From an uncultured Erythrobacter sp. (lineage in GTDB: Bacteria; Pseudomonadota; Alphaproteobacteria; Sphingomonadales; Sphingomonadaceae), in contig CANMTU010000001.1 of NCBI GenBank assembly GCA_947501005.1, forward strand, positions 830,501 through 894,500: a DNA stretch of 64,000 nt, read 5' to 3'. Of the stretch, positions 1-64,000 are shown one piece after another. Numbering within the stretch: position 1 is the stretch's first letter; each line of letters opens with the position of its first letter. The notes under the pieces were generated by a model. The model was not told the DNA's origin, did not search any database, and saw only the letters and a program-made list of their open reading frames with translations. The position numbers and the translations under genes were made by a program.

Positions 1-1491
1 GACAATCTGCCCGACCCCACCGTGAACCTCGGGCTGGATCTTGCGGGCGGCAGTCATATCCTGCTCGAGGCGGACCCCGCGCAGGTTGCCAGTCAGCGGC
101 TCGATACGCTGGAGGAAAGCGTGCGCACCGCCATGCGGGGGGCCGAACCCCGGTTGCGGATCGGCGACGTCTCGACGCGCGGCGGGCGCTTGAGCTTCAT
201 GGTCGACGATGTCTCGCAGGTCGATCGCGCGCGCGAACTCATCCTGCCGCTGATCAACGGCACGGGTACGGTCCGCGAATGGGACCTGCAGGTGGTCGAT
301 AACCAGCGTTTCGTCCTCACCCCGACCGAACAGGGTCTCGCCAATGCGATCGACCAGGCGATGGACAGCGCCAAGGAAGTGATCGACCGGCGCATCAACG
401 CGCTCGGTACGCGCGAACCGACCATCATCCGCCAGGGCGACAACCGGATCGTGGTGCAGGTGCCGGGGCTGCAGAACCCGCAGCAGGTGAAGGAACTGGT
501 CGGCAAGACCGCGCGGCTCTCGTTCCAGCTGGTCGACCTGACCGCCCTGCCGGCCGACGTGCAGCAAGGCATTGCCCCGCCGGGCAGCGAGATCGTGCCC
601 TACGCCGCCAGCTCGGACTTTCCCGGCCAGTCGATCGCGGTGCAGCGATTGGGCGGCATTCGCGGCGACAATCTGACCGGCGCGCAGCAGAGCTTCGATC
701 CGCAGACCAACGAAGCGGTTGTCAGTATTCAGTTCGACGCCGATGGCGGGCGCCGCTTCGCCAAGCTGACGAGCGAGAACGTCAACAAGCCTTTCGCCAT
801 CATCCTCGATGGCGAGGTGCTCTCCGCGCCCAACATCAACGAGCCGATCCGCGGCGGCACCGCGCAGATTTCCGGCGGCTTCACGGTCGAAAGCGCGAAC
901 CAGCTGGCGATTTCGCTGCGCTCGGGCGCCTTGCCGGTCGACCTCGCAGTGGTCGAGGAGCGCACCGTCGGGCCCGATCTCGGTGCCGATTCGATCCGTC
1001 AGGGGCTCGTGGCGATGGGCGTCGGGACCTTGCTCGTCATCGTGCTGATGATCGCGACCTATGGCCGCTTCGGCGTCTATGCGACGGTGGCGCTGGTCAT
1101 CAACGTCCTCATGCTTCTGGGGATCATGGCGGCGCTGAACGCCACGCTCACGTTGCCCGGTATCGCCGGTTTCGTGCTGACCATCGGCGCGGCGGTCGAT
1201 GCCAACGTGCTGATCAACGAACGCATCCGGGAAGAGCGGAAACGCGGGCGCAAGATCGTCTCGGCGGTGGAAACCGGCTACAAGGAAGCGAGCCGTGCGA
1301 TCTACGATGCCAATGTGACCAACTTCATCGCCGGCGTCCTGCTGTTCCAGTTCGGCTCCGGCCCGATCAAGGGCTTCGCGGTGGTGCTGGTGATCGGCCT
1401 GTTCACCAGCGTCTTCACCGCCGTTCCGCTGACCCGTATGTGGGTCGCGCACTGGCTGCGCAATGCGCGGCCGAGCGAACTCAATCTATAA
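1..1491 (+). CDS. secD: Protein translocase subunit SecD (5' end truncated by the window edge)
   Basis: Reading frame is open to base 1 (DNLPDPTVNLGLDLAGGSHILLE); conserved SecD motifs LGLDLAGGSH and AAVDANVLINERIREE; followed by secF. Confidence 0.96.
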   Translation, partial: DNLPDPTVNLGLDLAGGSHILLEADPAQVASQRLDTLEESVRTAMRGAEPRLRIGDVSTRGGRLSFMVDDVSQVDRARELILPLINGTGTVREWDLQVVDNQRFVLTPTEQGLANAIDQAMDSAKEVIDRRINALGTREPTIIRQGDNRIVVQVPGLQNPQQVKELVGKTARLSFQLVDLTALPADVQQGIAPPGSEIVPYAASSDFPGQSIAVQRLGGIRGDNLTGAQQSFDPQTNEAVVSIQFDADGGRRFAKLTSENVNKPFAIILDGEVLSAPNINEPIRGGTAQISGGFTVESANQLAISLRSGALPVDLAVVEERTVGPDLGADSIRQGLVAMGVGTLLVIVLMIATYGRFGVYATVALVINVLMLLGIMAALNATLTLPGIAGFVLTIGAAVDANVLINERIREERKRGRKIVSAVETGYKEASRAIYDANVTNFIAGVLLFQFGSGPIKGFAVVLVIGLFTSVFTAVPLTRMWVAHWLRNARPSELNL

Positions 1492-1503
1492 GGGCATCGG
1501 ACG

Positions 1504-2481
1504 ATGAAACTCCTCAAGCTCGTCCCCGACGATACGAACATCAAGTTCCTCAAGCTGCGGATCCCGTTCTTCGCGGTCAGCCTCCTGCTGATCGCGTTGA
1601 GTTGGGCGCTGGTGTTCAGCAAGGGCCTCAATTACGGCGTTGATTTCGCCGGCGGCCTCGAAATCCGGGCCAGCTTCACCCAAAGCGAGCAGGCGCCGGT
1701 CTCGCAATTGCGCGAGGACGTGGCCCAGCTCGGCTATGGCGACCCGGTCGTGCAGCGCTTCGGCGAGGACAACCAGGTCTCGATCCGCGTCCGTCTGCCC
1801 GACGAGGTTTCGTCGAACAAGGACGCGGCGCAGCAGGCGGCGAACCGCATCGTGGCGGATTTGCGCTCCAATTATCCCGACTTCCGGCTCGACGGTAACG
1901 ACAACGTCTCGGGCAAGGTGTCCGACGAATTCCGGCAGGACGCGATCTTCGCGCTTGTCGCGGCCATGCTGGCGGTGGCGATCTATATCTGGATCCGCTT
2001 CGAATGGCAGTTCGGGGTGGGCGGTCTGTTCGCGCTGTTCCATGACGTTTCGCTGACACTGGGCATGTTCGCGCTGTTCCAGATGGAGTTCAGCCTCCAG
2101 ATCATCGCGGCAATCCTGGCAATCATCGGCTATTCGCTGAACGACACGATCGTCGTCTACGACCGGATCCGCGAGAATCTGAAGAAATACCGCAAGATGC
2201 CCGTGCCCGAACTGCTCGACCTGTCGGTGAACGAGACGCTGGCGCGCACCGTGATGACCTCGCTGACGCTGCTGATCGCGCTCGTCCCGCTGCTGCTGTT
2301 CGGCCCGGCGAGCCTGTTCGGCCTGACCGCGGCGATTACGCTCGGCATCTTCGTCGGCACCTACAGCTCGATCTACATGGCGGCGCCGTTGCTGGTCTGG
2401 ATGGGGGTGACCCCGCAGAGCTTCGTGCCGCAGGAATCGGTTGCCGACCGGCAGGAACGGATCGCGCGGGGCGAGGTCTGA
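1504..2481 (+). CDS. secF: Protein translocase subunit SecF
   Basis: NYGVDFAGG and GYSLNDTIVVYDRIREN motifs; adjacent to secD. Confidence 0.96.
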   Translation: MKLLKLVPDDTNIKFLKLRIPFFAVSLLLIALSWALVFSKGLNYGVDFAGGLEIRASFTQSEQAPVSQLREDVAQLGYGDPVVQRFGEDNQVSIRVRLPDEVSSNKDAAQQAANRIVADLRSNYPDFRLDGNDNVSGKVSDEFRQDAIFALVAAMLAVAIYIWIRFEWQFGVGGLFALFHDVSLTLGMFALFQMEFSLQIIAAILAIIGYSLNDTIVVYDRIRENLKKYRKMPVPELLDLSVNETLARTVMTSLTLLIALVPLLLFGPASLFGLTAAITLGIFVGTYSSIYMAAPLLVWMGVTPQSFVPQESVADRQERIARGEV

Positions 2482-2488
2482 TCCGGCC

Positions 2489-3061
2489 CTAGAGCCGCCG
2501 GACCAGCATCTCGACGACAGCGAGCCACGCCGGATTGTCCACCACGATCTGCTTCTCGCCATGGCCCGGGGGAAGCAGGCCGATGCGCCCGCCCTTCCGG
2601 TCGATCAAGCGGCCGAAGGCGAACCGGCCCGCACTGCGCGGAACCAGCACGTCGCGATTGACTGCGCGGCCCGCCTGGTCGGGTGCGATCTGCCGCAGCC
2701 AGAGCTGATCGCCCGGTCGGTATTCGCCCTGCGGATAGTCGATCGAGAGCACCAGCAGCGGCCCGTCGCCGCCGAAATCGGTCGCCAGAATGGCATCGCG
2801 CCGCTCGCTCAGCGCCTCGGGGCCGGAGGCGGTGAGAGTGGCGACGATCTGCGGGGCGGCGGCCTGCTCGGACCGGACGAGCAGTTCCGGTTCCACCTGC
2901 AAGGCGGCGGCAATCCGCTCCATCCACTTGAGCGACAGGTTGCGCATGCCCGTCTCCAACCGCCCGACGGTCTGCGCGGTGGTGGGCGGCGTGCAGGCGG
3001 CGGCCACATCGGCGAGGGTCATGTTCTTCTGTTTTCGGATATCGCGGATACGGTTGATCAC
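2489..3061 (-). CDS. XRE-family helix-turn-helix regulator with S24/CI-like C-terminal region
   Basis: N-terminal HTH (RIRDIRKQKNMTLADVAAACTPPTTAQTVGRLETGMRNLSLKWMERIAAALQV); C-terminal YRPGDQLWLRQI resembles the S24 fold. Confidence 0.8.
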   Translation of the reverse strand: MINRIRDIRKQKNMTLADVAAACTPPTTAQTVGRLETGMRNLSLKWMERIAAALQVEPELLVRSEQAAAPQIVATLTASGPEALSERRDAILATDFGGDGPLLVLSIDYPQGEYRPGDQLWLRQIAPDQAGRAVNRDVLVPRSAGRFAFGRLIDRKGGRIGLLPPGHGEKQIVVDNPAWLAVVEMLVRRL

Positions 3062-3148
3062 CTCGGTCTCCCTAACCAGATCGGTTTTAGGTCTTTCCTA
3101 CACGAACCAACTCTTTGCAAGTGCGCGCCTGCCAACCAGCACGGAAGG

Positions 3149-3628
3149 ATGGGCATGAAACGGGAATTGACGGAACGCGAACTGACGCAGATCGGCCCGA
3201 AGCGGGGTGGGACGCCCGGCAGGCGGGCGCGCAGCGTCACGGTGAATGTCGGCGAATCGCCGCTGTCCTGGCTGCACGCCCGGGGGCATATCGACGGGCG
3301 TCAGTTCGATGCGGGCGAGCGGCTGCGCAGCGATTACGAGCGCGCGCAACTGGCGCCCAGCATTACCATGAACTGGAACCCGGTGCGGGTTGATGGCGGC
3401 GGCGGCGGCGATCTCACCCCGTCGGAACGGCAGATGGCGGCGAAGGACCGCTTCGACGGCGCCATGGCCCAAGCGGGCGGCGGGCTGAAGGACGTGTTGT
3501 GGCGCGTCGTCTGCGCCGGCGCGGCGATGAGCGAGGCGGAAAAGGAACTGGGCTGGCCGGCGCGCAGCGGGAAGCTGGTGCTGAAACTCGCGCTCGACCG
3601 AGTGGCCGATTTCTATCGCATCCGTTGA
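3149..3628 (+). CDS. DUF6456-like helix-turn-helix protein
   Basis: Divergent from the XRE gene; pattern SPLSWLHARGHIDGRQFDAGERLRSDYERAQL...WRVVCAGAAMSEAEKELGWPARSGKLVLKLALDRVADFY. Confidence 0.7.
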   Translation: MGMKRELTERELTQIGPKRGGTPGRRARSVTVNVGESPLSWLHARGHIDGRQFDAGERLRSDYERAQLAPSITMNWNPVRVDGGGGGDLTPSERQMAAKDRFDGAMAQAGGGLKDVLWRVVCAGAAMSEAEKELGWPARSGKLVLKLALDRVADFYRIR

Positions 3629-3684
3629 TCGGCGGAACCTCGCTCATCCGCCCGCGCTTGATGGGGGAACAGCGGAGAACCCCG

Positions 3685-4266
3685 ATGAAATTGTATTATG
3701 CCCCCGGCGCCTGCAGCCTCGCCAGCCATATCGCCCTGATCGAAAGCGGCGTAGATTACGAGAAGACCAGTGTCGATCTGGGCGAGCACGAGACGGAGGA
3801 CGGCAGGGATTTCTACGAGATCAGCCCGCGCGGCTATGTCCCCGCGATCGGGACCGAGGATATGGGACTGCTTACCGAGAACCCCGCCGTGCTGACCTAT
3901 ATCGCCAACCGGACGACCGACCGCGATAACCACGCCGATCACTACAAGCGGCTCGAATGGCTGGGCTTCATCGGGACCGAGATCCACGGCAGCTTCGGCC
4001 CCCTGTTCGGCGGTGCCGACGGCAAGGCCAGGGACGATGCGAAGGCCAAGGTCGCAGACAAGTTCGCGCTGGCCGAGACGTTGATGGGTGGCCGCGACTG
4101 GCTGGTCGGCAATGGGCCGGGCGTGGCGGACAATTATCTTTTCGTGACGACCCTGTGGGCGGACAAGTTCGGGATCGACCTGCCGAAATCCTTGGAGGCG
4201 TTCCGCGCCCACAATCTCGAACGGCCAGCGGTGAAGCAGGCGATGGCCGAAGAAGGCCTGGATTAG
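3685..4266 (+). CDS. Glutathione S-transferase family protein
   Basis: MKLYYAPGACSLASHIALIESG N-terminal thioredoxin-like GST domain. Confidence 0.9.
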   Translation: MKLYYAPGACSLASHIALIESGVDYEKTSVDLGEHETEDGRDFYEISPRGYVPAIGTEDMGLLTENPAVLTYIANRTTDRDNHADHYKRLEWLGFIGTEIHGSFGPLFGGADGKARDDAKAKVADKFALAETLMGGRDWLVGNGPGVADNYLFVTTLWADKFGIDLPKSLEAFRAHNLERPAVKQAMAEEGLD

Positions 4267-4844
4267 GCACCGAACCTCTTCGCCACCTCGCGGCGCAGCG
4301 CGGGCAAGACTTCAGCCTCGAACCAGGGGTGCTCGCGCATGAACAGCGTGCTGCGCCAGGCGGGGTGGGGGAGGGGCAGGAAGCGCGGCAGGAAATCGCG
4401 GAACTCTGCGATCCGCCGTGCCATCGTCCAGCTTTTCGTATCAGGCAGATAGGCTTTCTGGGCGTAGGTGCCGACCAGCAGGGTCAGCCTGTCCTCCGGA
4501 AGTTCGCGCCAGACGCGCGGGTGCCACAAGGGCGCGCATTCGGGGCGGGGCGGTTTGTCGCCCCCCGCCGCCTTGCCGGGATAGCACAGCCCCATCGAGA
4601 CGATCGCCACCCGCGCGGAATCGTGCAATTCCTCGAATGTCAGGCCGAGCCATTGGGCCAGGCGCACGCCCGACTTGTCGTCGAAGGCGAAGCCGGATTC
4701 GTGCGTGATGCGGCCCGGCGCCTGCCCGATCACGACGATCCGGCTCGTCGGCGAGAACTGCACGATGGGCCGGGGACCGAGCGGCAGATGTTCGGCGCAC
4801 AGGGTGCAGGCCCGGATCTCGCGGTGCAGCGCCTCCGCGCTCAC
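4263..4844 (-). CDS. Uracil-DNA glycosylase family protein
   Basis: IVVIGQAPGRITHESGFAFDDKSGVRL and HPAWRSTLFMREHPWFEAEVLP motifs; 4-nt overlap with the upstream ABC-F gene. Confidence 0.85.
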   Translation of the reverse strand: MSAEALHREIRACTLCAEHLPLGPRPIVQFSPTSRIVVIGQAPGRITHESGFAFDDKSGVRLAQWLGLTFEELHDSARVAIVSMGLCYPGKAAGGDKPPRPECAPLWHPRVWRELPEDRLTLLVGTYAQKAYLPDTKSWTMARRIAEFRDFLPRFLPLPHPAWRSTLFMREHPWFEAEVLPALRREVAKRFGA

Positions 4845-6652
4845 CCCTCGACCTGTTCGGCCAGCATCAGCCAGCGTTCTTCCGCCGCGTCCTTCTCGGT
4901 GCGGGCGTTATCCAGACCCTTGGTGATGTTGGCGAATTTCTGCGGGTCTGCCGTGTAGAGTTCGGGGTCCGACAGAATGGCCTCGCCCCGTGCGATGGCG
5001 GCGTCCAGTTCGGCGATCCGGGCGGGCAGCAATTCGTAATCCCGCTGGTCCTTGTAGGAGAGCTTGTCGGCCCTGGGCGGCGGCGGCGGGGGAGGGGGCG
5101 GGGCGGCTTTTGAGGCCGATGCCCCGGCATCGCGGCCCGTTCCCGGCAGCGTGCGGCGCTTGCGTTCCCAATCCTCGTAGCCGCCGGCGACCACATCCAC
5201 CTTGCCGCTGCCGTCGAGGCCCAGCGTCACCGTCACCGTGCGGTCGAGAAAGTCGCGATCGTGGCTGACGATCAACACCGTGCCTTCGTAATCGGCGATC
5301 ACTTCCTGCAACAGGTCGAGCGTTTCGAGGTCGAGGTCGTTGGTCGGCTCGTCCAGCACCAGAAGGTTCGAAGCCTTGGCGAATTCGCGCGCCAGTAGCA
5401 GGCGGCTGCGCTCCCCACCCGAAAGGATGCCCACCTTGGTGTCGACCATGCTGGGATCGAACAGAAAGTCCTTCATATAGGCCTGCACGTGCTTGCGATG
5501 GCCCTGCACGTCGATCCAGTCGCCCCCTTCGACCAGCACGTCGCGCACTGTCTTGTCGGGAGAGAGGAGGGTGCGCTGCTGATCGATCATCACCCCGGTC
5601 AGCTTGTTCGAGATATCGACGGTGCCGCCATCGGGCGCAAGTTCGCCGGTGAGCATTTTGAGCAGCGTGGTCTTGCCCGCCCCGTTCGCGCCGACGATGC
5701 CGATCCGATCGCCCCGCTGGATGCGCAGGGAGAACGGCCGTATGATGGCCCGCCCATCGTAGCTTTTGGAAATATTGTCCGCGACGATAACCGATTTGGA
5801 GCGGAAGTCCTCCTCCGTCGCCAGCTTCAGCTTCGCCGTGCCGCCGCCGCTGATCATCGAGGCGCGCTGCGCCCGCATCTGCCACAGCTTTTCCAGCCGC
5901 CCCTGATTACGCTTGCGCCGGGCGGTGACCCCGCGTTCCAGCCAGTGGGCCTCGATCTTCAGTTTCGCGTCGAGCTTTTCGGCCGCGCGTGCTTCCTCGG
6001 CATAGACCTGTTCCTCCCACGCCTCGTAGCCGCCGAAGCCGATCTCCTTGCGCCGCATCTCGCCGCGATCGAGCCACAGGGTCGCGCGGGTCAGGCGTTT
6101 GAGGAAGGTGCGGTCGTGGCTGATGACGATGAACGCGCCCCTGTACCGCTCGAGCCAGCTTTCGAGCCAGTCGATCGCGGACAGGTCGAGATGGTTGGTC
6201 GGTTCGTCCATTAGCAACAGATCGGGATCCTGCGCCAGCGCGCGGGCGATGGCGGCGCGGCGTTTCTCGCCGCCGCTCGCGCCCCTGGTGCCGCGCGCCA
6301 TGTCGATGCCGAGTTGCCCGGCGATGGTCTCGATTTCGTGTTCGGCGGGGGCGTGATCGCCCGCCAGCGCCCATTCCATCAAGGTTTCGTGACTGGTGAG
6401 GTCGGGTTCCTGCTCCAGCGTCACGATGCGGGTGCCGGGTTTGACCTTGCGGATGCCGCGATCCGCCTCGATCCGGTCGTCGATCAGGCGGAACAGCGTC
6501 GTCTTGCCGACGCCGTTGCGCCCTATTAACGCCAGCCGGTCGCGCGCGCCGATATGCAGGTTGAGCTCTTCGCGGTCCGGCCCGCCCAGCAGCCAGCGGC
6601 CGCCCTGTTGCAGGCCGAGGCCTTCCCAGCTCAGGATTGGAGGTTGCGCCAT
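4841..6652 (-). CDS. ABC-F family ATPase (Uup-like)
   Basis: Two ABC domains (GRNGVGKTTL/SGGEKRRAAIARAL and GANGAGKTTL/LSGGERSRLLLAREF) plus C-terminal coiled coil; start chosen at MAQPPILSWEGLGLQ rather than the longer ORF. Confidence 0.92.
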   Translation of the reverse strand: MAQPPILSWEGLGLQQGGRWLLGGPDREELNLHIGARDRLALIGRNGVGKTTLFRLIDDRIEADRGIRKVKPGTRIVTLEQEPDLTSHETLMEWALAGDHAPAEHEIETIAGQLGIDMARGTRGASGGEKRRAAIARALAQDPDLLLMDEPTNHLDLSAIDWLESWLERYRGAFIVISHDRTFLKRLTRATLWLDRGEMRRKEIGFGGYEAWEEQVYAEEARAAEKLDAKLKIEAHWLERGVTARRKRNQGRLEKLWQMRAQRASMISGGGTAKLKLATEEDFRSKSVIVADNISKSYDGRAIIRPFSLRIQRGDRIGIVGANGAGKTTLLKMLTGELAPDGGTVDISNKLTGVMIDQQRTLLSPDKTVRDVLVEGGDWIDVQGHRKHVQAYMKDFLFDPSMVDTKVGILSGGERSRLLLAREFAKASNLLVLDEPTNDLDLETLDLLQEVIADYEGTVLIVSHDRDFLDRTVTVTLGLDGSGKVDVVAGGYEDWERKRRTLPGTGRDAGASASKAAPPPPPPPPPRADKLSYKDQRDYELLPARIAELDAAIARGEAILSDPELYTADPQKFANITKGLDNARTEKDAAEERWLMLAEQVEG

Positions 6653-6765
6653 AGGCCGCGCGAGGTAGGCGCAGACGCGCGGCCCCGCAAGCGGTCGAAC
6701 ATTCAGTTTGGCGAAAGTGGGCTGCGCGGTATGACGGCGCGACGCAACCGGCAAGGAGCCTGCCC

Positions 6766-7488
6766 ATGATCAAGACGTTCGTTTCCGCCGCCGCCCTCGC
6801 GGGCCTCGCCTCCGGAGCGCAGGCCGCCGAGGTGCAGATCGCGGCGAGCGGCCCGGTGGTCGAACTGACCGTGATGGAAGAGGTCGACACCGCGCCCGAC
6901 CTCGTCACCATCAGCGCCGGCGTGCAGACCGAGGCCCAGACCGCCGTCGCCGCCCTGCGCCAGAACTCGGTGGAAATGCGCCGGGTGATCGAGCGGATCA
7001 AGGCGCTCGGCATTGCGGACAGGGATATCCAGACCACCGGCATCAACGTGAACGCCCGCTACGATTACGATCAGGCCAGTCAGCGGCAGATCTTTCGCGG
7101 CTACATGGCCACGAACCGGGTGAGCGTGAAACTGCGCAAGGTCGACCGCACGGGCGAGGTCCTCGATGCGCTGGTCGCCGCCGGGGCGAACGAGATCAAC
7201 GGCCCCGATTTCTCCCTGGAAGACGACGAGGCGGCCAAGGCGCAGGCCCGCGCCAGCGCGATGAAGCGAGCGCAGGCGCAGGCGCAGGAATATGCGCGCC
7301 TTGCCGGCTATTCGGGTTTGCGCCTGCTGGAAATCAACGAGACCATCACCGGAAACGGCCCTATGCCGATGCAGCGCGAGAAAGGATCTGCGATCGTGGT
7401 GAGCGGATCGCGCATGGATGCACCCGTCCAGCCGGGCGAGGTTTCGACCGGCGTGAACGTGACCGTGAAGTACGAGATGACCCGCTGA
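6766..7488 (+). CDS. SIMPL domain-containing periplasmic protein (DUF541)
   Basis: Signal peptide; APDLVTISAGVQTEAQTAVAALRQNS...IKALGIADRDIQTTGINVNARY. Confidence 0.88.
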   Translation: MIKTFVSAAALAGLASGAQAAEVQIAASGPVVELTVMEEVDTAPDLVTISAGVQTEAQTAVAALRQNSVEMRRVIERIKALGIADRDIQTTGINVNARYDYDQASQRQIFRGYMATNRVSVKLRKVDRTGEVLDALVAAGANEINGPDFSLEDDEAAKAQARASAMKRAQAQAQEYARLAGYSGLRLLEINETITGNGPMPMQREKGSAIVVSGSRMDAPVQPGEVSTGVNVTVKYEMTR

Positions 7489-7550
7489 ACGATGGCATTT
7501 CGCCATATTCACAAGGTGTTCAATGCCCGCCGCCTACCAGCCGGGGCATC

Positions 7551-7859
7551 ATGAAACCATTTCTCGCATCCCTTTTCGCCGCCGCCCTCGTCGCCGGTCC
7601 GTTCGCCGCGACCGGGGCGGCGGCGCAGGACAGCCGCTCCGATCAGAACGAGGCGCGCAAGGAGATGAATGCCGGGCGCCTCGTCTCGCTGCGGCAGATC
7701 GAAGCGCGGATTCTGCCCATGATGCGGGATGCGGAATATATCGGCCCGGCCTACGATTCCACGGCTATGGCCTATCGCCTCAAATTCATTCGCGACGGGC
7801 GGGTCCTGTATGTCGACGTCGATGCGCGGACGGGTCGCATATTGGGACGCAGCCGGTAA
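7551..7859 (+). CDS. PepSY-like periplasmic protein
   Basis: Signal peptide followed by LKFIRDGRVLYVDVDARTGRILGRSR; located directly upstream of a two-component system. Confidence 0.75.
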   Translation: MKPFLASLFAAALVAGPFAATGAAAQDSRSDQNEARKEMNAGRLVSLRQIEARILPMMRDAEYIGPAYDSTAMAYRLKFIRDGRVLYVDVDARTGRILGRSR

Positions 7860-7942
7860 TCGTCGGCCGGGGCGAAACCCTGTTCATCCTGACGCGTTCA
7901 GACCGATGAACACAACGCGATAACCACAACGGGGCGGATTTC

Positions 7943-8620
7943 ATGCGCATACTCATCGTCGAGGACGAGCCTACGCTGGGCCAGCAGCTCAAGACCACGC
8001 TGGAGCAGAACGGCTATGCGATCGACCTGTCGACCGATGGCGAGGATGGCCATTTCCTCGGCAGTTCGGAAGAATACGATGCGGTCGTGCTCGATCTCGG
8101 CCTGCCGGAAATCGACGGGCTGACCGTGCTGCAGATGTGGCGCAAGGAAGGGCGCAAGTTCCCCGTCCTCGTGCTGACCGCGCGCGACAGCTGGAGCGAC
8201 AAGGTCGCAGGCCTCGATGCCGGGGCGGACGATTATCTTGCCAAGCCGTTCCAGACCGAGGAGCTGATCGCCCGCCTGCGCGCGCTGATCCGCCGCGCTT
8301 CGGGCAACACCTCGGCGGAACTCACGGCGGGCGACGTACGGCTGGATACGCGCTCGGGCCGGGTCACGCTGAAGGGCGAGCCGGTCAAGCTGACGGCGCA
8401 GGAATACAAGCTGCTGTCCTACCTCATCCATCACAAGGGCAAGGTGGTCAGCCGCACCGAACTGATCGAACACATCTACGATCAGGACTTCGATCGCGAT
8501 TCCAACACGATCGAGGTGTTCGTCACCCGCATCCGCAAGAAGCTGGGCGCCGAAGTGATCACGACGATCCGTGGCCTTGGTTACAGCCTCGACGACCCTG
8601 CCGACCAGCCGCGCGCCTGA
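7943..8620 (+). CDS. OmpR/PhoP-type response regulator
   Basis: MRILIVEDEPTLG receiver (VVLDLGLPEIDG, LTAR, KPF) plus winged-helix C-terminal domain. Confidence 0.95.
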   Translation: MRILIVEDEPTLGQQLKTTLEQNGYAIDLSTDGEDGHFLGSSEEYDAVVLDLGLPEIDGLTVLQMWRKEGRKFPVLVLTARDSWSDKVAGLDAGADDYLAKPFQTEELIARLRALIRRASGNTSAELTAGDVRLDTRSGRVTLKGEPVKLTAQEYKLLSYLIHHKGKVVSRTELIEHIYDQDFDRDSNTIEVFVTRIRKKLGAEVITTIRGLGYSLDDPADQPRA

Positions 8621-10058
8621 CGGGGCCGGGCCGGCGGACGGCGGCGAGACGGCGCCGCCCGCAGCCGCGCCGCGGGTGACGATGGCGCAGGCGCTGGGTT
8701 CGCGCAGCAGCCTTGCGCGGCGCATGATGCTGATCGCGGCGGGGTGGATCACCATCCTCCTGCTCGGCGGCGGGTTCGCGCTCGACCGGTCGCTGACCAA
8801 TCTGGTTCGCAACAATTTCGACGATCAGCTGGAATATCTGCTGAACTCGATGATCGTGGTGGCCGAGATCGATTCCGACGGGCAGGTCTATTTCAACCGC
8901 CCGCTGGGCGAGCCGCGCTTCCTCGAACCCAATAGCGGCCTCTATTACCAGATCAGCGCCGAAGGGCGGGAGGATTTTCCTTCCTATTCGCTCGCCGTCA
9001 TCCCCTCGCGCTCGCTGTGGGACACCACGCTGAAACAGCGCGACCATGTCGATAACGAACCCCATTTCTACGACAGCGACCAATTGCCCGCGGAACCGCT
9101 GCGGATCGTCGAGCGGACGGTGATCCTGCCCGACAGCAATTCCCGGTGGACCTTCAGCGTCGCCTCTGCCCGCGAGGAACTCGACCGCCAGATCGCGCGC
9201 ATCCGGGCCATCCTGATCTGGAGTTTTGCGGTCCTCGGCCTCGGCCTGTTGCTGCTCGCTCTGCTACAGAGCTGGTACGGCCTGTCGCCGCTGCGGCGGG
9301 TTCGCGCGGCGATCCAGTCGATGCGTTCGGCCGGGACCAACCGCATCACCGAACCGCTGCCGATGGAGGTCGAACCGCTGGTAGAGGAGATCAACGCCCT
9401 GCTCGCGCACAGCGAACGCCAGGCGGAAGAGGCGCGCACCCATGCCGGCAATCTCGCCCATGCTTTGAAGACGCCGCTGACGGTGCTGACCAATGCGGCG
9501 ACGGCGCATGCGCCCGATCTCGATACGGCCGTCATCCGCGAAACCCGCACGATGCAGCGCCATGTCGATCACCACCTCGCCCGGGCCCGCGCCGTCGGCC
9601 GCCGCGCGGTCGGCCATGCGCGCGTGCCGGTATGCGAAAGCGCCGAGGCCGTGCGCCGGGCGGTCGAACGGCTCTATCCCGACGCCAGGCTCGACATCGA
9701 CGGCAATCGCGGCGCGACGGTCGCGATCGAACGGCAGGACCTCGACGAGATCCTCGGCAATCTGGTCGAGAACGCGGCAAAATACGGCGGCGGCAGCGTG
9801 TTCACCACGGTCGATGCCGAACCAGATAGCAAGCTGTGCGTCATCTGGATCGAGGATGACGGCATGGGAATTCCCGAACAGGAACGGATGCGCATCTTCG
9901 ACCGCGGCGCCCGGCTGGATACCGGCAAGCCCGGCACCGGCCTCGGCCTTGCCATCGTGCGCGACGTGGCGGAAATCTACGGCGGCGAGGTGGAACTGGG
10001 CGAAAGCGAGGATCTCGGCGGCTTGATGGTGAAGCTCAAGCTGCCGCGCGCCGGCTAG
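8571..10058 (+). CDS. Sensor histidine kinase
   Basis: LAHALKTPLTVL H-box; N/G boxes NLVENAAKYG, IEDDGMGIP, GTGLGLAI; overlaps the response regulator gene. Confidence 0.93.
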   Translation: MALVTASTTLPTSRAPDGAGPADGGETAPPAAAPRVTMAQALGSRSSLARRMMLIAAGWITILLLGGGFALDRSLTNLVRNNFDDQLEYLLNSMIVVAEIDSDGQVYFNRPLGEPRFLEPNSGLYYQISAEGREDFPSYSLAVIPSRSLWDTTLKQRDHVDNEPHFYDSDQLPAEPLRIVERTVILPDSNSRWTFSVASAREELDRQIARIRAILIWSFAVLGLGLLLLALLQSWYGLSPLRRVRAAIQSMRSAGTNRITEPLPMEVEPLVEEINALLAHSERQAEEARTHAGNLAHALKTPLTVLTNAATAHAPDLDTAVIRETRTMQRHVDHHLARARAVGRRAVGHARVPVCESAEAVRRAVERLYPDARLDIDGNRGATVAIERQDLDEILGNLVENAAKYGGGSVFTTVDAEPDSKLCVIWIEDDGMGIPEQERMRIFDRGARLDTGKPGTGLGLAIVRDVAEIYGGEVELGESEDLGGLMVKLKLPRAG

Positions 10059-10363
10059 GTATCGCGCGCCCGTTCGTGGTGGCGGATCACCTCGTCGATG
10101 ATGAAGCGCAGGAACTTCTCGCTGAATTCGGGGTCGAGCTCGCTTTCCTCCGCGAGCTTGCGCAGGCGCGCGATCTGGTGACGCTCGCGATCGGGATCGG
10201 CGGGCGGCAGGGTCGCGGTAGCCTTGTAGCGGCCGACGGCCTGCGTGATCCGGAACCGTTCGGCCAGCATGTGGACCAGCGCGGCATCGATATTGTCGAT
10301 GCTCTTGCGGTAGCCGGCAAGAACGGGGTCGGCGGCGGGCTGGTCGGGCGTTTCGGCGGTCAT
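10055..10363 (-). CDS. Chorismate mutase
   Basis: YRKSIDNIDAALVHMLAERFRITQAVGRYKA...FIIDEVIRHHE AroQ-type chorismate mutase signature. Confidence 0.88.
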   Translation of the reverse strand: MTAETPDQPAADPVLAGYRKSIDNIDAALVHMLAERFRITQAVGRYKATATLPPADPDRERHQIARLRKLAEESELDPEFSEKFLRFIIDEVIRHHERARDT

Positions 10364-10431
10364 GATCGGGGCAGACTAGCCACAATTCGTTTCTTGCCAA
10401 GAAAGCTTAGGCAGCCCATGTCCAACCAGAC

Positions 10432-11448
10432 ATGACAGCAACCGTCGTTTCCCTGCCGCGCAAGACGCCCGAACCCTCGCTCGAACCCATGCTGGCCCTG
10501 ACTGCTTCGGGCATGAACCAGGTCAACCACGTCATCCTCGACCGGATGCAGAGCGAGGTGCCGCTGATCCCGGCACTGGCAGGTCACCTGATTTCGGGTG
10601 GCGGCAAGCGCCTGCGCCCCATGCTCACCCTCGCCGGGGCGGAGATGGTCGGGTATCAGGGCACGCGGCAATACAAGCTGGCCGCGGCGGTCGAATTCAT
10701 CCACACCGCGACCCTGCTGCACGACGATGTGGTAGACGGCAGCGACCTGCGGCGCGGCAAGGCGGCAGCCAACATCATCTTCGGCAATCCGGCGACCGTG
10801 CTGGTCGGCGATTTCCTGTTCAGCCGCTCGTTCGAACTGATGGTGGAGGACGGCAGCCTCAAGGTGCTGAAGATCCTCTCCGGCGCCAGCGCGATCATTG
10901 CCGAGGGCGAGGTCGACCAGCTTACCGCGCAGCGCAAGATCGATACCTCGGAAGAGCGGTATCTCGGCATCATCCGCGCCAAGACCGCCGCCCTGTTCGC
11001 GGCCGCAAGCCGGATTGCCGCCGTGGTTGCCGAATGCGACGACGAGAAGGAGCGCGCGCTCGACGAATACGGCCGCAACCTGGGGGTTGCGTTTCAACTG
11101 GTCGACGACGCGCTCGACTACGATGCCGAAGCCGCCACCATGGGCAAGGATCGCGGCGACGATTTCCGCGAAGGCAAGATGACCCTACCGGTAATCCTCG
11201 CCTACGCCCGGGGCGACGAGGAGGAGCGGACCTTCTGGAAGGCGGCGATCGGCGGGCACCGGACCAGCGATGCCGACCTCGACCACGCGATCATGCTGAT
11301 CGACCGGCACAACGCCGTCGCCGATACGCGTGCGCGGGCGCGACATTTCGCGCAGCGGGCGATCGATGCGCTGTCGATCTTTCCCGACAACCGTGCCCGC
11401 CAGGCGATGACGCAGGCGGCGCTGTTCTCGGTTTCGCGCGGGTATTGA
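10432..11448 (+). CDS. ispB: Polyprenyl diphosphate synthase
   Basis: Two Asp-rich motifs: LLHDDVVDGSDLRRG and FQLVDDALDYD. Confidence 0.92.
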   Translation: MTATVVSLPRKTPEPSLEPMLALTASGMNQVNHVILDRMQSEVPLIPALAGHLISGGGKRLRPMLTLAGAEMVGYQGTRQYKLAAAVEFIHTATLLHDDVVDGSDLRRGKAAANIIFGNPATVLVGDFLFSRSFELMVEDGSLKVLKILSGASAIIAEGEVDQLTAQRKIDTSEERYLGIIRAKTAALFAAASRIAAVVAECDDEKERALDEYGRNLGVAFQLVDDALDYDAEAATMGKDRGDDFREGKMTLPVILAYARGDEEERTFWKAAIGGHRTSDADLDHAIMLIDRHNAVADTRARARHFAQRAIDALSIFPDNRARQAMTQAALFSVSRGY

Positions 11449-11532
11449 TCGTCCTGCGGACCAGCTCGGCCTGAGGACGCTGAAGATACGACGAACAGCC
11501 TTTCGACACATTCAGCCCGAACGGTCGCAGTC

Positions 11533-14037
11533 GTGAACGACAACCTTCCGATCCACGCGGTCCTGCCCGACCTGCTCGATGCGCTGCGCCGCAATACCGG
11601 CGCGGTGCTGGTCGCGCCGCCCGGGGCGGGCAAGACCACTGCGGTCGCGCCCGCTCTGCTGAGCGAGGCATGGTGCGACGGCACAATCATCCTTACCTCG
11701 CCCCGCCGGGTCGCCGCGCGCGCCGCCGCCGAGCGCATGGCCGAACTGCTCGGAGAGCGGGCGGGGGAGACGGTCGGCTACATCACCCGCCTCGATACCA
11801 AGCGGGGCGCAAACACGCGCATCCTCGTCGTGACCGAGGCGATCTTCGTCAACATGATCCTCGACGATCCAGACCTTGCCGGCATCTCCGCCATCCTGTT
11901 CGACGAGGCGCACGAACGCCATCTCGACGGCGATCTCGGCCTGGCGCTGGCGCTGGAAACACAAGCGGTCCTGCGCGAGGACCTGCGCGTGCTGGTCATG
12001 TCCGCCACCATCGACGGTGCCCGCTTTGCCAGCCTGCTGGGCACGGGGGCGCCGGTCATCGAAAGCGAGGGGCGCGCCTGGCCGCTGCGCGTGGAATGGC
12101 TCGGCTCCGCGCCGCAAAGCGGACTGGAGGACGCCATGACGTCGGCCATCGCGACTGCGTGGCGCAACGAGGCGGGCGACCTCCTCGCCTTCCTGCCCGG
12201 CGTGCGGGAGATCGAGCGGGTGCACGAGCGGTTGGCGCAGCGCCTGCCTTCCGCGCTGGTCCTGCCACTGCACGGCCAAGTCCGCCCGGACGAACAGCGG
12301 GCCGCGATCCGCCGCGATCCGCAAGGGCGCCGCCGCATCGTGCTGGCGACCGCGATCGCGCAGACCTCCCTGACGCTCGACGGTGTCTCGGTCGTCGTCG
12401 ACAGCGGCCTGTCGCGTCACGCCCTGTTCGACCGGGCGGCAGGGACGACGCATCTGGTGACCCGGCGTGCCAGCCAGGCGGCGAGCGCACAGCGCGCGGG
12501 GCGGGCGGCGCGGCAGGGGCGGGGCGCGGCCTATCGCCTGTGGGAAGAGGCGGCGCATCCCGGCCGCCCGCCCTTCGATCCGCCCGAGATCGAGACCGCC
12601 GATCTTGCCCCGCTGGTTCTCTCGCTCGCCCGCTGGGGCAGCGGCGATCCGGCGTCACTCGCCTGGCTCGACCCGCCGCCCGCCGCGTCGCTCGCCGCCG
12701 CGCGCGCGATGCTGCGCGGTTTGGGCGCGCTGGACGGGAAAGGGCGGCTCACGCCATTGGGCGAGGCGATTGCCGCCCTGCCGCTCGATCCGGTCGGGGC
12801 GGCAACGGTGCTGCACGGCCTGGCGGCGGGCGCGGGACCGGAAGCGGCGAAGCTCGTCCTCCTGCTTCAGGAACGCGGCCTTGGCGGGTCTGGGGAGGAC
12901 CTCGCCGCGCGGATGCGACGCTGGGACGGCGACCGGTCGCCACGGGCAACGGCAAGCCGGCAATTGGCGGAACGATGGGTCAAGGCGGCACGGCATCAGC
13001 TAAATGTCAAGCCCGGGGTTGCGGAGGAACTGCACCTCATTTGCGGAAGGGATACCCGGACGCAAACCGCCCAAATGCGAACGGAAGGGCGAAACCCGGC
13101 GATCGCCCTCGCGCTTGCCAGGCCCGATTTCGTCGCAAAGCGCCGGGATGCGGCGGGGGAGAACTGGCATTCGGCGGGCGGGCGCGGGTTCTTCCTCGAT
13201 CCCGCGTCGCCGCTGGCACGGGCTGAGTTTCTGGTGATCGGCGATGCGCAGGGGCAGGCGAAAGGCGCGCGGATCACTGCCGCCGCCGCGCTGGAAGCGG
13301 AAGAGGTCGAGCGCTGGCTCGAAAGCCGGATCGAGCGACGCGGAATCCTGCGCTGGACCGGGGAGCGGGTGGAGGCGCGGCGCGAGCGGCGGCTTGGCGC
13401 GATCGTTCTGGCGAGCGGGCCGGACCCCGATCCGGACCCGAATGCGATTGCGGATATCCTTGTGGAAAAGGCCGGGGAAGACCTGTCGACAATCGTGCCG
13501 CGCGACCTTCTTGCCCGCGCCGCCTTCGCCGGGTTGGACGTTATATCTCCGGTACGGCTGCGCGAAACGATGGATTTATGGCTGCGCCCCCTGCTCGACG
13601 GGCGGCGGGATCTGGCCGTATCGCCCACGCGCATCGGCGAGGCGATCCTCGGCATGCTCGACTGGAATGCGCGGCAGGCGCTGGATGCAGGCGCGCCGCG
13701 CGAATTCGTCTCCCCCGCCGGGACGCGGCACGCCATCGACTATGCCGCCGACGATGCACCTTGCGTCGAGGTGCGGGTGCAGGCGCTGTTCGGGCTCGAC
13801 CGTCAGCCGGTCATCGGCACCGGCACCGCGCAGCGGCCCCTCCTCCTCAAGCTCACCAGCCCGGCGGGCCGCCCACTGCAATCGACGGCGGACCTGCCCG
13901 GCTTCTGGCGCGGAAGCTGGGCGGATGTGCGCAAGGACATGAAAGGCCGCTATCCCAGGCATCGTTGGCCTGAGGAACCGTGGACCGAGCAGCCGAGCCT
14001 CAAGACCAAGAACGCCTTTGCACGCAGCCAGAGCTGA
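11533..14037 (+). CDS. hrpB: ATP-dependent helicase HrpB
   Basis: APPGAGKTT, DEAHER, SAT, and QRAGRAARQGRG helicase motifs with HrpB-type C-terminus. Confidence 0.94.
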   Translation: MNDNLPIHAVLPDLLDALRRNTGAVLVAPPGAGKTTAVAPALLSEAWCDGTIILTSPRRVAARAAAERMAELLGERAGETVGYITRLDTKRGANTRILVVTEAIFVNMILDDPDLAGISAILFDEAHERHLDGDLGLALALETQAVLREDLRVLVMSATIDGARFASLLGTGAPVIESEGRAWPLRVEWLGSAPQSGLEDAMTSAIATAWRNEAGDLLAFLPGVREIERVHERLAQRLPSALVLPLHGQVRPDEQRAAIRRDPQGRRRIVLATAIAQTSLTLDGVSVVVDSGLSRHALFDRAAGTTHLVTRRASQAASAQRAGRAARQGRGAAYRLWEEAAHPGRPPFDPPEIETADLAPLVLSLARWGSGDPASLAWLDPPPAASLAAARAMLRGLGALDGKGRLTPLGEAIAALPLDPVGAATVLHGLAAGAGPEAAKLVLLLQERGLGGSGEDLAARMRRWDGDRSPRATASRQLAERWVKAARHQLNVKPGVAEELHLICGRDTRTQTAQMRTEGRNPAIALALARPDFVAKRRDAAGENWHSAGGRGFFLDPASPLARAEFLVIGDAQGQAKGARITAAAALEAEEVERWLESRIERRGILRWTGERVEARRERRLGAIVLASGPDPDPDPNAIADILVEKAGEDLSTIVPRDLLARAAFAGLDVISPVRLRETMDLWLRPLLDGRRDLAVSPTRIGEAILGMLDWNARQALDAGAPREFVSPAGTRHAIDYAADDAPCVEVRVQALFGLDRQPVIGTGTAQRPLLLKLTSPAGRPLQSTADLPGFWRGSWADVRKDMKGRYPRHRWPEEPWTEQPSLKTKNAFARSQS

Positions 14038-14052
14038 ATTACAGACTCCGAT

Positions 14053-14331
14053 ATGGCAGCACGAATCTTTCAGCGACCCAAGAGCGCGATGCAATCGGGC
14101 AAGGCCCGCGTAGACGAATGGATCCTCGAATTCGAGCAATCCGAGGCGCGGCGCCCCGATCCCCTGATGGGCTGGACCGGCAGCGGCGATACGCAGGCGC
14201 AGGTGCGCCTGACTTTCGGATCGAAAGAGGATGCCAAGGCCTATGCCACAGAACACGGCATTCCCGCGCGGGTGCATGCGACCCCGCCCAAGCATCTCAA
14301 GCTGCAGGCCTATGCCGACAATTTCCGGTAG
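14053..14331 (+). CDS. NADH dehydrogenase accessory subunit (ETC complex I / NDUFS4-like)
   Basis: MAARIFQRPKSAMQSGKARVDEWILEFE...DPLMGWTGSGDTQAQVRLTF...AYADNFR. Confidence 0.88.
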   Translation: MAARIFQRPKSAMQSGKARVDEWILEFEQSEARRPDPLMGWTGSGDTQAQVRLTFGSKEDAKAYATEHGIPARVHATPPKHLKLQAYADNFR

Positions 14332-14366
14332 TTGATTTCCTTCCCGCCGCCCGCCATATGGCGGGC

Positions 14367-14462
14367 CGGGAGTCGGGTGGACGTTTGCGTTCGCTCACCG
14401 GGTCAGGTCCGGAAGGAAGCAGCCCAGGTGAATTGCGGCGGGTCGCTCGGCTCCTTTTCCAT
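14367..14462 (+). ncRNA. ffs: Small bacterial signal recognition particle RNA (4.5S)
   Basis: Hallmark domain IV sequence GGTCAGGTCCGGAAGGAAGCAGCCC at 14401-14425, flanked by imperfectly complementary arms (GGGAGTCGGGTGG.. / ..GCGGGTCGCTCGGCTCC); sits just upstream of dnaX. Ends approximate. Confidence 0.92.
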
Positions 14463-14509
14463 TCAACGCCTGCATGACTTTCGGCGGCATACGCCCTACC
14501 TAGCAGCGC

Positions 14510-16327
14510 ATGGGTGATTCACCGGACAATCCAGACGATCTGCCATGGGCGAGCGCGCCTGCCGAGGGCGATGCGCCAAGCCCGGCCGAGCTGGAAGATG
14601 CCGGGCAGGCCGCGATGTTCGGCGGGGCGCCTGAACCGCCGAAAGCCGAAGAACCCGTCCGCACCGAAAGGCTGGAAAAACAGGCCGCTGAAGGCCCCCC
14701 CGCCGCGCAGCCCTATCGTGTTCTGGCGCGCAAATACCGTCCGCAGACCTTTGCCGAACTGATCGGGCAGGATGCGATGGTCCGCACGCTGGCCAATGCC
14801 ATCGCGCGCGACCGGCTGGCCCATGCCTTCCTGATGACCGGGGTGCGCGGCGTCGGCAAGACCTCGACCGCGCGGCTCATCGCCAAGGCGCTGAACTGCA
14901 TCGGGCCGGACGGCGAGGGCGGGCCGACGATCAGCCCGTGCGGCGTGTGCGAACCGTGCGTCGCCATCGCCGAGGGGCGCCATATCGACGTGATCGAGAT
15001 GGACGCGGCCAGCCACACCGGGGTCGACGACGTGCGCGAGATCATCGAGGCGGTGCGCTATTCCGCGGTCTCGGCGCGCTACAAGATCTACATCATCGAT
15101 GAAGTCCACATGCTCAGCCGCAATGCGTTCAACGCGCTGCTGAAAACGCTGGAAGAGCCGCCGGCCCATGTGAAATTCCTGTTCGCCACGACCGAGGTCG
15201 ACAAGCTGCCGGTGACCGTCCTCAGCCGGACGCAGCGGTTCGATCTGCGACGCATCCCGGTCGATCTGCTCGAGGCGCATTTTGCCGAGATCTGCCGCAA
15301 GGAAGAGGTCAAGGCGGAAGACGAGGCGCTCAACATCGTCGCCAATGCCGCCGAAGGTTCGGTGCGCGACGGGCTTTCCATCCTCGATCAGGCGATCGCC
15401 CATGCCGACATGGAGAGCGGCAGCAAGGTCACGGCGGAGCGGGTGCGCGACATGCTCGGCCTGGCCGATCGGGGCGCGCAGCGGCGCCTGCTCGGCCATG
15501 TGCTGGCGGGCGATGCCAAGGCCGTGCTCGGCGCGGTGGACGATCAGTATTCGCTGGGCGTCGAACCGCTCGCGCTGATGCGTTCGCTGATGGATCTGGC
15601 GCACCGTATCGCGCTGGCGCAGGTCGCGGGCGGCGAGGTCGATGCCCCGTCCGCCGAAGAGCGCGAGCAGATCGCCGATTGGGCCGGGCGGCTGGATGTC
15701 GGGCAGGTGCACCGGCTGTGGCAATTGCTGCTCAAGGGGCATGAGGAAGTCCGGCAGGCGCCCGATCCGCTGGTGTCGGCGCGCATGGCGCTGTTGCGGA
15801 TCCTCCACGCCGCCAACCTGCCCGATCCGGCCCGGCTGGCGAAACGGCTGGAAGAGATCGCGGCGAACGGCGGGGGGCAAGCCGCCCCCGCGCAAAATCA
15901 GGCAAGCGGAGCGAATGCGCCCGCCGCCGGCCTCGACTGGCCCGAACTGGTCGAACGGGTGGATGCTGCCGGCCAGCTTCAGGCGGTCAGCATCATGCGC
16001 TTGCAGATCCGCCCGATCGCGGTCGAGCAGGGCCGCCTCGTCTATTCCCGGGCCGACAAGTATTCGGACAAGATCGAGCCGATCCTGCGCGATGCCCTGC
16101 GGCTGGTCACGGGCGAGAACTGGCAGGTCGAGACCGGCGATCCCGCCGCCGCTGCTCCCTCGCTGGTCGAAATCCAGCAGACGGAACGCGAACAGGCGAA
16201 GGCGGCCTTGCGCGAACACCCGCTGGTCAAGGCGACCTTCGCCGCCTTTCCCGATGCCGAACTGATCGAAGACGGCGCCGAGCTGCCTCCACGCCGGCGC
16301 GAAATACCACGGAGTAGAAACGCATGA
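14510..16327 (+). CDS. dnaX: DNA polymerase III subunits gamma/tau
   Basis: YRVLARKYRPQTFAELIGQDAMVRTLANAI, GVRGVGKTSTARLIAKALNC, zinc-binding Cys cluster. Confidence 0.97.
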   Translation: MGDSPDNPDDLPWASAPAEGDAPSPAELEDAGQAAMFGGAPEPPKAEEPVRTERLEKQAAEGPPAAQPYRVLARKYRPQTFAELIGQDAMVRTLANAIARDRLAHAFLMTGVRGVGKTSTARLIAKALNCIGPDGEGGPTISPCGVCEPCVAIAEGRHIDVIEMDAASHTGVDDVREIIEAVRYSAVSARYKIYIIDEVHMLSRNAFNALLKTLEEPPAHVKFLFATTEVDKLPVTVLSRTQRFDLRRIPVDLLEAHFAEICRKEEVKAEDEALNIVANAAEGSVRDGLSILDQAIAHADMESGSKVTAERVRDMLGLADRGAQRRLLGHVLAGDAKAVLGAVDDQYSLGVEPLALMRSLMDLAHRIALAQVAGGEVDAPSAEEREQIADWAGRLDVGQVHRLWQLLLKGHEEVRQAPDPLVSARMALLRILHAANLPDPARLAKRLEEIAANGGGQAAPAQNQASGANAPAAGLDWPELVERVDAAGQLQAVSIMRLQIRPIAVEQGRLVYSRADKYSDKIEPILRDALRLVTGENWQVETGDPAAAAPSLVEIQQTEREQAKAALREHPLVKATFAAFPDAELIEDGAELPPRRREIPRSRNA

Positions 16328-16662
16328 AATCGATGGAAGAAATGATCGCTGCGGCGCAAAAGGCCGCCGAACAGATTCAGACCCAGATGGGCGAGGTGCA
16401 GGCTAAGCTCGACACGATCGAGGTCGAAGGCAATTCGGGCGGGGGGCTCGTCAAGGTGCGCGCCACCGCACGCGGCCGCATCCTCGGCGTCACGATCGAC
16501 GACAGCCTGATGAAGCCGGAAGAAAAGCAGATGGTCGAGGATCTGGTCGCCGCCGCGTTCAACGACGCGCGCGACAAGGCGGATCGCAAGTCAGCCGAGG
16601 AAATGCAGAACATCCAGGGCGGAATGGGCCTGCCGCCGGGGTTCAACATTCCCGGCATGTAG
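16324..16662 (+). CDS. YbaB/EbfC family nucleoid-associated protein
   Basis: MKSMEEMIAAAQKAAEQIQTQMGEVQAKLDTIEVEGNSGGGLVKV...GMGLPPGFNIPGM; 4-nt overlap with dnaX. Confidence 0.95.
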   Translation: MKSMEEMIAAAQKAAEQIQTQMGEVQAKLDTIEVEGNSGGGLVKVRATARGRILGVTIDDSLMKPEEKQMVEDLVAAAFNDARDKADRKSAEEMQNIQGGMGLPPGFNIPGM

Positions 16663-16785
16663 GCCGCGTCCGCACGAGTGCGAGACTGTCCCCCGGCAAT
16701 CGCGAGCGGTTCGTTGCGAAACGCCGGGGCGCTCCCCATATTCCAACCTGTATGAAGCGGCACAAATGCCGCCATTGGACGGAAT

Positions 16786-19182
16786 ATGAACGAGACATAC
16801 CCCTTACTCCCCCTGCGCGATATCGTCGTGTTTCCCGGCATGGTCGTGCCGTTGTTCGTCGGCCGGGAAAAATCCGTCGCCGCACTCGAGGCGGCGATGG
16901 AAGGTTCGAAGGATATCTTCCTGCTCTCGCAGCTCGATCCGGGCTGCGACGATCCCGAAGCTGCCGATCTCTACGACACCGGCGTCATCGCGCAGGTCCT
17001 GCAATTGCTCAAACTGCCTGACGGTACGGTGCGCGTGCTGGTCGAAGGGGCGGACCGGGCGAAGCGCATCTCGCTTGAGGAACGCGGCGGCTATGTCGCG
17101 GCCAGCGTCGAGATGGTCGAGGAACCGGCTGCCTCGGGCAGCGAAGTCACCGCGATGATGCGCCAGATCGTCGAGCAGTTCGGCGAATATGCGAAGCTCA
17201 ACAAGAAGGTCGGCGACGACGCGCAGGAGCAATTGCGCGAGATCGACGATGCGGGCGAACTGGCCGATACCATCGCCGGTGCCATCAACGCCAAGGTCGC
17301 CGACAAGCAATCATTGCTGGTCGAACCCGATCCGCTCAAGCGGTTGCAGATGGTCATGTCCTTCATGGAAGGCGAACTGTCGGTCCTGCAGGTGGAGCGG
17401 CGCATTCGCGGCCGGGTCAAGCGGCAGATGGAGAAGACCCAGCGCGAATATTACCTCAACGAACAGATGAAGGCGATCCAGAACGAGCTGGGCGACGGCG
17501 ACGAGGACGGCGGCAACGAGATCGCCGAACTTACCGAGAAGATCGCCAAGACCAAGCTTTCCAAGGAAGCGCGCACCAAGGCGGAAAGCGAGCTGAAGAA
17601 GCTCAAGGCGATGCAGCCGATGAGCGCCGAGGCGACCGTCATCCGCAATTATCTCGACGTGCTGCTCGACCTGCCGTGGGGCAAGAAGAGCAAGGTGAAG
17701 AAGGATATCGGCGAGGCGCAGCGCGTTCTCGACGAGGATCACTATGCGCTGGAAAAGGTGAAGGACCGGATCATCGAATATCTCGCGGTCCAGGCGCGCA
17801 CCAACAAGCTGAAGGGTCCGATCCTGTGCCTCGTCGGCCCGCCCGGCGTGGGCAAGACCTCGCTCGGCAAGAGCATCGCCAAGGCGACCGGGCGCGAGTT
17901 CATTCGCCAGTCTCTGGGCGGCGTGCGCGACGAGGCCGAGATTCGCGGCCACCGGCGCACCTATATCGGCTCGCTGCCGGGCAAGATCGTCACTAATCTG
18001 AAGAAGGCAGGTAAGAGCAATCCCCTGTTCCTGCTCGACGAGATCGACAAGCTCGGCCAGGATTTCCGCGGCGATCCCGCCTCGGCGCTGCTCGAAGTGT
18101 TGGACCCTGAACAGAACGCCAAGTTCCAGGACCATTATCTGGAGCTCGACATCGACCTGTCGGAAATCATGTTCGTGACCACCGCGAACAGCCTCAACCT
18201 GCCGCAGCCCCTGCTCGACCGGATGGAAATCATCCGCCTCGAAGGCTATACCGAAGACGAGAAGGTCGAGATCGCGACGCGCCACCTGCTGCCCAAGCAG
18301 ATCGAGGAGCACGGGCTGAGGGACGGCGAATTCTCGCTGTCGGAAGATGGCCTGCGCGATCTCATCCGCTACTACACCCGCGAGGCTGGCGTCCGCACGC
18401 TGGAGCGGGAGCTTGCGCGGCTGGCGCGCAAGTCGCTGCGCAAGATCCTCGAGGGCGAGGCGCAGAGCGTGGCCATCACGTCCGAAAACCTTGCCGACTT
18501 CGCCGGCGTGCGCAAGTTCAAGCACGGCATGGGCGAGGAAGAGGCACAGGTCGGCGCGGTCACCGGCCTCGCCTGGACCGAGGTCGGCGGCGAATTGCTG
18601 ACGATCGAAAGCGTCACCACCCCGGGCAAGGGCGAGATCAAGACCACCGGCAAGCTGGGCGAGGTGATGAACGAAAGCGTCGCCGCCGCCTTCAGCTTCG
18701 TGAAGGCACGCGCCCCCGCCTACGGCATCAAGCCGAGCATCTTCCAGCGCAAGAACATTCACATTCATCTGCCCGAAGGGGCGGTGCCGAAGGATGGGCC
18801 GAGCGCCGGTGTCGGCATGGTCACCTCGATCGTTTCAACGCTGACCGGCGTGCCGGTGAGGCCGGATGTGGCGATGACCGGCGAGGTTACCCTGCGCGGC
18901 CGGGTGCTGGCGATCGGCGGCCTGAAAGAGAAGCTGCTCGCGGCCCTGCGCGGCGGCATCACCACCGTCCTTATTCCTGAGGACAATGTGAAGGACCTCG
19001 CCGAAATACCCGCCAATGCGAAGGAAGGGCTGGAGATCGTCGCGGTTTCCCATGTCGACGAGGTGCTCGAACGCGCGTTGACGGAGTTGCCCGCGCCGAT
19101 CGAGTGGACCGAAGCCGACGATATCGCCAGCCAGCCGGTCCTCGGTCATGGCGGATCGGCTTTTCCGGCGACCGCCCATTAA
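16786..19182 (+). CDS. lon: Endopeptidase La (Lon)
   Basis: [38 protein letters not shown], protease site [11 protein letters not shown]. Confidence 0.98.
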
Positions 19183-19226
19183 GGCATAGGGGCGGCGGCA
19201 ACGTCGCTCTGCATAGACCCAAAATC

Positions 19227-19262
19227 GGGGCGGTCCTGCCGGCGCGGGGCCGCCCCTTTTTC
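19227..19262 (+). terminator. Rho-independent terminator of lon
   Basis: GGGGCGG-loop-CCGCCCC followed by TTTTTT. Confidence 0.85.
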
Positions 19263-19304
19263 GCACGCCGTCCGAAAATCTGCGCTTTTGAGCCCTTATT
19301 GCCT

Positions 19305-19333
19305 TTGACAGTATCGTAAAAAGTCTCTCAATT
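19305..19333 (+). promoter_or_regulatory. Candidate sigma70 promoter of the HU gene
   Basis: TTGACA (19305-19310), 17-nt spacer, TCAATT (19328-19333). Confidence 0.5.
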
Positions 19334-19398
19334 CGCGCGCATTCGCGAATGCGATTCACAATTCATTGCAGAATGTTAGCAGAGGGGGTTCCAGAACC

Positions 19399-19671
19399 AT
19401 GAACAAGAACGATCTGATCAGCGCCGTCGCCGAAACCAGCGGCCTGTCGAAGAACGATGCGTCCGCCGCGGTCGAAGGGGTGTTCGATTCCATCTCAAAG
19501 TCGCTCAAGAATGGCGACGAAGTGCGCCTGGTCGGCTTCGGCACTTTTTCGGTCGCCAAGCGCAAGGCGTCTACGGGGCGCAATCCGCGCACCGGCGAAC
19601 CGATGACCATCAAGGCGTCGAACCAGCCCAAGTTCAAGGCCGGCAAGGGCCTCAAGGACGCGGTGAACTGA
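19399..19671 (+). CDS. hup: DNA-binding protein HU
   Basis: MNKNDLISAVAETSGLSKNDASAAVEGVF...GRNPRTGEPMTIKASNQPKFKAGKGLKDAVN. Confidence 0.97.
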   Translation: MNKNDLISAVAETSGLSKNDASAAVEGVFDSISKSLKNGDEVRLVGFGTFSVAKRKASTGRNPRTGEPMTIKASNQPKFKAGKGLKDAVN

Positions 19672-19707
19672 TCACGCGCTTCGGCTTTCTCGTAAAGCCG
19701 AACAGGA

Positions 19708-19741
19708 AAAGCCGCGCCGGTCCGTCCGGCGCGGCTTTTTT
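19708..19741 (+). terminator. Bidirectional terminator between convergent hup and rlmB
   Basis: GCCGCGCCGG-tccgt-CCGGCGCGGC with TTTTTT downstream on + and AAAA upstream. Confidence 0.85.
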
Positions 19742-20540
19742 ATTCCGTCAATCGGCGGGTCGCAACTGCGTATAGCGCAACGGCCGCCGCGTTCGAGACG
19801 TTGAGGCTTTCCATCGCGTCGCTGATCGGCAGCTTCGCGAGCGCATCGCAATGGCCGGTAATGTTGTGCCGCATCCCGTCGCCCTCCGCGCCCAGCACCA
19901 GCGCCACCGGCCCGGTGGGCAGCGCCTCGCCCAGCGTGGCCTCCGCCGAACCGGTCAATCCGATGCGCCAGTATCCGGCCTCGGCCATTTCCTCCATCGC
20001 GCGGGAGAGATTGACGACCCGAACCCACGGCAGGCGCTCCAGCGCGCCCGACGCCGACTTGCCCAGGACCCCGCCCTCGGCCGGGGCGTGCCGGTCCTGC
20101 GTCACGATCGCGCCCGCCCCGAAAGCCACGGCGGATCGCATGATCGCGCCGACATTGTGGGGATCGGTCACCTGATCCAGCACGACAAGCGGGCGGTTCG
20201 CCTCGCCGCCCAGCACCTCGTCGAGGAACACATCCTCCAGCGGGTCGCATTCCAGCACCAGCCCCTGATGCGGCGCATCCTTCGCCACCAGCCGCGCAAG
20301 GTCGGTGACCTCGGCATATTCCAGCGGGAAATCGGCTGGAAGGTCGCCATCGAGCGAGGCGATGCCTTCGCGGGTCGCCCACAGCTTGCGATGGTTGCGT
20401 TCGGGGTTGAGCAAGGCCGCCTCGACCGCGTGACGGCCCCATAGCCGGACCGCGCCGGCACTCGCCCGCCCGCTGCCGCGCCCGCCCTTCATGCGGCCCG
20501 CGCGTCCTCTCAATGCGCGCTTGCGCTCGCCCTTCGCCAT
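19740..20540 (-). CDS. rlmB: 23S rRNA 2'-O-methyltransferase RlmB / TrmH family
   Basis: LWGRHAVEAALLNPER, VVLDQVTDPHNVGAIMRSAVAFGAGAI, LVLGAEGDGMR, LNVSNAAAVALY. Confidence 0.92.
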   Translation of the reverse strand: MAKGERKRALRGRAGRMKGGRGSGRASAGAVRLWGRHAVEAALLNPERNHRKLWATREGIASLDGDLPADFPLEYAEVTDLARLVAKDAPHQGLVLECDPLEDVFLDEVLGGEANRPLVVLDQVTDPHNVGAIMRSAVAFGAGAIVTQDRHAPAEGGVLGKSASGALERLPWVRVVNLSRAMEEMAEAGYWRIGLTGSAEATLGEALPTGPVALVLGAEGDGMRHNITGHCDALAKLPISDAMESLNVSNAAAVALYAVATRRLTE

Positions 20541-20689
20541 CGTACCTCTCGAAAATCTGCCTGGGTGCGCGCTCCTGCCAGTGCGGGCATTGACAGGCAA
20601 GCGCCGCTTCGCCAAAGGGGCGCCTCTCGGTCGGGAGCGCTTACGGCGCTTCCTGCATTTCTCGCGCACGACGTATGGCGAGCCGGTGT

Positions 20690-20775
20690 GGACAGGTGGC
20701 CGAGTGGTTAAAGGCAGCAGACTGTAAATCTGCCCGTGCAAGCGTACGCTGGTTCGAATCCAGCCCTGTCCACCA
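20690..20775 (+). tRNA. tRNA-Tyr (GTA anticodon, long variable arm, CCA encoded)
   Basis: Acceptor GGACAGG/CCTGTCC, anticodon loop CTGTAAA, T-loop GGTTCGAATCC, 3' ACCA. Confidence 0.96.
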
Positions 20776-20846
20776 CCCGCCCTTCGTCTCGTCTTCCTGT
20801 GCCGGTCAGGCTTGTCGCCCGACGATTGGCGGACTAACCACAGCCG

Positions 20847-21989
20847 ATGTCTGATCGCATGCAGCACGCGGGCCGCCCCGTCATTTCCGCAACCGGCCTG
20901 TTCACGCCCGAGGATTCGATCTCGAACGCGGAACTGGTCGCCAGTTTCAACGACTATGTCCGCCGCGAGAATGCGCGTAACGCCGCCGGGATCGAGGCGG
21001 GCGAGGTCGAGGCGCTGACGGAAAGCTCGGTCGAGTTCATCGAGAAGGCGAGCGGGATCAAGGCGCGCCACGTCATGACCAAGGCGCCGGTGCTCGATCC
21101 CGAGATCATGGCGCCCCGCTGGGACGAACGCGGGAACGACGAGCTTTCCGTCCTCGCCGAGATCGGCGTCAAGGCGGCGCGTCAGGCGCTGGAACGGGCA
21201 GGGCGCGATGCCGCCGATGTCGACGCGGTGCTGTGCGCGGCCTCGAACATGGAGCGACCCTATCCCGCGATGGCCATCGAGATCCAGCAGGCGCTGGGCA
21301 TCGACGGGTTCGGGTTCGACATGAACGTCGCCTGCTCCTCGGCGACTTTCGGCATCCAGACGGCGGCGGACTATATCCGCGCGGGCAATGCGCGCAGCGT
21401 GCTCGTCGTCAGCCCGGAAATCACCAGCGGCCACCTCAACTGGCGCGACCGCGACAGCCATTTCATCTTCGGCGACGTCGCGACCGCCGTTCTGGTCGAG
21501 GATGCAGCGCTCGCCCCGGCGGAGCATTGGGAGATCCTCGGCACGAAGCTGAAGACGGTCTTTTCCAACAACATCCGCAACAATTTCGGCTTCCTTAACC
21601 GCGCGTCGCCCGAAGGCGTGGGCGCGGCCGACAAGCTGTTCGTCCAGGAAGGGCGCAAGGTATTCAAGGAAGTCGTGCCGATGGTGGCGCAGATGATCCT
21701 CGATGAGGCGGACCGGCTGGACATCGATCCCCAAGGGCTGCGCCGGCTCTGGCTGCACCAGGCCAATGCCGGGATGAACCGGTTGATCGCACATCGCGTG
21801 CTGGGTCACGAGGCGAATGACGATGAGAGCCCGACCGTGCTCGATACCTATGGCAATACGTCGAGCGCCGGTTCGATCATCGCCTTCCATCTGCACAGCG
21901 GCGATCTCGCGCCCGGGGATACCGGCCTGATATGCAGCTTCGGTGCGGGCTATTCCGCCGGCACCGTGTTCGTCCGGAAGGCGGGCTGA
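20847..21989 (+). CDS. Beta-ketoacyl-ACP synthase III (FabH-like)
   Basis: Cys-His-Asn triad in NVACSSATFG, LHQANAGMN, YGNTSSAG. Confidence 0.88.
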   Translation: MSDRMQHAGRPVISATGLFTPEDSISNAELVASFNDYVRRENARNAAGIEAGEVEALTESSVEFIEKASGIKARHVMTKAPVLDPEIMAPRWDERGNDELSVLAEIGVKAARQALERAGRDAADVDAVLCAASNMERPYPAMAIEIQQALGIDGFGFDMNVACSSATFGIQTAADYIRAGNARSVLVVSPEITSGHLNWRDRDSHFIFGDVATAVLVEDAALAPAEHWEILGTKLKTVFSNNIRNNFGFLNRASPEGVGAADKLFVQEGRKVFKEVVPMVAQMILDEADRLDIDPQGLRRLWLHQANAGMNRLIAHRVLGHEANDDESPTVLDTYGNTSSAGSIIAFHLHSGDLAPGDTGLICSFGAGYSAGTVFVRKAG

Positions 21990-22040
21990 GCCATGGCGGA
22001 CAGGGTTGTCCGCACCCGCGGCGGGGCCTAGGACGGGCCG

Positions 22041-22790
22041 ATGGCAGGGGAAATCTTCGACAATCGCGGACGCGGACCGGCAGGTTACATCCTACCCTCG
22101 ATCCATCCCGAGGGGCGCAAGTTCGGACTCGCCGCGCTCGGCCTGGCGGTCCTGTTCGCGCTGTTCGCGTGGGAGACGCTGGCTTGGCCAATGGCCTTTC
22201 TGGCCGTGCTGATCTTCGCCTTCTTCCGCGATCCCGAACGGGTGGTCCCGCAGGAAGACGGCGTCATCCTGTGTCCGGCCGATGGGGAGGTGAGCCAGAT
22301 CGTCGAGGTGGAACCGCCACGCGAACTCGTGATCGACGATGGCAGCATGGCGGCCGGCCTCGCGCCCGACAGGGTCGTCAGGGTCTCTATCTTCATCTCG
22401 CTGTTCGACGTGCATATCAATCGCTCGCCGGTCGCCGGCACCGTCAGCCGGGTGGTTTATATTCCGGGCCAGTTTCTCCACGCCGATGCAGACAAGGCGA
22501 GCGACGATAACGAGCGCCAGCATATCCTGATCGAGCGTAATGACGGGCTGCGCATCGGTTTCACCCAGATCGCCGGCATCGTCGCGCGGCGGATCGTGCC
22601 GTTCGTCAAACCGGGCGACATGGTCGGCCCGGGCCAGCGCGTCGGCCTGATCCGCTTCGGCAGCCGGGTCGATACGTATCTGCCCGCCGGGACCGACAGT
22701 GCGGTCATGTTGGGGCAGAAAGTCATAGCCGGCGAAACCGTGCTCGCCAGATTGGGGCAACGCCAGTTGCTCGAAGGGGTATCGCAATGA
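22041..22790 (+). CDS. psd: Phosphatidylserine decarboxylase proenzyme
   Basis: FFRDPERVVP, DVHINRSPVAG, and self-cleavage region RVGLIRFGSRVDTYLP. Confidence 0.94.
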   Translation: MAGEIFDNRGRGPAGYILPSIHPEGRKFGLAALGLAVLFALFAWETLAWPMAFLAVLIFAFFRDPERVVPQEDGVILCPADGEVSQIVEVEPPRELVIDDGSMAAGLAPDRVVRVSIFISLFDVHINRSPVAGTVSRVVYIPGQFLHADADKASDDNERQHILIERNDGLRIGFTQIAGIVARRIVPFVKPGDMVGPGQRVGLIRFGSRVDTYLPAGTDSAVMLGQKVIAGETVLARLGQRQLLEGVSQ

Positions 22791-23614
22791 ACAGACATCC
22801 GGACGAGGATCCGCACGACGACGCCATGCTGGCACGGCTCGGCCCGAAGGCGGCGGAAGACGAGCAGCCTGTCATCGGCCGGACGAGGGGGCTGTCGCTT
22901 CGCACGATGTTGCCGAACGCGGTCACCGCCGCGGCACTCTGTTCGGGGCTGACGGGCATTCGCTTCGCGATCTCGGGCGCATGGGACGCCGCCGCGGTGG
23001 CGATCATCATCGCCGGATTGCTCGACGGGGCGGACGGGCGGATCGCCCGCGCATTGAAGGCGCAGTCCCGGTTCGGTGCCGAGCTCGACAGTCTGGCCGA
23101 TTCGCTGAGCTTCGGTACCGCGCCGGCGATCATCATCTACCTCTGGTCGCTGTCCATCGAGCCGCGTCTCGGCTGGTTCGCCGCGCTGGCGCTGGCGATC
23201 TGCTGCGCGCTGCGGCTGGCCCGTTTCAACGCGCAGATCGATACCAAGGAACAACCGCACAAGTCGCTCGGCTTCCTGACCGGCGTGCCTGCACCTCTGG
23301 GGGCGGGGCTCGCATTCCTGCCGTTCTACCTGTGGCGCGCAACCGACATCGGCCTGTTCCGCGAACCGCTACTGGTCGGCATCTGGCTGGCGGTGGTCGC
23401 GGTGCTCATGATTTCGAACATGGCGACGCCAAGCTGGGGGTCGTTGCGGCCACGGCGGGGCGTGCGACTGGAATTGCTGGCGTTCGTCGGGCTGGTATCG
23501 GCTGCCCTGCTGGTGGAACCCTGGTGGACCTTGAGCGCGATCGGCGTCGGCTACCTCGTCCTGCTGCCCATTACCTTGCTGCGTTACCGCCGGATCAGGC
23601 GGCGCGCTGCCTGA
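22787..23614 (+). CDS. pssA: CDP-diacylglycerol-serine O-phosphatidyltransferase
   Basis: CDP-alcohol motif DGADGRIARALKAQSRFGAELDSLADSLSFG; 4-nt overlap with psd. Confidence 0.94.
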   Translation: MNRHPDEDPHDDAMLARLGPKAAEDEQPVIGRTRGLSLRTMLPNAVTAAALCSGLTGIRFAISGAWDAAAVAIIIAGLLDGADGRIARALKAQSRFGAELDSLADSLSFGTAPAIIIYLWSLSIEPRLGWFAALALAICCALRLARFNAQIDTKEQPHKSLGFLTGVPAPLGAGLAFLPFYLWRATDIGLFREPLLVGIWLAVVAVLMISNMATPSWGSLRPRRGVRLELLAFVGLVSAALLVEPWWTLSAIGVGYLVLLPITLLRYRRIRRRAA

Positions 23615-23822
23615 TAGCGGCGCTTGGTGCGGGCCGCGCATCGGCGGTCCGGCGAGGCGCGGCGCGCAGTTTGACCTGGGGTAGGGGTGCCAGGCCGGCG
23701 CCCGCAATTTCCTTGCGCAGATCGCCAAAAGCCAGCCAGCTGCGATACCCGCTATCTGCGAGGACCAGGAATGCGGCAAATGCGCCGAAGAGGACAAGAC
23801 CGAAAGCAAGAGTGGCCAGCAT
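23595..23822 (-). CDS. Small single-pass membrane protein, putative SOS-regulated (75 aa)
   Basis: MLATLAFGLVLFGAFAAFLVLADSGYRSW... N-terminal TM helix with basic/Ala/Pro tail; SD-like AAGGA upstream; LexA-box promoter upstream. Confidence 0.7.
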   Translation of the reverse strand: MLATLAFGLVLFGAFAAFLVLADSGYRSWLAFGDLRKEIAGAGLAPLPQVKLRAAPRRTADARPAPSAAIRQRAA

Positions 23823-23872
23823 CTGAAATTCCTTCAAACCCGAACGCTGCCTGTTGACAAGTCCGGCAATCG

Positions 23873-23882
23873 TTGTGGATAA
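23873..23882 (-). promoter_or_regulatory. DnaA box (consensus TTATCCACAA)
   Basis: + strand TTGTGGATAA = reverse complement of TTATCCACAA. Confidence 0.55.
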
Positions 23883-23901
23883 CTTGCGGTGATCAGGGAA
23901 T

Positions 23902-23946
23902 GTTCCCGACAAGTTCCATTGTTCCTCTTTTGTTCTTCGCCGTCAA
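23902..23946 (-). promoter_or_regulatory. SOS promoter: -35 TTGACG, 17-nt spacer, -10 AACAAT, overlain by two GAAC-N7-GAAC LexA boxes
   Basis: On minus strand: TTGACG (23946-23941), GAACAAAAGAGGAAC (23935-23921), AACAAT (23923-23918), GAACTTGTCGGGAAC (23916-23902). Confidence 0.75.
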
Positions 23947-24168
23947 GCAGTTTGCACGACAGGGCGTGTGAAACTCGGGACTAAATTATCGGTGGCGTCA
24001 TATGCGAATTTGCAGTAGAGGGCGTCCGCCTCGCATTCCGGGTGCCGAACCGGCAGCTGGAGAGAGGCAAATCCACATGGAAGGCGCTCATACCGGTGCC
24101 CGACCCGCGGGACGCTCCGCATTTCGGGTTCCAGCTTTCCAGAGGCATAACCGGAAAGGAATTGAATT

Positions 24169-24918
24169 ATGGCGGCACCTACCGTCACGATGCAGGAATT
24201 GATCGAGGCCGGCGCACATTTCGGCCACCAGACCCACCGCTGGAACCCGCGCATGAAGCCGTACATCTTTGGCGCGCGCAACGGCGTCCACATTCTCGAC
24301 CTGTCGCAGACCGTACCGCTGTTCGCGCGCGCGCTTGACTTCGTCGCGCAGACCGCGCGTTCGGGCGGCAAGGTCCTGTTCGTCGGCACCAAGCGGCAGG
24401 CGCAGGACGCGATCCGCGAAGCTGCGCTGGCTTCGGGTCAACACTTCGTCAACCATCGCTGGCTGGGCGGCATGCTCACCAACTGGAAGACGATCAGCCA
24501 GTCGATCAAGCGCCTGAAGACGCTTGAGGAACAGCTGTCGACCGACACGGGCGGCCTGACGAAGAAGGAAGTCCTCCAGCTGACGCGCGAGCGTGACAAG
24601 CTCGAAATGTCGCTCGGCGGTATCCGCGACATGGGCGGCATTCCCGACGTGATGTTCGTGATCGACGCGAACAAGGAAGACCTCGCGATCAAGGAAGCCA
24701 ACGTGCTTGGCATCCCGGTGGTCGCGGTGCTCGACACCAATGTCGATCCCAGCGGCATCGCTTTTCCGATCCCCGGCAACGACGACGCCGCCCGCGCGGT
24801 GAAGCTGTATTGCGACGCGATCGGCCAGGCCGCGCGTTCGGGCCGCGGCGAAGCGGCCGGCGATTCGGGCCAGGACGTCGGTGCGATGGAAAATCCGCCG
24901 GAAGAAGCTGCCGCCTGA
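24169..24918 (+). CDS. rpsB: 30S ribosomal protein S2
   Basis: [35 protein letters not shown]. Confidence 0.98.
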
Positions 24919-25020
24919 TCAGGGCCGGGCGCGTCATGCGCCCGTCTTTTCCAATTGCCATACACCGGGTCGCGCCAGCCGCTGACCCGGTGTCGGCATG
25001 CAAACCCAACGAAGGAATTC

Positions 25021-25947
25021 ATGATGGCTGCATTCACTGCCGCTGACGTAAAGGCCCTGCGCGAGAAGACCGGCGCGGGCATGATGGACGCCAAGAAGGC
25101 GCTCGAAGGTTCGAACGGCGATATCGAGGCTGCGGTCGACGCACTGCGCGCCAAGGGTCTCGCCACCGCCCAGAAGAAGTCGAGCCGCACCGCCGCCGAA
25201 GGTCTCGTCGGCCTCGCCGTCGAAGGCACCAAGGGCGTGGCCGTCGAAGTGAACTCGGAAACCGATTTCGTCGCCAAGAACGACCGGTTCCAGGATTTCG
25301 TCCGCAAGGTCACGCAAACGGCGCTCAACACGGGCGACGATGTCGAGGCGCTGAAGAACGCCGACTACCCCGAAGGCGGCAGCGTGTCCGACAAGCTGAC
25401 CGACAATGTGGCGACCATCGGCGAGAACCAGCAGATTCGCCGGATCAAGACCGTTTCGGTCAAGAATGGCGCGATCGTGCCCTACATGCACAATGCCGTG
25501 GCCCCCGATCTCGGCAAGATCGGCGTGCTCGTCGCGCTCGAGAGCGAAGGCGATACCGCAAAGCTTGAAGAACTGGGCAAGAAGCTCGGCATGCACATCG
25601 CCGCCGCCTTCCCGCAGGCGCTCACCGCCGAAGGCCTCGATGCCGACGTGATCGAGCGCGAGCGGGCGATCGCACGCGAGAAGGCCGCCGAAAGCGGCAA
25701 GCCCGAAAACGTGCAGGAAAAGATGGTCGAAGGCGCGGTCGGCAAATACGCCAAGGAAAACGCGCTGCTTAGCCAGGTCTACGTGATCGACAACAAGACG
25801 CCGATCGCACAAGTGGTCGAGCAGGCGGGCAAGGATATCGGCGCGAAGGTCGAACTGGTGGACTATGTCCGCTTCCAGCTCGGCGAAGGCATCGAGAAGG
25901 AAGAGAGCGACTTCGCCGCCGAAGTCGCGGCCACGCGCGGCGCCTGA
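25021..25947 (+). CDS. tsf: Elongation factor Ts
   Basis: [46 protein letters not shown]. Confidence 0.98.
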
Positions 25948-25971
25948 GGGCGATCCTCTCCAACCTTATCA

Positions 25972-26008
25972 GGGGCCGCCGGACCCAGGTTCGGCGGCCG
26001 CTTTCGTT
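25972..26008 (+). terminator. Terminator after tsf
   Basis: GGCCGCCG-gacccaggtt-CGGCGGCC followed by a T-rich stretch. Confidence 0.7.
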
Positions 26009-26215
26009 TGCGGCAGGAGAATGATCAGCCAGATCCCGGAAGGGGCAAAAGCGTAAACCAGTTGCCTGACGCCCGATCCGACTCGGACAATCCTGGTATC
26101 CGACCTCTCGTGCACCGGGTCGTCTTGCCCGATGCATCGACCAAATCCGTCCGGCAATCCTCGGAACATCGAACCGCGCGCCTCATTGCGCAAAGGTACG
26201 ATACGGAGATAGCTG

Positions 26216-26455
26216 ATGACCCGATTGCCAATTCTTGCCGCCATTCCCCTGGCCCTGTCCCTTACCGCCTGCGGCGAACCGCTCGACGGGGGTGATACCG
26301 TCGAGATCGAGGAGGGTGCGACGGTCACGGGTGAGCAGGGCTCCAGCCCAACGGGCGTGAACCCCGCCGAAGACGGAATGCTGCAGACCGAGCCGGAAAG
26401 CGTCGCCACCGAATCGCCCGCACCGATGGAAGGCGAAGCCGCGACCGAATATTAA
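26216..26455 (+). CDS. Small acidic lipoprotein, unknown function
   Basis: Signal peptide with lipobox LTAC; acidic low-complexity mature region. Confidence 0.65.
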   Translation: MTRLPILAAIPLALSLTACGEPLDGGDTVEIEEGATVTGEQGSSPTGVNPAEDGMLQTEPESVATESPAPMEGEAATEY

Positions 26456-26593
26456 GTCGCACCTTGGTGCGGCGAACACGGGGCAGGGGCGGGTCGGGGC
26501 CATGCGGTGCCGGCGCGCCCTTTCCCTTTGCACGACAAACCCTTCGCCGCTAAGCAGCCGCCACCCCTCGACCTGCCTGGATTCCGTCTCCTC

Positions 26594-27319
26594 ATGACCC
26601 TCCCCAAGATGAACCGCGTCCTCCTGAAATTGTCGGGCGAGGTGTTGATGGGGGATCAGCCGTTCGGGATCGACCCGGCCTTCGTCAACGAACTGGCGCA
26701 GGAGGTGAAGACGGCAAAGGAAACGGGGCTGGAGATCTGCCTCGTCATCGGCGGCGGCAACATCTTTCGCGGCATGGCCGGCGCGGCGCAGGGGATGGAC
26801 CGTGCGCAAGCCGATTACATGGGCATGCTGGCGACGGTGAAGAACGCGCTGGCCATGCAGAGCGCGCTCGAACAGATCGGCGTGCCGACCCGGGTACAGT
26901 CCGCCATCCAGATGGACCAGGTGTGCGAACCGGTCATTCGCCGGCGAGCCGAACGACATCTCGAGAAGGGCCGGATCGTGATCTTTGCCGCAGGTGTCGG
27001 CGCGCCTTATTTCACCACCGATACCGGCGCGGCGCTGCGCGCGGCGGAAATGAAATGCGACGTCCTGCTCAAGGGCACCAGCGTCGACGGCGTGTATGAC
27101 AGCGATCCCAAGAAGAACGCGGATGCGAAACGTTTCGAATCCGTGACATACGACCGTGTCCTTGCCGACAATCTCAAGGTGATGGATGCCACCGCCGTGG
27201 CGCTGTGCCGCGATAACGCCATTCCGATCCTCGTCTTCTCGATCCGCGAGAAGGGCAATCTTGCCCGGGTGCTTGCGGGCAAGGGCATTCAGACGATAGT
27301 GCAGAACGAAACGAATTGA
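26594..27319 (+). CDS. pyrH: UMP kinase
   Basis: [37 protein letters not shown]. Confidence 0.97.
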
Positions 27320-27332
27320 GAGGGAGCCGATC

Positions 27333-27890
27333 ATGGCGAAATACGACAAGGCCGATATCGAGCGGCGGATGAACGGGGCGGTCGAAAGCCTCAAGAGCGA
27401 TCTTTCGGGTCTGCGCACGGGCCGCGCCAACACCAGTCTGCTCGATCCCGTCGCGGTCGAGGTCTATGGCGCGATGATGCCGCTCAACCAGGTGGCGACC
27501 GTCTCGGCGCCGGAACCGCGCATGCTCAGCGTGCAGGTGTGGGACAAGGCGAATGTCAGCGCGGTCGAACGGGGCATCGCCAAGGCCAATCTCGGCCTCA
27601 ATCCCATTCAGGACGGGCAGACCATCCGCCTGCCCATGCCCGACCTCACGCAGGACCGGCGCAAGGATCTTGCCAAGCTCGCCGGAGAGTATGGCGAGAA
27701 GGGCAAGATCGCCATTCGCAACGTCCGGCGCGACGGGATGGAGGCGCTGAAGGACGACGAGAAGGCCAAGGACATTTCCGAGGACGATCGCAAGCGCTCC
27801 GAGGACGAGGTCCAGAAGCTGACCGACAAATACGTGGCCGAAACCGATACGGCGGTGGAAAAGAAGGTTCAGGAAATCCTCACCCAGTGA
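27333..27890 (+). CDS. frr: Ribosome recycling factor
   Basis: LSGLRTGRANTSLLDPVAVEVYG, QTIRLPMPDLTQDRRKDLAK. Confidence 0.98.
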   Translation: MAKYDKADIERRMNGAVESLKSDLSGLRTGRANTSLLDPVAVEVYGAMMPLNQVATVSAPEPRMLSVQVWDKANVSAVERGIAKANLGLNPIQDGQTIRLPMPDLTQDRRKDLAKLAGEYGEKGKIAIRNVRRDGMEALKDDEKAKDISEDDRKRSEDEVQKLTDKYVAETDTAVEKKVQEILTQ

Positions 27891-27893
27891 GGC

Positions 27894-28601
27894 GTGCCGC
27901 AATTCCCACGAATGGCAGAGCCAATGGCCGAAGGTAGGGCCCGCCACGTCGCCATCATCATGGACGGCAACGGACGCTGGGCGAAGAAACGTCATCTGCC
28001 CCGGGTGATGGGGCATCGCAAGGGCGTCGAGGCGGTGCGGGCGCTGGTGCGGTCGCTCCAGTCGATCGATCTCGAATGCCTCACCCTCTACGCCTTCAGC
28101 TCGGAAAACTGGAAGCGGCCGGAGGACGAGGTCGACGACCTGATGGAGCTGATGCGGCGGTTCATCAAATCCGACCTTCCCGAATTCATCGAACACAATG
28201 TCCGCCTGAAGATTATCGGGGACTGGCAGTCGCTTGCCCCCGATATCGTCGAAATGCTCGAAGATGCGCTGCGCAGGACCGAGAACGGCACCCGAACCCT
28301 GGCGGTCGCGTTGAATTACGGTGCGCAGGCGGAGATCGTCGCGGCGGCCCGGGCGGCGGCGGCCGGCGGCGAGATCACCGAGCGCAGCCTTGCCCAGCAC
28401 CTCTACACCGCCGACCTGCCGCCGCTCGACCTGCTGGTCCGTACCAGCGGCGAGGTACGGCTGTCGAACTTCCTGCTGTGGCAGGCGGCCTATGCCGAGA
28501 TGCTGTTCACTGAAGTTCTGTGGCCGGATTACACGCCCGATCACCTGAGAGAGGCGCTCGACCATTTCTCGCGGCGGGAGCGGCGCTTTGGCGGACGATG
28601 A
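27894..28601 (+). CDS. uppS: Undecaprenyl diphosphate synthase
   Basis: HVAIIMDGNGRWAKKR, LTLYAFSSENWKRP, RTSGEVRLSNFLLWQ; start could be 27894 (GTG), 27912 or 27924. Confidence 0.95.
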   Translation: MPQFPRMAEPMAEGRARHVAIIMDGNGRWAKKRHLPRVMGHRKGVEAVRALVRSLQSIDLECLTLYAFSSENWKRPEDEVDDLMELMRRFIKSDLPEFIEHNVRLKIIGDWQSLAPDIVEMLEDALRRTENGTRTLAVALNYGAQAEIVAAARAAAAGGEITERSLAQHLYTADLPPLDLLVRTSGEVRLSNFLLWQAAYAEMLFTEVLWPDYTPDHLREALDHFSRRERRFGGR

Positions 28602-29337
28602 GGCAGATGCCCCGCCGCGTAAGCGCGACCGGCTGAAGGAACGGGCCAAACGTTACGTCCGCGTTCCGTTTGCCGTCCGCACCTCCGACCTGCCCAAGCG
28701 GGTCGCCTCGGCCCTGGTGATGCTGGCCATTGCCGGTGCGGCCCTGTGGGCTGGCGGGATATGGCTGCGGGGGCTGATCGTCCTCGTCGCCCTGGGAACC
28801 TATGCCGAGTTCGCCCGGCTGATCTGGCGCGCGACGGCAAACGCCGTGTGGCGGATCGCCGGTCTTGCCGCGGGGCTGATCTATATCGGCGTGGCCGGCC
28901 TGTTCCTGACCGCTTTTCCGCTTCCCGTGATCGCGGGCGTCGTGGGTGCGGTGATCTTCGTCGACAGTTTCGCCTACGGCTTCGGGCGCACGCTCGGCGG
29001 GCCGAAGATTGCCCCCCGGGTCAGCCCGTCGAAGACCTGGGCGGGCCTTCTTGGCGGGATCGTCGGGGCAAGCCTGTGGGCCTTCATCTGGCTGAACTGG
29101 CTGGCGTTTCCTCCGGGGATCGGTGTTACGGTGCCCGTCTTTCCGTTGATCGCGGTCGGGGCGATCGTCGCCGTCGCCGCGCAGTCGGGCGATTTTTTCG
29201 AAAGCTGGCTCAAACGCAAGGCCCACATGAAGGACAGTTCCAATCTCATTCCCGGCCATGGCGGCATTTTCGACCGGACCGACGGGCTTATCCCGGTAAT
29301 CCTTCTTGCCGGCCTGTTCGTGGCCTTGCCGGCATGA
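28588..29337 (+). CDS. cdsA: Phosphatidate cytidylyltransferase (TTG start likely)
   Basis: SPSKTWAGLLGGIVGA and IPGHGGIFDRTDGLIPV. Confidence 0.93.
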   Translation: MADDEADAPPRKRDRLKERAKRYVRVPFAVRTSDLPKRVASALVMLAIAGAALWAGGIWLRGLIVLVALGTYAEFARLIWRATANAVWRIAGLAAGLIYIGVAGLFLTAFPLPVIAGVVGAVIFVDSFAYGFGRTLGGPKIAPRVSPSKTWAGLLGGIVGASLWAFIWLNWLAFPPGIGVTVPVFPLIAVGAIVAVAAQSGDFFESWLKRKAHMKDSSNLIPGHGGIFDRTDGLIPVILLAGLFVALPA

Positions 29338-30485
29338 GCCGGAGCATCACCATTCTGGGCGCGACGGGTTCGGTCGGCAGTTCGACGCTCGATCTCGTCC
29401 GCCGCAACCGCGATGCCTGGCAGGTTCGCGCACTGACCGCGAACACCGACGTGGAGGGGTTGGCAAGCCTGGCGCGCGAGTTCGGGGCGGAATTGGCCGT
29501 GATCGCGGAGGACACACGCCTCGCCGATCTGCAACAGGCATTGGCGGGCAGCGGGATCGAGGCGGCCGCCGGCAGGGCGGCGCTGTGCGAAGCCGCGGCC
29601 CGCCCTGCCGACATCACGATGGCCGCGATCGTCGGCTGCGCCGGCCTCGGCCCCGTCATGGCCGCGATCGAGCGCGGCGGCACGGTTGCCCTCGCCAACA
29701 AGGAGGCGCTGGTCTCGGCTGGCGAGGTGATGACGGCGGCGGTCGAGAAGCATGGCGCCACGCTGCTCCCCGTCGATTCGGAGCATAATGCGATCTTCCA
29801 GTGCCTCGAAGGCGGGCGGATCGAGGATGTGCGCTGGATCACCCTCACGGCGAGCGGCGGGCCGCTGCGTACGGTCGCTGATCTGTCCGCCGTCACGCCT
29901 GCCCAAGCGGTCGCCCATCCCAATTGGGACATGGGCGCCAAGATCAGCGTCGACAGTGCGACGATGTTCAACAAGGGCCTCGAACTGATCGAGGCGCATC
30001 ACCTGTTCCCGGTCGGCCTCGACAGGATTCGCATCGTTGTGCATCCGCAAAGCGTCATTCATTCGATGGTGGAGTATCGCGACGGATCGACACTGGCGCA
30101 ACTCGGGCCATCCGACATGCGCGTGCCGATCGCCTCGTGCCTCGCCTGGCCGGAACGGATGGAGACGCCATGCGCCCCGCTCGACCTGCCGAAATTGGGC
30201 GAACTCAGCTTCTTCGAACCGGACGAGGGGCGCTTTCCCGCCACCCGGCTGGCGCGCGAGGCGGCGGCGGAGGGCGGGGCGGCCCCGGCAGTCCTCAACG
30301 CCGCCAACGAGGTCGCGGTGGCGGCGTTTCTGGCAGGCAACCTGCCGTTCACCCGTATCGCGGTACTGGTGGAAGACGTGCTGACCCGCGGCAACCGGCC
30401 GCCGGCGCCCCAATCGCTCGACGACGTGCTGCAGATCGATGCGGCGGCGCGGCGCCGGGCCGCGGAATACCTGGAGACCGCCTGA
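29334..30485 (+). CDS. dxr: 1-deoxy-D-xylulose 5-phosphate reductoisomerase
   Basis: ITILGATGSVGSSTLDLV, LPVDSEHNAIFQCL, SGGPLR, VHPQSVIHSMV. Confidence 0.97.
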   Translation: MSRSITILGATGSVGSSTLDLVRRNRDAWQVRALTANTDVEGLASLAREFGAELAVIAEDTRLADLQQALAGSGIEAAAGRAALCEAAARPADITMAAIVGCAGLGPVMAAIERGGTVALANKEALVSAGEVMTAAVEKHGATLLPVDSEHNAIFQCLEGGRIEDVRWITLTASGGPLRTVADLSAVTPAQAVAHPNWDMGAKISVDSATMFNKGLELIEAHHLFPVGLDRIRIVVHPQSVIHSMVEYRDGSTLAQLGPSDMRVPIASCLAWPERMETPCAPLDLPKLGELSFFEPDEGRFPATRLAREAAAEGGAAPAVLNAANEVAVAAFLAGNLPFTRIAVLVEDVLTRGNRPPAPQSLDDVLQIDAAARRRAAEYLETA

Positions 30486-31604
30486 GTGGACGGATCGATA
30501 CCCTGGTGGATGTACATTCTCGGCTTCCCGCTGCTGCTGGGGCCGCTGGTGACCCTGCACGAGCTTGGCCATTATCTCGTCGGCCGGTGGTTCGGCGTCC
30601 ATGCGGAGGCGTTCTCGGTCGGATTCGGCAAGGAACTCGCCGGGTTCACCGACAAGCGCGGTACCCGCTGGAAGCTGAGCGCGCTGCCGCTCGGCGGTTA
30701 CGTCCAGTTCAAGGGCGACATGAACCCCGCCAGCATTCCCGACAAGGCCGAGATCGCCGCCGTTCCGCCGGAAGAGCGCGCGGGCAATTTTCACCATGCC
30801 GCCCTCGGCAAGCGGGCGCTGATCGTCGCCGCCGGGCCGGCGATGAACATCCTGATCGCGGTCGGCATTTTCGCCGCGTTCTTCATGGCTTTCGGCCGGC
30901 CGGTCGCGCCGCCGGTCATCGGCGGATTTGCGGAACGATCGGTCGCCCGGGCGGCCGGGCTGGAGGTCGACGACCGGATCGTTGCCATCGACGGCGCGCC
31001 GATCGACGATTTCACCCAGATCCGCGATCGCGTGGCTCTTTATCCCGGCAAGCCGATGACCGTGTCGGTCGAGCGGGATGGCAACCGGCAGGCGTTCGAT
31101 CTGGTGACGCAGGATTTTACCTTCACCGACGAGCATGGGAACACCGGCAGGATCGGCCTGCTGGGTATTCTCGGCGCGGCACCCGATTTCGAACCGGTCG
31201 GTCCGCTCCGCGCGGTCGGGCTGGCCGCCACGGAAAACCTGCGCATCGTGGGCATGATGATCGAAGGCGTGCGCCAGGTCGTGGTCGGCGACCGTTCGGT
31301 TCAGGAGCTTGGCGGGCCGGTCAAGATCGCCAAGTTCTCGGGCGAGAAACTGTCGCAGGGGCCGCTGCCTTTCATCGAGTTCGTGGCCCTGATTTCGCTT
31401 AACTTGGCATTCATCAATCTGCTGCCAATTCCCGCCCTCGACGGTGGGCACCTGGCCTTCTACGCGGCCGAAGCGGTCCGCCGGAAGCCGCTTGGCGCAC
31501 GCAGTACGGAGATCGCCTACAGGGCGGGCGTCGCGCTCGTTCTGGCCCTGATGGTCTTCGTCACGATAAACGATCTGGTGACGCTTCCCGGCATCGGGAA
31601 CTAA
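30486..31604 (+). CDS. rseP: RIP metalloprotease RseP
   Basis: HELGHYLVGRWFGV zinc motif, PDZ domain, NLLPIPALDGGHL. Confidence 0.96.
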   Translation: MDGSIPWWMYILGFPLLLGPLVTLHELGHYLVGRWFGVHAEAFSVGFGKELAGFTDKRGTRWKLSALPLGGYVQFKGDMNPASIPDKAEIAAVPPEERAGNFHHAALGKRALIVAAGPAMNILIAVGIFAAFFMAFGRPVAPPVIGGFAERSVARAAGLEVDDRIVAIDGAPIDDFTQIRDRVALYPGKPMTVSVERDGNRQAFDLVTQDFTFTDEHGNTGRIGLLGILGAAPDFEPVGPLRAVGLAATENLRIVGMMIEGVRQVVVGDRSVQELGGPVKIAKFSGEKLSQGPLPFIEFVALISLNLAFINLLPIPALDGGHLAFYAAEAVRRKPLGARSTEIAYRAGVALVLALMVFVTINDLVTLPGIGN

Positions 31605-31762
31605 CCGGGGATAGATTTGAAGGGGCCGGACTGGGGCGGCCGCTTTGCTTGATTGGACGGCTCGCTTCGTGCAGGGGGCGCGCGAACCGCTCCGCCAGCG
31701 GTTTTGCCGAATGGAACCTGCCGGACCGGCATAGAAACGAAGTGGACGGGATCTCCTTGTCG

Positions 31763-34501
31763 ATGAACCGATTTGCGACTGCCGCGAAGCGCGATAGCAT
31801 CCGCCTCACGCGGCTGATGACAGGTCTGCTGGCAGGATCGGCGCTGGCCGGCCTCGGCGCACCCGCCTTTGCCCAGAGCACCGACGTGCCCGCAGGCACC
31901 CAGGCCGCCGGCGCGCAGCAGGCGCAAACCGTCGGCGTCGCGCCGACGACGGCGGAGCCGCAGGGCGACGTGGTGCGGTCCATCGCCGTATCGGGTGCCC
32001 AGCGGCTCGAGGCGCAGACGATCCTGTCCTACATCCAGCTGCGCCCCGGCGACCGGTGGAGCGCGGCCGTGGGCGACCAGGTCCTCAAGGATCTCGCCGC
32101 GACCGAGCTGTTCTCGGATTACAACGTCGCCAACGAGGGCGGCAACGTCGTCATCACCGTGGTCGAGAACCCGGTGATCAACCGCATCATCCTCGAAGGC
32201 AACGACCGGATCAAGAACGACAAGATCCTGCCCGAAATCAAGCTGGCGCCGCGGCAGATCTTCACCCGGTCCAAGGTTCGGGCCGACGTTTCCCGCATCA
32301 TCGAACTGTACAAGCGGCAGGGCCGCTTCGCCGCGACGGTGGAACCCAAATCGGTCCAGCTCAGCCAGAACCGCGTCGATGTCGTGTTCGAGATCAACGA
32401 AGGGCCGAAATCCAAGGTCCGTCAGATCAACATCATCGGCAACGAGAAATTCTCCGACGGCGATCTGCGCGACGAGATGGTCACCAAGCAGACCGGCGGC
32501 CTGCTGAGCTTCCTCAGCTCGAACACGAGCTACGATCCGGATCGGCTCGCCTTCGACCAGCAGCAGCTGCGCACCTTCTACCTCACCGAAGGCTATGCCG
32601 ATTTCCGCGTTGTCTCCGCCGTCGCCGAACTGACGCCGGACCGCGAGGATTTCATCATCACCTACGTGGTCGAGGAAGGCGAGCGGTACAAGTTCGGCGA
32701 CGTCCAGGTCGAAAGCCAGCTGCGCGATTTCGACAGCGCGGCGATGACGCAGCGCCTGCCGATGAAATCAGGCGACTGGTACAATGCCAAGACGGTGGAA
32801 AACACGGTCGAGCAGATCACCGAACTGGCCGGCACGTTCGGCTACGCCTTCGCCGACGTCTCGCCCAATTTCACCCGCAACCCCGACACCAAGACGATGG
32901 ACGTCACCTTCGTCATCCGCGAGGCACCGCGCGTTTATGTCGAGCGGATCGACGTGAACGGCAACACGCTGACGCAGGACAAGGTCATCCGCCGCGAATT
33001 CCGCGTGGCCGAGGGCGATGCGTTCAACAGCTTGGCGATCAAGCGGTCGGAAGCGCGGATCAAGTCGCTCGGCTTCTTCCAGGAAAACTTCGAGGTCACT
33101 CAGGTCGAAGGCAGCGCCCCCGACCGCGTCGTACTCGAGGCGAATGTCGAGGAGCAGCCGACCGGCGAACTGCAATTGTCGGCCGGCTTCTCGTCGCTGG
33201 AAAGCTTCATTCTCGCAGGCTCGATCCGGCAGCGCAATTTCCGCGGCCGTGGGCAGACGATCGGGCTCAGCCTCAATTACTCGCGCTATTCCAAGCAGGC
33301 GCAGGTGAGCTTTTCCGAACCCTATCTGTTCGACCGCAACATCTCGCTCGGCGCGGATGTCTATTATCGCCAGTTCGACAACGACTATTTCGATCGCGGG
33401 CAAAGCACCTATGCGCAATCGACCATCGGCGGGTCCGTCCGCGCCGGTGTGCCGCTCAGCGAATACATGTCGCTCATCGCGACCTACACGTTGAATTACG
33501 ACGAGGTCACGCTCGGTTCGCAATTCTTCGCCGACCGGGATGGTGACGGCGTCGCGACCTGCGATCCGCTCTTCGCCAGCCGCTATCTGTGCGAGGCGAT
33601 CGGCGAGCGTCTGAGCTCGATTTTCGGGCTGACCCTTAATTACAACAATCTCGACAGCGGTTTCCGTCCGACCCGGGGCGAATCCTTCTCGCTGACGGGT
33701 GAGATCGCCGGGCTGGGGGGCGACGTGAAATACGGGCGCCTGCGCGGACGCGGCGCCAAATACATGAATCTGGGCTCCAACTTCATCCTTTCCTTCACGG
33801 CGGAAGGTGGCTGGATCCGCGCTCTGGAGAACGACGCGGCACCCGGCTTCGACGACGTCCGCCTGAACGACCGGTTCTTCCTCGGCGAACCGCAATTCCG
33901 CGGCTTCGATATTCGCGGGGTCGGCCCGCGCATCGTGCGGCTGGCCTATCTCGATAACGACGCGGACCCCGCCACGCCGCCCGTTCTGCAGACGCTGGAA
34001 GAATTCCGCGAAAACAATAACGGGCGCAATTCCCTGGACAACGCGCTGGGCGGCAAGGCCTATTATCTGGGTCGGGCGGAGCTTGAAATACCGCTCGGCT
34101 CCGGCGCGCAGGAACTCGGCCTGCGGCCTTCGGTATGGGTGGACGTGGGATCGCTGTTCTCGGTGGAGCAGCCGGTGCTGCAGGATTATCCCACTGGCTT
34201 GCAGGCGCGAAACCAAGCTGGCGAACTGCTGTACCTCCAGCCGCAGGCAAATGCGGCCCCGTTGACGGTGACCACTCCGACGGCACCGGACGGCACCGCC
34301 TATGCGCCCGCGATCATTCCGAATACGAACTTCCGCGAGGTCTTCTACGGCGACAGTCCGAGCCCTCGCATATCGGTTGGCGTGGGCGTCAACTGGAACT
34401 CGCCCTTCGGTCCGTTCAGGATCGATGTATCTCACGTACTCAAGAAGCAGGAAGGCGACGATACGAAGACCTTCTCCTTCAATGTAGGAACGCAATTCTG
34501 A
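31763..34501 (+). CDS. bamA: Outer membrane protein assembly factor BamA
   Basis: Signal peptide, POTRA repeats, C-terminal barrel ending in FSFNVGTQF. Confidence 0.96.
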   Translation: MNRFATAAKRDSIRLTRLMTGLLAGSALAGLGAPAFAQSTDVPAGTQAAGAQQAQTVGVAPTTAEPQGDVVRSIAVSGAQRLEAQTILSYIQLRPGDRWSAAVGDQVLKDLAATELFSDYNVANEGGNVVITVVENPVINRIILEGNDRIKNDKILPEIKLAPRQIFTRSKVRADVSRIIELYKRQGRFAATVEPKSVQLSQNRVDVVFEINEGPKSKVRQINIIGNEKFSDGDLRDEMVTKQTGGLLSFLSSNTSYDPDRLAFDQQQLRTFYLTEGYADFRVVSAVAELTPDREDFIITYVVEEGERYKFGDVQVESQLRDFDSAAMTQRLPMKSGDWYNAKTVENTVEQITELAGTFGYAFADVSPNFTRNPDTKTMDVTFVIREAPRVYVERIDVNGNTLTQDKVIRREFRVAEGDAFNSLAIKRSEARIKSLGFFQENFEVTQVEGSAPDRVVLEANVEEQPTGELQLSAGFSSLESFILAGSIRQRNFRGRGQTIGLSLNYSRYSKQAQVSFSEPYLFDRNISLGADVYYRQFDNDYFDRGQSTYAQSTIGGSVRAGVPLSEYMSLIATYTLNYDEVTLGSQFFADRDGDGVATCDPLFASRYLCEAIGERLSSIFGLTLNYNNLDSGFRPTRGESFSLTGEIAGLGGDVKYGRLRGRGAKYMNLGSNFILSFTAEGGWIRALENDAAPGFDDVRLNDRFFLGEPQFRGFDIRGVGPRIVRLAYLDNDADPATPPVLQTLEEFRENNNGRNSLDNALGGKAYYLGRAELEIPLGSGAQELGLRPSVWVDVGSLFSVEQPVLQDYPTGLQARNQAGELLYLQPQANAAPLTVTTPTAPDGTAYAPAIIPNTNFREVFYGDSPSPRISVGVGVNWNSPFGPFRIDVSHVLKKQEGDDTKTFSFNVGTQF

Positions 34502-35193
34502 TGAAACTTCTCAGCAAAACCATCGCGGCCGCCGCTCTTGCCGGTGCCGCCTTCACCGCCATGCCGGCTTCGGCGCAGGTCAGCGGCAACATTGCCATCG
34601 TCGATGCGCCGCGCGTGTTGATCGGATCGACGGCCTTCCGCAACGCCTACCAGCAGATCGGCACGAACTATCAGGCGCAGGCGACGCAGATCCAGCAGAA
34701 GAGCCAGCAGCGCCAGACGCTGCTGCAGCAGCTCGACACGAACAAGGACGGGCAGTTCGATCAGGCGGAACAGCAGGCGGCGCAGAACGCCCCGCAAGCC
34801 GCGCAGATCCGCCAGATCGATACCGAACTCGAACAACTGAGCAGCCAGATCGAAATCGCGCGCGTCTATGCGATCGAGCAATTGTTGCAGCAATACCCCA
34901 CGGTGGTGCAGCAGGTGGTCGACCAGAATTCGATCCAGCTCCTGCTGACGCCCGATGCCGTGGTCTATGCGCCGGGCGCGGCGACGATCAACCAGAAGGT
35001 GACCGACGCGCTCAATACGCGGGTGCCTTCGGTTCAGGTGACGCCGCCGGCCAATTACCAGCCGACGCGCAATGCCGTGGGCGTGTATCAGGAAATCCAG
35101 GGCGTGCTGGGCGCCGCGCAGGCCGCGCAGGCGCAGCAGCAGGCCCAGCAGGGTCAGGCTCAGCCGGCGCAGCAGCAGCCGACCGGTCGCTGA
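34501..35193 (+). CDS. OmpH/Skp family periplasmic chaperone with embedded EF-hand-like loop
   Basis: Signal peptide, Gln-rich coiled coil, position after bam[13 protein letters not shown] loop at 34735-34770. Confidence 0.85.
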
Positions 35194-35215
35194 TCGCGGG
35201 ATCGGGGCAGGGGCT

Positions 35216-35668
35216 ATGAGCGAGACGGGTTTCGACGTGGTGGAGGTGCTGAAGCGCCTCCCCCACCGCTATCCCCTGCTGCTGGTCGACCGGGTGGCCG
35301 AACTCGTCCCCGACGAGCGGATCCACGCGGTCAAGGCGGTCAGCTTCAACGAGCAGTTCTTCCAGGGCCATTTTCCCGGCGCACCGATCATGCCGGGTGT
35401 GCTCCAGATCGAGGCGCTGGCGCAGGCCGCCGGCGTCCTCGCGGTGGAGAGTCTCGGCCTCGCCGGGTCGGGCAAGCTCGTCTATTTCATGGCGATCGAG
35501 AACGCCAAGTTCCGCAGCCCGGTGACGCCGGGCGTGCTGCTCGACCTGAAGGTCTCGTTCGTCCAGAAACGCGCCCGCGTCTGCAAGTTCGCGGGCGAAG
35601 CCTCGGTCGACGGCAAGGTGACCTGCGAGGTCCAGTTCACCGCCATGATTGCCGACGCGCCGGAATGA
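35216..35668 (+). CDS. fabZ: 3-hydroxyacyl-ACP dehydratase FabZ
   Basis: [44 protein letters not shown]. Confidence 0.97.
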
Positions 35669-35762
35669 TCTTGCAAAACCGATGGCACGCGGTTAAGCGC
35701 GCGCCTTTCCCATCATAGCTGGACCGGTCGGAACCGATCCGAAGCTGCAAAGGACGTTCGAC

Positions 35763-35990
35763 ATGAAAGCCGACGGGCATCCCGACTATCACACCATCAC
35801 CGTCAAGATGACCGATGGTACCGAATTCCAGACCCGCTCCACCTGGGGCAAGGAAGGCGACACGCTGGCGCTGGAAATCGACCCGACGAGCCACCCGGCC
35901 TGGACCGGCGGCACGCGCCAGCTGCAGGAAGGCGGCCGTGTGGCGGCGTTCAACAAGCGCTTCGGCGGGCTGAACCTCAAGAAGAAGTAA
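35763..35990 (+). CDS. rpmE: 50S ribosomal protein L31
   Basis: [50 protein letters not shown]...FNKRFGGL. Confidence 0.96.
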
Positions 35991-36013
35991 GCCTTCTTCT
36001 CGCAAGTTCGAAC

Positions 36014-36043
36014 AAGGGGCGGTCCTGCGGGGCCGCCCTTTTT
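36014..36043 (+). terminator. Terminator of rpmE
   Basis: GGGCGG-tcctgcgggg-CCGCCC-TTTTT. Confidence 0.8.
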
Positions 36044-36404
36044 CGTTCAACGCTGGAACGTTCGATACGGCAGCCGGTCGTTGCGGCGACATCGTTCGCC
36101 ATGAAGCCGCTGATGTAACCCCCCTGGGCTACCAGTCCATCCTTGCAGCCGATCGCGATACCGGCGTCGCCGTTGATATGGACGACGTCTCCCATAAGCG
36201 ATACCGCGCAAGGAACCAGCCTCCCTGTAGCAACTCCCAGCTATCTCTCCACAGGTAATTAACCCCAACCCTGCAAAATCAGGCACTTAGGCTGTCAATA
36301 GTTTTCTTCGAGATTTTCAGGGAGAGAAAAGTTTTCGAAATTCGGGTGCAGCGCTGTATACGGGACACAGGCACTCGCACTGGAACACAAGACCTAGCGC
36401 GAGG

Positions 36405-36474
36405 GACGGTGAGCGAAGCAGGTTGAAGGCCAATCGGCCCCTTCCGAAAGGGCACGATGCGAACGCTCACCGTC
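36405..36474. ncRNA. Candidate structured RNA (no family assigned)
   Basis: 11-bp perfect outer stem GACGGTGAGCG/CGCTCACCGTC enclosing hairpins GGCC-aatc-GGCC and CCCTT-ccga-AAGGG in an otherwise non-coding gap. Confidence 0.4.
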
Positions 36475-36521
36475 TGCGCCTACTTATGCCCTAACGGCAG
36501 CGCAGGTGCAAGCGCATCCCC

Positions 36522-36707
36522 TCACAGACAGAGCCACAGGGCGCACCAAGCGCCTTGTCGCGGCGTAGCTTCAAGCGGCACTTTCGTTATGACCTTGGTC
36601 CCGCCGGTGACACTGGTGACGCCATACAGAAGCGCGGCCACGCCCCCGAAGACGACGGCGATGATTCCGGTCGCCGCGAGTCGGGGGTGGTTGCCTACCA
36701 CCCCCAC
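36522..36707 (-). CDS. Possible small single-TM protein overlapping the 3' end of the oxygenase gene
   Basis: GTG start overlaps the upstream stop region on the same strand; translation GVVGNHPRLAATGIIAVVFGGVAALLYGVTSVTGG has a hydrophobic helix. Confidence 0.4.
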   Translation of the reverse strand: MGVVGNHPRLAATGIIAVVFGGVAALLYGVTSVTGGTKVITKVPLEATPRQGAWCALWLCL

Positions 36708-37330
36708 GGCTTCTCACGATACCACTTGGTCAGCACGTATTTCGCGCCCCGGCGCACTTTCATGCCGTGATGGATAGTGTTCGGGTTCTCCGCCCCGTTC
36801 TCGCGTCGGTTGTTCCACGCGAGCAATTTGCCCGCCTCGGGTTGGAAGGTCTTTTTCAGCGCCTTGAACCGGGTCGCCCCGCCGGCTTCCACATCGTTCA
36901 GGTAGATCATGAAGGTCCAGGTGCGCTGACCCGCCACGCTGCAATATTTTTCCCAGTCCTGCCCGCCGCGATTGAAGTAGTCACAATGCGGTTTGAATTC
37001 CTGCCCGACGTCGTAGCGCTGGCCCTGCAACGGTTCGCCGTGCGCGGGATCGATGCCGTTCAACCGATGCAAGGCATCCTCCAGCGCGCGCACCGCCGGC
37101 TCGTTCGCCGCCAGGTCGCAGGTCTCGCTGGTGCGGAAATAGCGATCGTCGCCTTCATCGGCGAGGGTGGAGGGGCGGCGGTCCTTCTCGATCAGCGCGA
37201 TCAGTTCGGCGCACAGCTCTGGCCGCACGAAATCGCGCAGCTGGAACAGCTCCACCTTGTTGCTCGGCACTTTCTGCACGCTCGGGTGGGACAGCAGCGT
37301 TGCGGCAGAGGATTCGCCCGGTCCGGTCAT
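36695..37330 (-). CDS. 2OG-Fe(II) oxygenase (prolyl 4-hydroxylase-like)
   Basis: HCDYF (HxD), TFMIYLNDVEAGGATRF, and distal HHGMKVRRGAKYVLTKWYRE. Confidence 0.88.
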   Translation of the reverse strand: MTGPGESSAATLLSHPSVQKVPSNKVELFQLRDFVRPELCAELIALIEKDRRPSTLADEGDDRYFRTSETCDLAANEPAVRALEDALHRLNGIDPAHGEPLQGQRYDVGQEFKPHCDYFNRGGQDWEKYCSVAGQRTWTFMIYLNDVEAGGATRFKALKKTFQPEAGKLLAWNNRRENGAENPNTIHHGMKVRRGAKYVLTKWYREKPWGW

Positions 37331-37521
37331 GGTGGATCCATGTGGCACCGGCGATCGGCTCGCAAGTGCCGAAAGATAATTGCGCGAAACGGCTCTATCG
37401 CGCTTTTTCGCTTTCCTCGCACTGCGGGTTATGCAACACGATCGCGATGTCGCGCCAAGCGGGTTGACGCCCGCGACCCCGCGTCTATGTGCCGCTTTCC
37501 CGGCGATGTCCGGGGGCGTGT

Positions 37522-37599
37522 GGCGATCGTAGCTCAGTTGGTTAGAGCGCCGGTTTGTGGTACCGGAGGTCGCGGGTTCGAACCCCGTCGATCGCCCCA
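37522..37599 (+). tRNA. tRNA-His (GTG anticodon, encoded G-1 and C73, CCA encoded)
   Basis: Acceptor GCGATCG (37523-37529)/CGATCGC (37589-37595), G at 37522 opposite C at 37596, anticodon loop TTGTGGT, T-loop TTCGAAC. Confidence 0.95.
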
Positions 37600-37651
37600 T
37601 TTTCCCGTGATGCAGCCGCCGAAGATGAAACACTTGCGGGATTGCGGATAG

Positions 37652-38716
37652 ATGACGGCGTTTTGGACCGAAGCGGATTACGACGATCACGAACTGGTCG
37701 AACTGGTGCGCGATCCCGATAGCGGGCTGACCGCGATCATCGCCCTGCATTCCACCCATCTCGGCCCCGGCGCGGGCGGCACGCGGTTCTGGCATTATGC
37801 CGAGCCGAAGGATGCCATGCGCGATGCGCTGCGCCTCAGCCGCGGGATGAGCTACAAGAACGCGATGGCCGGCCTGCCGATGGGCGGGGGCAAGGCCGTG
37901 ATCCTGGCCGATGAAGCGCGGAACAAGTCGCCCCAGATGCTCGCCGCGTTCGCAGATGCGGTCGATGGGCTGGCGGGGCGCTATGTCACAGCGGAAGACG
38001 TCGGCATCACCGAGGCGGACATGGCCGCGGTGGCGCAGCGCACGCAATATGTCTCCGGCCTGCCCACCGAGGGGGACGAGGCGGCCGGCGGCGATCCCGG
38101 GCCGTTCACCGCGCTCGGCATCTTTCTTGGCATCAAGGCGGCGGTGAAGCACAAGCTCGGCAAGGACAGCGTCGAGGGTGTTCACGTCGCGATCCAGGGC
38201 ACCGGCAGCGTCGGTGGCGGGGTCGCCCGACTGCTCGCCAAGGACGGGGCGAAGCTGACCCTGTCGGATATCGACGGCGAACGGGCGCAGGCGCTGGCGG
38301 CGGAACTGGGCGCCGATACGGTGAGCCACGAGGCGATCATGTCGGTCCCGTGCGATGTGTTCAGCCCCAATGCGCTCGGCGCCATCCTCGACGAGGAAGG
38401 GATCGGCCGGCTCGATTGCAAGATTGTTGCGGGCGGCGCGAACAACCAGTTGAAGCGCGAGGAACACGGGCCGATGCTGGCCGAACGCGGCATCCTCTAC
38501 GCGCCCGATTATGTCATCAATGCCGGCGGGATCATCTCGGTGACGTTCGAATATCTCGCGCGGCAGGACGGTTCGCGCTGCGACATCAACGAGGTGCGCA
38601 AGCGGATCGCGCAGATTCCGGCGCGGCTCGAGGATATCTGGCGGACCAGCGACGAAACCGGCGTCTCGCCCGACCGGGTGGCGGACCGTATGGCGCAAAA
38701 GCTGATCGGCCGCTGA
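37652..38716 (+). CDS. Glu/Leu/Phe/Val dehydrogenase (leucine dehydrogenase-like)
   Basis: LGPGAGGTRFWHY, SYKNAMAGLPMGGGKAVI, VAIQGTGSVGGGVARLL. Confidence 0.92.
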   Translation: MTAFWTEADYDDHELVELVRDPDSGLTAIIALHSTHLGPGAGGTRFWHYAEPKDAMRDALRLSRGMSYKNAMAGLPMGGGKAVILADEARNKSPQMLAAFADAVDGLAGRYVTAEDVGITEADMAAVAQRTQYVSGLPTEGDEAAGGDPGPFTALGIFLGIKAAVKHKLGKDSVEGVHVAIQGTGSVGGGVARLLAKDGAKLTLSDIDGERAQALAAELGADTVSHEAIMSVPCDVFSPNALGAILDEEGIGRLDCKIVAGGANNQLKREEHGPMLAERGILYAPDYVINAGGIISVTFEYLARQDGSRCDINEVRKRIAQIPARLEDIWRTSDETGVSPDRVADRMAQKLIGR

Positions 38717-38770
38717 CGCTCTTCACTTGCGGGTCAGGCGCGCCCCTGTAAAAGCGACCGCGACATCGAC

Positions 38771-39493
38771 ATGCATGGCTTTGCCAATCCGAAACGCTTT
38801 CTGGGGCTAGCACGCTGGCTCACGCCCCTGTTGCTCGCCAGCGGCCTGCTGGTTGCGGGCGGCGCGCTGGCGTGGGGGCTGTTCGCGGTCCCGCCCGACC
38901 GGTTGATGGGCGAGACGGTGCGGATCATCTTCATCCACGTTCCCGCCGCCTGGCTCGGCATGGCGGGGTGGAGCGCGATCGCGGTCGCGAGCCTCGTCTA
39001 TCTCGTCTGGCGCCATCCGCTCGCCGCAATCGCGGCGCGGGCGGCGGCGGTGCCGGGGCTGGTGTTCGCGGTCGTGTGCCTCATCACTGGTTCGATCTGG
39101 GGGCGGCCCACCTGGGGCACCTGGTGGGTGTGGGACGGCCGGCTGACCTCGATGCTGGTGCTCGCCTTCCTCTACGTCGCCTATATCGCGCTGGCCCAGG
39201 CGGCGGAGCGCGAGGGGGTTTCCGCGCGCATTCCGGCGATCTTCGGGCTGCTTGGCGCGGTCAACATCCCGATCATCAATCGCAGCGTGGTGTGGTGGAA
39301 TTCCCTCCACCAACCGCCCAGTATCACGATGGGAAAGAGCGCGATCGACGCTGCGTTCCTCGTGCCGCTGCTGCTCGCCGCGCTGGGTTTCTCGCTGATC
39401 TTCGGCGGCGTGGTGCTTGCGCGGATGCGGGCCCTGCTGGCCGATCGGCAGGCCGAAGCTCGGCTGCGGCGCAAGGCGCTGGAAGCGGTCTGA
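38771..39493 (+). CDS. ccmC: Heme exporter protein CcmC
   Basis: WGRPTWGTWWVWDGRLTSMLVL Trp-rich motif; cluster context. Confidence 0.95.
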   Translation: MHGFANPKRFLGLARWLTPLLLASGLLVAGGALAWGLFAVPPDRLMGETVRIIFIHVPAAWLGMAGWSAIAVASLVYLVWRHPLAAIAARAAAVPGLVFAVVCLITGSIWGRPTWGTWWVWDGRLTSMLVLAFLYVAYIALAQAAEREGVSARIPAIFGLLGAVNIPIINRSVVWWNSLHQPPSITMGKSAIDAAFLVPLLLAALGFSLIFGGVVLARMRALLADRQAEARLRRKALEAV

Positions 39494-39633
39494 TGCGCGA
39501 GACGCTGGATCAATGGCCGTTCGTGATTGCCGCCTTCGCGGTCGCCATCGTCGCCACGCTGGCGCTGGTCGCGTGGAGCTGGATCGCGATGCACCGCGCC
39601 GAGGCGAAGCGCGAACGGGCGCGCCGGCGATGA
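39493..39633 (+). CDS. ccmD: Heme exporter protein CcmD
   Basis: Small single-TM ORF MRETLDQWPFVIAAFAVAIVATLALVAWSWIAMHRAEAKRERARRR between ccmC and ccmE. Confidence 0.88.
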   Translation: MRETLDQWPFVIAAFAVAIVATLALVAWSWIAMHRAEAKRERARRR

Positions 39634-40100
39634 GCGCGATGAAACCCAAGCATCAGCGGCTCGTGCTGGTGGTGCTGGCGCTGATCGCGCTGGTCGCGGC
39701 GGCGCTGCTGGCCGTGTATGCGCTGCGCAATCAAGCGAGCTATTTCTACCTGCCCGAACAGATGCGCGACGATCCGCCAGCTGTGGGCCAGGCGGTGCGG
39801 CTGGGCGGCATGGTCGAACCAGGCTCGCTGATGACGCAGAGCGACGGGGTGACGATCAATTTCGCCGTCACCGGCCGCGAAAGCTCGCGCATTCCGGTTC
39901 GCTTCTCGGGCATCGTGCCCGACCTGTTCGTCGAAGGTTCTGGCGTGGTCGCCGAAGGGCGGCTGGGTCCCGACGGGGTCTTTCTTGCCGACAATCTCCT
40001 CGCCAAGCATGACGAGAATTACGTGCCGCGCGAACTCGAAGGCATGGGCGAGCATCAGGCCGCCGAAATGGCCGAGGAAACGACGGTCGGCCTCCAGTGA
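39630..40100 (+). CDS. ccmE: Cytochrome c maturation protein CcmE
   Basis: KHQRLVLVVLALIALVAAALLAVYAL, heme-binding LAKHDENYVP. Confidence 0.96.
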   Translation: MSAMKPKHQRLVLVVLALIALVAAALLAVYALRNQASYFYLPEQMRDDPPAVGQAVRLGGMVEPGSLMTQSDGVTINFAVTGRESSRIPVRFSGIVPDLFVEGSGVVAEGRLGPDGVFLADNLLAKHDENYVPRELEGMGEHQAAEMAEETTVGLQ

Positions 40101-42052
40101 TCGCGGAACTCGGCCTTGCCGCATTGTGGCTCGCCGCCGCGCTGGCCTTCCTCCAGATGGCGGCGGGGGCGCTGGCGCTGCGCGCGGGGCCGGACAGCGA
40201 GATCGCCCGGCTGACCCGGCCCGGTGCGGTGGTGCAGGGCGCTCTGGCGCTCGTCTCGTTCGCCGCATTGCTGTATGTGTTCGCGGTGACCGACCTGTCG
40301 GTGGCGTTGGTCGCGGCCAATTCGCATTCGCTGAAACCGTGGATTTACAAGGTCTCGGGGGCGTGGGGCAATCACGAGGGCTCGATGCTGCTGTGGGTCA
40401 CGGTGATGGCGCTGGCAGGCGGGCTGATCGCGCTGGTGGAACGGCGTCTGCCGGAACGCACCATGCAGGCGACGCTCGCCGCGCAGGGCTTCGTCGCGCT
40501 CGGGTTCTACGCCTTTCTGCTGCTCAGTTCCAACCCGTTCGCGCGGCTCGAACCGGCGGCGCGCGAAGGGCTGGGCCTTAACCCGCTGTTGCAGGATATC
40601 GGCCTCGCGCTGCATCCGCCGACGCTCTATCTCGGCTATGTCGGCCTGTCGGTGGCCTTCAGTTTCGCGGTCGGCGCATTGCTCACCCGGCAGGTCACGC
40701 CGGATTTCGCCCGCGTCATGCGGCCCTGGGTGCTGGGGGCGTGGATCTTCCTCACCCTAGGCATCACGGCGGGCAGCTACTGGGCCTATTACGAGCTTGG
40801 CTGGGGCGGCTGGTGGTTCTGGGACCCGGTCGAGAACGCCTCGCTGATGCCCTGGCTCGCGGCGACGGCGCTGCTGCATTCGGTCTCGGTCCTGGCCTCG
40901 CGCGATGCGCTGCGGGTGTGGACGATCATGCTCGGCGTCGTGGCCTTTTCGATGAGCATGGTCGGCACCTTCCTCGTGCGCTCCGGCATTCTTACCAGCG
41001 TCCATGCCTTCGCGGTCGATCCGGAACGCGGCAGTTTCATCCTCGCGCTGCTGGCGATCTATATCGGCGGGGCGCTGCTGCTGTTCGCCCTGCGCGCCGC
41101 GACCATTTCGGAAGGGGAGCGGTTCTCTGTCGCCAGCCGGGAAGGGGCGCTGGTGTTCAACAACGTCATGCTCAGCGGCATCCTCGCGATCGTGCTGCTC
41201 GGCACGCTGTACCCGCTGCTGACCGAGGCGTTCGGGGTGCGGGTCTCGGTCGGGCCGCCCTATTTCAATCCGGTATCGGCGATCTTCGCCATTCCGATGT
41301 TCGCCGTCATGGCGGTCGGCCCGCTGCTGCGCTGGCGGCGGGACCGGTGGGGGCGGATCGGCAAGCAACTGGCGCTGATCGCGGCGCTGCTGCTGGCCGG
41401 GCTGGTGCTGATCAGCATGATCGGCGGGATCGCGCTGTTGCCGCTGCTCGGCCTGGCTTTCGCTCTTGCGCTTGGCGTGGCGAGTTTCCTGCCCCTGCGC
41501 GGGCGGCGGTTGGCGCGAACGCCGCTGGCGACCTGGGGCATGGTGATCGCCCATTTTGGCATCGCCGTCTCGCTGTTCGGCATGGCGAGCGAAAGCGCCT
41601 TCTCGACCGAGCGGCTGGCGGCGCTCGAAATCGGGCAGGCGACCACGGTGGGGCCCTGGCAGGTCGAACTCGCCGCGGTCGGGCCGCAGGCCGGCCCGAA
41701 CTGGACCGCGCTGGCCGGGCAGATGGTCGCGCGATATGACGGCGGCAACCCGGTCGAGATCGTGCCGATGGCGCGCAGTTTCTGGGCGCCGCCGCAGCAG
41801 ACCAGCGAAAGCGTGCTCGTCACCCGGTGGAACGGGCAGCTTTACGCCGTGCTGGGCGACGCGGCCGAAGGCGGGCGTTGGCAGGTGCGCCTGTGGTGGA
41901 AGCCGTTCGTCACCTTCATCTGGTATGGCGGCGGATTGATCGCGCTGGGCGGCATGCTCTCGCTGATCGGGCGGGTGGCGGGCGACCTCAAGCGCCGCCG
42001 GGTCCGTCGCCGGGCAAGGCAGCGCCGCGAAGACGCGGAGGTGCCGGCATGA
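40097..42052 (+). CDS. ccmF: Heme lyase CcmF
   Basis: WGNHEGSMLLW, WGGWWFWDPVENASLMPWL. Confidence 0.97.
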   Translation: MIAELGLAALWLAAALAFLQMAAGALALRAGPDSEIARLTRPGAVVQGALALVSFAALLYVFAVTDLSVALVAANSHSLKPWIYKVSGAWGNHEGSMLLWVTVMALAGGLIALVERRLPERTMQATLAAQGFVALGFYAFLLLSSNPFARLEPAAREGLGLNPLLQDIGLALHPPTLYLGYVGLSVAFSFAVGALLTRQVTPDFARVMRPWVLGAWIFLTLGITAGSYWAYYELGWGGWWFWDPVENASLMPWLAATALLHSVSVLASRDALRVWTIMLGVVAFSMSMVGTFLVRSGILTSVHAFAVDPERGSFILALLAIYIGGALLLFALRAATISEGERFSVASREGALVFNNVMLSGILAIVLLGTLYPLLTEAFGVRVSVGPPYFNPVSAIFAIPMFAVMAVGPLLRWRRDRWGRIGKQLALIAALLLAGLVLISMIGGIALLPLLGLAFALALGVASFLPLRGRRLARTPLATWGMVIAHFGIAVSLFGMASESAFSTERLAALEIGQATTVGPWQVELAAVGPQAGPNWTALAGQMVARYDGGNPVEIVPMARSFWAPPQQTSESVLVTRWNGQLYAVLGDAAEGGRWQVRLWWKPFVTFIWYGGGLIALGGMLSLIGRVAGDLKRRRVRRRARQRREDAEVPA

Positions 42053-42576
42053 ACTGGCGGCTCTGGCTTCCCCTGACGGCGTTCGTCGCATTCCTCGCCA
42101 TCGCGGCCTACAGCATGTCGCAGCCGAAGGACGATTTCGTCCGCAGCGAGATGGTAGGCGAACCGCTTCCCTATTTTTCTCTGCCCCCGGCGGCCGAAGG
42201 CCAGCCCGGCGTCTCCAGCACGGATTTTGCCGACGGCAAGCCCCGCCTGCTCAACATCTGGGCGAGCTGGTGCCTGCCCTGCATCGCCGAGGCGCCGCAG
42301 CTTGCCGAACTGGAGCGGCAGGGCGCCGAAATCGTCGGCGTGGCGATCCGCGACAAGCCAGAAGACATTGCCGCCTTCCTGGCAGAGCATGGCAATCCCT
42401 ATACCAGCATCGGGCGCGACGATCTGTCGGAAGTGCAGCTGGGCATCGGCTCGTCCGGCGTGCCCGAAACCTTCGTGATCGATGGCAAGGGGGTCATCAC
42501 CTATCAGCATATCGGCGACATCCGCGAAAGCGACGTGCCGCTGCTGCTGGAACAGCTGCGCGAGGCGGGGGCGTGA
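42049..42576 (+). CDS. ccmG: Thiol:disulfide interchange protein CcmG/DsbE
   Basis: LLNIWASWCLPCIAEAPQLAEL thioredoxin CxxC. Confidence 0.94.
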   Translation: MNWRLWLPLTAFVAFLAIAAYSMSQPKDDFVRSEMVGEPLPYFSLPPAAEGQPGVSSTDFADGKPRLLNIWASWCLPCIAEAPQLAELERQGAEIVGVAIRDKPEDIAAFLAEHGNPYTSIGRDDLSEVQLGIGSSGVPETFVIDGKGVITYQHIGDIRESDVPLLLEQLREAGA

Positions 42577-42974
42577 GGCGCGCCGTCCTGCTGGCCGTTC
42601 TGATGGGCGCCCCGCTCGCGGCGCAGGACGCCATGCCGCCGGCGCCCTATGCCTATCGCCAGCTCGACGATGCCGCGCAGGAGGCAGAGGCGCAGGATCT
42701 CATGGAAACGCTGCGCTGTCTCAAATGCCAGAGCCAGTCGATCGCCGACAGCGACGCGCCGATGGCGGGCGACATGCGCCATCAGGTCCGCATCCGCATC
42801 GCTGCCGGGGAGGATCCCGCCGAAGTGCGCGGCTGGCTGATGGATCGCTATGGCGACTATGTCAGCTACTCCCCGGCGATGAATGTCAGGACCTGGCCGC
42901 TGTTCGCCGTGCCGGGAGTCCTCATCCTGATTGCCGCCGCCGTGCTGTTTCGCCGGTTCCGGCGCGCGCGATGA
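42573..42974 (+). CDS. ccmH: Cytochrome c maturation protein CcmH
   Basis: LRCLKCQSQSIADSDAPMAGDMRHQVR; GTG start in 4-nt overlap with ccmG. Confidence 0.93.
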   Translation: MRRAVLLAVLMGAPLAAQDAMPPAPYAYRQLDDAAQEAEAQDLMETLRCLKCQSQSIADSDAPMAGDMRHQVRIRIAAGEDPAEVRGWLMDRYGDYVSYSPAMNVRTWPLFAVPGVLILIAAAVLFRRFRRAR

Positions 42975-43606
42975 GCTGGGTCGTCATCCTCGCGCTGGCG
43001 GCGGTCGCATTCGTGCTGGGGGCCGTGGTCCTGCGGCTCGACCGGTCCGGCTGGGCGTTGTTCGGGGCGGCCCTGCTGTTCGGATTGACCGGATACGCCT
43101 TGCAGGGCTCCCCCGAACTGCCCGCGCAGCCCGCAATTGCCGCGGCGCAGAGCAACGATGCCGGCGCGCGCATGGTGGCGGCGCGGCGGCAGTTCTTCGA
43201 TGCAGGGCGCATGCCGTCGAACTGGGTGGTGACCGCCGATGCCTTCGCCAGGCGCGGCGATTACGAGGAAGCCGCGCAATTCTATCGCGCCGCGGTCGAG
43301 AACGACTCGAACGATACCGAGGGCTGGATCGCACTCGGCCTGGCGCTGATCCAGCATGCGGACGGCAATGTGACCCCGCCAGCTCTTTATGCCCTGAAAC
43401 AGGCGCGCGCGATCGCGCCGGCGAACGGGGCTGCGCAATATTTCCTCGGCCTGGCGAGCCTGCAAGGCGGCGATGTCGCCCGGGCGCGCGAATACTGGGC
43501 CGATGCGCTGGCGCAGGCCCCCGGCAACGCGGAATGGCGCGAGGCGGTGCAGCTGCAATACCAGATGCTCCAGCAGACCACGGGGCAAACGCCGCCGCTT
43601 CGCTGA
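42971..43606 (+). CDS. CcmI/CycH-like TPR protein
   Basis: N-terminal TM helices plus TPR-like region (YEEAAQFYRAAVENDSNDTEGWIALGLAL); cluster position. Confidence 0.82.
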   Translation: MSWVVILALAAVAFVLGAVVLRLDRSGWALFGAALLFGLTGYALQGSPELPAQPAIAAAQSNDAGARMVAARRQFFDAGRMPSNWVVTADAFARRGDYEEAAQFYRAAVENDSNDTEGWIALGLALIQHADGNVTPPALYALKQARAIAPANGAAQYFLGLASLQGGDVARAREYWADALAQAPGNAEWREAVQLQYQMLQQTTGQTPPLR

Positions 43607-43738
43607 CCCCACGGACCTTCGCACCTGCGAGATAGTGTTGCGGGTGTTTTCCAACACTGCTAATCGCCGCCGCCTTGCCGCAGGACAGGTTGCGTCCGGG
43701 CAGGGTGGACATACGATGCGAGAAAGCACTTTCCTCCC

Positions 43739-45676
43739 ATGAGCCAGACGGCAGCGCCCATCGTCGACCCGGCGCCGGAAGGCGTGGAGGGTGCGCCCGG
43801 TCACGGCAGCGGATCGCGGTCCGCACTCGCGCTGGGCGCGATCGGCGTGGTGTTCGGCGATATCGGCACCAGTCCGCTCTACGCCTTTCGCGAGACGTTC
43901 CTGGGATCGCACAGCCTCGCGATCGATACCCTGCATATCTACGGGGTCGTCAGCCTGATCTTCTGGTCGATGACGCTGATCGTCTCGATCCAGTACGTCT
44001 CGATCCTGATGCGGGCGGACAATAAGGGGCAGGGCGGCACACTGGCGCTGGTCGCCTTGCTGACCCGGCATATCGGCGGCTCGCGCTATGGCTGGATCAC
44101 GGTCCTGCTCGGCGTATTCGCGACGGCGCTGTTCTATGGCGACAGCATGATCACGCCCGCGATCTCGGTGCTTTCGGCGGTCGAGGGGCTGACGGTCGTC
44201 AATTCCAGCCTCAAACCGCTGGTCATCCCGATCGCGCTGGTGCTGCTCATCTTCCTGTTCCTGATCCAGAAACGCGGCACGGCGGCGGTGGGCAAGCTGT
44301 TCGCGCCGATCATGATCGTCTATTTCCTCGTGATCGCCGTGCTCGGCACGATCCAGATCGTTCAGAACCCGTATATCCTGCAGGCGCTCAACCCGATCTG
44401 GGCGGTGCGCTTCTTTGCGACAGACGGCACGATCGCGTTCCTGGCGCTGGGTTCGGTCGTCCTTGCGGTGACCGGATCGGAAGCGCTCTATTCCGACATG
44501 GGCCATTTCGGGCGCGGGCCGATGCGGCTGTCGTGGTTCGGGTTCGTGATGCCGTGCCTGCTGCTCAACTATTTCGGGCAGGGCGCGATGATCGCGGCAA
44601 TGGACCCGGCTGAAACCGCCGCCGCGATGGAGAGCCCGTTCTTCATCATGGCGCCCGAATTCCTTCGCCTGCCCCTCGTCCTGCTGGCCACGGCGGCCAC
44701 GTTCATCGCCAGCCAGGCGGTCATTTCGGGCGCGTTCTCGATCACCCACCAGGCGATCCAGCTCGGCTTCATCCCGCGCCTGTCGACCGAACACACCAGC
44801 GCGAGCGAGCGGGGGCAAATCTACATCCCGTTCGTCAACAACGCGCTGATGGTCTCGGTCATCCTGCTGGTGCTGATGTTCCAGAGTTCGAGCAATCTTG
44901 CCGCCGCCTATGGCATCGCCGTGACCGGCGCGATGTTCATCGACACGATGCTGATGGGCGTCCTGCTGCTCGCGGTGTGGAAGTGGAAATGGTGGCTGGC
45001 CCTGCCGGTGTTCGTCGTGTTCCTGTTCGTCGACGGGGCCTATTTCGCGGCCAACCTGCCCAAGGTGCCGGACGGGGGCTGGTTCCCGCTGTTCATCGGG
45101 GCGATCGCCTTCACCTTGCTGACCACCTGGGCCAAGGGCCGCAACCTCATGCGCGAGCGGATGAGCGAGGTTGCCCTGCCGATCGAGATCTTTGCCAAAT
45201 CGGCCAAGAACAGCGCCACGCGCGTGCCCGGCACCGCGATCTTCATGGCCAGCCAGACGGCGGGCGTGCCTTCGGCGCTGCTCCACAACATCAAGCACAA
45301 CAAGGTGCTGCACGAGCGGGTGATCATTCTCACCGTGCTGATCGACGATTCACCCTATGTCGCGCCCGACCGGCGCTGCGAGCTGGAGGATCTGGGCGAC
45401 GGGTTCTACCGTGCCGTGCTGCATTACGGCTTCATGGAAGAAACTGACGTGCCGCAGGGGCTGAAAAGCATGACCCGCTGCGGCGGCGCGTTCGACATGA
45501 TGCACACCAGCTTCTTCCTCAGCCGCCAGACCCTGCTGCCCAGCGCCAATCCCGGCATGATGCTGTGGCGCGAGCGGATCTTCGCCTGGATGCTGCGCAA
45601 CGCGGCAACCGCGATGGACTTCTTCCGCCTGCCAACCAACCGGGTGGTGGAGTTGGGGAGCCAAGTGGAGATTTAG
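43739..45676 (+). CDS. kup: KUP family potassium transporter
   Basis: [48 protein letters not shown]. Confidence 0.97.
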
Positions 45677-45779
45677 GGGTAAGGCTACCAAAACCGGTCG
45701 TTCGGCTAACGACCCATTGCGGACGATGATAATCCCGTTCATGCTCCGCTTAGGCCATGCTGTATGCTAGGAGCATTAG

Positions 45780-45980
45780 ATGAGTTTTCTGGAGCCACAA
45801 TCTTTAACCAGTCGCCAGAAAGCGGCGGCAGTCATCACGATCATGCTGATGGTTCCGGTGTTTCTTGACGTATTAAATCTGATTGATTTGGGCAGTCTCA
45901 GATTGGCTCCGTTCCTCTTGCTGATGATCGTGACGCCGTTCACACTACCAGAGAAGACAGAATCTGGCCGCGCAGGGTAA
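45780..45980 (+). CDS. Small hydrophobic protein, unknown (66 aa)
   Basis: AGGAG 7 nt before ATG; two hydrophobic segments. Confidence 0.45.
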   Translation: MSFLEPQSLTSRQKAAAVITIMLMVPVFLDVLNLIDLGSLRLAPFLLLMIVTPFTLPEKTESGRAG

Positions 45981-46137
45981 TTGTTCCAGCGGATTGCTCA
46001 CGTTCCAAGTTCTTAGTTTCCACTTGCCACCCTAAATTCAGACGCTCGAGGCTTTCGTAAGCTGCGCCAACAGCAGACCAAATGTTTCCCAAGGCCCAGT
46101 GCTGCCACACTGAGTCGTTTTCTGCTTCAGGTATCAC
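45940..46137 (-). CDS. Small hypothetical protein, unknown (about 65 aa)
   Basis: Non-repetitive, protein-like composition (AENDSVWQHWALGNIWSAVGAAYESLERLNLGWQVETKNLEREQSAG); possible GTG start just after ispZ on the same strand. Confidence 0.3.
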   Translation of the reverse strand: MIPEAENDSVWQHWALGNIWSAVGAAYESLERLNLGWQVETKNLEREQSAGTITLRGQILSSLVV

Positions 46138-46145
46138 ACAAGACC

Positions 46146-46790
46146 TCACCCCGTCGGCGGTTCGTCCTTCACCACCGCGTCCTTGTCCTCCAGCGAAAGG
46201 CCATGGCGCAGCAGCATCGGGATCTGGGTAAAGGTGAACACGAAGGTCAGCGGCAGGAACACCCAGATCTTCGCCCACAGCCAGCTTTCGAAATCCATCA
46301 TCCGCACCAGCACCTCGTTCAGCGCGGCCAGCGCGAAGAAGAAGAACCCCCAGTTGCGCGACAGTTTCAGCCAGCCGGCATGGTCCACGCCCTCAAACGC
46401 CGCCTCCAGCAATACCTGCAACCACGCCCGGCCGCGCAGCCAGCCGATCACCAGCACCGTGCCGAACAACAGGTAGATCGCGGTCGGCTTGAATTGGATG
46501 AAGCGTTCGTCGCGCAGCCAGATCGTAAGCCCGCCGAAGCCGACGATCAGCGTGGTCGACAGGATCAGCATCGGGCTGACATGGCCGAACTTCCACTTGC
46601 TGAACGCCAGCGCCACCACGGCGGCCAGCATGAAGGCGATCGTGCCGTAGATCACTGCCGCGATCTCGCCGAAGGTCGAGGTTTCGGGCGGCTGGTAGAA
46701 CTTGTACACGCCGAGGAACACGACGAGCGGGCCGTAATCGACCAGCGTGTTGAGCCACCCGGTCTTGGGCTTGGGCTTTTCCTCGGCCAT
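46146..46790 (-). CDS. Inner membrane-spanning protein YciB / septation protein A
   Basis: Multi-TM IspZ family pattern GLTIWLRDERFIQFKPTAIYLLFGTVLVIGWLRG, NEVLVR. Confidence 0.93.
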   Translation of the reverse strand: MAEEKPKPKTGWLNTLVDYGPLVVFLGVYKFYQPPETSTFGEIAAVIYGTIAFMLAAVVALAFSKWKFGHVSPMLILSTTLIVGFGGLTIWLRDERFIQFKPTAIYLLFGTVLVIGWLRGRAWLQVLLEAAFEGVDHAGWLKLSRNWGFFFFALAALNEVLVRMMDFESWLWAKIWVFLPLTFVFTFTQIPMLLRHGLSLEDKDAVVKDEPPTG

Positions 46791-47713
46791 CACGCCACCC
46801 CCGCGATTACGCGCGCAACCAGGTCGGGGTCGAACGGTCGCAGATCGTCGAGTTTCTCGCCCACGCCGATGGCATGGATCGGCAAGCCGTATTGCTCCGC
46901 CGCCGCGACCAGCACGCCGCCGCGCGCCGTGCCGTCGAGCTTGGTCATGACGAGGCCGGTCACTCCGGCGACTTCGCGGAACACGTCGATCTGGCTGAGC
47001 GCGTTCTGCCCGTTGGTCGCATCGAGCACGAGCACGACGTCGTGCGGCGCCTCCGGGTTGAGCTTGCCCAGCACGCGGCGGATTTTCGACAGCTCGTCCA
47101 TCAATTCGCGCTTGTTCTGGAGGCGGCCCGCCGTGTCGACCACCAGCACGTCTGTGCCCCGGTCGGTGGCGGACTTGACCGCGTCGAACACGATGCTGGC
47201 GGGATCGCCGCCCTCGGGCCCGCGCACCAGCGGCACGCCGACCCGGTCGGCCCAAGTGGCGAGCTGGCCGATGGCGGCAGCGCGGAAGGTGTCCCCGGCG
47301 GCCAGCATGACCTCGTAATCGTCTTCCTGGAACAGGTGCGCGAGTTTGGCGATGGTGGTCGTCTTGCCGCTGCCATTGACGCCGATCACTAGCACCACCT
47401 GCGGGCGAGGGAAGGCGGTGATTTCGAGCGGCTTGGCGACCGGGCGCAGGATCGCGGCGATCTCTTCGGCCACCGCTTCCTTCAGTTCCTGCGCGCTGAT
47501 CTCCAGCCCGAAGCGTTTTTCGGCAAGCTTCGCGCGGATGCGCGCCGCCGCGCTCGGCCCGAGGTCGGACATGATCAGCGCATCCTCGACATCGTCGAGC
47601 GTCGCATCGTCGAGCTTTGCGGTGCCGACGACTTCGGTGAGATTGCTCGCCAGCCGTTCGGAGGTCTTGCGAAAGCCGCCGAACAGCCGCTCTTTCCAGC
47701 TGGGCGTGCTCAT
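46790..47713 (-). CDS. ftsY: Signal recognition particle receptor FtsY
   Basis: GVNGSGKTTTIAKLA, DTAGRLQNKRELMDEL, TKLDGTARGG. Confidence 0.97.
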   Translation of the reverse strand: MSTPSWKERLFGGFRKTSERLASNLTEVVGTAKLDDATLDDVEDALIMSDLGPSAAARIRAKLAEKRFGLEISAQELKEAVAEEIAAILRPVAKPLEITAFPRPQVVLVIGVNGSGKTTTIAKLAHLFQEDDYEVMLAAGDTFRAAAIGQLATWADRVGVPLVRGPEGGDPASIVFDAVKSATDRGTDVLVVDTAGRLQNKRELMDELSKIRRVLGKLNPEAPHDVVLVLDATNGQNALSQIDVFREVAGVTGLVMTKLDGTARGGVLVAAAEQYGLPIHAIGVGEKLDDLRPFDPDLVARVIAGVA

Positions 47714-48912
47714 ATCAGAATTGTATCCTCGATCCGGGTGGGGGCGATGTGGGCGATGGTGCCGGCCTGCGCGCCGGGCGGCGCCGCGACGCGGGCGAAG
47801 TTTTCCGCATGGCCGGTTCCGTCCCGCTCCACAAGGATGGCGAGAGGCTGGCCAATCAGCGATCCGAGCCAGGAATCGCGAACCTCTGCCACGGCGGCGC
47901 GCAATTGCGCCGCGCGGGCCTTCACCGTTTCGCGCGGCACCTGCGGCATCCGCGCGGCCGGCGTGTCGTGGCGGGGGGAGTAGGGGAAGATATGGCCGTG
48001 GACGATTTGCAGCTGCCGTATGATGGCGAGATTGGCGTCGTGGTGGTCCTCGCTCTCGGTCGGAAAGCCGGCAATGAGGTCGGCGCCGATGGCGATATCC
48101 GGCCGCCGCACCTTGAGCCGACCGACCAGCCGCACCGCATCGGCGCGCAGATGGCGGCGCTTCATCCGCTTGAGGATCAGATCATGGCCATGCTGCAGCG
48201 AGAGATGGAGGTGCGGCATCACCCGCGCTTCGCCGGCAAGAAGCTCGAACAGCAGCGGATCGATCTCGATCCCGTCGAGCGAGGACATGCGCAGCCGCCG
48301 CAGCGTCGGAAACAGCAGCAGGATCGCCGCGACCAGTTCGCCGAGCGGCGGTTCGCCGGGCAGATCGTGGCCCCAGCTGGTCACGTCGACCCCGGTGAGG
48401 ACGATTTCCTGCGCCCCCTCGGCCAGGTGCCCCTCGATCTCGCGGCAAACGGCATCGATCGGCTGCGACCGGCTCGGGCCGCGCCCCTGGGGAATGATGC
48501 AGAAGGTGCAGGCATGATCGCAGCCGTTCTGGATGGCGATGAACGCCCGCGTGTGCCGGGACGGGGCAGGGCGGGGGGCGGGCGCGATGTTCCATGCCCG
48601 GGGATCGAGCTTGGCGGCATTGGCGACGAAGCCGTCCACCTCCGGCATCCGGGCAAGGTCCGCCCGCTCCGTCTCGGCTGCGCAGCCGGTCACCAGCAGT
48701 CGCGCATCGGGGTTGGCGCGGCGGGCGCGGCGGATCGCCTGCCGCGTCTGGCGCACCGCCTCGCTCGTGACCGCGCAACTGTTGACGACGATCGTATCGC
48801 CCGCATCGCCCAGCATTGCACGAATACGCTCGCTCTCGGCCAGATTGAGGCGGCAGCCGAGCGAGATCACCTGCGCTTGCGGACCAGGCCCGCTCACGCG
48901 AAGTCGCGCCAT
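47710..48912 (-). CDS. mtaB: tRNA (t6A37) methylthiotransferase MtaB-like radical SAM enzyme
   Basis: SLGCRLNLAESE, NSCAVTSEA, IQNGCDHACTFCIIPQGRGPSRS. Confidence 0.93.
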   Translation of the reverse strand: MARLRVSGPGPQAQVISLGCRLNLAESERIRAMLGDAGDTIVVNSCAVTSEAVRQTRQAIRRARRANPDARLLVTGCAAETERADLARMPEVDGFVANAAKLDPRAWNIAPAPRPAPSRHTRAFIAIQNGCDHACTFCIIPQGRGPSRSQPIDAVCREIEGHLAEGAQEIVLTGVDVTSWGHDLPGEPPLGELVAAILLLFPTLRRLRMSSLDGIEIDPLLFELLAGEARVMPHLHLSLQHGHDLILKRMKRRHLRADAVRLVGRLKVRRPDIAIGADLIAGFPTESEDHHDANLAIIRQLQIVHGHIFPYSPRHDTPAARMPQVPRETVKARAAQLRAAVAEVRDSWLGSLIGQPLAILVERDGTGHAENFARVAAPPGAQAGTIAHIAPTRIEDTILI

Positions 48913-49703
48913 TCGAACGTGCCACGAAAGCTTTCCTTCGCCGGCCCGCTCATTTGAATCGAACCGCACCCCGACCACGCGATCTCCAGCGCGCCGCCGG
49001 GCAGGGCGACCGTGACCGGCGAGCGGACCAGCCGGCGCCGGATCGCGGCGACCGCCGTGGCGCAGGCTCCGGTGCCGCAGGCGCGCGTCAGCCCGGCGCC
49101 ACGCTCCCACACGCGCAGACGGATGCGGTCTTCGCTTTCGATGGTGGCGACGTTCACGTTCACTCGCTCGGGAAACAGGGGATCGTTCTCGATCAGCGGG
49201 CCGAGGGTTTCCAGCGGCACCGCATCGCAGTCGTTCACGAAAAAGATCACATGCGGATTGCCGACGTTCACCGCGACCGGATCACCGAGCATGTCCCAAC
49301 CGACCGGCATGGCGGCGGTATCCATCGCATAGGCCAGCGGGATGGCGTCCCAGGCGAAAGCCGGTGCGCCCATGTCGACCTTGGCGCCCCCGTCCGACAA
49401 CGATACATCGAGGATGCGGTCCGCCGTCTCAATTCGGCAATCATGGCCGATCAGCAGTGCGACCGCGCGTGCCGCATTGCCGCAGGCGCCGACTTCGCCG
49501 CCATCGGGGTTGTATATCCGCATCCGTACATCCGCCCGATCGCTCGGCGAGAGATGCAGCAATTGGTCGCAGCCGACGCCGGTATGCCGGTCCGCGATCG
49601 CGCGCGCGGTCGCCGCATCGGGCGGAGGCAGGTTCTGAGTCCGGGCGTCGAGCACGACGAAATCGTTGCCCAGGCCGTGCATCTTGATGAATTCGACGCG
49701 CAT
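48894..49703 (-). CDS. dapF: Diaminopimelate epimerase
   Basis: MHGLGNDFVVLD, NPDGGEVGACGNAARAVA, ERGAGLTRACGTGACA. Confidence 0.97.
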   Translation of the reverse strand: MRVEFIKMHGLGNDFVVLDARTQNLPPPDAATARAIADRHTGVGCDQLLHLSPSDRADVRMRIYNPDGGEVGACGNAARAVALLIGHDCRIETADRILDVSLSDGGAKVDMGAPAFAWDAIPLAYAMDTAAMPVGWDMLGDPVAVNVGNPHVIFFVNDCDAVPLETLGPLIENDPLFPERVNVNVATIESEDRIRLRVWERGAGLTRACGTGACATAVAAIRRRLVRSPVTVALPGGALEIAWSGCGSIQMSGPAKESFRGTFEWRDFA

Positions 49704-49742
49704 CGCCGCGCATCTATGCGCTGGCTGGCACAGCGTCCAGTG

Positions 49743-51467
49743 TCAGCCGGCTTTTGCGCCCTCGTTCCGGCTGTCGGCCGCAGCGCCGTGAAAGTCGCAT
49801 GCCGGCAGCCGCTCGGACCCGGCGGTGCGCATCAGGCCGCTCTTCTCCAGCCGCTGGCGCACGGCATCGGCCGGTTCGGGCATGCCGTAGTGATAGCCCT
49901 GGCCTTTCATGCTGCCCATGCCGCGCAGCACGTCGCGCACGGTCTCGTCCTCGATGCCTTCCGCGGTGACCGGCAGTTTCAGCCCGCGGCTCATCGAGAC
50001 GATCGCATCGACGAACTGCTTGCTATCGTCCTCGTGCCGCAGGCCGCCGATGAAGCTGCGATCGATCTTCAGCCGGTCGAACGGCAGGCTGCGCAGCTGC
50101 GAGAAGCTTGAATAGCCGGTGCCGAAATCGTCGAGGCTGATATGCACGCCCTGATTGCGCAGGCTGGTGATCATCGAGCGCACCAGGCCGACATTCTCGT
50201 GCAGGCAGCTTTCGGTTATCTCGATATCGAGCCGCTGCGGCGCGAAGCGGTGGGTGACGAGGAGTTTGAGGATCTTCTGCGCGAACCACGGATCGCGCAT
50301 CTGCACCGGCGAGATGTTGACCGACAGGGTCAGGCGCTCGTCCCACTCGTTCGCATCCTGGAACGCCTGCGCCATAAGCGTCTCGCTCATCTCGGCGATC
50401 ACGCCCATATCCTCGGCGATCGGGATGAAGATGTCGGGCCCGATCACGCCCAGTTCGGGCGAGATCCACCGGGCGAGCATTTCGAAGCCGGTCAGTTCGC
50501 CGGTCTCGAGATCGATCTGCTGTTCGTAGAACGGCACGAACTCGTTATTGGCCATGCCCTTACGGATGCCGGTCTCGAGCTCGTTGCGGAACCGCAGTTC
50601 CGATTCCATCGCATCCTCGAACCATTCGAAGCGGTTCTTGCCCTTCCGCTTGGCGTGATACATCGCGATATCCGCCTTGTGCATCAAGCGCTGCGAATCG
50701 CCGGCGGCGCATTCTTCCGCCGAGAGGCTGGCGGTGCTGGCGATCCCGATCGACATGGTCACCTCGATCGCCAGATTGCGATGCTGGACCGGGGCCGAAA
50801 CGGTATCGATCAGACGCGCGGCGAAATGGTCGACCGCTTCGGGCTGGGCCGGGCGATACGGCAGCAGGCAGACGAACTCGTCGCCGCCGAGCCGGGACAG
50901 CAGGCCATTGGGCGGAAGCAGCGCGGCGATCCGCCGGGCGGTGGCCTTCAGCACCGCGTCGCCCGCCGAATGGCCGTTGAGATCGTTGACCTGCTTGAAA
51001 TTGTCGAGATCGATGACGATCGCCGCCAGCGGACTGTCGGCAACGTTGCGGCCGGACATCGCCGCGCTGGCAGCGACGGCGAAGCTGCGGCGGTTGAGGC
51101 AGGCGGTCAGGTGGTCGATCTCCGCCAGCCGGCGCATCTGGGCTTCCGCCGCGCGATGTTCGGCCAGCTGTGCGGACAGTTTCCTGTATCGGTGCCACCC
51201 GAAGATGATCAGCGCGACGTTCAGCACGAGGGCATTGGTCAGCGCCACGTCGGGCGGCGCGGCATGCCCTTTCCATGCCTGCACCAGATGCGGCAGGATC
51301 GCGCTTGCGGTGATGGTGAACAGGACGATCGCGGCCAGCGCGATGACGAGCGAGAGCCGGTCGCATTCCGCACCGGATACGGCAGGGGCTGGCGATGCAG
51401 CCTCGTCCGATCCGTGATTTTCAGAATGCTCGGTCAATTTCGGTCGCCCCCCTGAAGGCTGTCCCAC
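49743..51467 (-). CDS. GGDEF-EAL domain cyclic-di-GMP protein with N-terminal TM segments
   Basis: RLGGDEFVCLL; EAL-domain residues FEMLARW, VNISPVQM, ITES, DDFGTGYSS, KIDRSF, TAEGIE, GQGYHYG. Confidence 0.93.
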   Translation of the reverse strand: MGQPSGGRPKLTEHSENHGSDEAASPAPAVSGAECDRLSLVIALAAIVLFTITASAILPHLVQAWKGHAAPPDVALTNALVLNVALIIFGWHRYRKLSAQLAEHRAAEAQMRRLAEIDHLTACLNRRSFAVAASAAMSGRNVADSPLAAIVIDLDNFKQVNDLNGHSAGDAVLKATARRIAALLPPNGLLSRLGGDEFVCLLPYRPAQPEAVDHFAARLIDTVSAPVQHRNLAIEVTMSIGIASTASLSAEECAAGDSQRLMHKADIAMYHAKRKGKNRFEWFEDAMESELRFRNELETGIRKGMANNEFVPFYEQQIDLETGELTGFEMLARWISPELGVIGPDIFIPIAEDMGVIAEMSETLMAQAFQDANEWDERLTLSVNISPVQMRDPWFAQKILKLLVTHRFAPQRLDIEITESCLHENVGLVRSMITSLRNQGVHISLDDFGTGYSSFSQLRSLPFDRLKIDRSFIGGLRHEDDSKQFVDAIVSMSRGLKLPVTAEGIEDETVRDVLRGMGSMKGQGYHYGMPEPADAVRQRLEKSGLMRTAGSERLPACDFHGAAADSRNEGAKAG

Positions 51468-51610
51468 CGAATAGGGGTCGGCGACTAAAATCCCGTTAAT
51501 TCGCCATGGAACGGGCGGGAACAGGGCCGCGGCGGCAGCCGTTGCCTATTCGTGCGGACCCTCCGCGCGCGGCTCCGGTCGATTTTCGCGAACAGATTAG
51601 GGAACATGCC

Positions 51611-52021
51611 TTGGCCCGTTACTGGCTTATGAAATCCGAACCCGACGCCTATAGCTGGGACGACCTCGAAGCCGAGGGTGAAGGGCTGTGGGACGGGGTG
51701 CGCAACCACCGGGCGAAGAACAATCTCGCCGCCATGAGCGTGGGCGACCAAGCGTTCTTCTATCACTCCAATATCGGCAAGGAGATCGTCGGCATCGTCG
51801 AGATCACCGAGACGGGGCTGACCGATCCGAGCGACGAGAGGGGCAAATGGGCCGCCGTGAAGGTCAAGCCTAAGACCAAGCTGCCCCACGGCGTCAGCCT
51901 GAAGGACATGAAGGCGGCCGAGCAACTGGCGGATTGCGAACTGGTTACCCAGTCGCGCCTGTCGGTGGCCGAGATCAAGCCTCAGGAATGGTCGATCATC
52001 CTTTCGATGGCGGGCATCTGA
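51611..52021 (+). CDS. EVE domain protein (TTG start likely)
   Basis: ARYWLMKSEPDAYSWDDLEAEGEGLWDGVRNHRAKNNLAAMSVGDQAFFYHSN. Confidence 0.9.
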   Translation: MARYWLMKSEPDAYSWDDLEAEGEGLWDGVRNHRAKNNLAAMSVGDQAFFYHSNIGKEIVGIVEITETGLTDPSDERGKWAAVKVKPKTKLPHGVSLKDMKAAEQLADCELVTQSRLSVAEIKPQEWSIILSMAGI

Positions 52022-53689
52022 CTATTCGCCGCGCAATTTGCTGACCGTCGCCCCGCTCGCGGCCAGCTGTTCGATGTCGATCTTGCAGTGGACAAGGCGC
52101 AGCCCGCTACGGCCCTTGGCGGCGACCAGCGCGTCCTTGAACTGCTCGGTCGTCGCGGCGAAGGCGCTCCACGCCCCGTAAGCGACGCCCAGCGCGGCAA
52201 AATCGGGATTGGCGAGGCGCGTGCCGCTGATCCGCGCATCGCCGGGAAACTCGCGCTCCTGATGCATGCGGATCGTGCCGTAAGTCCCGTTGTCGACCAC
52301 GATGACGATGAGGTTCGCGCCGTGCTGTGCCGCGGTCGCCAGTTCCTGCGCGTTCATCAGGAAATCCCCGTCCCCGGCAACCGCCACCACCATCCGTTCG
52401 GGAAAGCGCAGCGCGGCGGCAACAGCGGCGGGCAGGCCGTATCCCATCGCCCCGGCGGTGGGCGCAAGCTGGCTCGGCCATCCTTCGTAGCGCCAGTAGC
52501 GGTGCCACCAACCGGCGAAATTGCCCGCGCCGTTGCAGATAATCGTGTCGTCCGGAAGCGTATCGCGCATGAACTGGACGCCGCTTGCCATGTCGAGCGC
52601 GAAACCGGCTGGGTGTGCGGTCGCCCAGTCCTGCCATTCGGCGTTTGCCTGCGCGCCGGCATCGAAATCGATCCCGTCGTCATCGTCCCACAGGGCGGCG
52701 GTCTCCGCGAACTCGCCCATGTCGGCGCAGATCGCGAGGTTGGTCGGGTAGACGCTGTGCAATTCGTCCGGGTCGGGGTGGACATGGATCAGCCTGCGCC
52801 CGCTGCCATCGAGCGGGGGAACGGTGTAGCCATCGGTCGTCGCCTCGCCCAGCCTTGCGCCGACGGCGAGGATCAGGTCCGCGCGCTTCACCCGCTCGAC
52901 CAGCCTGGGGTTCGGGCCGTAGCCGAGGCTGCCGGCATAGACGCGCGAGGCGGGCGAGATCGCGTCCTGACGGCGGAACGCCGTGGCGACCGGCAGGCCA
53001 ATACGTTCGGCGAAGAGCTGGAAATATTCGCGCGCCCGCGCGTCCCATCCCGCCCCGCCGACGATTGCGACGGGGTCGGCCGCATCCGCGATCAGGGCCA
53101 TCATCGCCTGCATCGCCTCGGGCAAAGGCGCCTGCGGCGGCGGGGCGATCCGTTTGCGCGGCGCGGCATCGGTCTCTGCGCTCAACATATCCTCGGGCAG
53201 GGCCAGTACCACCGGCCCCGGCCGGCCCGACATTGCCGTGGCATAGGCACGGGCGACATATTCGGGGATGCGGTCGGCCTGATCGATCCGCGCGCCCCAT
53301 TTGGCGATCGGCGCGAAGAAGGCGGGGAAGTCGATCTCCTGAAACCCTTCGCGGTCGCGCATGGTGGTCGAGACGTCGCCGACGAACAGGATCATCGGCT
53401 GCGAATCCTGCCGGGCGACATGTACACCGATGCTGGCATTGGTCGCGCCCGGACCGCGGGTGACGAAGGCAATGCCGGGCCGCCCAGTCATCGCCCCATC
53501 GGCGCAGGCCATGAACGCCGCGCCGCCTTCCTGCCGGCAGGTAACGAGATCGACGGACGCCGTATCGCTCAGCGCGTCGAGCACTTGCAGGAAGCTTTCG
53601 CCGGGCACGGTGAAGATCCGGTCGCAGCCCTGTTCGACCAGGCAATCGACGAGCAGGCGGGCGGCGGCGGGGGTGGGTTTGGCTGTCAT
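52022..53689 (-). CDS. Thiamine pyrophosphate-dependent enzyme (acetolactate synthase-like large subunit)
   Basis: DRIFTVPGESFLQVLDAL, VTRGPGATNASIGVH, GDGDFLMNAQELATA. Confidence 0.88.
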   Translation of the reverse strand: MTAKPTPAAARLLVDCLVEQGCDRIFTVPGESFLQVLDALSDTASVDLVTCRQEGGAAFMACADGAMTGRPGIAFVTRGPGATNASIGVHVARQDSQPMILFVGDVSTTMRDREGFQEIDFPAFFAPIAKWGARIDQADRIPEYVARAYATAMSGRPGPVVLALPEDMLSAETDAAPRKRIAPPPQAPLPEAMQAMMALIADAADPVAIVGGAGWDARAREYFQLFAERIGLPVATAFRRQDAISPASRVYAGSLGYGPNPRLVERVKRADLILAVGARLGEATTDGYTVPPLDGSGRRLIHVHPDPDELHSVYPTNLAICADMGEFAETAALWDDDDGIDFDAGAQANAEWQDWATAHPAGFALDMASGVQFMRDTLPDDTIICNGAGNFAGWWHRYWRYEGWPSQLAPTAGAMGYGLPAAVAAALRFPERMVVAVAGDGDFLMNAQELATAAQHGANLIVIVVDNGTYGTIRMHQEREFPGDARISGTRLANPDFAALGVAYGAWSAFAATTEQFKDALVAAKGRSGLRLVHCKIDIEQLAASGATVSKLRGE

Positions 53690-53833
53690 GGCCGAATCGT
53701 AACGGCGGGGCGGGGCGCTGGCAATCGCGGCTTTGGTTGACGGATGTGGTGAGCGGCAAAGGTTAACGTCCCACGCAGGAACAGAGCGGAAAACGTGGGA
53801 CCCCGAAAGTAAAGAAACCGTTAATCCCGCACC

Positions 53834-54028
53834 ATGAGACGCTCCCTTGTTCTGACCGACGATGGCCGCCGCCACTGGCTGCGGGCCATGATCCCCAACC
53901 GCCGCAAGTTTTTCAGCGACTTGCTGCCCGATGGCCCGGCCGACTGGCGCCTGACCGGCAGCGATGTTCGCGGGGTGACGACGGCCTATTTCGCGACCTT
54001 CGCCGCGGTGCTGGCCTTCATCGTCTAG
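53834..54028 (+). CDS. Small C-tail-anchored membrane protein, unknown (64 aa)
   Basis: MRRSLVLTDDGRRHWLRAMIPNRRKFFSDLLPDG...VTTAYFATFAAVLAFIV; isolated between core genes. Confidence 0.55.
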   Translation: MRRSLVLTDDGRRHWLRAMIPNRRKFFSDLLPDGPADWRLTGSDVRGVTTAYFATFAAVLAFIV

Positions 54029-54035
54029 GTATCGT

Positions 54036-55385
54036 CTAGGTGCCGGCCGCCCGCAGGCTCGCGGCATCGCGTTCCGCGTCGAGCAGCCTGCGCCCGAGCC
54101 ACGCGGAAAAGAGACACATGCCTGCGCACAGCAGCACTTGCTCCACGATGGGGATGCCCGCCGCGCTCATCGCCATCGCCAGCAGCGAACCGCCCACCAT
54201 CGCGCCCGAATTGACGATATTGTTCGCCGCGATCGTGCGCGAGGCTTTGTCCGGCGTCGCGCGTGTGGTGAGGAAAGCATAGAGGGGTACGACGAACATC
54301 CCCCCCGCCACCGCGATGCCGAGCAGCGCCAGCAGGATGAACGCCGCCATCGGCCAGCCGAGAAATTGCGGCACGTCGAGCAGCATGGTCGGCTGGTCCC
54401 GCTCCCACAACTTGGCCAGCACGTAGAAGGCGACGACGAACAGCCCCATCGCCACCACCGATACCGGGGCATAGCGGGCGGACACCTCGCCTTTCAGCAG
54501 TGCGTTGATCGCCACCGAACCGATCGCCACGCCGACGGAGAACACCACCAGGAACAGGCTGGCGACTTCCTTGCTGGCCATGAGCACGTTCTTGGCGAGC
54601 GGGGGGAACTGGATGAACAGCACCGCCCCGATGGTCCAGAAGAAGCTGATCGCAAGGATCGCGTAATAGATTTCGCGATTGTGCATCGTCTCGCGAACGA
54701 GATGGGCGGATGCGCGCAGGATATGCCAGTCGAGCTTTTCGGGCGCGCCCTGCGGCGGCGCTGGCGGGACCTGCCGGCTGACGAGATAGCCGACCACCGC
54801 CGTCACGATGACAAGCACCGCCGCCGCCTCCGCCGGGATCCAGCCGGCCAGGATCGTGCCGCCCAGGATTGCGATATAGGTTCCCGCCTCGACCAGCCCG
54901 GTGCCGGCCAGCACCTCTTCCTTGCGCAAATGCTGCGGCAGGATGGCGTATTTGATCGGGCCGAGGAAGGTCGACTGCACGCCGCCGAGGAACAGGGCGA
55001 ACAGCATGAGCAGGATGGGGATGCTGGTCTCGATCCCGAACAGCCAAACCGGCAAGGCGAACCCCTGCTGGGCAAGATAGAGACCGCTTGCCCCGACCAG
55101 CATCAGGCCGATCTCGCACAGTTTCACGATGCGGATGATCGCCGCCTTGTCGCGCATGTCGGCAAGCTGCCCCGCGATTGCGGACAGGACGAAGAACGGC
55201 AGGATGAACACCCCCGAAGCGACGGCGGAGAAGATGCCTTCCGCCTCTTCGGAATTGTAGATGTTGTACACCACGAACAGCACCATGGCCGTCTTGTACA
55301 GATTGTCGTTGAAGGCATTGAACAGTTGCGTCACGAAAAGCGGCAGAAACCGCCGTGTGCGCAGCAGATGCGTTGTCGTCGTCAT
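54036..55385 (-). CDS. MFS transporter, LplT-like
   Basis: RFLPLFVTQLFNAFNDNLYKTAMVLFVVYN; 12-TM pattern. Confidence 0.85.
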   Translation of the reverse strand: MTTTTHLLRTRRFLPLFVTQLFNAFNDNLYKTAMVLFVVYNIYNSEEAEGIFSAVASGVFILPFFVLSAIAGQLADMRDKAAIIRIVKLCEIGLMLVGASGLYLAQQGFALPVWLFGIETSIPILLMLFALFLGGVQSTFLGPIKYAILPQHLRKEEVLAGTGLVEAGTYIAILGGTILAGWIPAEAAAVLVIVTAVVGYLVSRQVPPAPPQGAPEKLDWHILRASAHLVRETMHNREIYYAILAISFFWTIGAVLFIQFPPLAKNVLMASKEVASLFLVVFSVGVAIGSVAINALLKGEVSARYAPVSVVAMGLFVVAFYVLAKLWERDQPTMLLDVPQFLGWPMAAFILLALLGIAVAGGMFVVPLYAFLTTRATPDKASRTIAANNIVNSGAMVGGSLLAMAMSAAGIPIVEQVLLCAGMCLFSAWLGRRLLDAERDAASLRAAGT

Positions 55386-55514
55386 GACCCCCCGGAAGGA
55401 AACCCCTCGCCTGGGTTGTGATCCCTAGCGGCATGAGATTGTTGGACAAGCGCAAAGCGCGGCTTTTGCGGCGGGGCGAAAACGGCTAGGCGGCGAGGGC
55501 AACAGGTAAGCCGC

Positions 55515-55603
55515 CCGGACCCGCTCGTCGAAGGCCCGCTTTCACTCACCCGCTGCGGTCGAAGGAAGGACGGCCCTTCGACCGGCGCAGGGCGAACGGA
55601 CAG
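55515..55603. repeat. Intergenic palindromic repeat of the sphingomonad 'VRP-PVEGP...GPSTSGSGR' type
   Basis: Imperfect inverted pair GTCGAAGGCC / GGCCCTTCGAC; reverse translation LSVRPAPVEGPSFLRPQRVSESGPSTSGSGR. Confidence 0.65.
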
Positions 55604-55614
55604 ATTCACCTTTC

Positions 55615-56208
55615 ATGCTTTCGCTCCCCAACATCCTCACCCTCTCGCGGATCGTCGCGATCCCCCTGCTGGCGTTCCTGCTGTGGTGGCCGGGGTGGGC
55701 GGCGGGCTATCTCGCCGCCTTCATCTTGTACTGCCTGATGGGCATCACCGATTATTTCGACGGCTATCTTGCCCGGTCGAGTGGGGCGGTGTCGCGGCTG
55801 GGCATCTTCCTCGATCCGATCGCCGACAAGATCATGGTCGCCGCCGTCATCCTGGTGCTGGCGGCGCAGAACGTGCTGCGGGGCCCTTATGTAGGCGATG
55901 CACATGTGATCGCGGGGCTGATCATCCTTATGCGCGAGATTGCGGTATCGGGCCTGCGCGAATTTCTCGGCGGGTTGCAGGTCAGCGTCCCGGTGTCGCG
56001 GCTGGCGAAATGGAAGACGACGTTCCAGCTGGTGGCCCTGGGGTCGCTCATCCTGGGCGAGGGGTTGCCGAACTGGAACGTGATGCTCGGCACGCTGGAG
56101 GCGAACGTGCCGCACACCGTGGGCCTGATAACCCTGTGGGGCGCGGCGATTCTCACGCTGGTGACCGGGTGGGACTATCTGCGGGTCGGGCTGAAGCACA
56201 TGGATTGA
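55615..56208 (+). CDS. pgsA: CDP-diacylglycerol-glycerol-3-phosphate 3-phosphatidyltransferase
   Basis: MLSLPNILTLSRIVAIPLLAFLL, DYFDGYLARSSGAVSRLGIFLDPIADKIM. Confidence 0.95.
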   Translation: MLSLPNILTLSRIVAIPLLAFLLWWPGWAAGYLAAFILYCLMGITDYFDGYLARSSGAVSRLGIFLDPIADKIMVAAVILVLAAQNVLRGPYVGDAHVIAGLIILMREIAVSGLREFLGGLQVSVPVSRLAKWKTTFQLVALGSLILGEGLPNWNVMLGTLEANVPHTVGLITLWGAAILTLVTGWDYLRVGLKHMD

Positions 56209-56254
56209 GGGGGGGGGTGGCGGCGCGCCGGCAATCTTGACGGGCGCCGCTACG

Positions 56255-56290
56255 AAAAAGGCCCCCGCTTGCGAGCGAGGGCCTCTTCGG
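56255..56290 (-). terminator. Terminator for the acidic lipoprotein gene
   Basis: Minus strand GGCCCTCGCTCGCAAGCGGGGGCC-TTTTTC. Confidence 0.75.
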
Positions 56291-56320
56291 TCTTGTTCTG
56301 AAGACGTAATGGCGGCGGCG

Positions 56321-56566
56321 TTACTCGCCGGGATCGGTCGCCGGAACGCCCTCGGCATCGTCCTGATTGACATCGACGTCCACGGTCGGAACCTCGACGG
56401 TCTTGGTGCCGGTATCGACGTCGACATCGGCGGGTTCGACATCGTATTCGGGCAGATTGCCGCCTTCGACCTCGGGCAGGCTGCCCTCTTCGGTCTGGTC
56501 GACATCGCAGGCCGCGAGCGACAGGATGATGCCGGTAGCGGCCAGTGCTGCGAAAGTCTTTTTCAT
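56321..56566 (-). CDS. Small acidic lipoprotein, unknown function
   Basis: MKKTFAALAATGIILSLAAC lipobox, then Asp/Glu/Val-rich repeats (DVDVDTGTKTVEVPTVDVDVNQDD). Confidence 0.7.
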   Translation of the reverse strand: MKKTFAALAATGIILSLAACDVDQTEEGSLPEVEGGNLPEYDVEPADVDVDTGTKTVEVPTVDVDVNQDDAEGVPATDPGE

Positions 56567-56679
56567 CTGCGTGCTCTCTCTATGGTTTCTGCGTAACGTG
56601 CCGAACCTATTCGGCCCGGCGAGGCATGACAAGCGCGTCCGTGGCCACGGTTCTCGCGCGCCGGTCGCCGGGCGTGCCC

Positions 56680-57576
56680 TCAACCCGCCCGCAACTCCGC
56701 CGCCAGCAATTCGAAATCGCTTCGCCGGGGGGAGTTCTTGCGCCAGATCAGCACGATCTCGCGGCTGGCCGCCGCGCTTTTCAGTGGCCGCGCGACCACG
56801 TCGGTGCCGGCCAGTATGCCCGCCTCCACCGCCATTGCCGGCAGCATGGTGAGGCCGAGGCCGTTATCGACCATCTGCACAAGCGTATGCAGGCTGGTGG
56901 CGATCATCGTGGTGCTCGCCCGCAGTTCGGGGCGGTTGCAGGCGGCCAGCGCGTGGTCTTTCAGGCAATGCCCGTCTTCCAGCAGCAGCAGGCGACCCTC
57001 GTCGATCATGTCGGCGGTGATGCTTTCGGGCGGATCGCGCGGGTCGCCTTTCGGAAAAGCGACGTAGAGCGCATCGTCCGCGATATGCGCCTGCTCCACC
57101 TCGCCGGTCGGGAAGGGCAGGGCGAGGAGCGCGCAATCGACCCGCCCGTGCTGCAGCGATTCGACCGCGTCCTGGCTGGTCTCCTCGCGCAGGAACAGGT
57201 CGAGGTCGGGCCGTTCGCGGCGCAGCCGGGGGAGGAAGCGGGGGAGAAGGAAGGGAGCGATCGTGGGGATCACGCTCATCCGCAGCTGTCCCGCCAGCGG
57301 CTTGCCGGCGGCCTGCACCAGGTCTGACAGTTCCTCCGCCTCGCGCAGGATGCGGTGCGCCTTTTCCACCACCTGATTGCCGAGCGCAGTAAAGCGGACC
57401 ACGCGCCGGCTCCGCTCCACCAGCGTCACGCCGAGGAGCGATTCGAGCTCGCGGATCCCGGCGCTCAACGTTGATTGCGAAACGAAGCTCGCCTCCGCCG
57501 CGCGGCCGAAATGGCCATGCTCGTGCAGCGCTGCGAGGTATTGCAACTGCTTGATGGTGGGAAGGTAGGTGGACAT
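56680..57576 (-). CDS. oxyR: LysR-family hydrogen peroxide sensor OxyR
   Basis: LysR HTH; redox-Cys region LLEDGHCLKDHALAACN. Confidence 0.9.
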   Translation of the reverse strand: MSTYLPTIKQLQYLAALHEHGHFGRAAEASFVSQSTLSAGIRELESLLGVTLVERSRRVVRFTALGNQVVEKAHRILREAEELSDLVQAAGKPLAGQLRMSVIPTIAPFLLPRFLPRLRRERPDLDLFLREETSQDAVESLQHGRVDCALLALPFPTGEVEQAHIADDALYVAFPKGDPRDPPESITADMIDEGRLLLLEDGHCLKDHALAACNRPELRASTTMIATSLHTLVQMVDNGLGLTMLPAMAVEAGILAGTDVVARPLKSAAASREIVLIWRKNSPRRSDFELLAAELRAG

Positions 57577-57678
57577 GATGGTTTGGTACCCGTTCGCCCC
57601 CGAGCCTGTCGCGGGGCGGTTCTTGCCTTGTCGATGCGCGTCGCCCGCAAAAACCGGAGCTTCGACGCTCCCTACGGG

Positions 57679-58869
57679 TTATTCCGCCGCTTCCTCGACC
57701 TCCACATCGTCCACATGGGTCATCTTCAACCGCCCGTTCTTGACCGCGAAGGCGAGCTTGCCTTCGACGAGATCGAGCGCATCCTTGCCGAACACCTCGT
57801 AGCGCCAGCCTTCGAGGATCGGCAGATCGCGCGATCCCGAAGCCAGCGCCTCCATCTCGTCGGACCGGGTGAGCAACCGGGATGCCACGTCGATCTCGCG
57901 CGAGCGGATCTTCAGCAGCAGCTTGAGCAGGTCTGCGACCAGCGCGCCTTCCTTGCCCAGCGGCGCGCCGCGCTTGGGCCGTTCGGGCATTTCGTCTTTC
58001 GGCAACGGCTCCGCATCCTCGATGATCTTCATCAGGCGCTTGCCGATGTCGTTGTCCTTCCAGGCGTTTGACAGGCCGCGCACCTTGACGAGGTCGGCCT
58101 GTTGCCTGGGCGGTTGGCTGGCGACATCGGCCAGCGTCTCGTCGCGCATGATCCGGCCGCGCGGGATGTTCTTGTGCTGCGCTTCCTGCTCGCGCCAGGC
58201 GGCGAGTGCCTTCAGGCGGCCGAGCACCTGCGCGTTGCGGCCGGGCGAGCGGATACGCTTCCATGCAAGGTCGCCCTCGTTCGCGTAGTTCGCGGGGTCG
58301 GCTAGCTTTTCCATTTCCGCATCGAGCCACCGCCCGCGCCCGGTCTTGATCAGCTTCTTGAGCATGCGGGGGAAGATGGTGGCAAGGTGGGTCACGTCGC
58401 CGATGGCGTATTCGATCTGCCGTTCGGTCAGCGGGCGGCGGCTCCAGTCGGTGAAGCGCGCGCCCTTGTCGACGGTGAAGCCGAGCCAGCTTTCCACGAG
58501 ATTGGCATAGCCGATCTGTTCCGACTGGCTGATCGCCATCATCGCGATCTGCGTGTCGAAGATGGGATGCGGGGTCTTGCCGGTGAGGTTGTAGATGATC
58601 TCCACGTCCTGCCCGCCGGCGTGGAAGATCTTCAGCACGTCCTCATTGTCGGTCAGGAGGTCGAGCAGGGGGGTGAGGTCGATACCGTCGGCCAGCGGAT
58701 CGATCGCGGCGGCTTCTTCCGTATTGCCGATCTGCACGAGGCAGAGTTCGGGCCAGTAGGTGTTCTCGCGCATGAATTCGGTATCGACGCAGACGAAATC
58801 GCTTTGCGCTAGCCGCTCGCACAATTCGGCGAGGGTCTGCGTATCGGTAATCAGATCGTGTATCTTCAT
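57679..58869 (-). CDS. rnd: Ribonuclease D
   Basis: [28 protein letters not shown] exonuclease plus HRDC region; start 58869 or 58887. Confidence 0.94.
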
Positions 58870-59034
58870 CGGCTTCTTTTCTGTCATTCGGGCGGAGTGC
58901 CGCCCCCGGCCGGCGCGATCTTGACAAATCCCCGGCCTTGCCCTGTTAGCGCGCGCGTTTCATCGCTAGGGAAGCGCTGCGCACCTTACCCCCGCGGCCC
59001 TAGCGCCAAAGCCCGCAATTTGGAAAGTCTTTCG

Positions 59035-60852
59035 ATGCACGCCTACCGTACCCACACCTGCGCCGCCCTCAGCAAGGAGAATGTCGGCGAGACGGTCCGC
59101 CTGTCCGGTTGGGTCCACAAGAAGCGGGATCACGGGGGCGTGCTGTTCGTCGATTTGCGCGATCATTACGGCATAACCCAGATCGTGGCGGACGAGGACA
59201 GCGCGGCGCTGCCGATGCTCGAAGGCTTGCGCCTGGAAAGCGTCGTCACGATCGACGGCGAGGTGAAGGCGCGCGCCGAGGGCACGGTCAACGCCAATTT
59301 GCCCACCGGCGAGATCGAGGTGTTCGCCCGCGCAGCGACCGTGCAGAGCCGGGCCGACGAACTGCCGCTGATCGTCAATTCGGCGGAAGACTATCCGGAA
59401 GAAACGCGCCTCAAATACCGCTTCGTCGATCTGCGGCGCGAGCGGGTGCACAAGAATATCATGCTGCGCAACCACGTCATCCAGAGCCTGCGTCGCCGGA
59501 TGACCGACCAGGGTTTCAGCGAGTTCCAGACCCCGATCCTGGGCGCCTCCAGCCCCGAAGGCGCGCGCGACTATCTCGTGCCGAGCCGTTTGCATCCCGG
59601 CCGGTTCTACGCGCTGCCGCAGGCCCCGCAGATGTTCAAGCAGCTGCTGATGGTCGCCGGGTTCGACCGCTATTTCCAGATCGCCCCGTGTTTCCGCGAC
59701 GAGGATTTGCGCGCCGATCGCAGCCCCGAATTCTACCAGCTCGACTTCGAAATGAGCTTCGTGACGCAGGAAGACGTGTTCCAGACTATCGAGCCGGTGC
59801 TCGCCGGCGTGTTCGAGGAATTCGCGAACGGCAAGAGCGTGACCCCCGCGGGCGAGTTCCCGCGCATCCCCTATGCCGAGGCGATGCTGAAATACGGCAG
59901 CGACAAGCCCGACCTGCGCAATCCGCTCATCATCAGCGACGTCACCGATCACTTCGCGACCAGCGGCTTCGGCCTGTTCGAGAAGATCGTCGGCGGCGGC
60001 GGGCGCGTACGGGTGATCCCGGCGCCGAACACGCAGGAGAAGAGCCGCAAGTTCTTCGACGACATGAACGACTGGGCCCGGCGCGAAGGGTTCGCCGGCT
60101 TGGGCTACGTCACCCGCAAGGGCGGCGAGTTCGGCGGCCCGATCGCCAAGAATCACGGCACGGAGGGCATGGAGAAGCTCTACGCCGAACTGGGCCTGGG
60201 CGAGAATGACGGCCTGTTCTTCGCCGCGGGCAAGGAGAAGGACGCGGTGAAACTGGCCGGTGCCGCGCGCACCCGCGTCGCCGAGGAACTGGGACTGGTC
60301 GAGGAGGGCTGCTTCAAGTTCTGCTGGATCGTCGACTTCCCGATGTTCGAATATGACGAGGAATTGAAGCGCGTCGATTTCAGCCACAACCCGTTCTCCA
60401 TGCCGCAGGGCGAGCTCGAGGCGCTGGAGACGCAGGACCCGCTGGAGGTCAAGGCGTGGCAGTACGACATCGTGTGCAACGGCTACGAACTGTCGAGTGG
60501 CGCGATCCGGAACCACCGGCCCGACATCATGTACAAGGCGTTCGAGATCGCCGGCTATTCGCGCGAGGAGGTCGATGCGAACTTCTCCGGCATGATCGAG
60601 GCGTTCAAGCTCGGCGCACCGCCGCATGGCGGCTCGGCCCCGGGGATCGACCGGATCGTGATGCTGCTGGCCGACGAGCCGAATATCCGTGAGGTGATCG
60701 CCTTCCCGATGAACCAGCGCGCGCAGGACCTGATGATGGGCGCCCCCAGCGTGGTCAGCCCGAGGCAATTGCGCGAACTCAGCATTCGCACGGTCGAGCA
60801 ACCCAAGGCCGGAGCCGCGGACGCGGCGCGGGTGGACCGGATCGGCGATTGA
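59035..60852 (+). CDS. aspS: Aspartyl-tRNA synthetase
   Basis: [46 protein letters not shown]; class II motif [10 protein letters not shown]. Confidence 0.97.
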
Positions 60853-60962
60853 ACTCGCCTGCGGGACGGGGCTGCGCTGCCCGGTGATTAAGCGGACTTG
60901 CGCAGCGCCGCCCCGTTCATTAGGGCGAAAGCCAAATTAACCCCATCAAGAGAGGGAATGGA

Positions 60963-61199
60963 ATGAGCGAAACTGCCGAACGCGTGCAGAAGATTGTGGT
61001 GGAGCATCTTGGTGTCGAGGCCGACAAGGTCACGCAGGATGCCAGCTTCATCGACGATCTGGGTGCCGACAGCCTCGACATCGTCGAACTCGTGATGGCC
61101 TTCGAAGAGGAATTCGGCGTCGAAATCCCCGACGATGCGGCCGAGAAGATCACGACCGTCGGCGATGCGACCCGCTACATCGAAGAGCACAAGGGCTAA
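60963..61199 (+). CDS. acpP: Acyl carrier protein
   Basis: [27 protein letters not shown]. Confidence 0.98.
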
Positions 61200-61299
61200 A
61201 CCTTTTCCCTGGCTCTCGAATCCGCTTCAGCGGTATCCGGCAGGCCCGACCCCTTGAATTGCGGGCCGGGCCTGTCGTCTTTTTTCCTCGGAGATTTTC

Positions 61300-62559
<1,260 letters not shown>

Positions 62560-62561
62560 TC

Positions 62562-63530
62562 GTGCGCGCGGCGAAGGCGGTCATCGCGGCCCTCGCCGTC
62601 ATTGCGCTGATCGGCGCGGCGTGGTTCGCTGCCGGTTGGTGGGGCGATGCCGAGGTCGAGGAGGACACGACCTTCATCGTCCGCTCGGGTTCGACGTTGA
62701 CCAGCGTCGCCCACAAGCTCGAGGCGGACGGGCTGATCGCCTCGGCCGATGCCTTCCTGTTGCGCGCCAAGATCCTCGGGTCGGGCGATCCGGTGAAGGC
62801 GGGCGAGTTCGCGATCGCCGCCGATGCCAGCCCGGCCACCATCCTCGACACGCTGCAGCATGGCGAGGTCATCCGCCGTTTCGTGACGATCCCGGAAGGC
62901 ATGCCCTCCATCCTGGTCCACGAAAAACTGATGGGCGAGAATTTGCTGACCGGTGACATCCCGGTTCCGCAGGAAGGCAGCATCCTGCCCGATACCTACG
63001 ATTTCGAACGCGGCGAAACCCGCGCCGCCGTGCTCGCCCGGATGCAGGAGGCGATGAAGACCTACCTGGCGTCGGCATGGGAGAAGCGCGGCGCCAATAC
63101 GGTCGTCGACAGTCCGCGCGAGGCGATTATCCTCGCCTCGATCGTGGAGAAGGAAACGGGCCTGCCGAAGGAACGCCGGATGGTCGCCGGCGCCTTGTCG
63201 AACCGCGTGCGCATCGGCATGGCGCTGGGCGCGGATGCGACGACGATCTATCCGATTACCAGGGGCAAGCCGCTCGGCCGGCGCATCCGCGTATCCGAAC
63301 TGCGCGATAAGAACCCCTACAACACCCGCGCGATTGCGGGCCTGCCGGTCGGCCCAATTACCAATCCGGGGCGCGAGGCGATCGCCGCCGTACTCGACCC
63401 CGCGCAGACCAAGGCGCTCTATTACGTCGCCGATGGCAGCGGCGGTCATGTCTTTGCCGAAACGCTGGCCGAGCATAACCGCAACGCCGCCGCCTGGCGC
63501 AGACTGCGCCGCGAACGGGGCGAGATGTGA
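62562..63530 (+). CDS. mltG: Endolytic transglycosylase MltG (GTG start)
   Basis: EAIILASIVEKETGLPKERRMVAGALSNRVRIGM, YNTRAIAGLPVGPI. Confidence 0.95.
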   Translation: MRAAKAVIAALAVIALIGAAWFAAGWWGDAEVEEDTTFIVRSGSTLTSVAHKLEADGLIASADAFLLRAKILGSGDPVKAGEFAIAADASPATILDTLQHGEVIRRFVTIPEGMPSILVHEKLMGENLLTGDIPVPQEGSILPDTYDFERGETRAAVLARMQEAMKTYLASAWEKRGANTVVDSPREAIILASIVEKETGLPKERRMVAGALSNRVRIGMALGADATTIYPITRGKPLGRRIRVSELRDKNPYNTRAIAGLPVGPITNPGREAIAAVLDPAQTKALYYVADGSGGHVFAETLAEHNRNAAAWRRLRRERGEM

Positions 63531-64000
63531 GTGAGGGCGCTGCGCCCCTGATCCTCACGGCCAAGCTGCCGCCCGACCTGCATCGCCGCTTTACCGATCT
63601 GCGCACCGAACATTTCCCGCCCGAGCGCAATTATCTTGAGGCGCATGTCACCTTGTTCCACGCCATCCCGCCGCAATGCGAGGCGGAGGCCTGCGGTTAT
63701 CTCGCGCGCCTGGCGGGCGAGGTCGCACCGCTGCCCGGTTCGGTCGAGGGGATCATGTCGCTCGGCGGCGGCACGGCGATCAAGCTGCAGAGCGTGCCGC
63801 TGCTCGACCTGCGCGACGAGATCGCCGACCATTTCCACGGCATGCTGAGCGCGCAGGACCAGCATCGCCCCAGGCTCCACGTCACGATCCAGAACAAGGT
63901 TACCTCGAAGGAAGCGAAAGCCCTGCAAGCCCGGCTATCCGGCACGATCCTGCCGCAGCCATTCGCGTTCCCGGGCCTCGCCCTGTACCGCTATCGGGGC
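63527..64000 (+). CDS. 2'-5' RNA ligase / 2H phosphoesterase family protein (3' truncated by the window edge)
   Basis: GTG start in 4-nt overlap with mltG; frame stays open to base 64000; two HxT motifs: EAHVTLFH and RLHVTIQN. Not in the supplied ORF track because it has no stop. Confidence 0.85.
   Translation, partial: MSEGAAPLILTAKLPPDLHRRFTDLRTEHFPPERNYLEAHVTLFHAIPPQCEAEACGYLARLAGEVAPLPGSVEGIMSLGGGTAIKLQSVPLLDLRDEIADHFHGMLSAQDQHRPRLHVTIQNKVTSKEAKALQARLSGTILPQPFAFPGLALYRYRG

Follow-up and report, generated by a model that had tools for sequence, protein, structure and literature searches.

An EF-hand-like loop at the predicted tentacle tip of an OmpH/Skp homologue, and two skp types alternating at one locus among related genomes

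Skp is a textbook ATP-independent chaperone, and in Escherichia coli its gene follows bamA, as it does in the window examined here, by which we mean the whole stretch of 64,000 nucleotides of DNA from an uncultured Erythrobacter sp. that was analysed. The E. coli protein (PDB 1SG2, 1U2M) and the one encoded in the window both belong to the OmpH family, match each other in fold by Foldseek and carry a hairpin tentacle. The tips of the E. coli tentacles have been reported to be basic (PMC9820271, PMC3458824), and its clients to enter from the tentacle bottom (PMC3458824, PMC9820271). No EF-hand has been described in E. coli Skp, whereas the window protein carries an acidic EF-hand-like loop at its predicted tip, together with a Gln-rich tail. 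The closest solved structure, whether the search uses a sequence profile (E 7.7e-9) or the fold (E 4.5e-5), is that of the Caulobacter OmpH-like protein CC_1914 (PDB 4KQT), which differs in having no EF-hand loop, its tip aligning without the set of Asp, Asn and Glu ligands. Within the family of the window genome there are also Skps of a plain type (G098, G100, G060 and Novosphingobium L033), which occupy the same rseP-bamA-skp-fabZ locus and belong to the same protein family, but end in a plain helical turn and are only 22-39% identical to the EF-type Skps of close relatives.

Canonical EF-hand proteins share with the window protein the 12-residue ligand pattern and the flanking helices (predicted in the latter), but EF-hands are usually paired, whereas the unit described here is single, scores under the cutoffs of the Pfam EF-hand models and forms part of a chaperone hairpin. 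Calcium-binding loops of the Dx[DN]xDG kind occur in many folds, and the survey of these loops makes no mention of Skp or OmpH (PMC3123361). Full-text literature searches, which extended to papers outside subscription, and searches of solved structures returned nothing relevant on a Skp or OmpH protein with an EF-hand, nor did the literature searched describe a metal site in Skp. If real, a Ca2+ site at the tentacle tip would give a handle, by the addition or removal of Ca2+ and the mutation of two residues, on the part played by tip order and charge in client capture and release.

The skp locus and the predicted position of the loop

The relevant features of the window, all on the forward strand, are the following.

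30486..31604 (+): rseP-type M50 protease with a PDZ domain, upstream of bamA (Pfam Peptidase_M50)
31763..34501 (+): bamA (Pfam Omp85 and POTRA), directly upstream of skp; likely start at MNRF, picked by eye at the signal peptide
34501..35193 (+): skp/ompH homologue, 230 aa, single copy (ORF and translation; Pfam OmpH; one genome match)
34501..34578 (+): signal peptide region, residues 1-26 (...PASAQ), disordered in the model (sequence; pLDDT <50 over residues 1-27)
34672..34734 (+): predicted outgoing hairpin helix, residues 58-78, the E-helix of the EF-hand-like unit (AlphaFold2, DSSP)
34735..34770 (+): EF-hand loop, residues 79-90, at the predicted hairpin tip (translation; conservation in 92 homologues)
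34762..34785 (+): predicted short F-helix, residues 88-95, starting within the loop end (AlphaFold2, DSSP)
34792..34926 (+): predicted return hairpin helix, residues 98-142 (AlphaFold2, DSSP)
35216..35668 (+): fabZ, downstream of skp (Pfam FabA-like)

The skp start codon overlaps the bamA stop (TGATG), and the 3.1-Mb genome contains one OmpH homologue matching the query. The protein passes the Pfam OmpH model (PF03938) over residues 30-171 by a narrow margin (32.8 bits; cutoff 32.4), and reaches 20.7 of the 237 bits required by PRK10780.1, the NCBIfam equivalog model of E. coli-type Skp; for this reason it is called here an OmpH/Skp homologue and not an equivalog of E. coli Skp. That it is such a homologue follows from family score, fold and gene position together.

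Residues 79-90 fit the 12-residue EF-hand loop at positions 1, 3, 5, 6, 8, 9 and 12, and the full motif has no other match in the six frames of the window. A chance origin of the motif was rejected, since it never appeared when the mature protein was shuffled 200,000 times. The protein contains this one EF motif and no paired EF-hands; the Pfam EF-hand models remain below cutoff (EF-hand_5, 12.3 bits against 25.9) and, given also that the loop is unpaired, we call it EF-hand-like. Nevertheless, when the PDB is searched with a profile of the family, the loop aligns with EF-hand proteins (best E 0.0015). Searched as a degenerate DNA pattern, the motif has two matches in the 3.1-Mb genome, the other one being DANTDGAINIGE in L251 (G000:C1:1409044-1409079), which lies in a 173-aa lipoprotein-like protein (LAACGGG).

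The AlphaFold2 model of the window protein, computed from six sequences as a monomer without an ion (mean pLDDT 74), gives the Skp fold, namely a small association domain and a long helical hairpin, for which Foldseek returns 4kqt, 1u2m and 1sg2. In the window protein a helix over residues 58-78 is followed by the loop, a helix over 88-95 and a further one over 98-142, so that a helix-loop-helix is predicted around the loop with a pLDDT of only about 57-64 there, while a plain homologue is modelled with a helix over 64-92, an ordinary turn and a helix over 99-140. On the strength of this predicted fold and of its Foldseek matches, the loop caps the tentacle hairpin of Skp in the model. Support for the loop as the turn of an antiparallel hairpin also comes from four basal EF-type members, in which each arm is extended by four residues (26/39 versus 22/35, counted from the loop to fixed anchors), the equal difference that the loss of one helical turn per arm would be expected to leave. 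The mean net charge of the hairpin is -3.7 in the EF type versus +1.5 in the plain type. An earlier note on this DNA, made from the sequence, had described an EF-hand loop at 34735-34770 within the periplasmic chaperone after bamA; ORF translation confirms the loop, and the Pfam match, fold and gene position agree with the assignment of the protein, but the loop, which the note had embedded in the coiled coil, is placed by the model at the tip of the helical hairpin instead.

Distribution and constraint of the loop

Homologues were sampled from 121 genomes of the family, 61 of the genus, samples of the class, phylum and order, and five named loci. The loop is present in all 59 homologues found in the 61 genus genomes searched, and in the wider family only in a subset of the sequences. 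One of the 59, from G463, matches the Skp of Qipengyuania xiamenensis (L031) along the whole 220 residues compared, which suggests that the genus of the window genome is Qipengyuania as GTDB defines it. Outside the family the loop is absent from the class-, order- and phylum-level matches inspected, which were the best matches only; the idea of a general feature of Sphingomonadales or of alphaproteobacteria is therefore unsupported, none of these best matches having the loop. In trees built on alignment columns without the loop and its flanks, all 81 loop-bearing sequences form one clade (support 0.99), and in a larger tree of the same kind 92 of 93 do so (support 0.979). The earlier note had named loss of the loop residues in orthologues as what would count against its reading. 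The coordinating residues are in fact kept, both in the 59 genus homologues and in the 92-member clade, and conservation across Sphingomonadales, where the note had proposed to look for it, holds for the genus and one clade and fails in close relatives of the same family that lack the loop.

The sequence that falls outside the main EF clade, L215 (G663), has the loop DANKDGQLDDSE, is poorly placed (0.25) and scores 18.1 bits with Pfam EF-hand_5; it may represent a second gain of the loop or a clade member that the tree does not resolve.

Constraint on the loop is uneven along its length. In the 92 homologues of the EF clade, Glu12 is invariant and Asp1 is found in 91, and both rank among the five most conserved of the 230 columns. 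Positions 3 and 5 hold only Asn or Asp, in the combinations N3/D5 (73), D3/N5 (11), Asp at both (5) and Asn at both (3), position 4 between them is free (N, G, S, K or R), and a hydrophobic residue stands at position 8 in every sequence except one. The EF-hand ligand pattern (1, 3, 5, the backbone at 7, 9 or water, and 12) is thus found both in the sequence and in the constraint among the 92 homologues. Synonymous codons vary at the loop (for Glu12, GAA in 42 and GAG in 41), indicating that the constraint acts on the protein. Elsewhere in the protein, Ala25 and Gln26 at the end of the signal peptide are invariant in the 92 homologues, and Ala93 in the F-helix is conserved in 89 of them.

Proposed role of the site

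These data make it fairly probable, from sequence constraint and the predicted fold, that a single, true EF-hand-like Ca2+ site closes the tentacle hairpin, acting as a structural cap at the predicted tip. A helix-loop-helix would here replace the plain helical turn, with Asp1, Asn or Asp at 3, Asp or Asn at 5, the backbone at 7 and Glu12 holding one Ca2+ per subunit and, if the protein is a trimer, three per trimer. Bound Ca2+ would order the tip and neutralise part of its acidic charge, so that the acidic hairpin of the EF type might still show a non-repulsive rim to incoming outer-membrane proteins. The related genomes that live without the loop indicate that Skp as such does not need it.

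A structural site that is filled all the time is no less likely than one that responds to Ca2+. The Ca2+ concentration in the periplasm tracks that of the medium, and at sea-water-like levels it would saturate the site; in Ca2+-rich surroundings of this kind the site would be filled nearly always, and this makes a constitutive structural site more likely than a switch. A Ca2+-responsive switch, which the earlier note had raised as a possibility and in which filling of the site by outside Ca2+ would alter client capture, client release or the tip-to-tip pairing of trimers, and outer-membrane protein delivery would follow Ca2+, is accordingly judged unlikely, even if the canonical ligand set includes the residues used in sensor EF-hands and lineages differ in having the site, as might suit habitats differing in Ca2+. 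Against it stand not only a site always full in sea-water-like Ca2+, but also the failure of our searches to find a partner or a regulatory element and the nature of the single Gln-rich unit, which has no counterpart to the hydrophobic surface that pairs of sensor EF-hands expose. The entry of clients at the tip in E. coli Skp (PMC3458824) speaks in favour of such a switch.

Two further readings dispense with Ca2+ altogether. A merely convenient, metal-free polar turn at the hairpin tip would agree with the simple polar turns that plain-type Skps have there, with the frequency of Asp and Asn in turns and with the absence of Gly6 from 19 of the 92 homologues, in which Asn, Lys, Arg or Gln is found at this position and in which Ca2+ binding may be weak. 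Such a turn, however, needs no invariant Glu at 12, no Asp at 1 and no restriction to Asn or Asp at 3 and 5 beside a free position 4, and this ligand-by-ligand pattern makes the explanation hard to sustain and, in our estimate, improbable. A preference for another ion over Ca2+, for example a lanthanide, Mg2+ or Mn2+, seems more improbable still: position 2 is Thr in 85 of the 92 homologues and not the Pro typical of lanmodulin, and the lanmodulin (LanM) model gives 10.5 bits against a cutoff of 135, although Asp9, present in 35 of the 92, would be in keeping with such a preference. Periplasmic EF-hand proteins that bind lanthanides do exist, lanmodulin being the example (PMC9260416). The structural Ca2+ cap is the reading that we prefer.

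Two skp types at one locus, and a loop in the adjacent BamA

EF-type and plain-type skp genes both occur between bamA and fabZ among closely related genomes, and the order rseP-bamA-skp-fabZ is kept in all 25 genomes compared. A tree of rseP, bamA and fabZ groups genomes of the two types together, pairing G002 with G098 (0.995), G017 with G004 and G100 (0.999), G000 and L031 with G060 (1.0), and G681 with G669 (1.0). Between such mixed neighbours the flanking proteins are 68-80% identical and the Skps, without the tip, 22-39%; the Skp of G098 instead shares 67-70% identity with plain Skps from other genera, those of G004, G060 and G100 among them. The topology of the flanking genes is rejected for Skp (delta logL 777, AU p 6e-100). 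The Skp tree shows a single change of Skp type, and the flanking-gene tree of the 25 genomes shows at least seven; the latter figure is no rate, the genomes having been picked partly for being mixed in Skp type. On a rough, weakly resolved BamA tree (last 150 residues, 190 loci) the count is 18. Skp is a short protein and its trees are moderately supported (EF clade 89, plain clade 91, ultrafast bootstrap). Loci at which the types alternate include G002/G098, G009/G104, G015/G105, G017/G100, G060/G000 and G681/G669 (L252-L271).

The alternation of divergent types at the same locus fits repeated replacement of the whole gene, and the sequence comparisons suggest several events in which skp by itself was either exchanged in place or sorted from old duplicates. 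In-place replacement is the simplest reading. The sorting of an old tandem skp pair would also explain the alternation, but less simply, and no genome with both types was seen: in the family nearly every genome has one match, two full copies were not encountered, and where a second match occurs, as it does in a few genomes, it is weak and covers the protein only in part. Replacement of bamA along with skp is unsupported in the one pair examined, G098 versus G002. The BamA of G098 is closer to that of G002, an EF-type genome, than to that of G004 in all segments but the last, which is tied, and closer to that of G002 than to that of G060 in all segments but the first.

For a housekeeping chaperone one would not expect two gene types to be exchanged in place repeatedly while rseP, bamA and fabZ beside them remain congruent. 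Only tentatively can it be suggested that skp is a two-type locus, Ca2+-tipped or plain, whose alternatives are repeatedly exchanged as a single gene and kept by selection, whether through Ca2+ in the habitat or through phage or bacteriocin pressure acting via outer-membrane assembly. If this were true, the tentacle tip would be a tunable, horizontally replaced part of outer-membrane assembly. Close relatives differing in Skp type offer natural pairs for comparison.

A further motif is found in the adjacent gene. A surface-type loop of the form FFxDxDGDGxxxC...RxLCEA lies in BamA at window position 33533, near residue 629 of the ORF. It is present also in L031 and in L252-L271, and by its sequence is another Ca2+-like Dx[DN]xDG motif, set beside two Cys. 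Among BamA fragments, many of which are too short to include it, Dx[DN]xDG is found in 67 of the 108 that stand beside an EF-type Skp and in 14 of the 129 others. A link between the EF loop of Skp and this DxDGDG loop was considered and rejected, since the BamA loop is found beside Skps of either type. In some BamAs a second Dx[DN]xDG follows the DIRGVGPRV motif.
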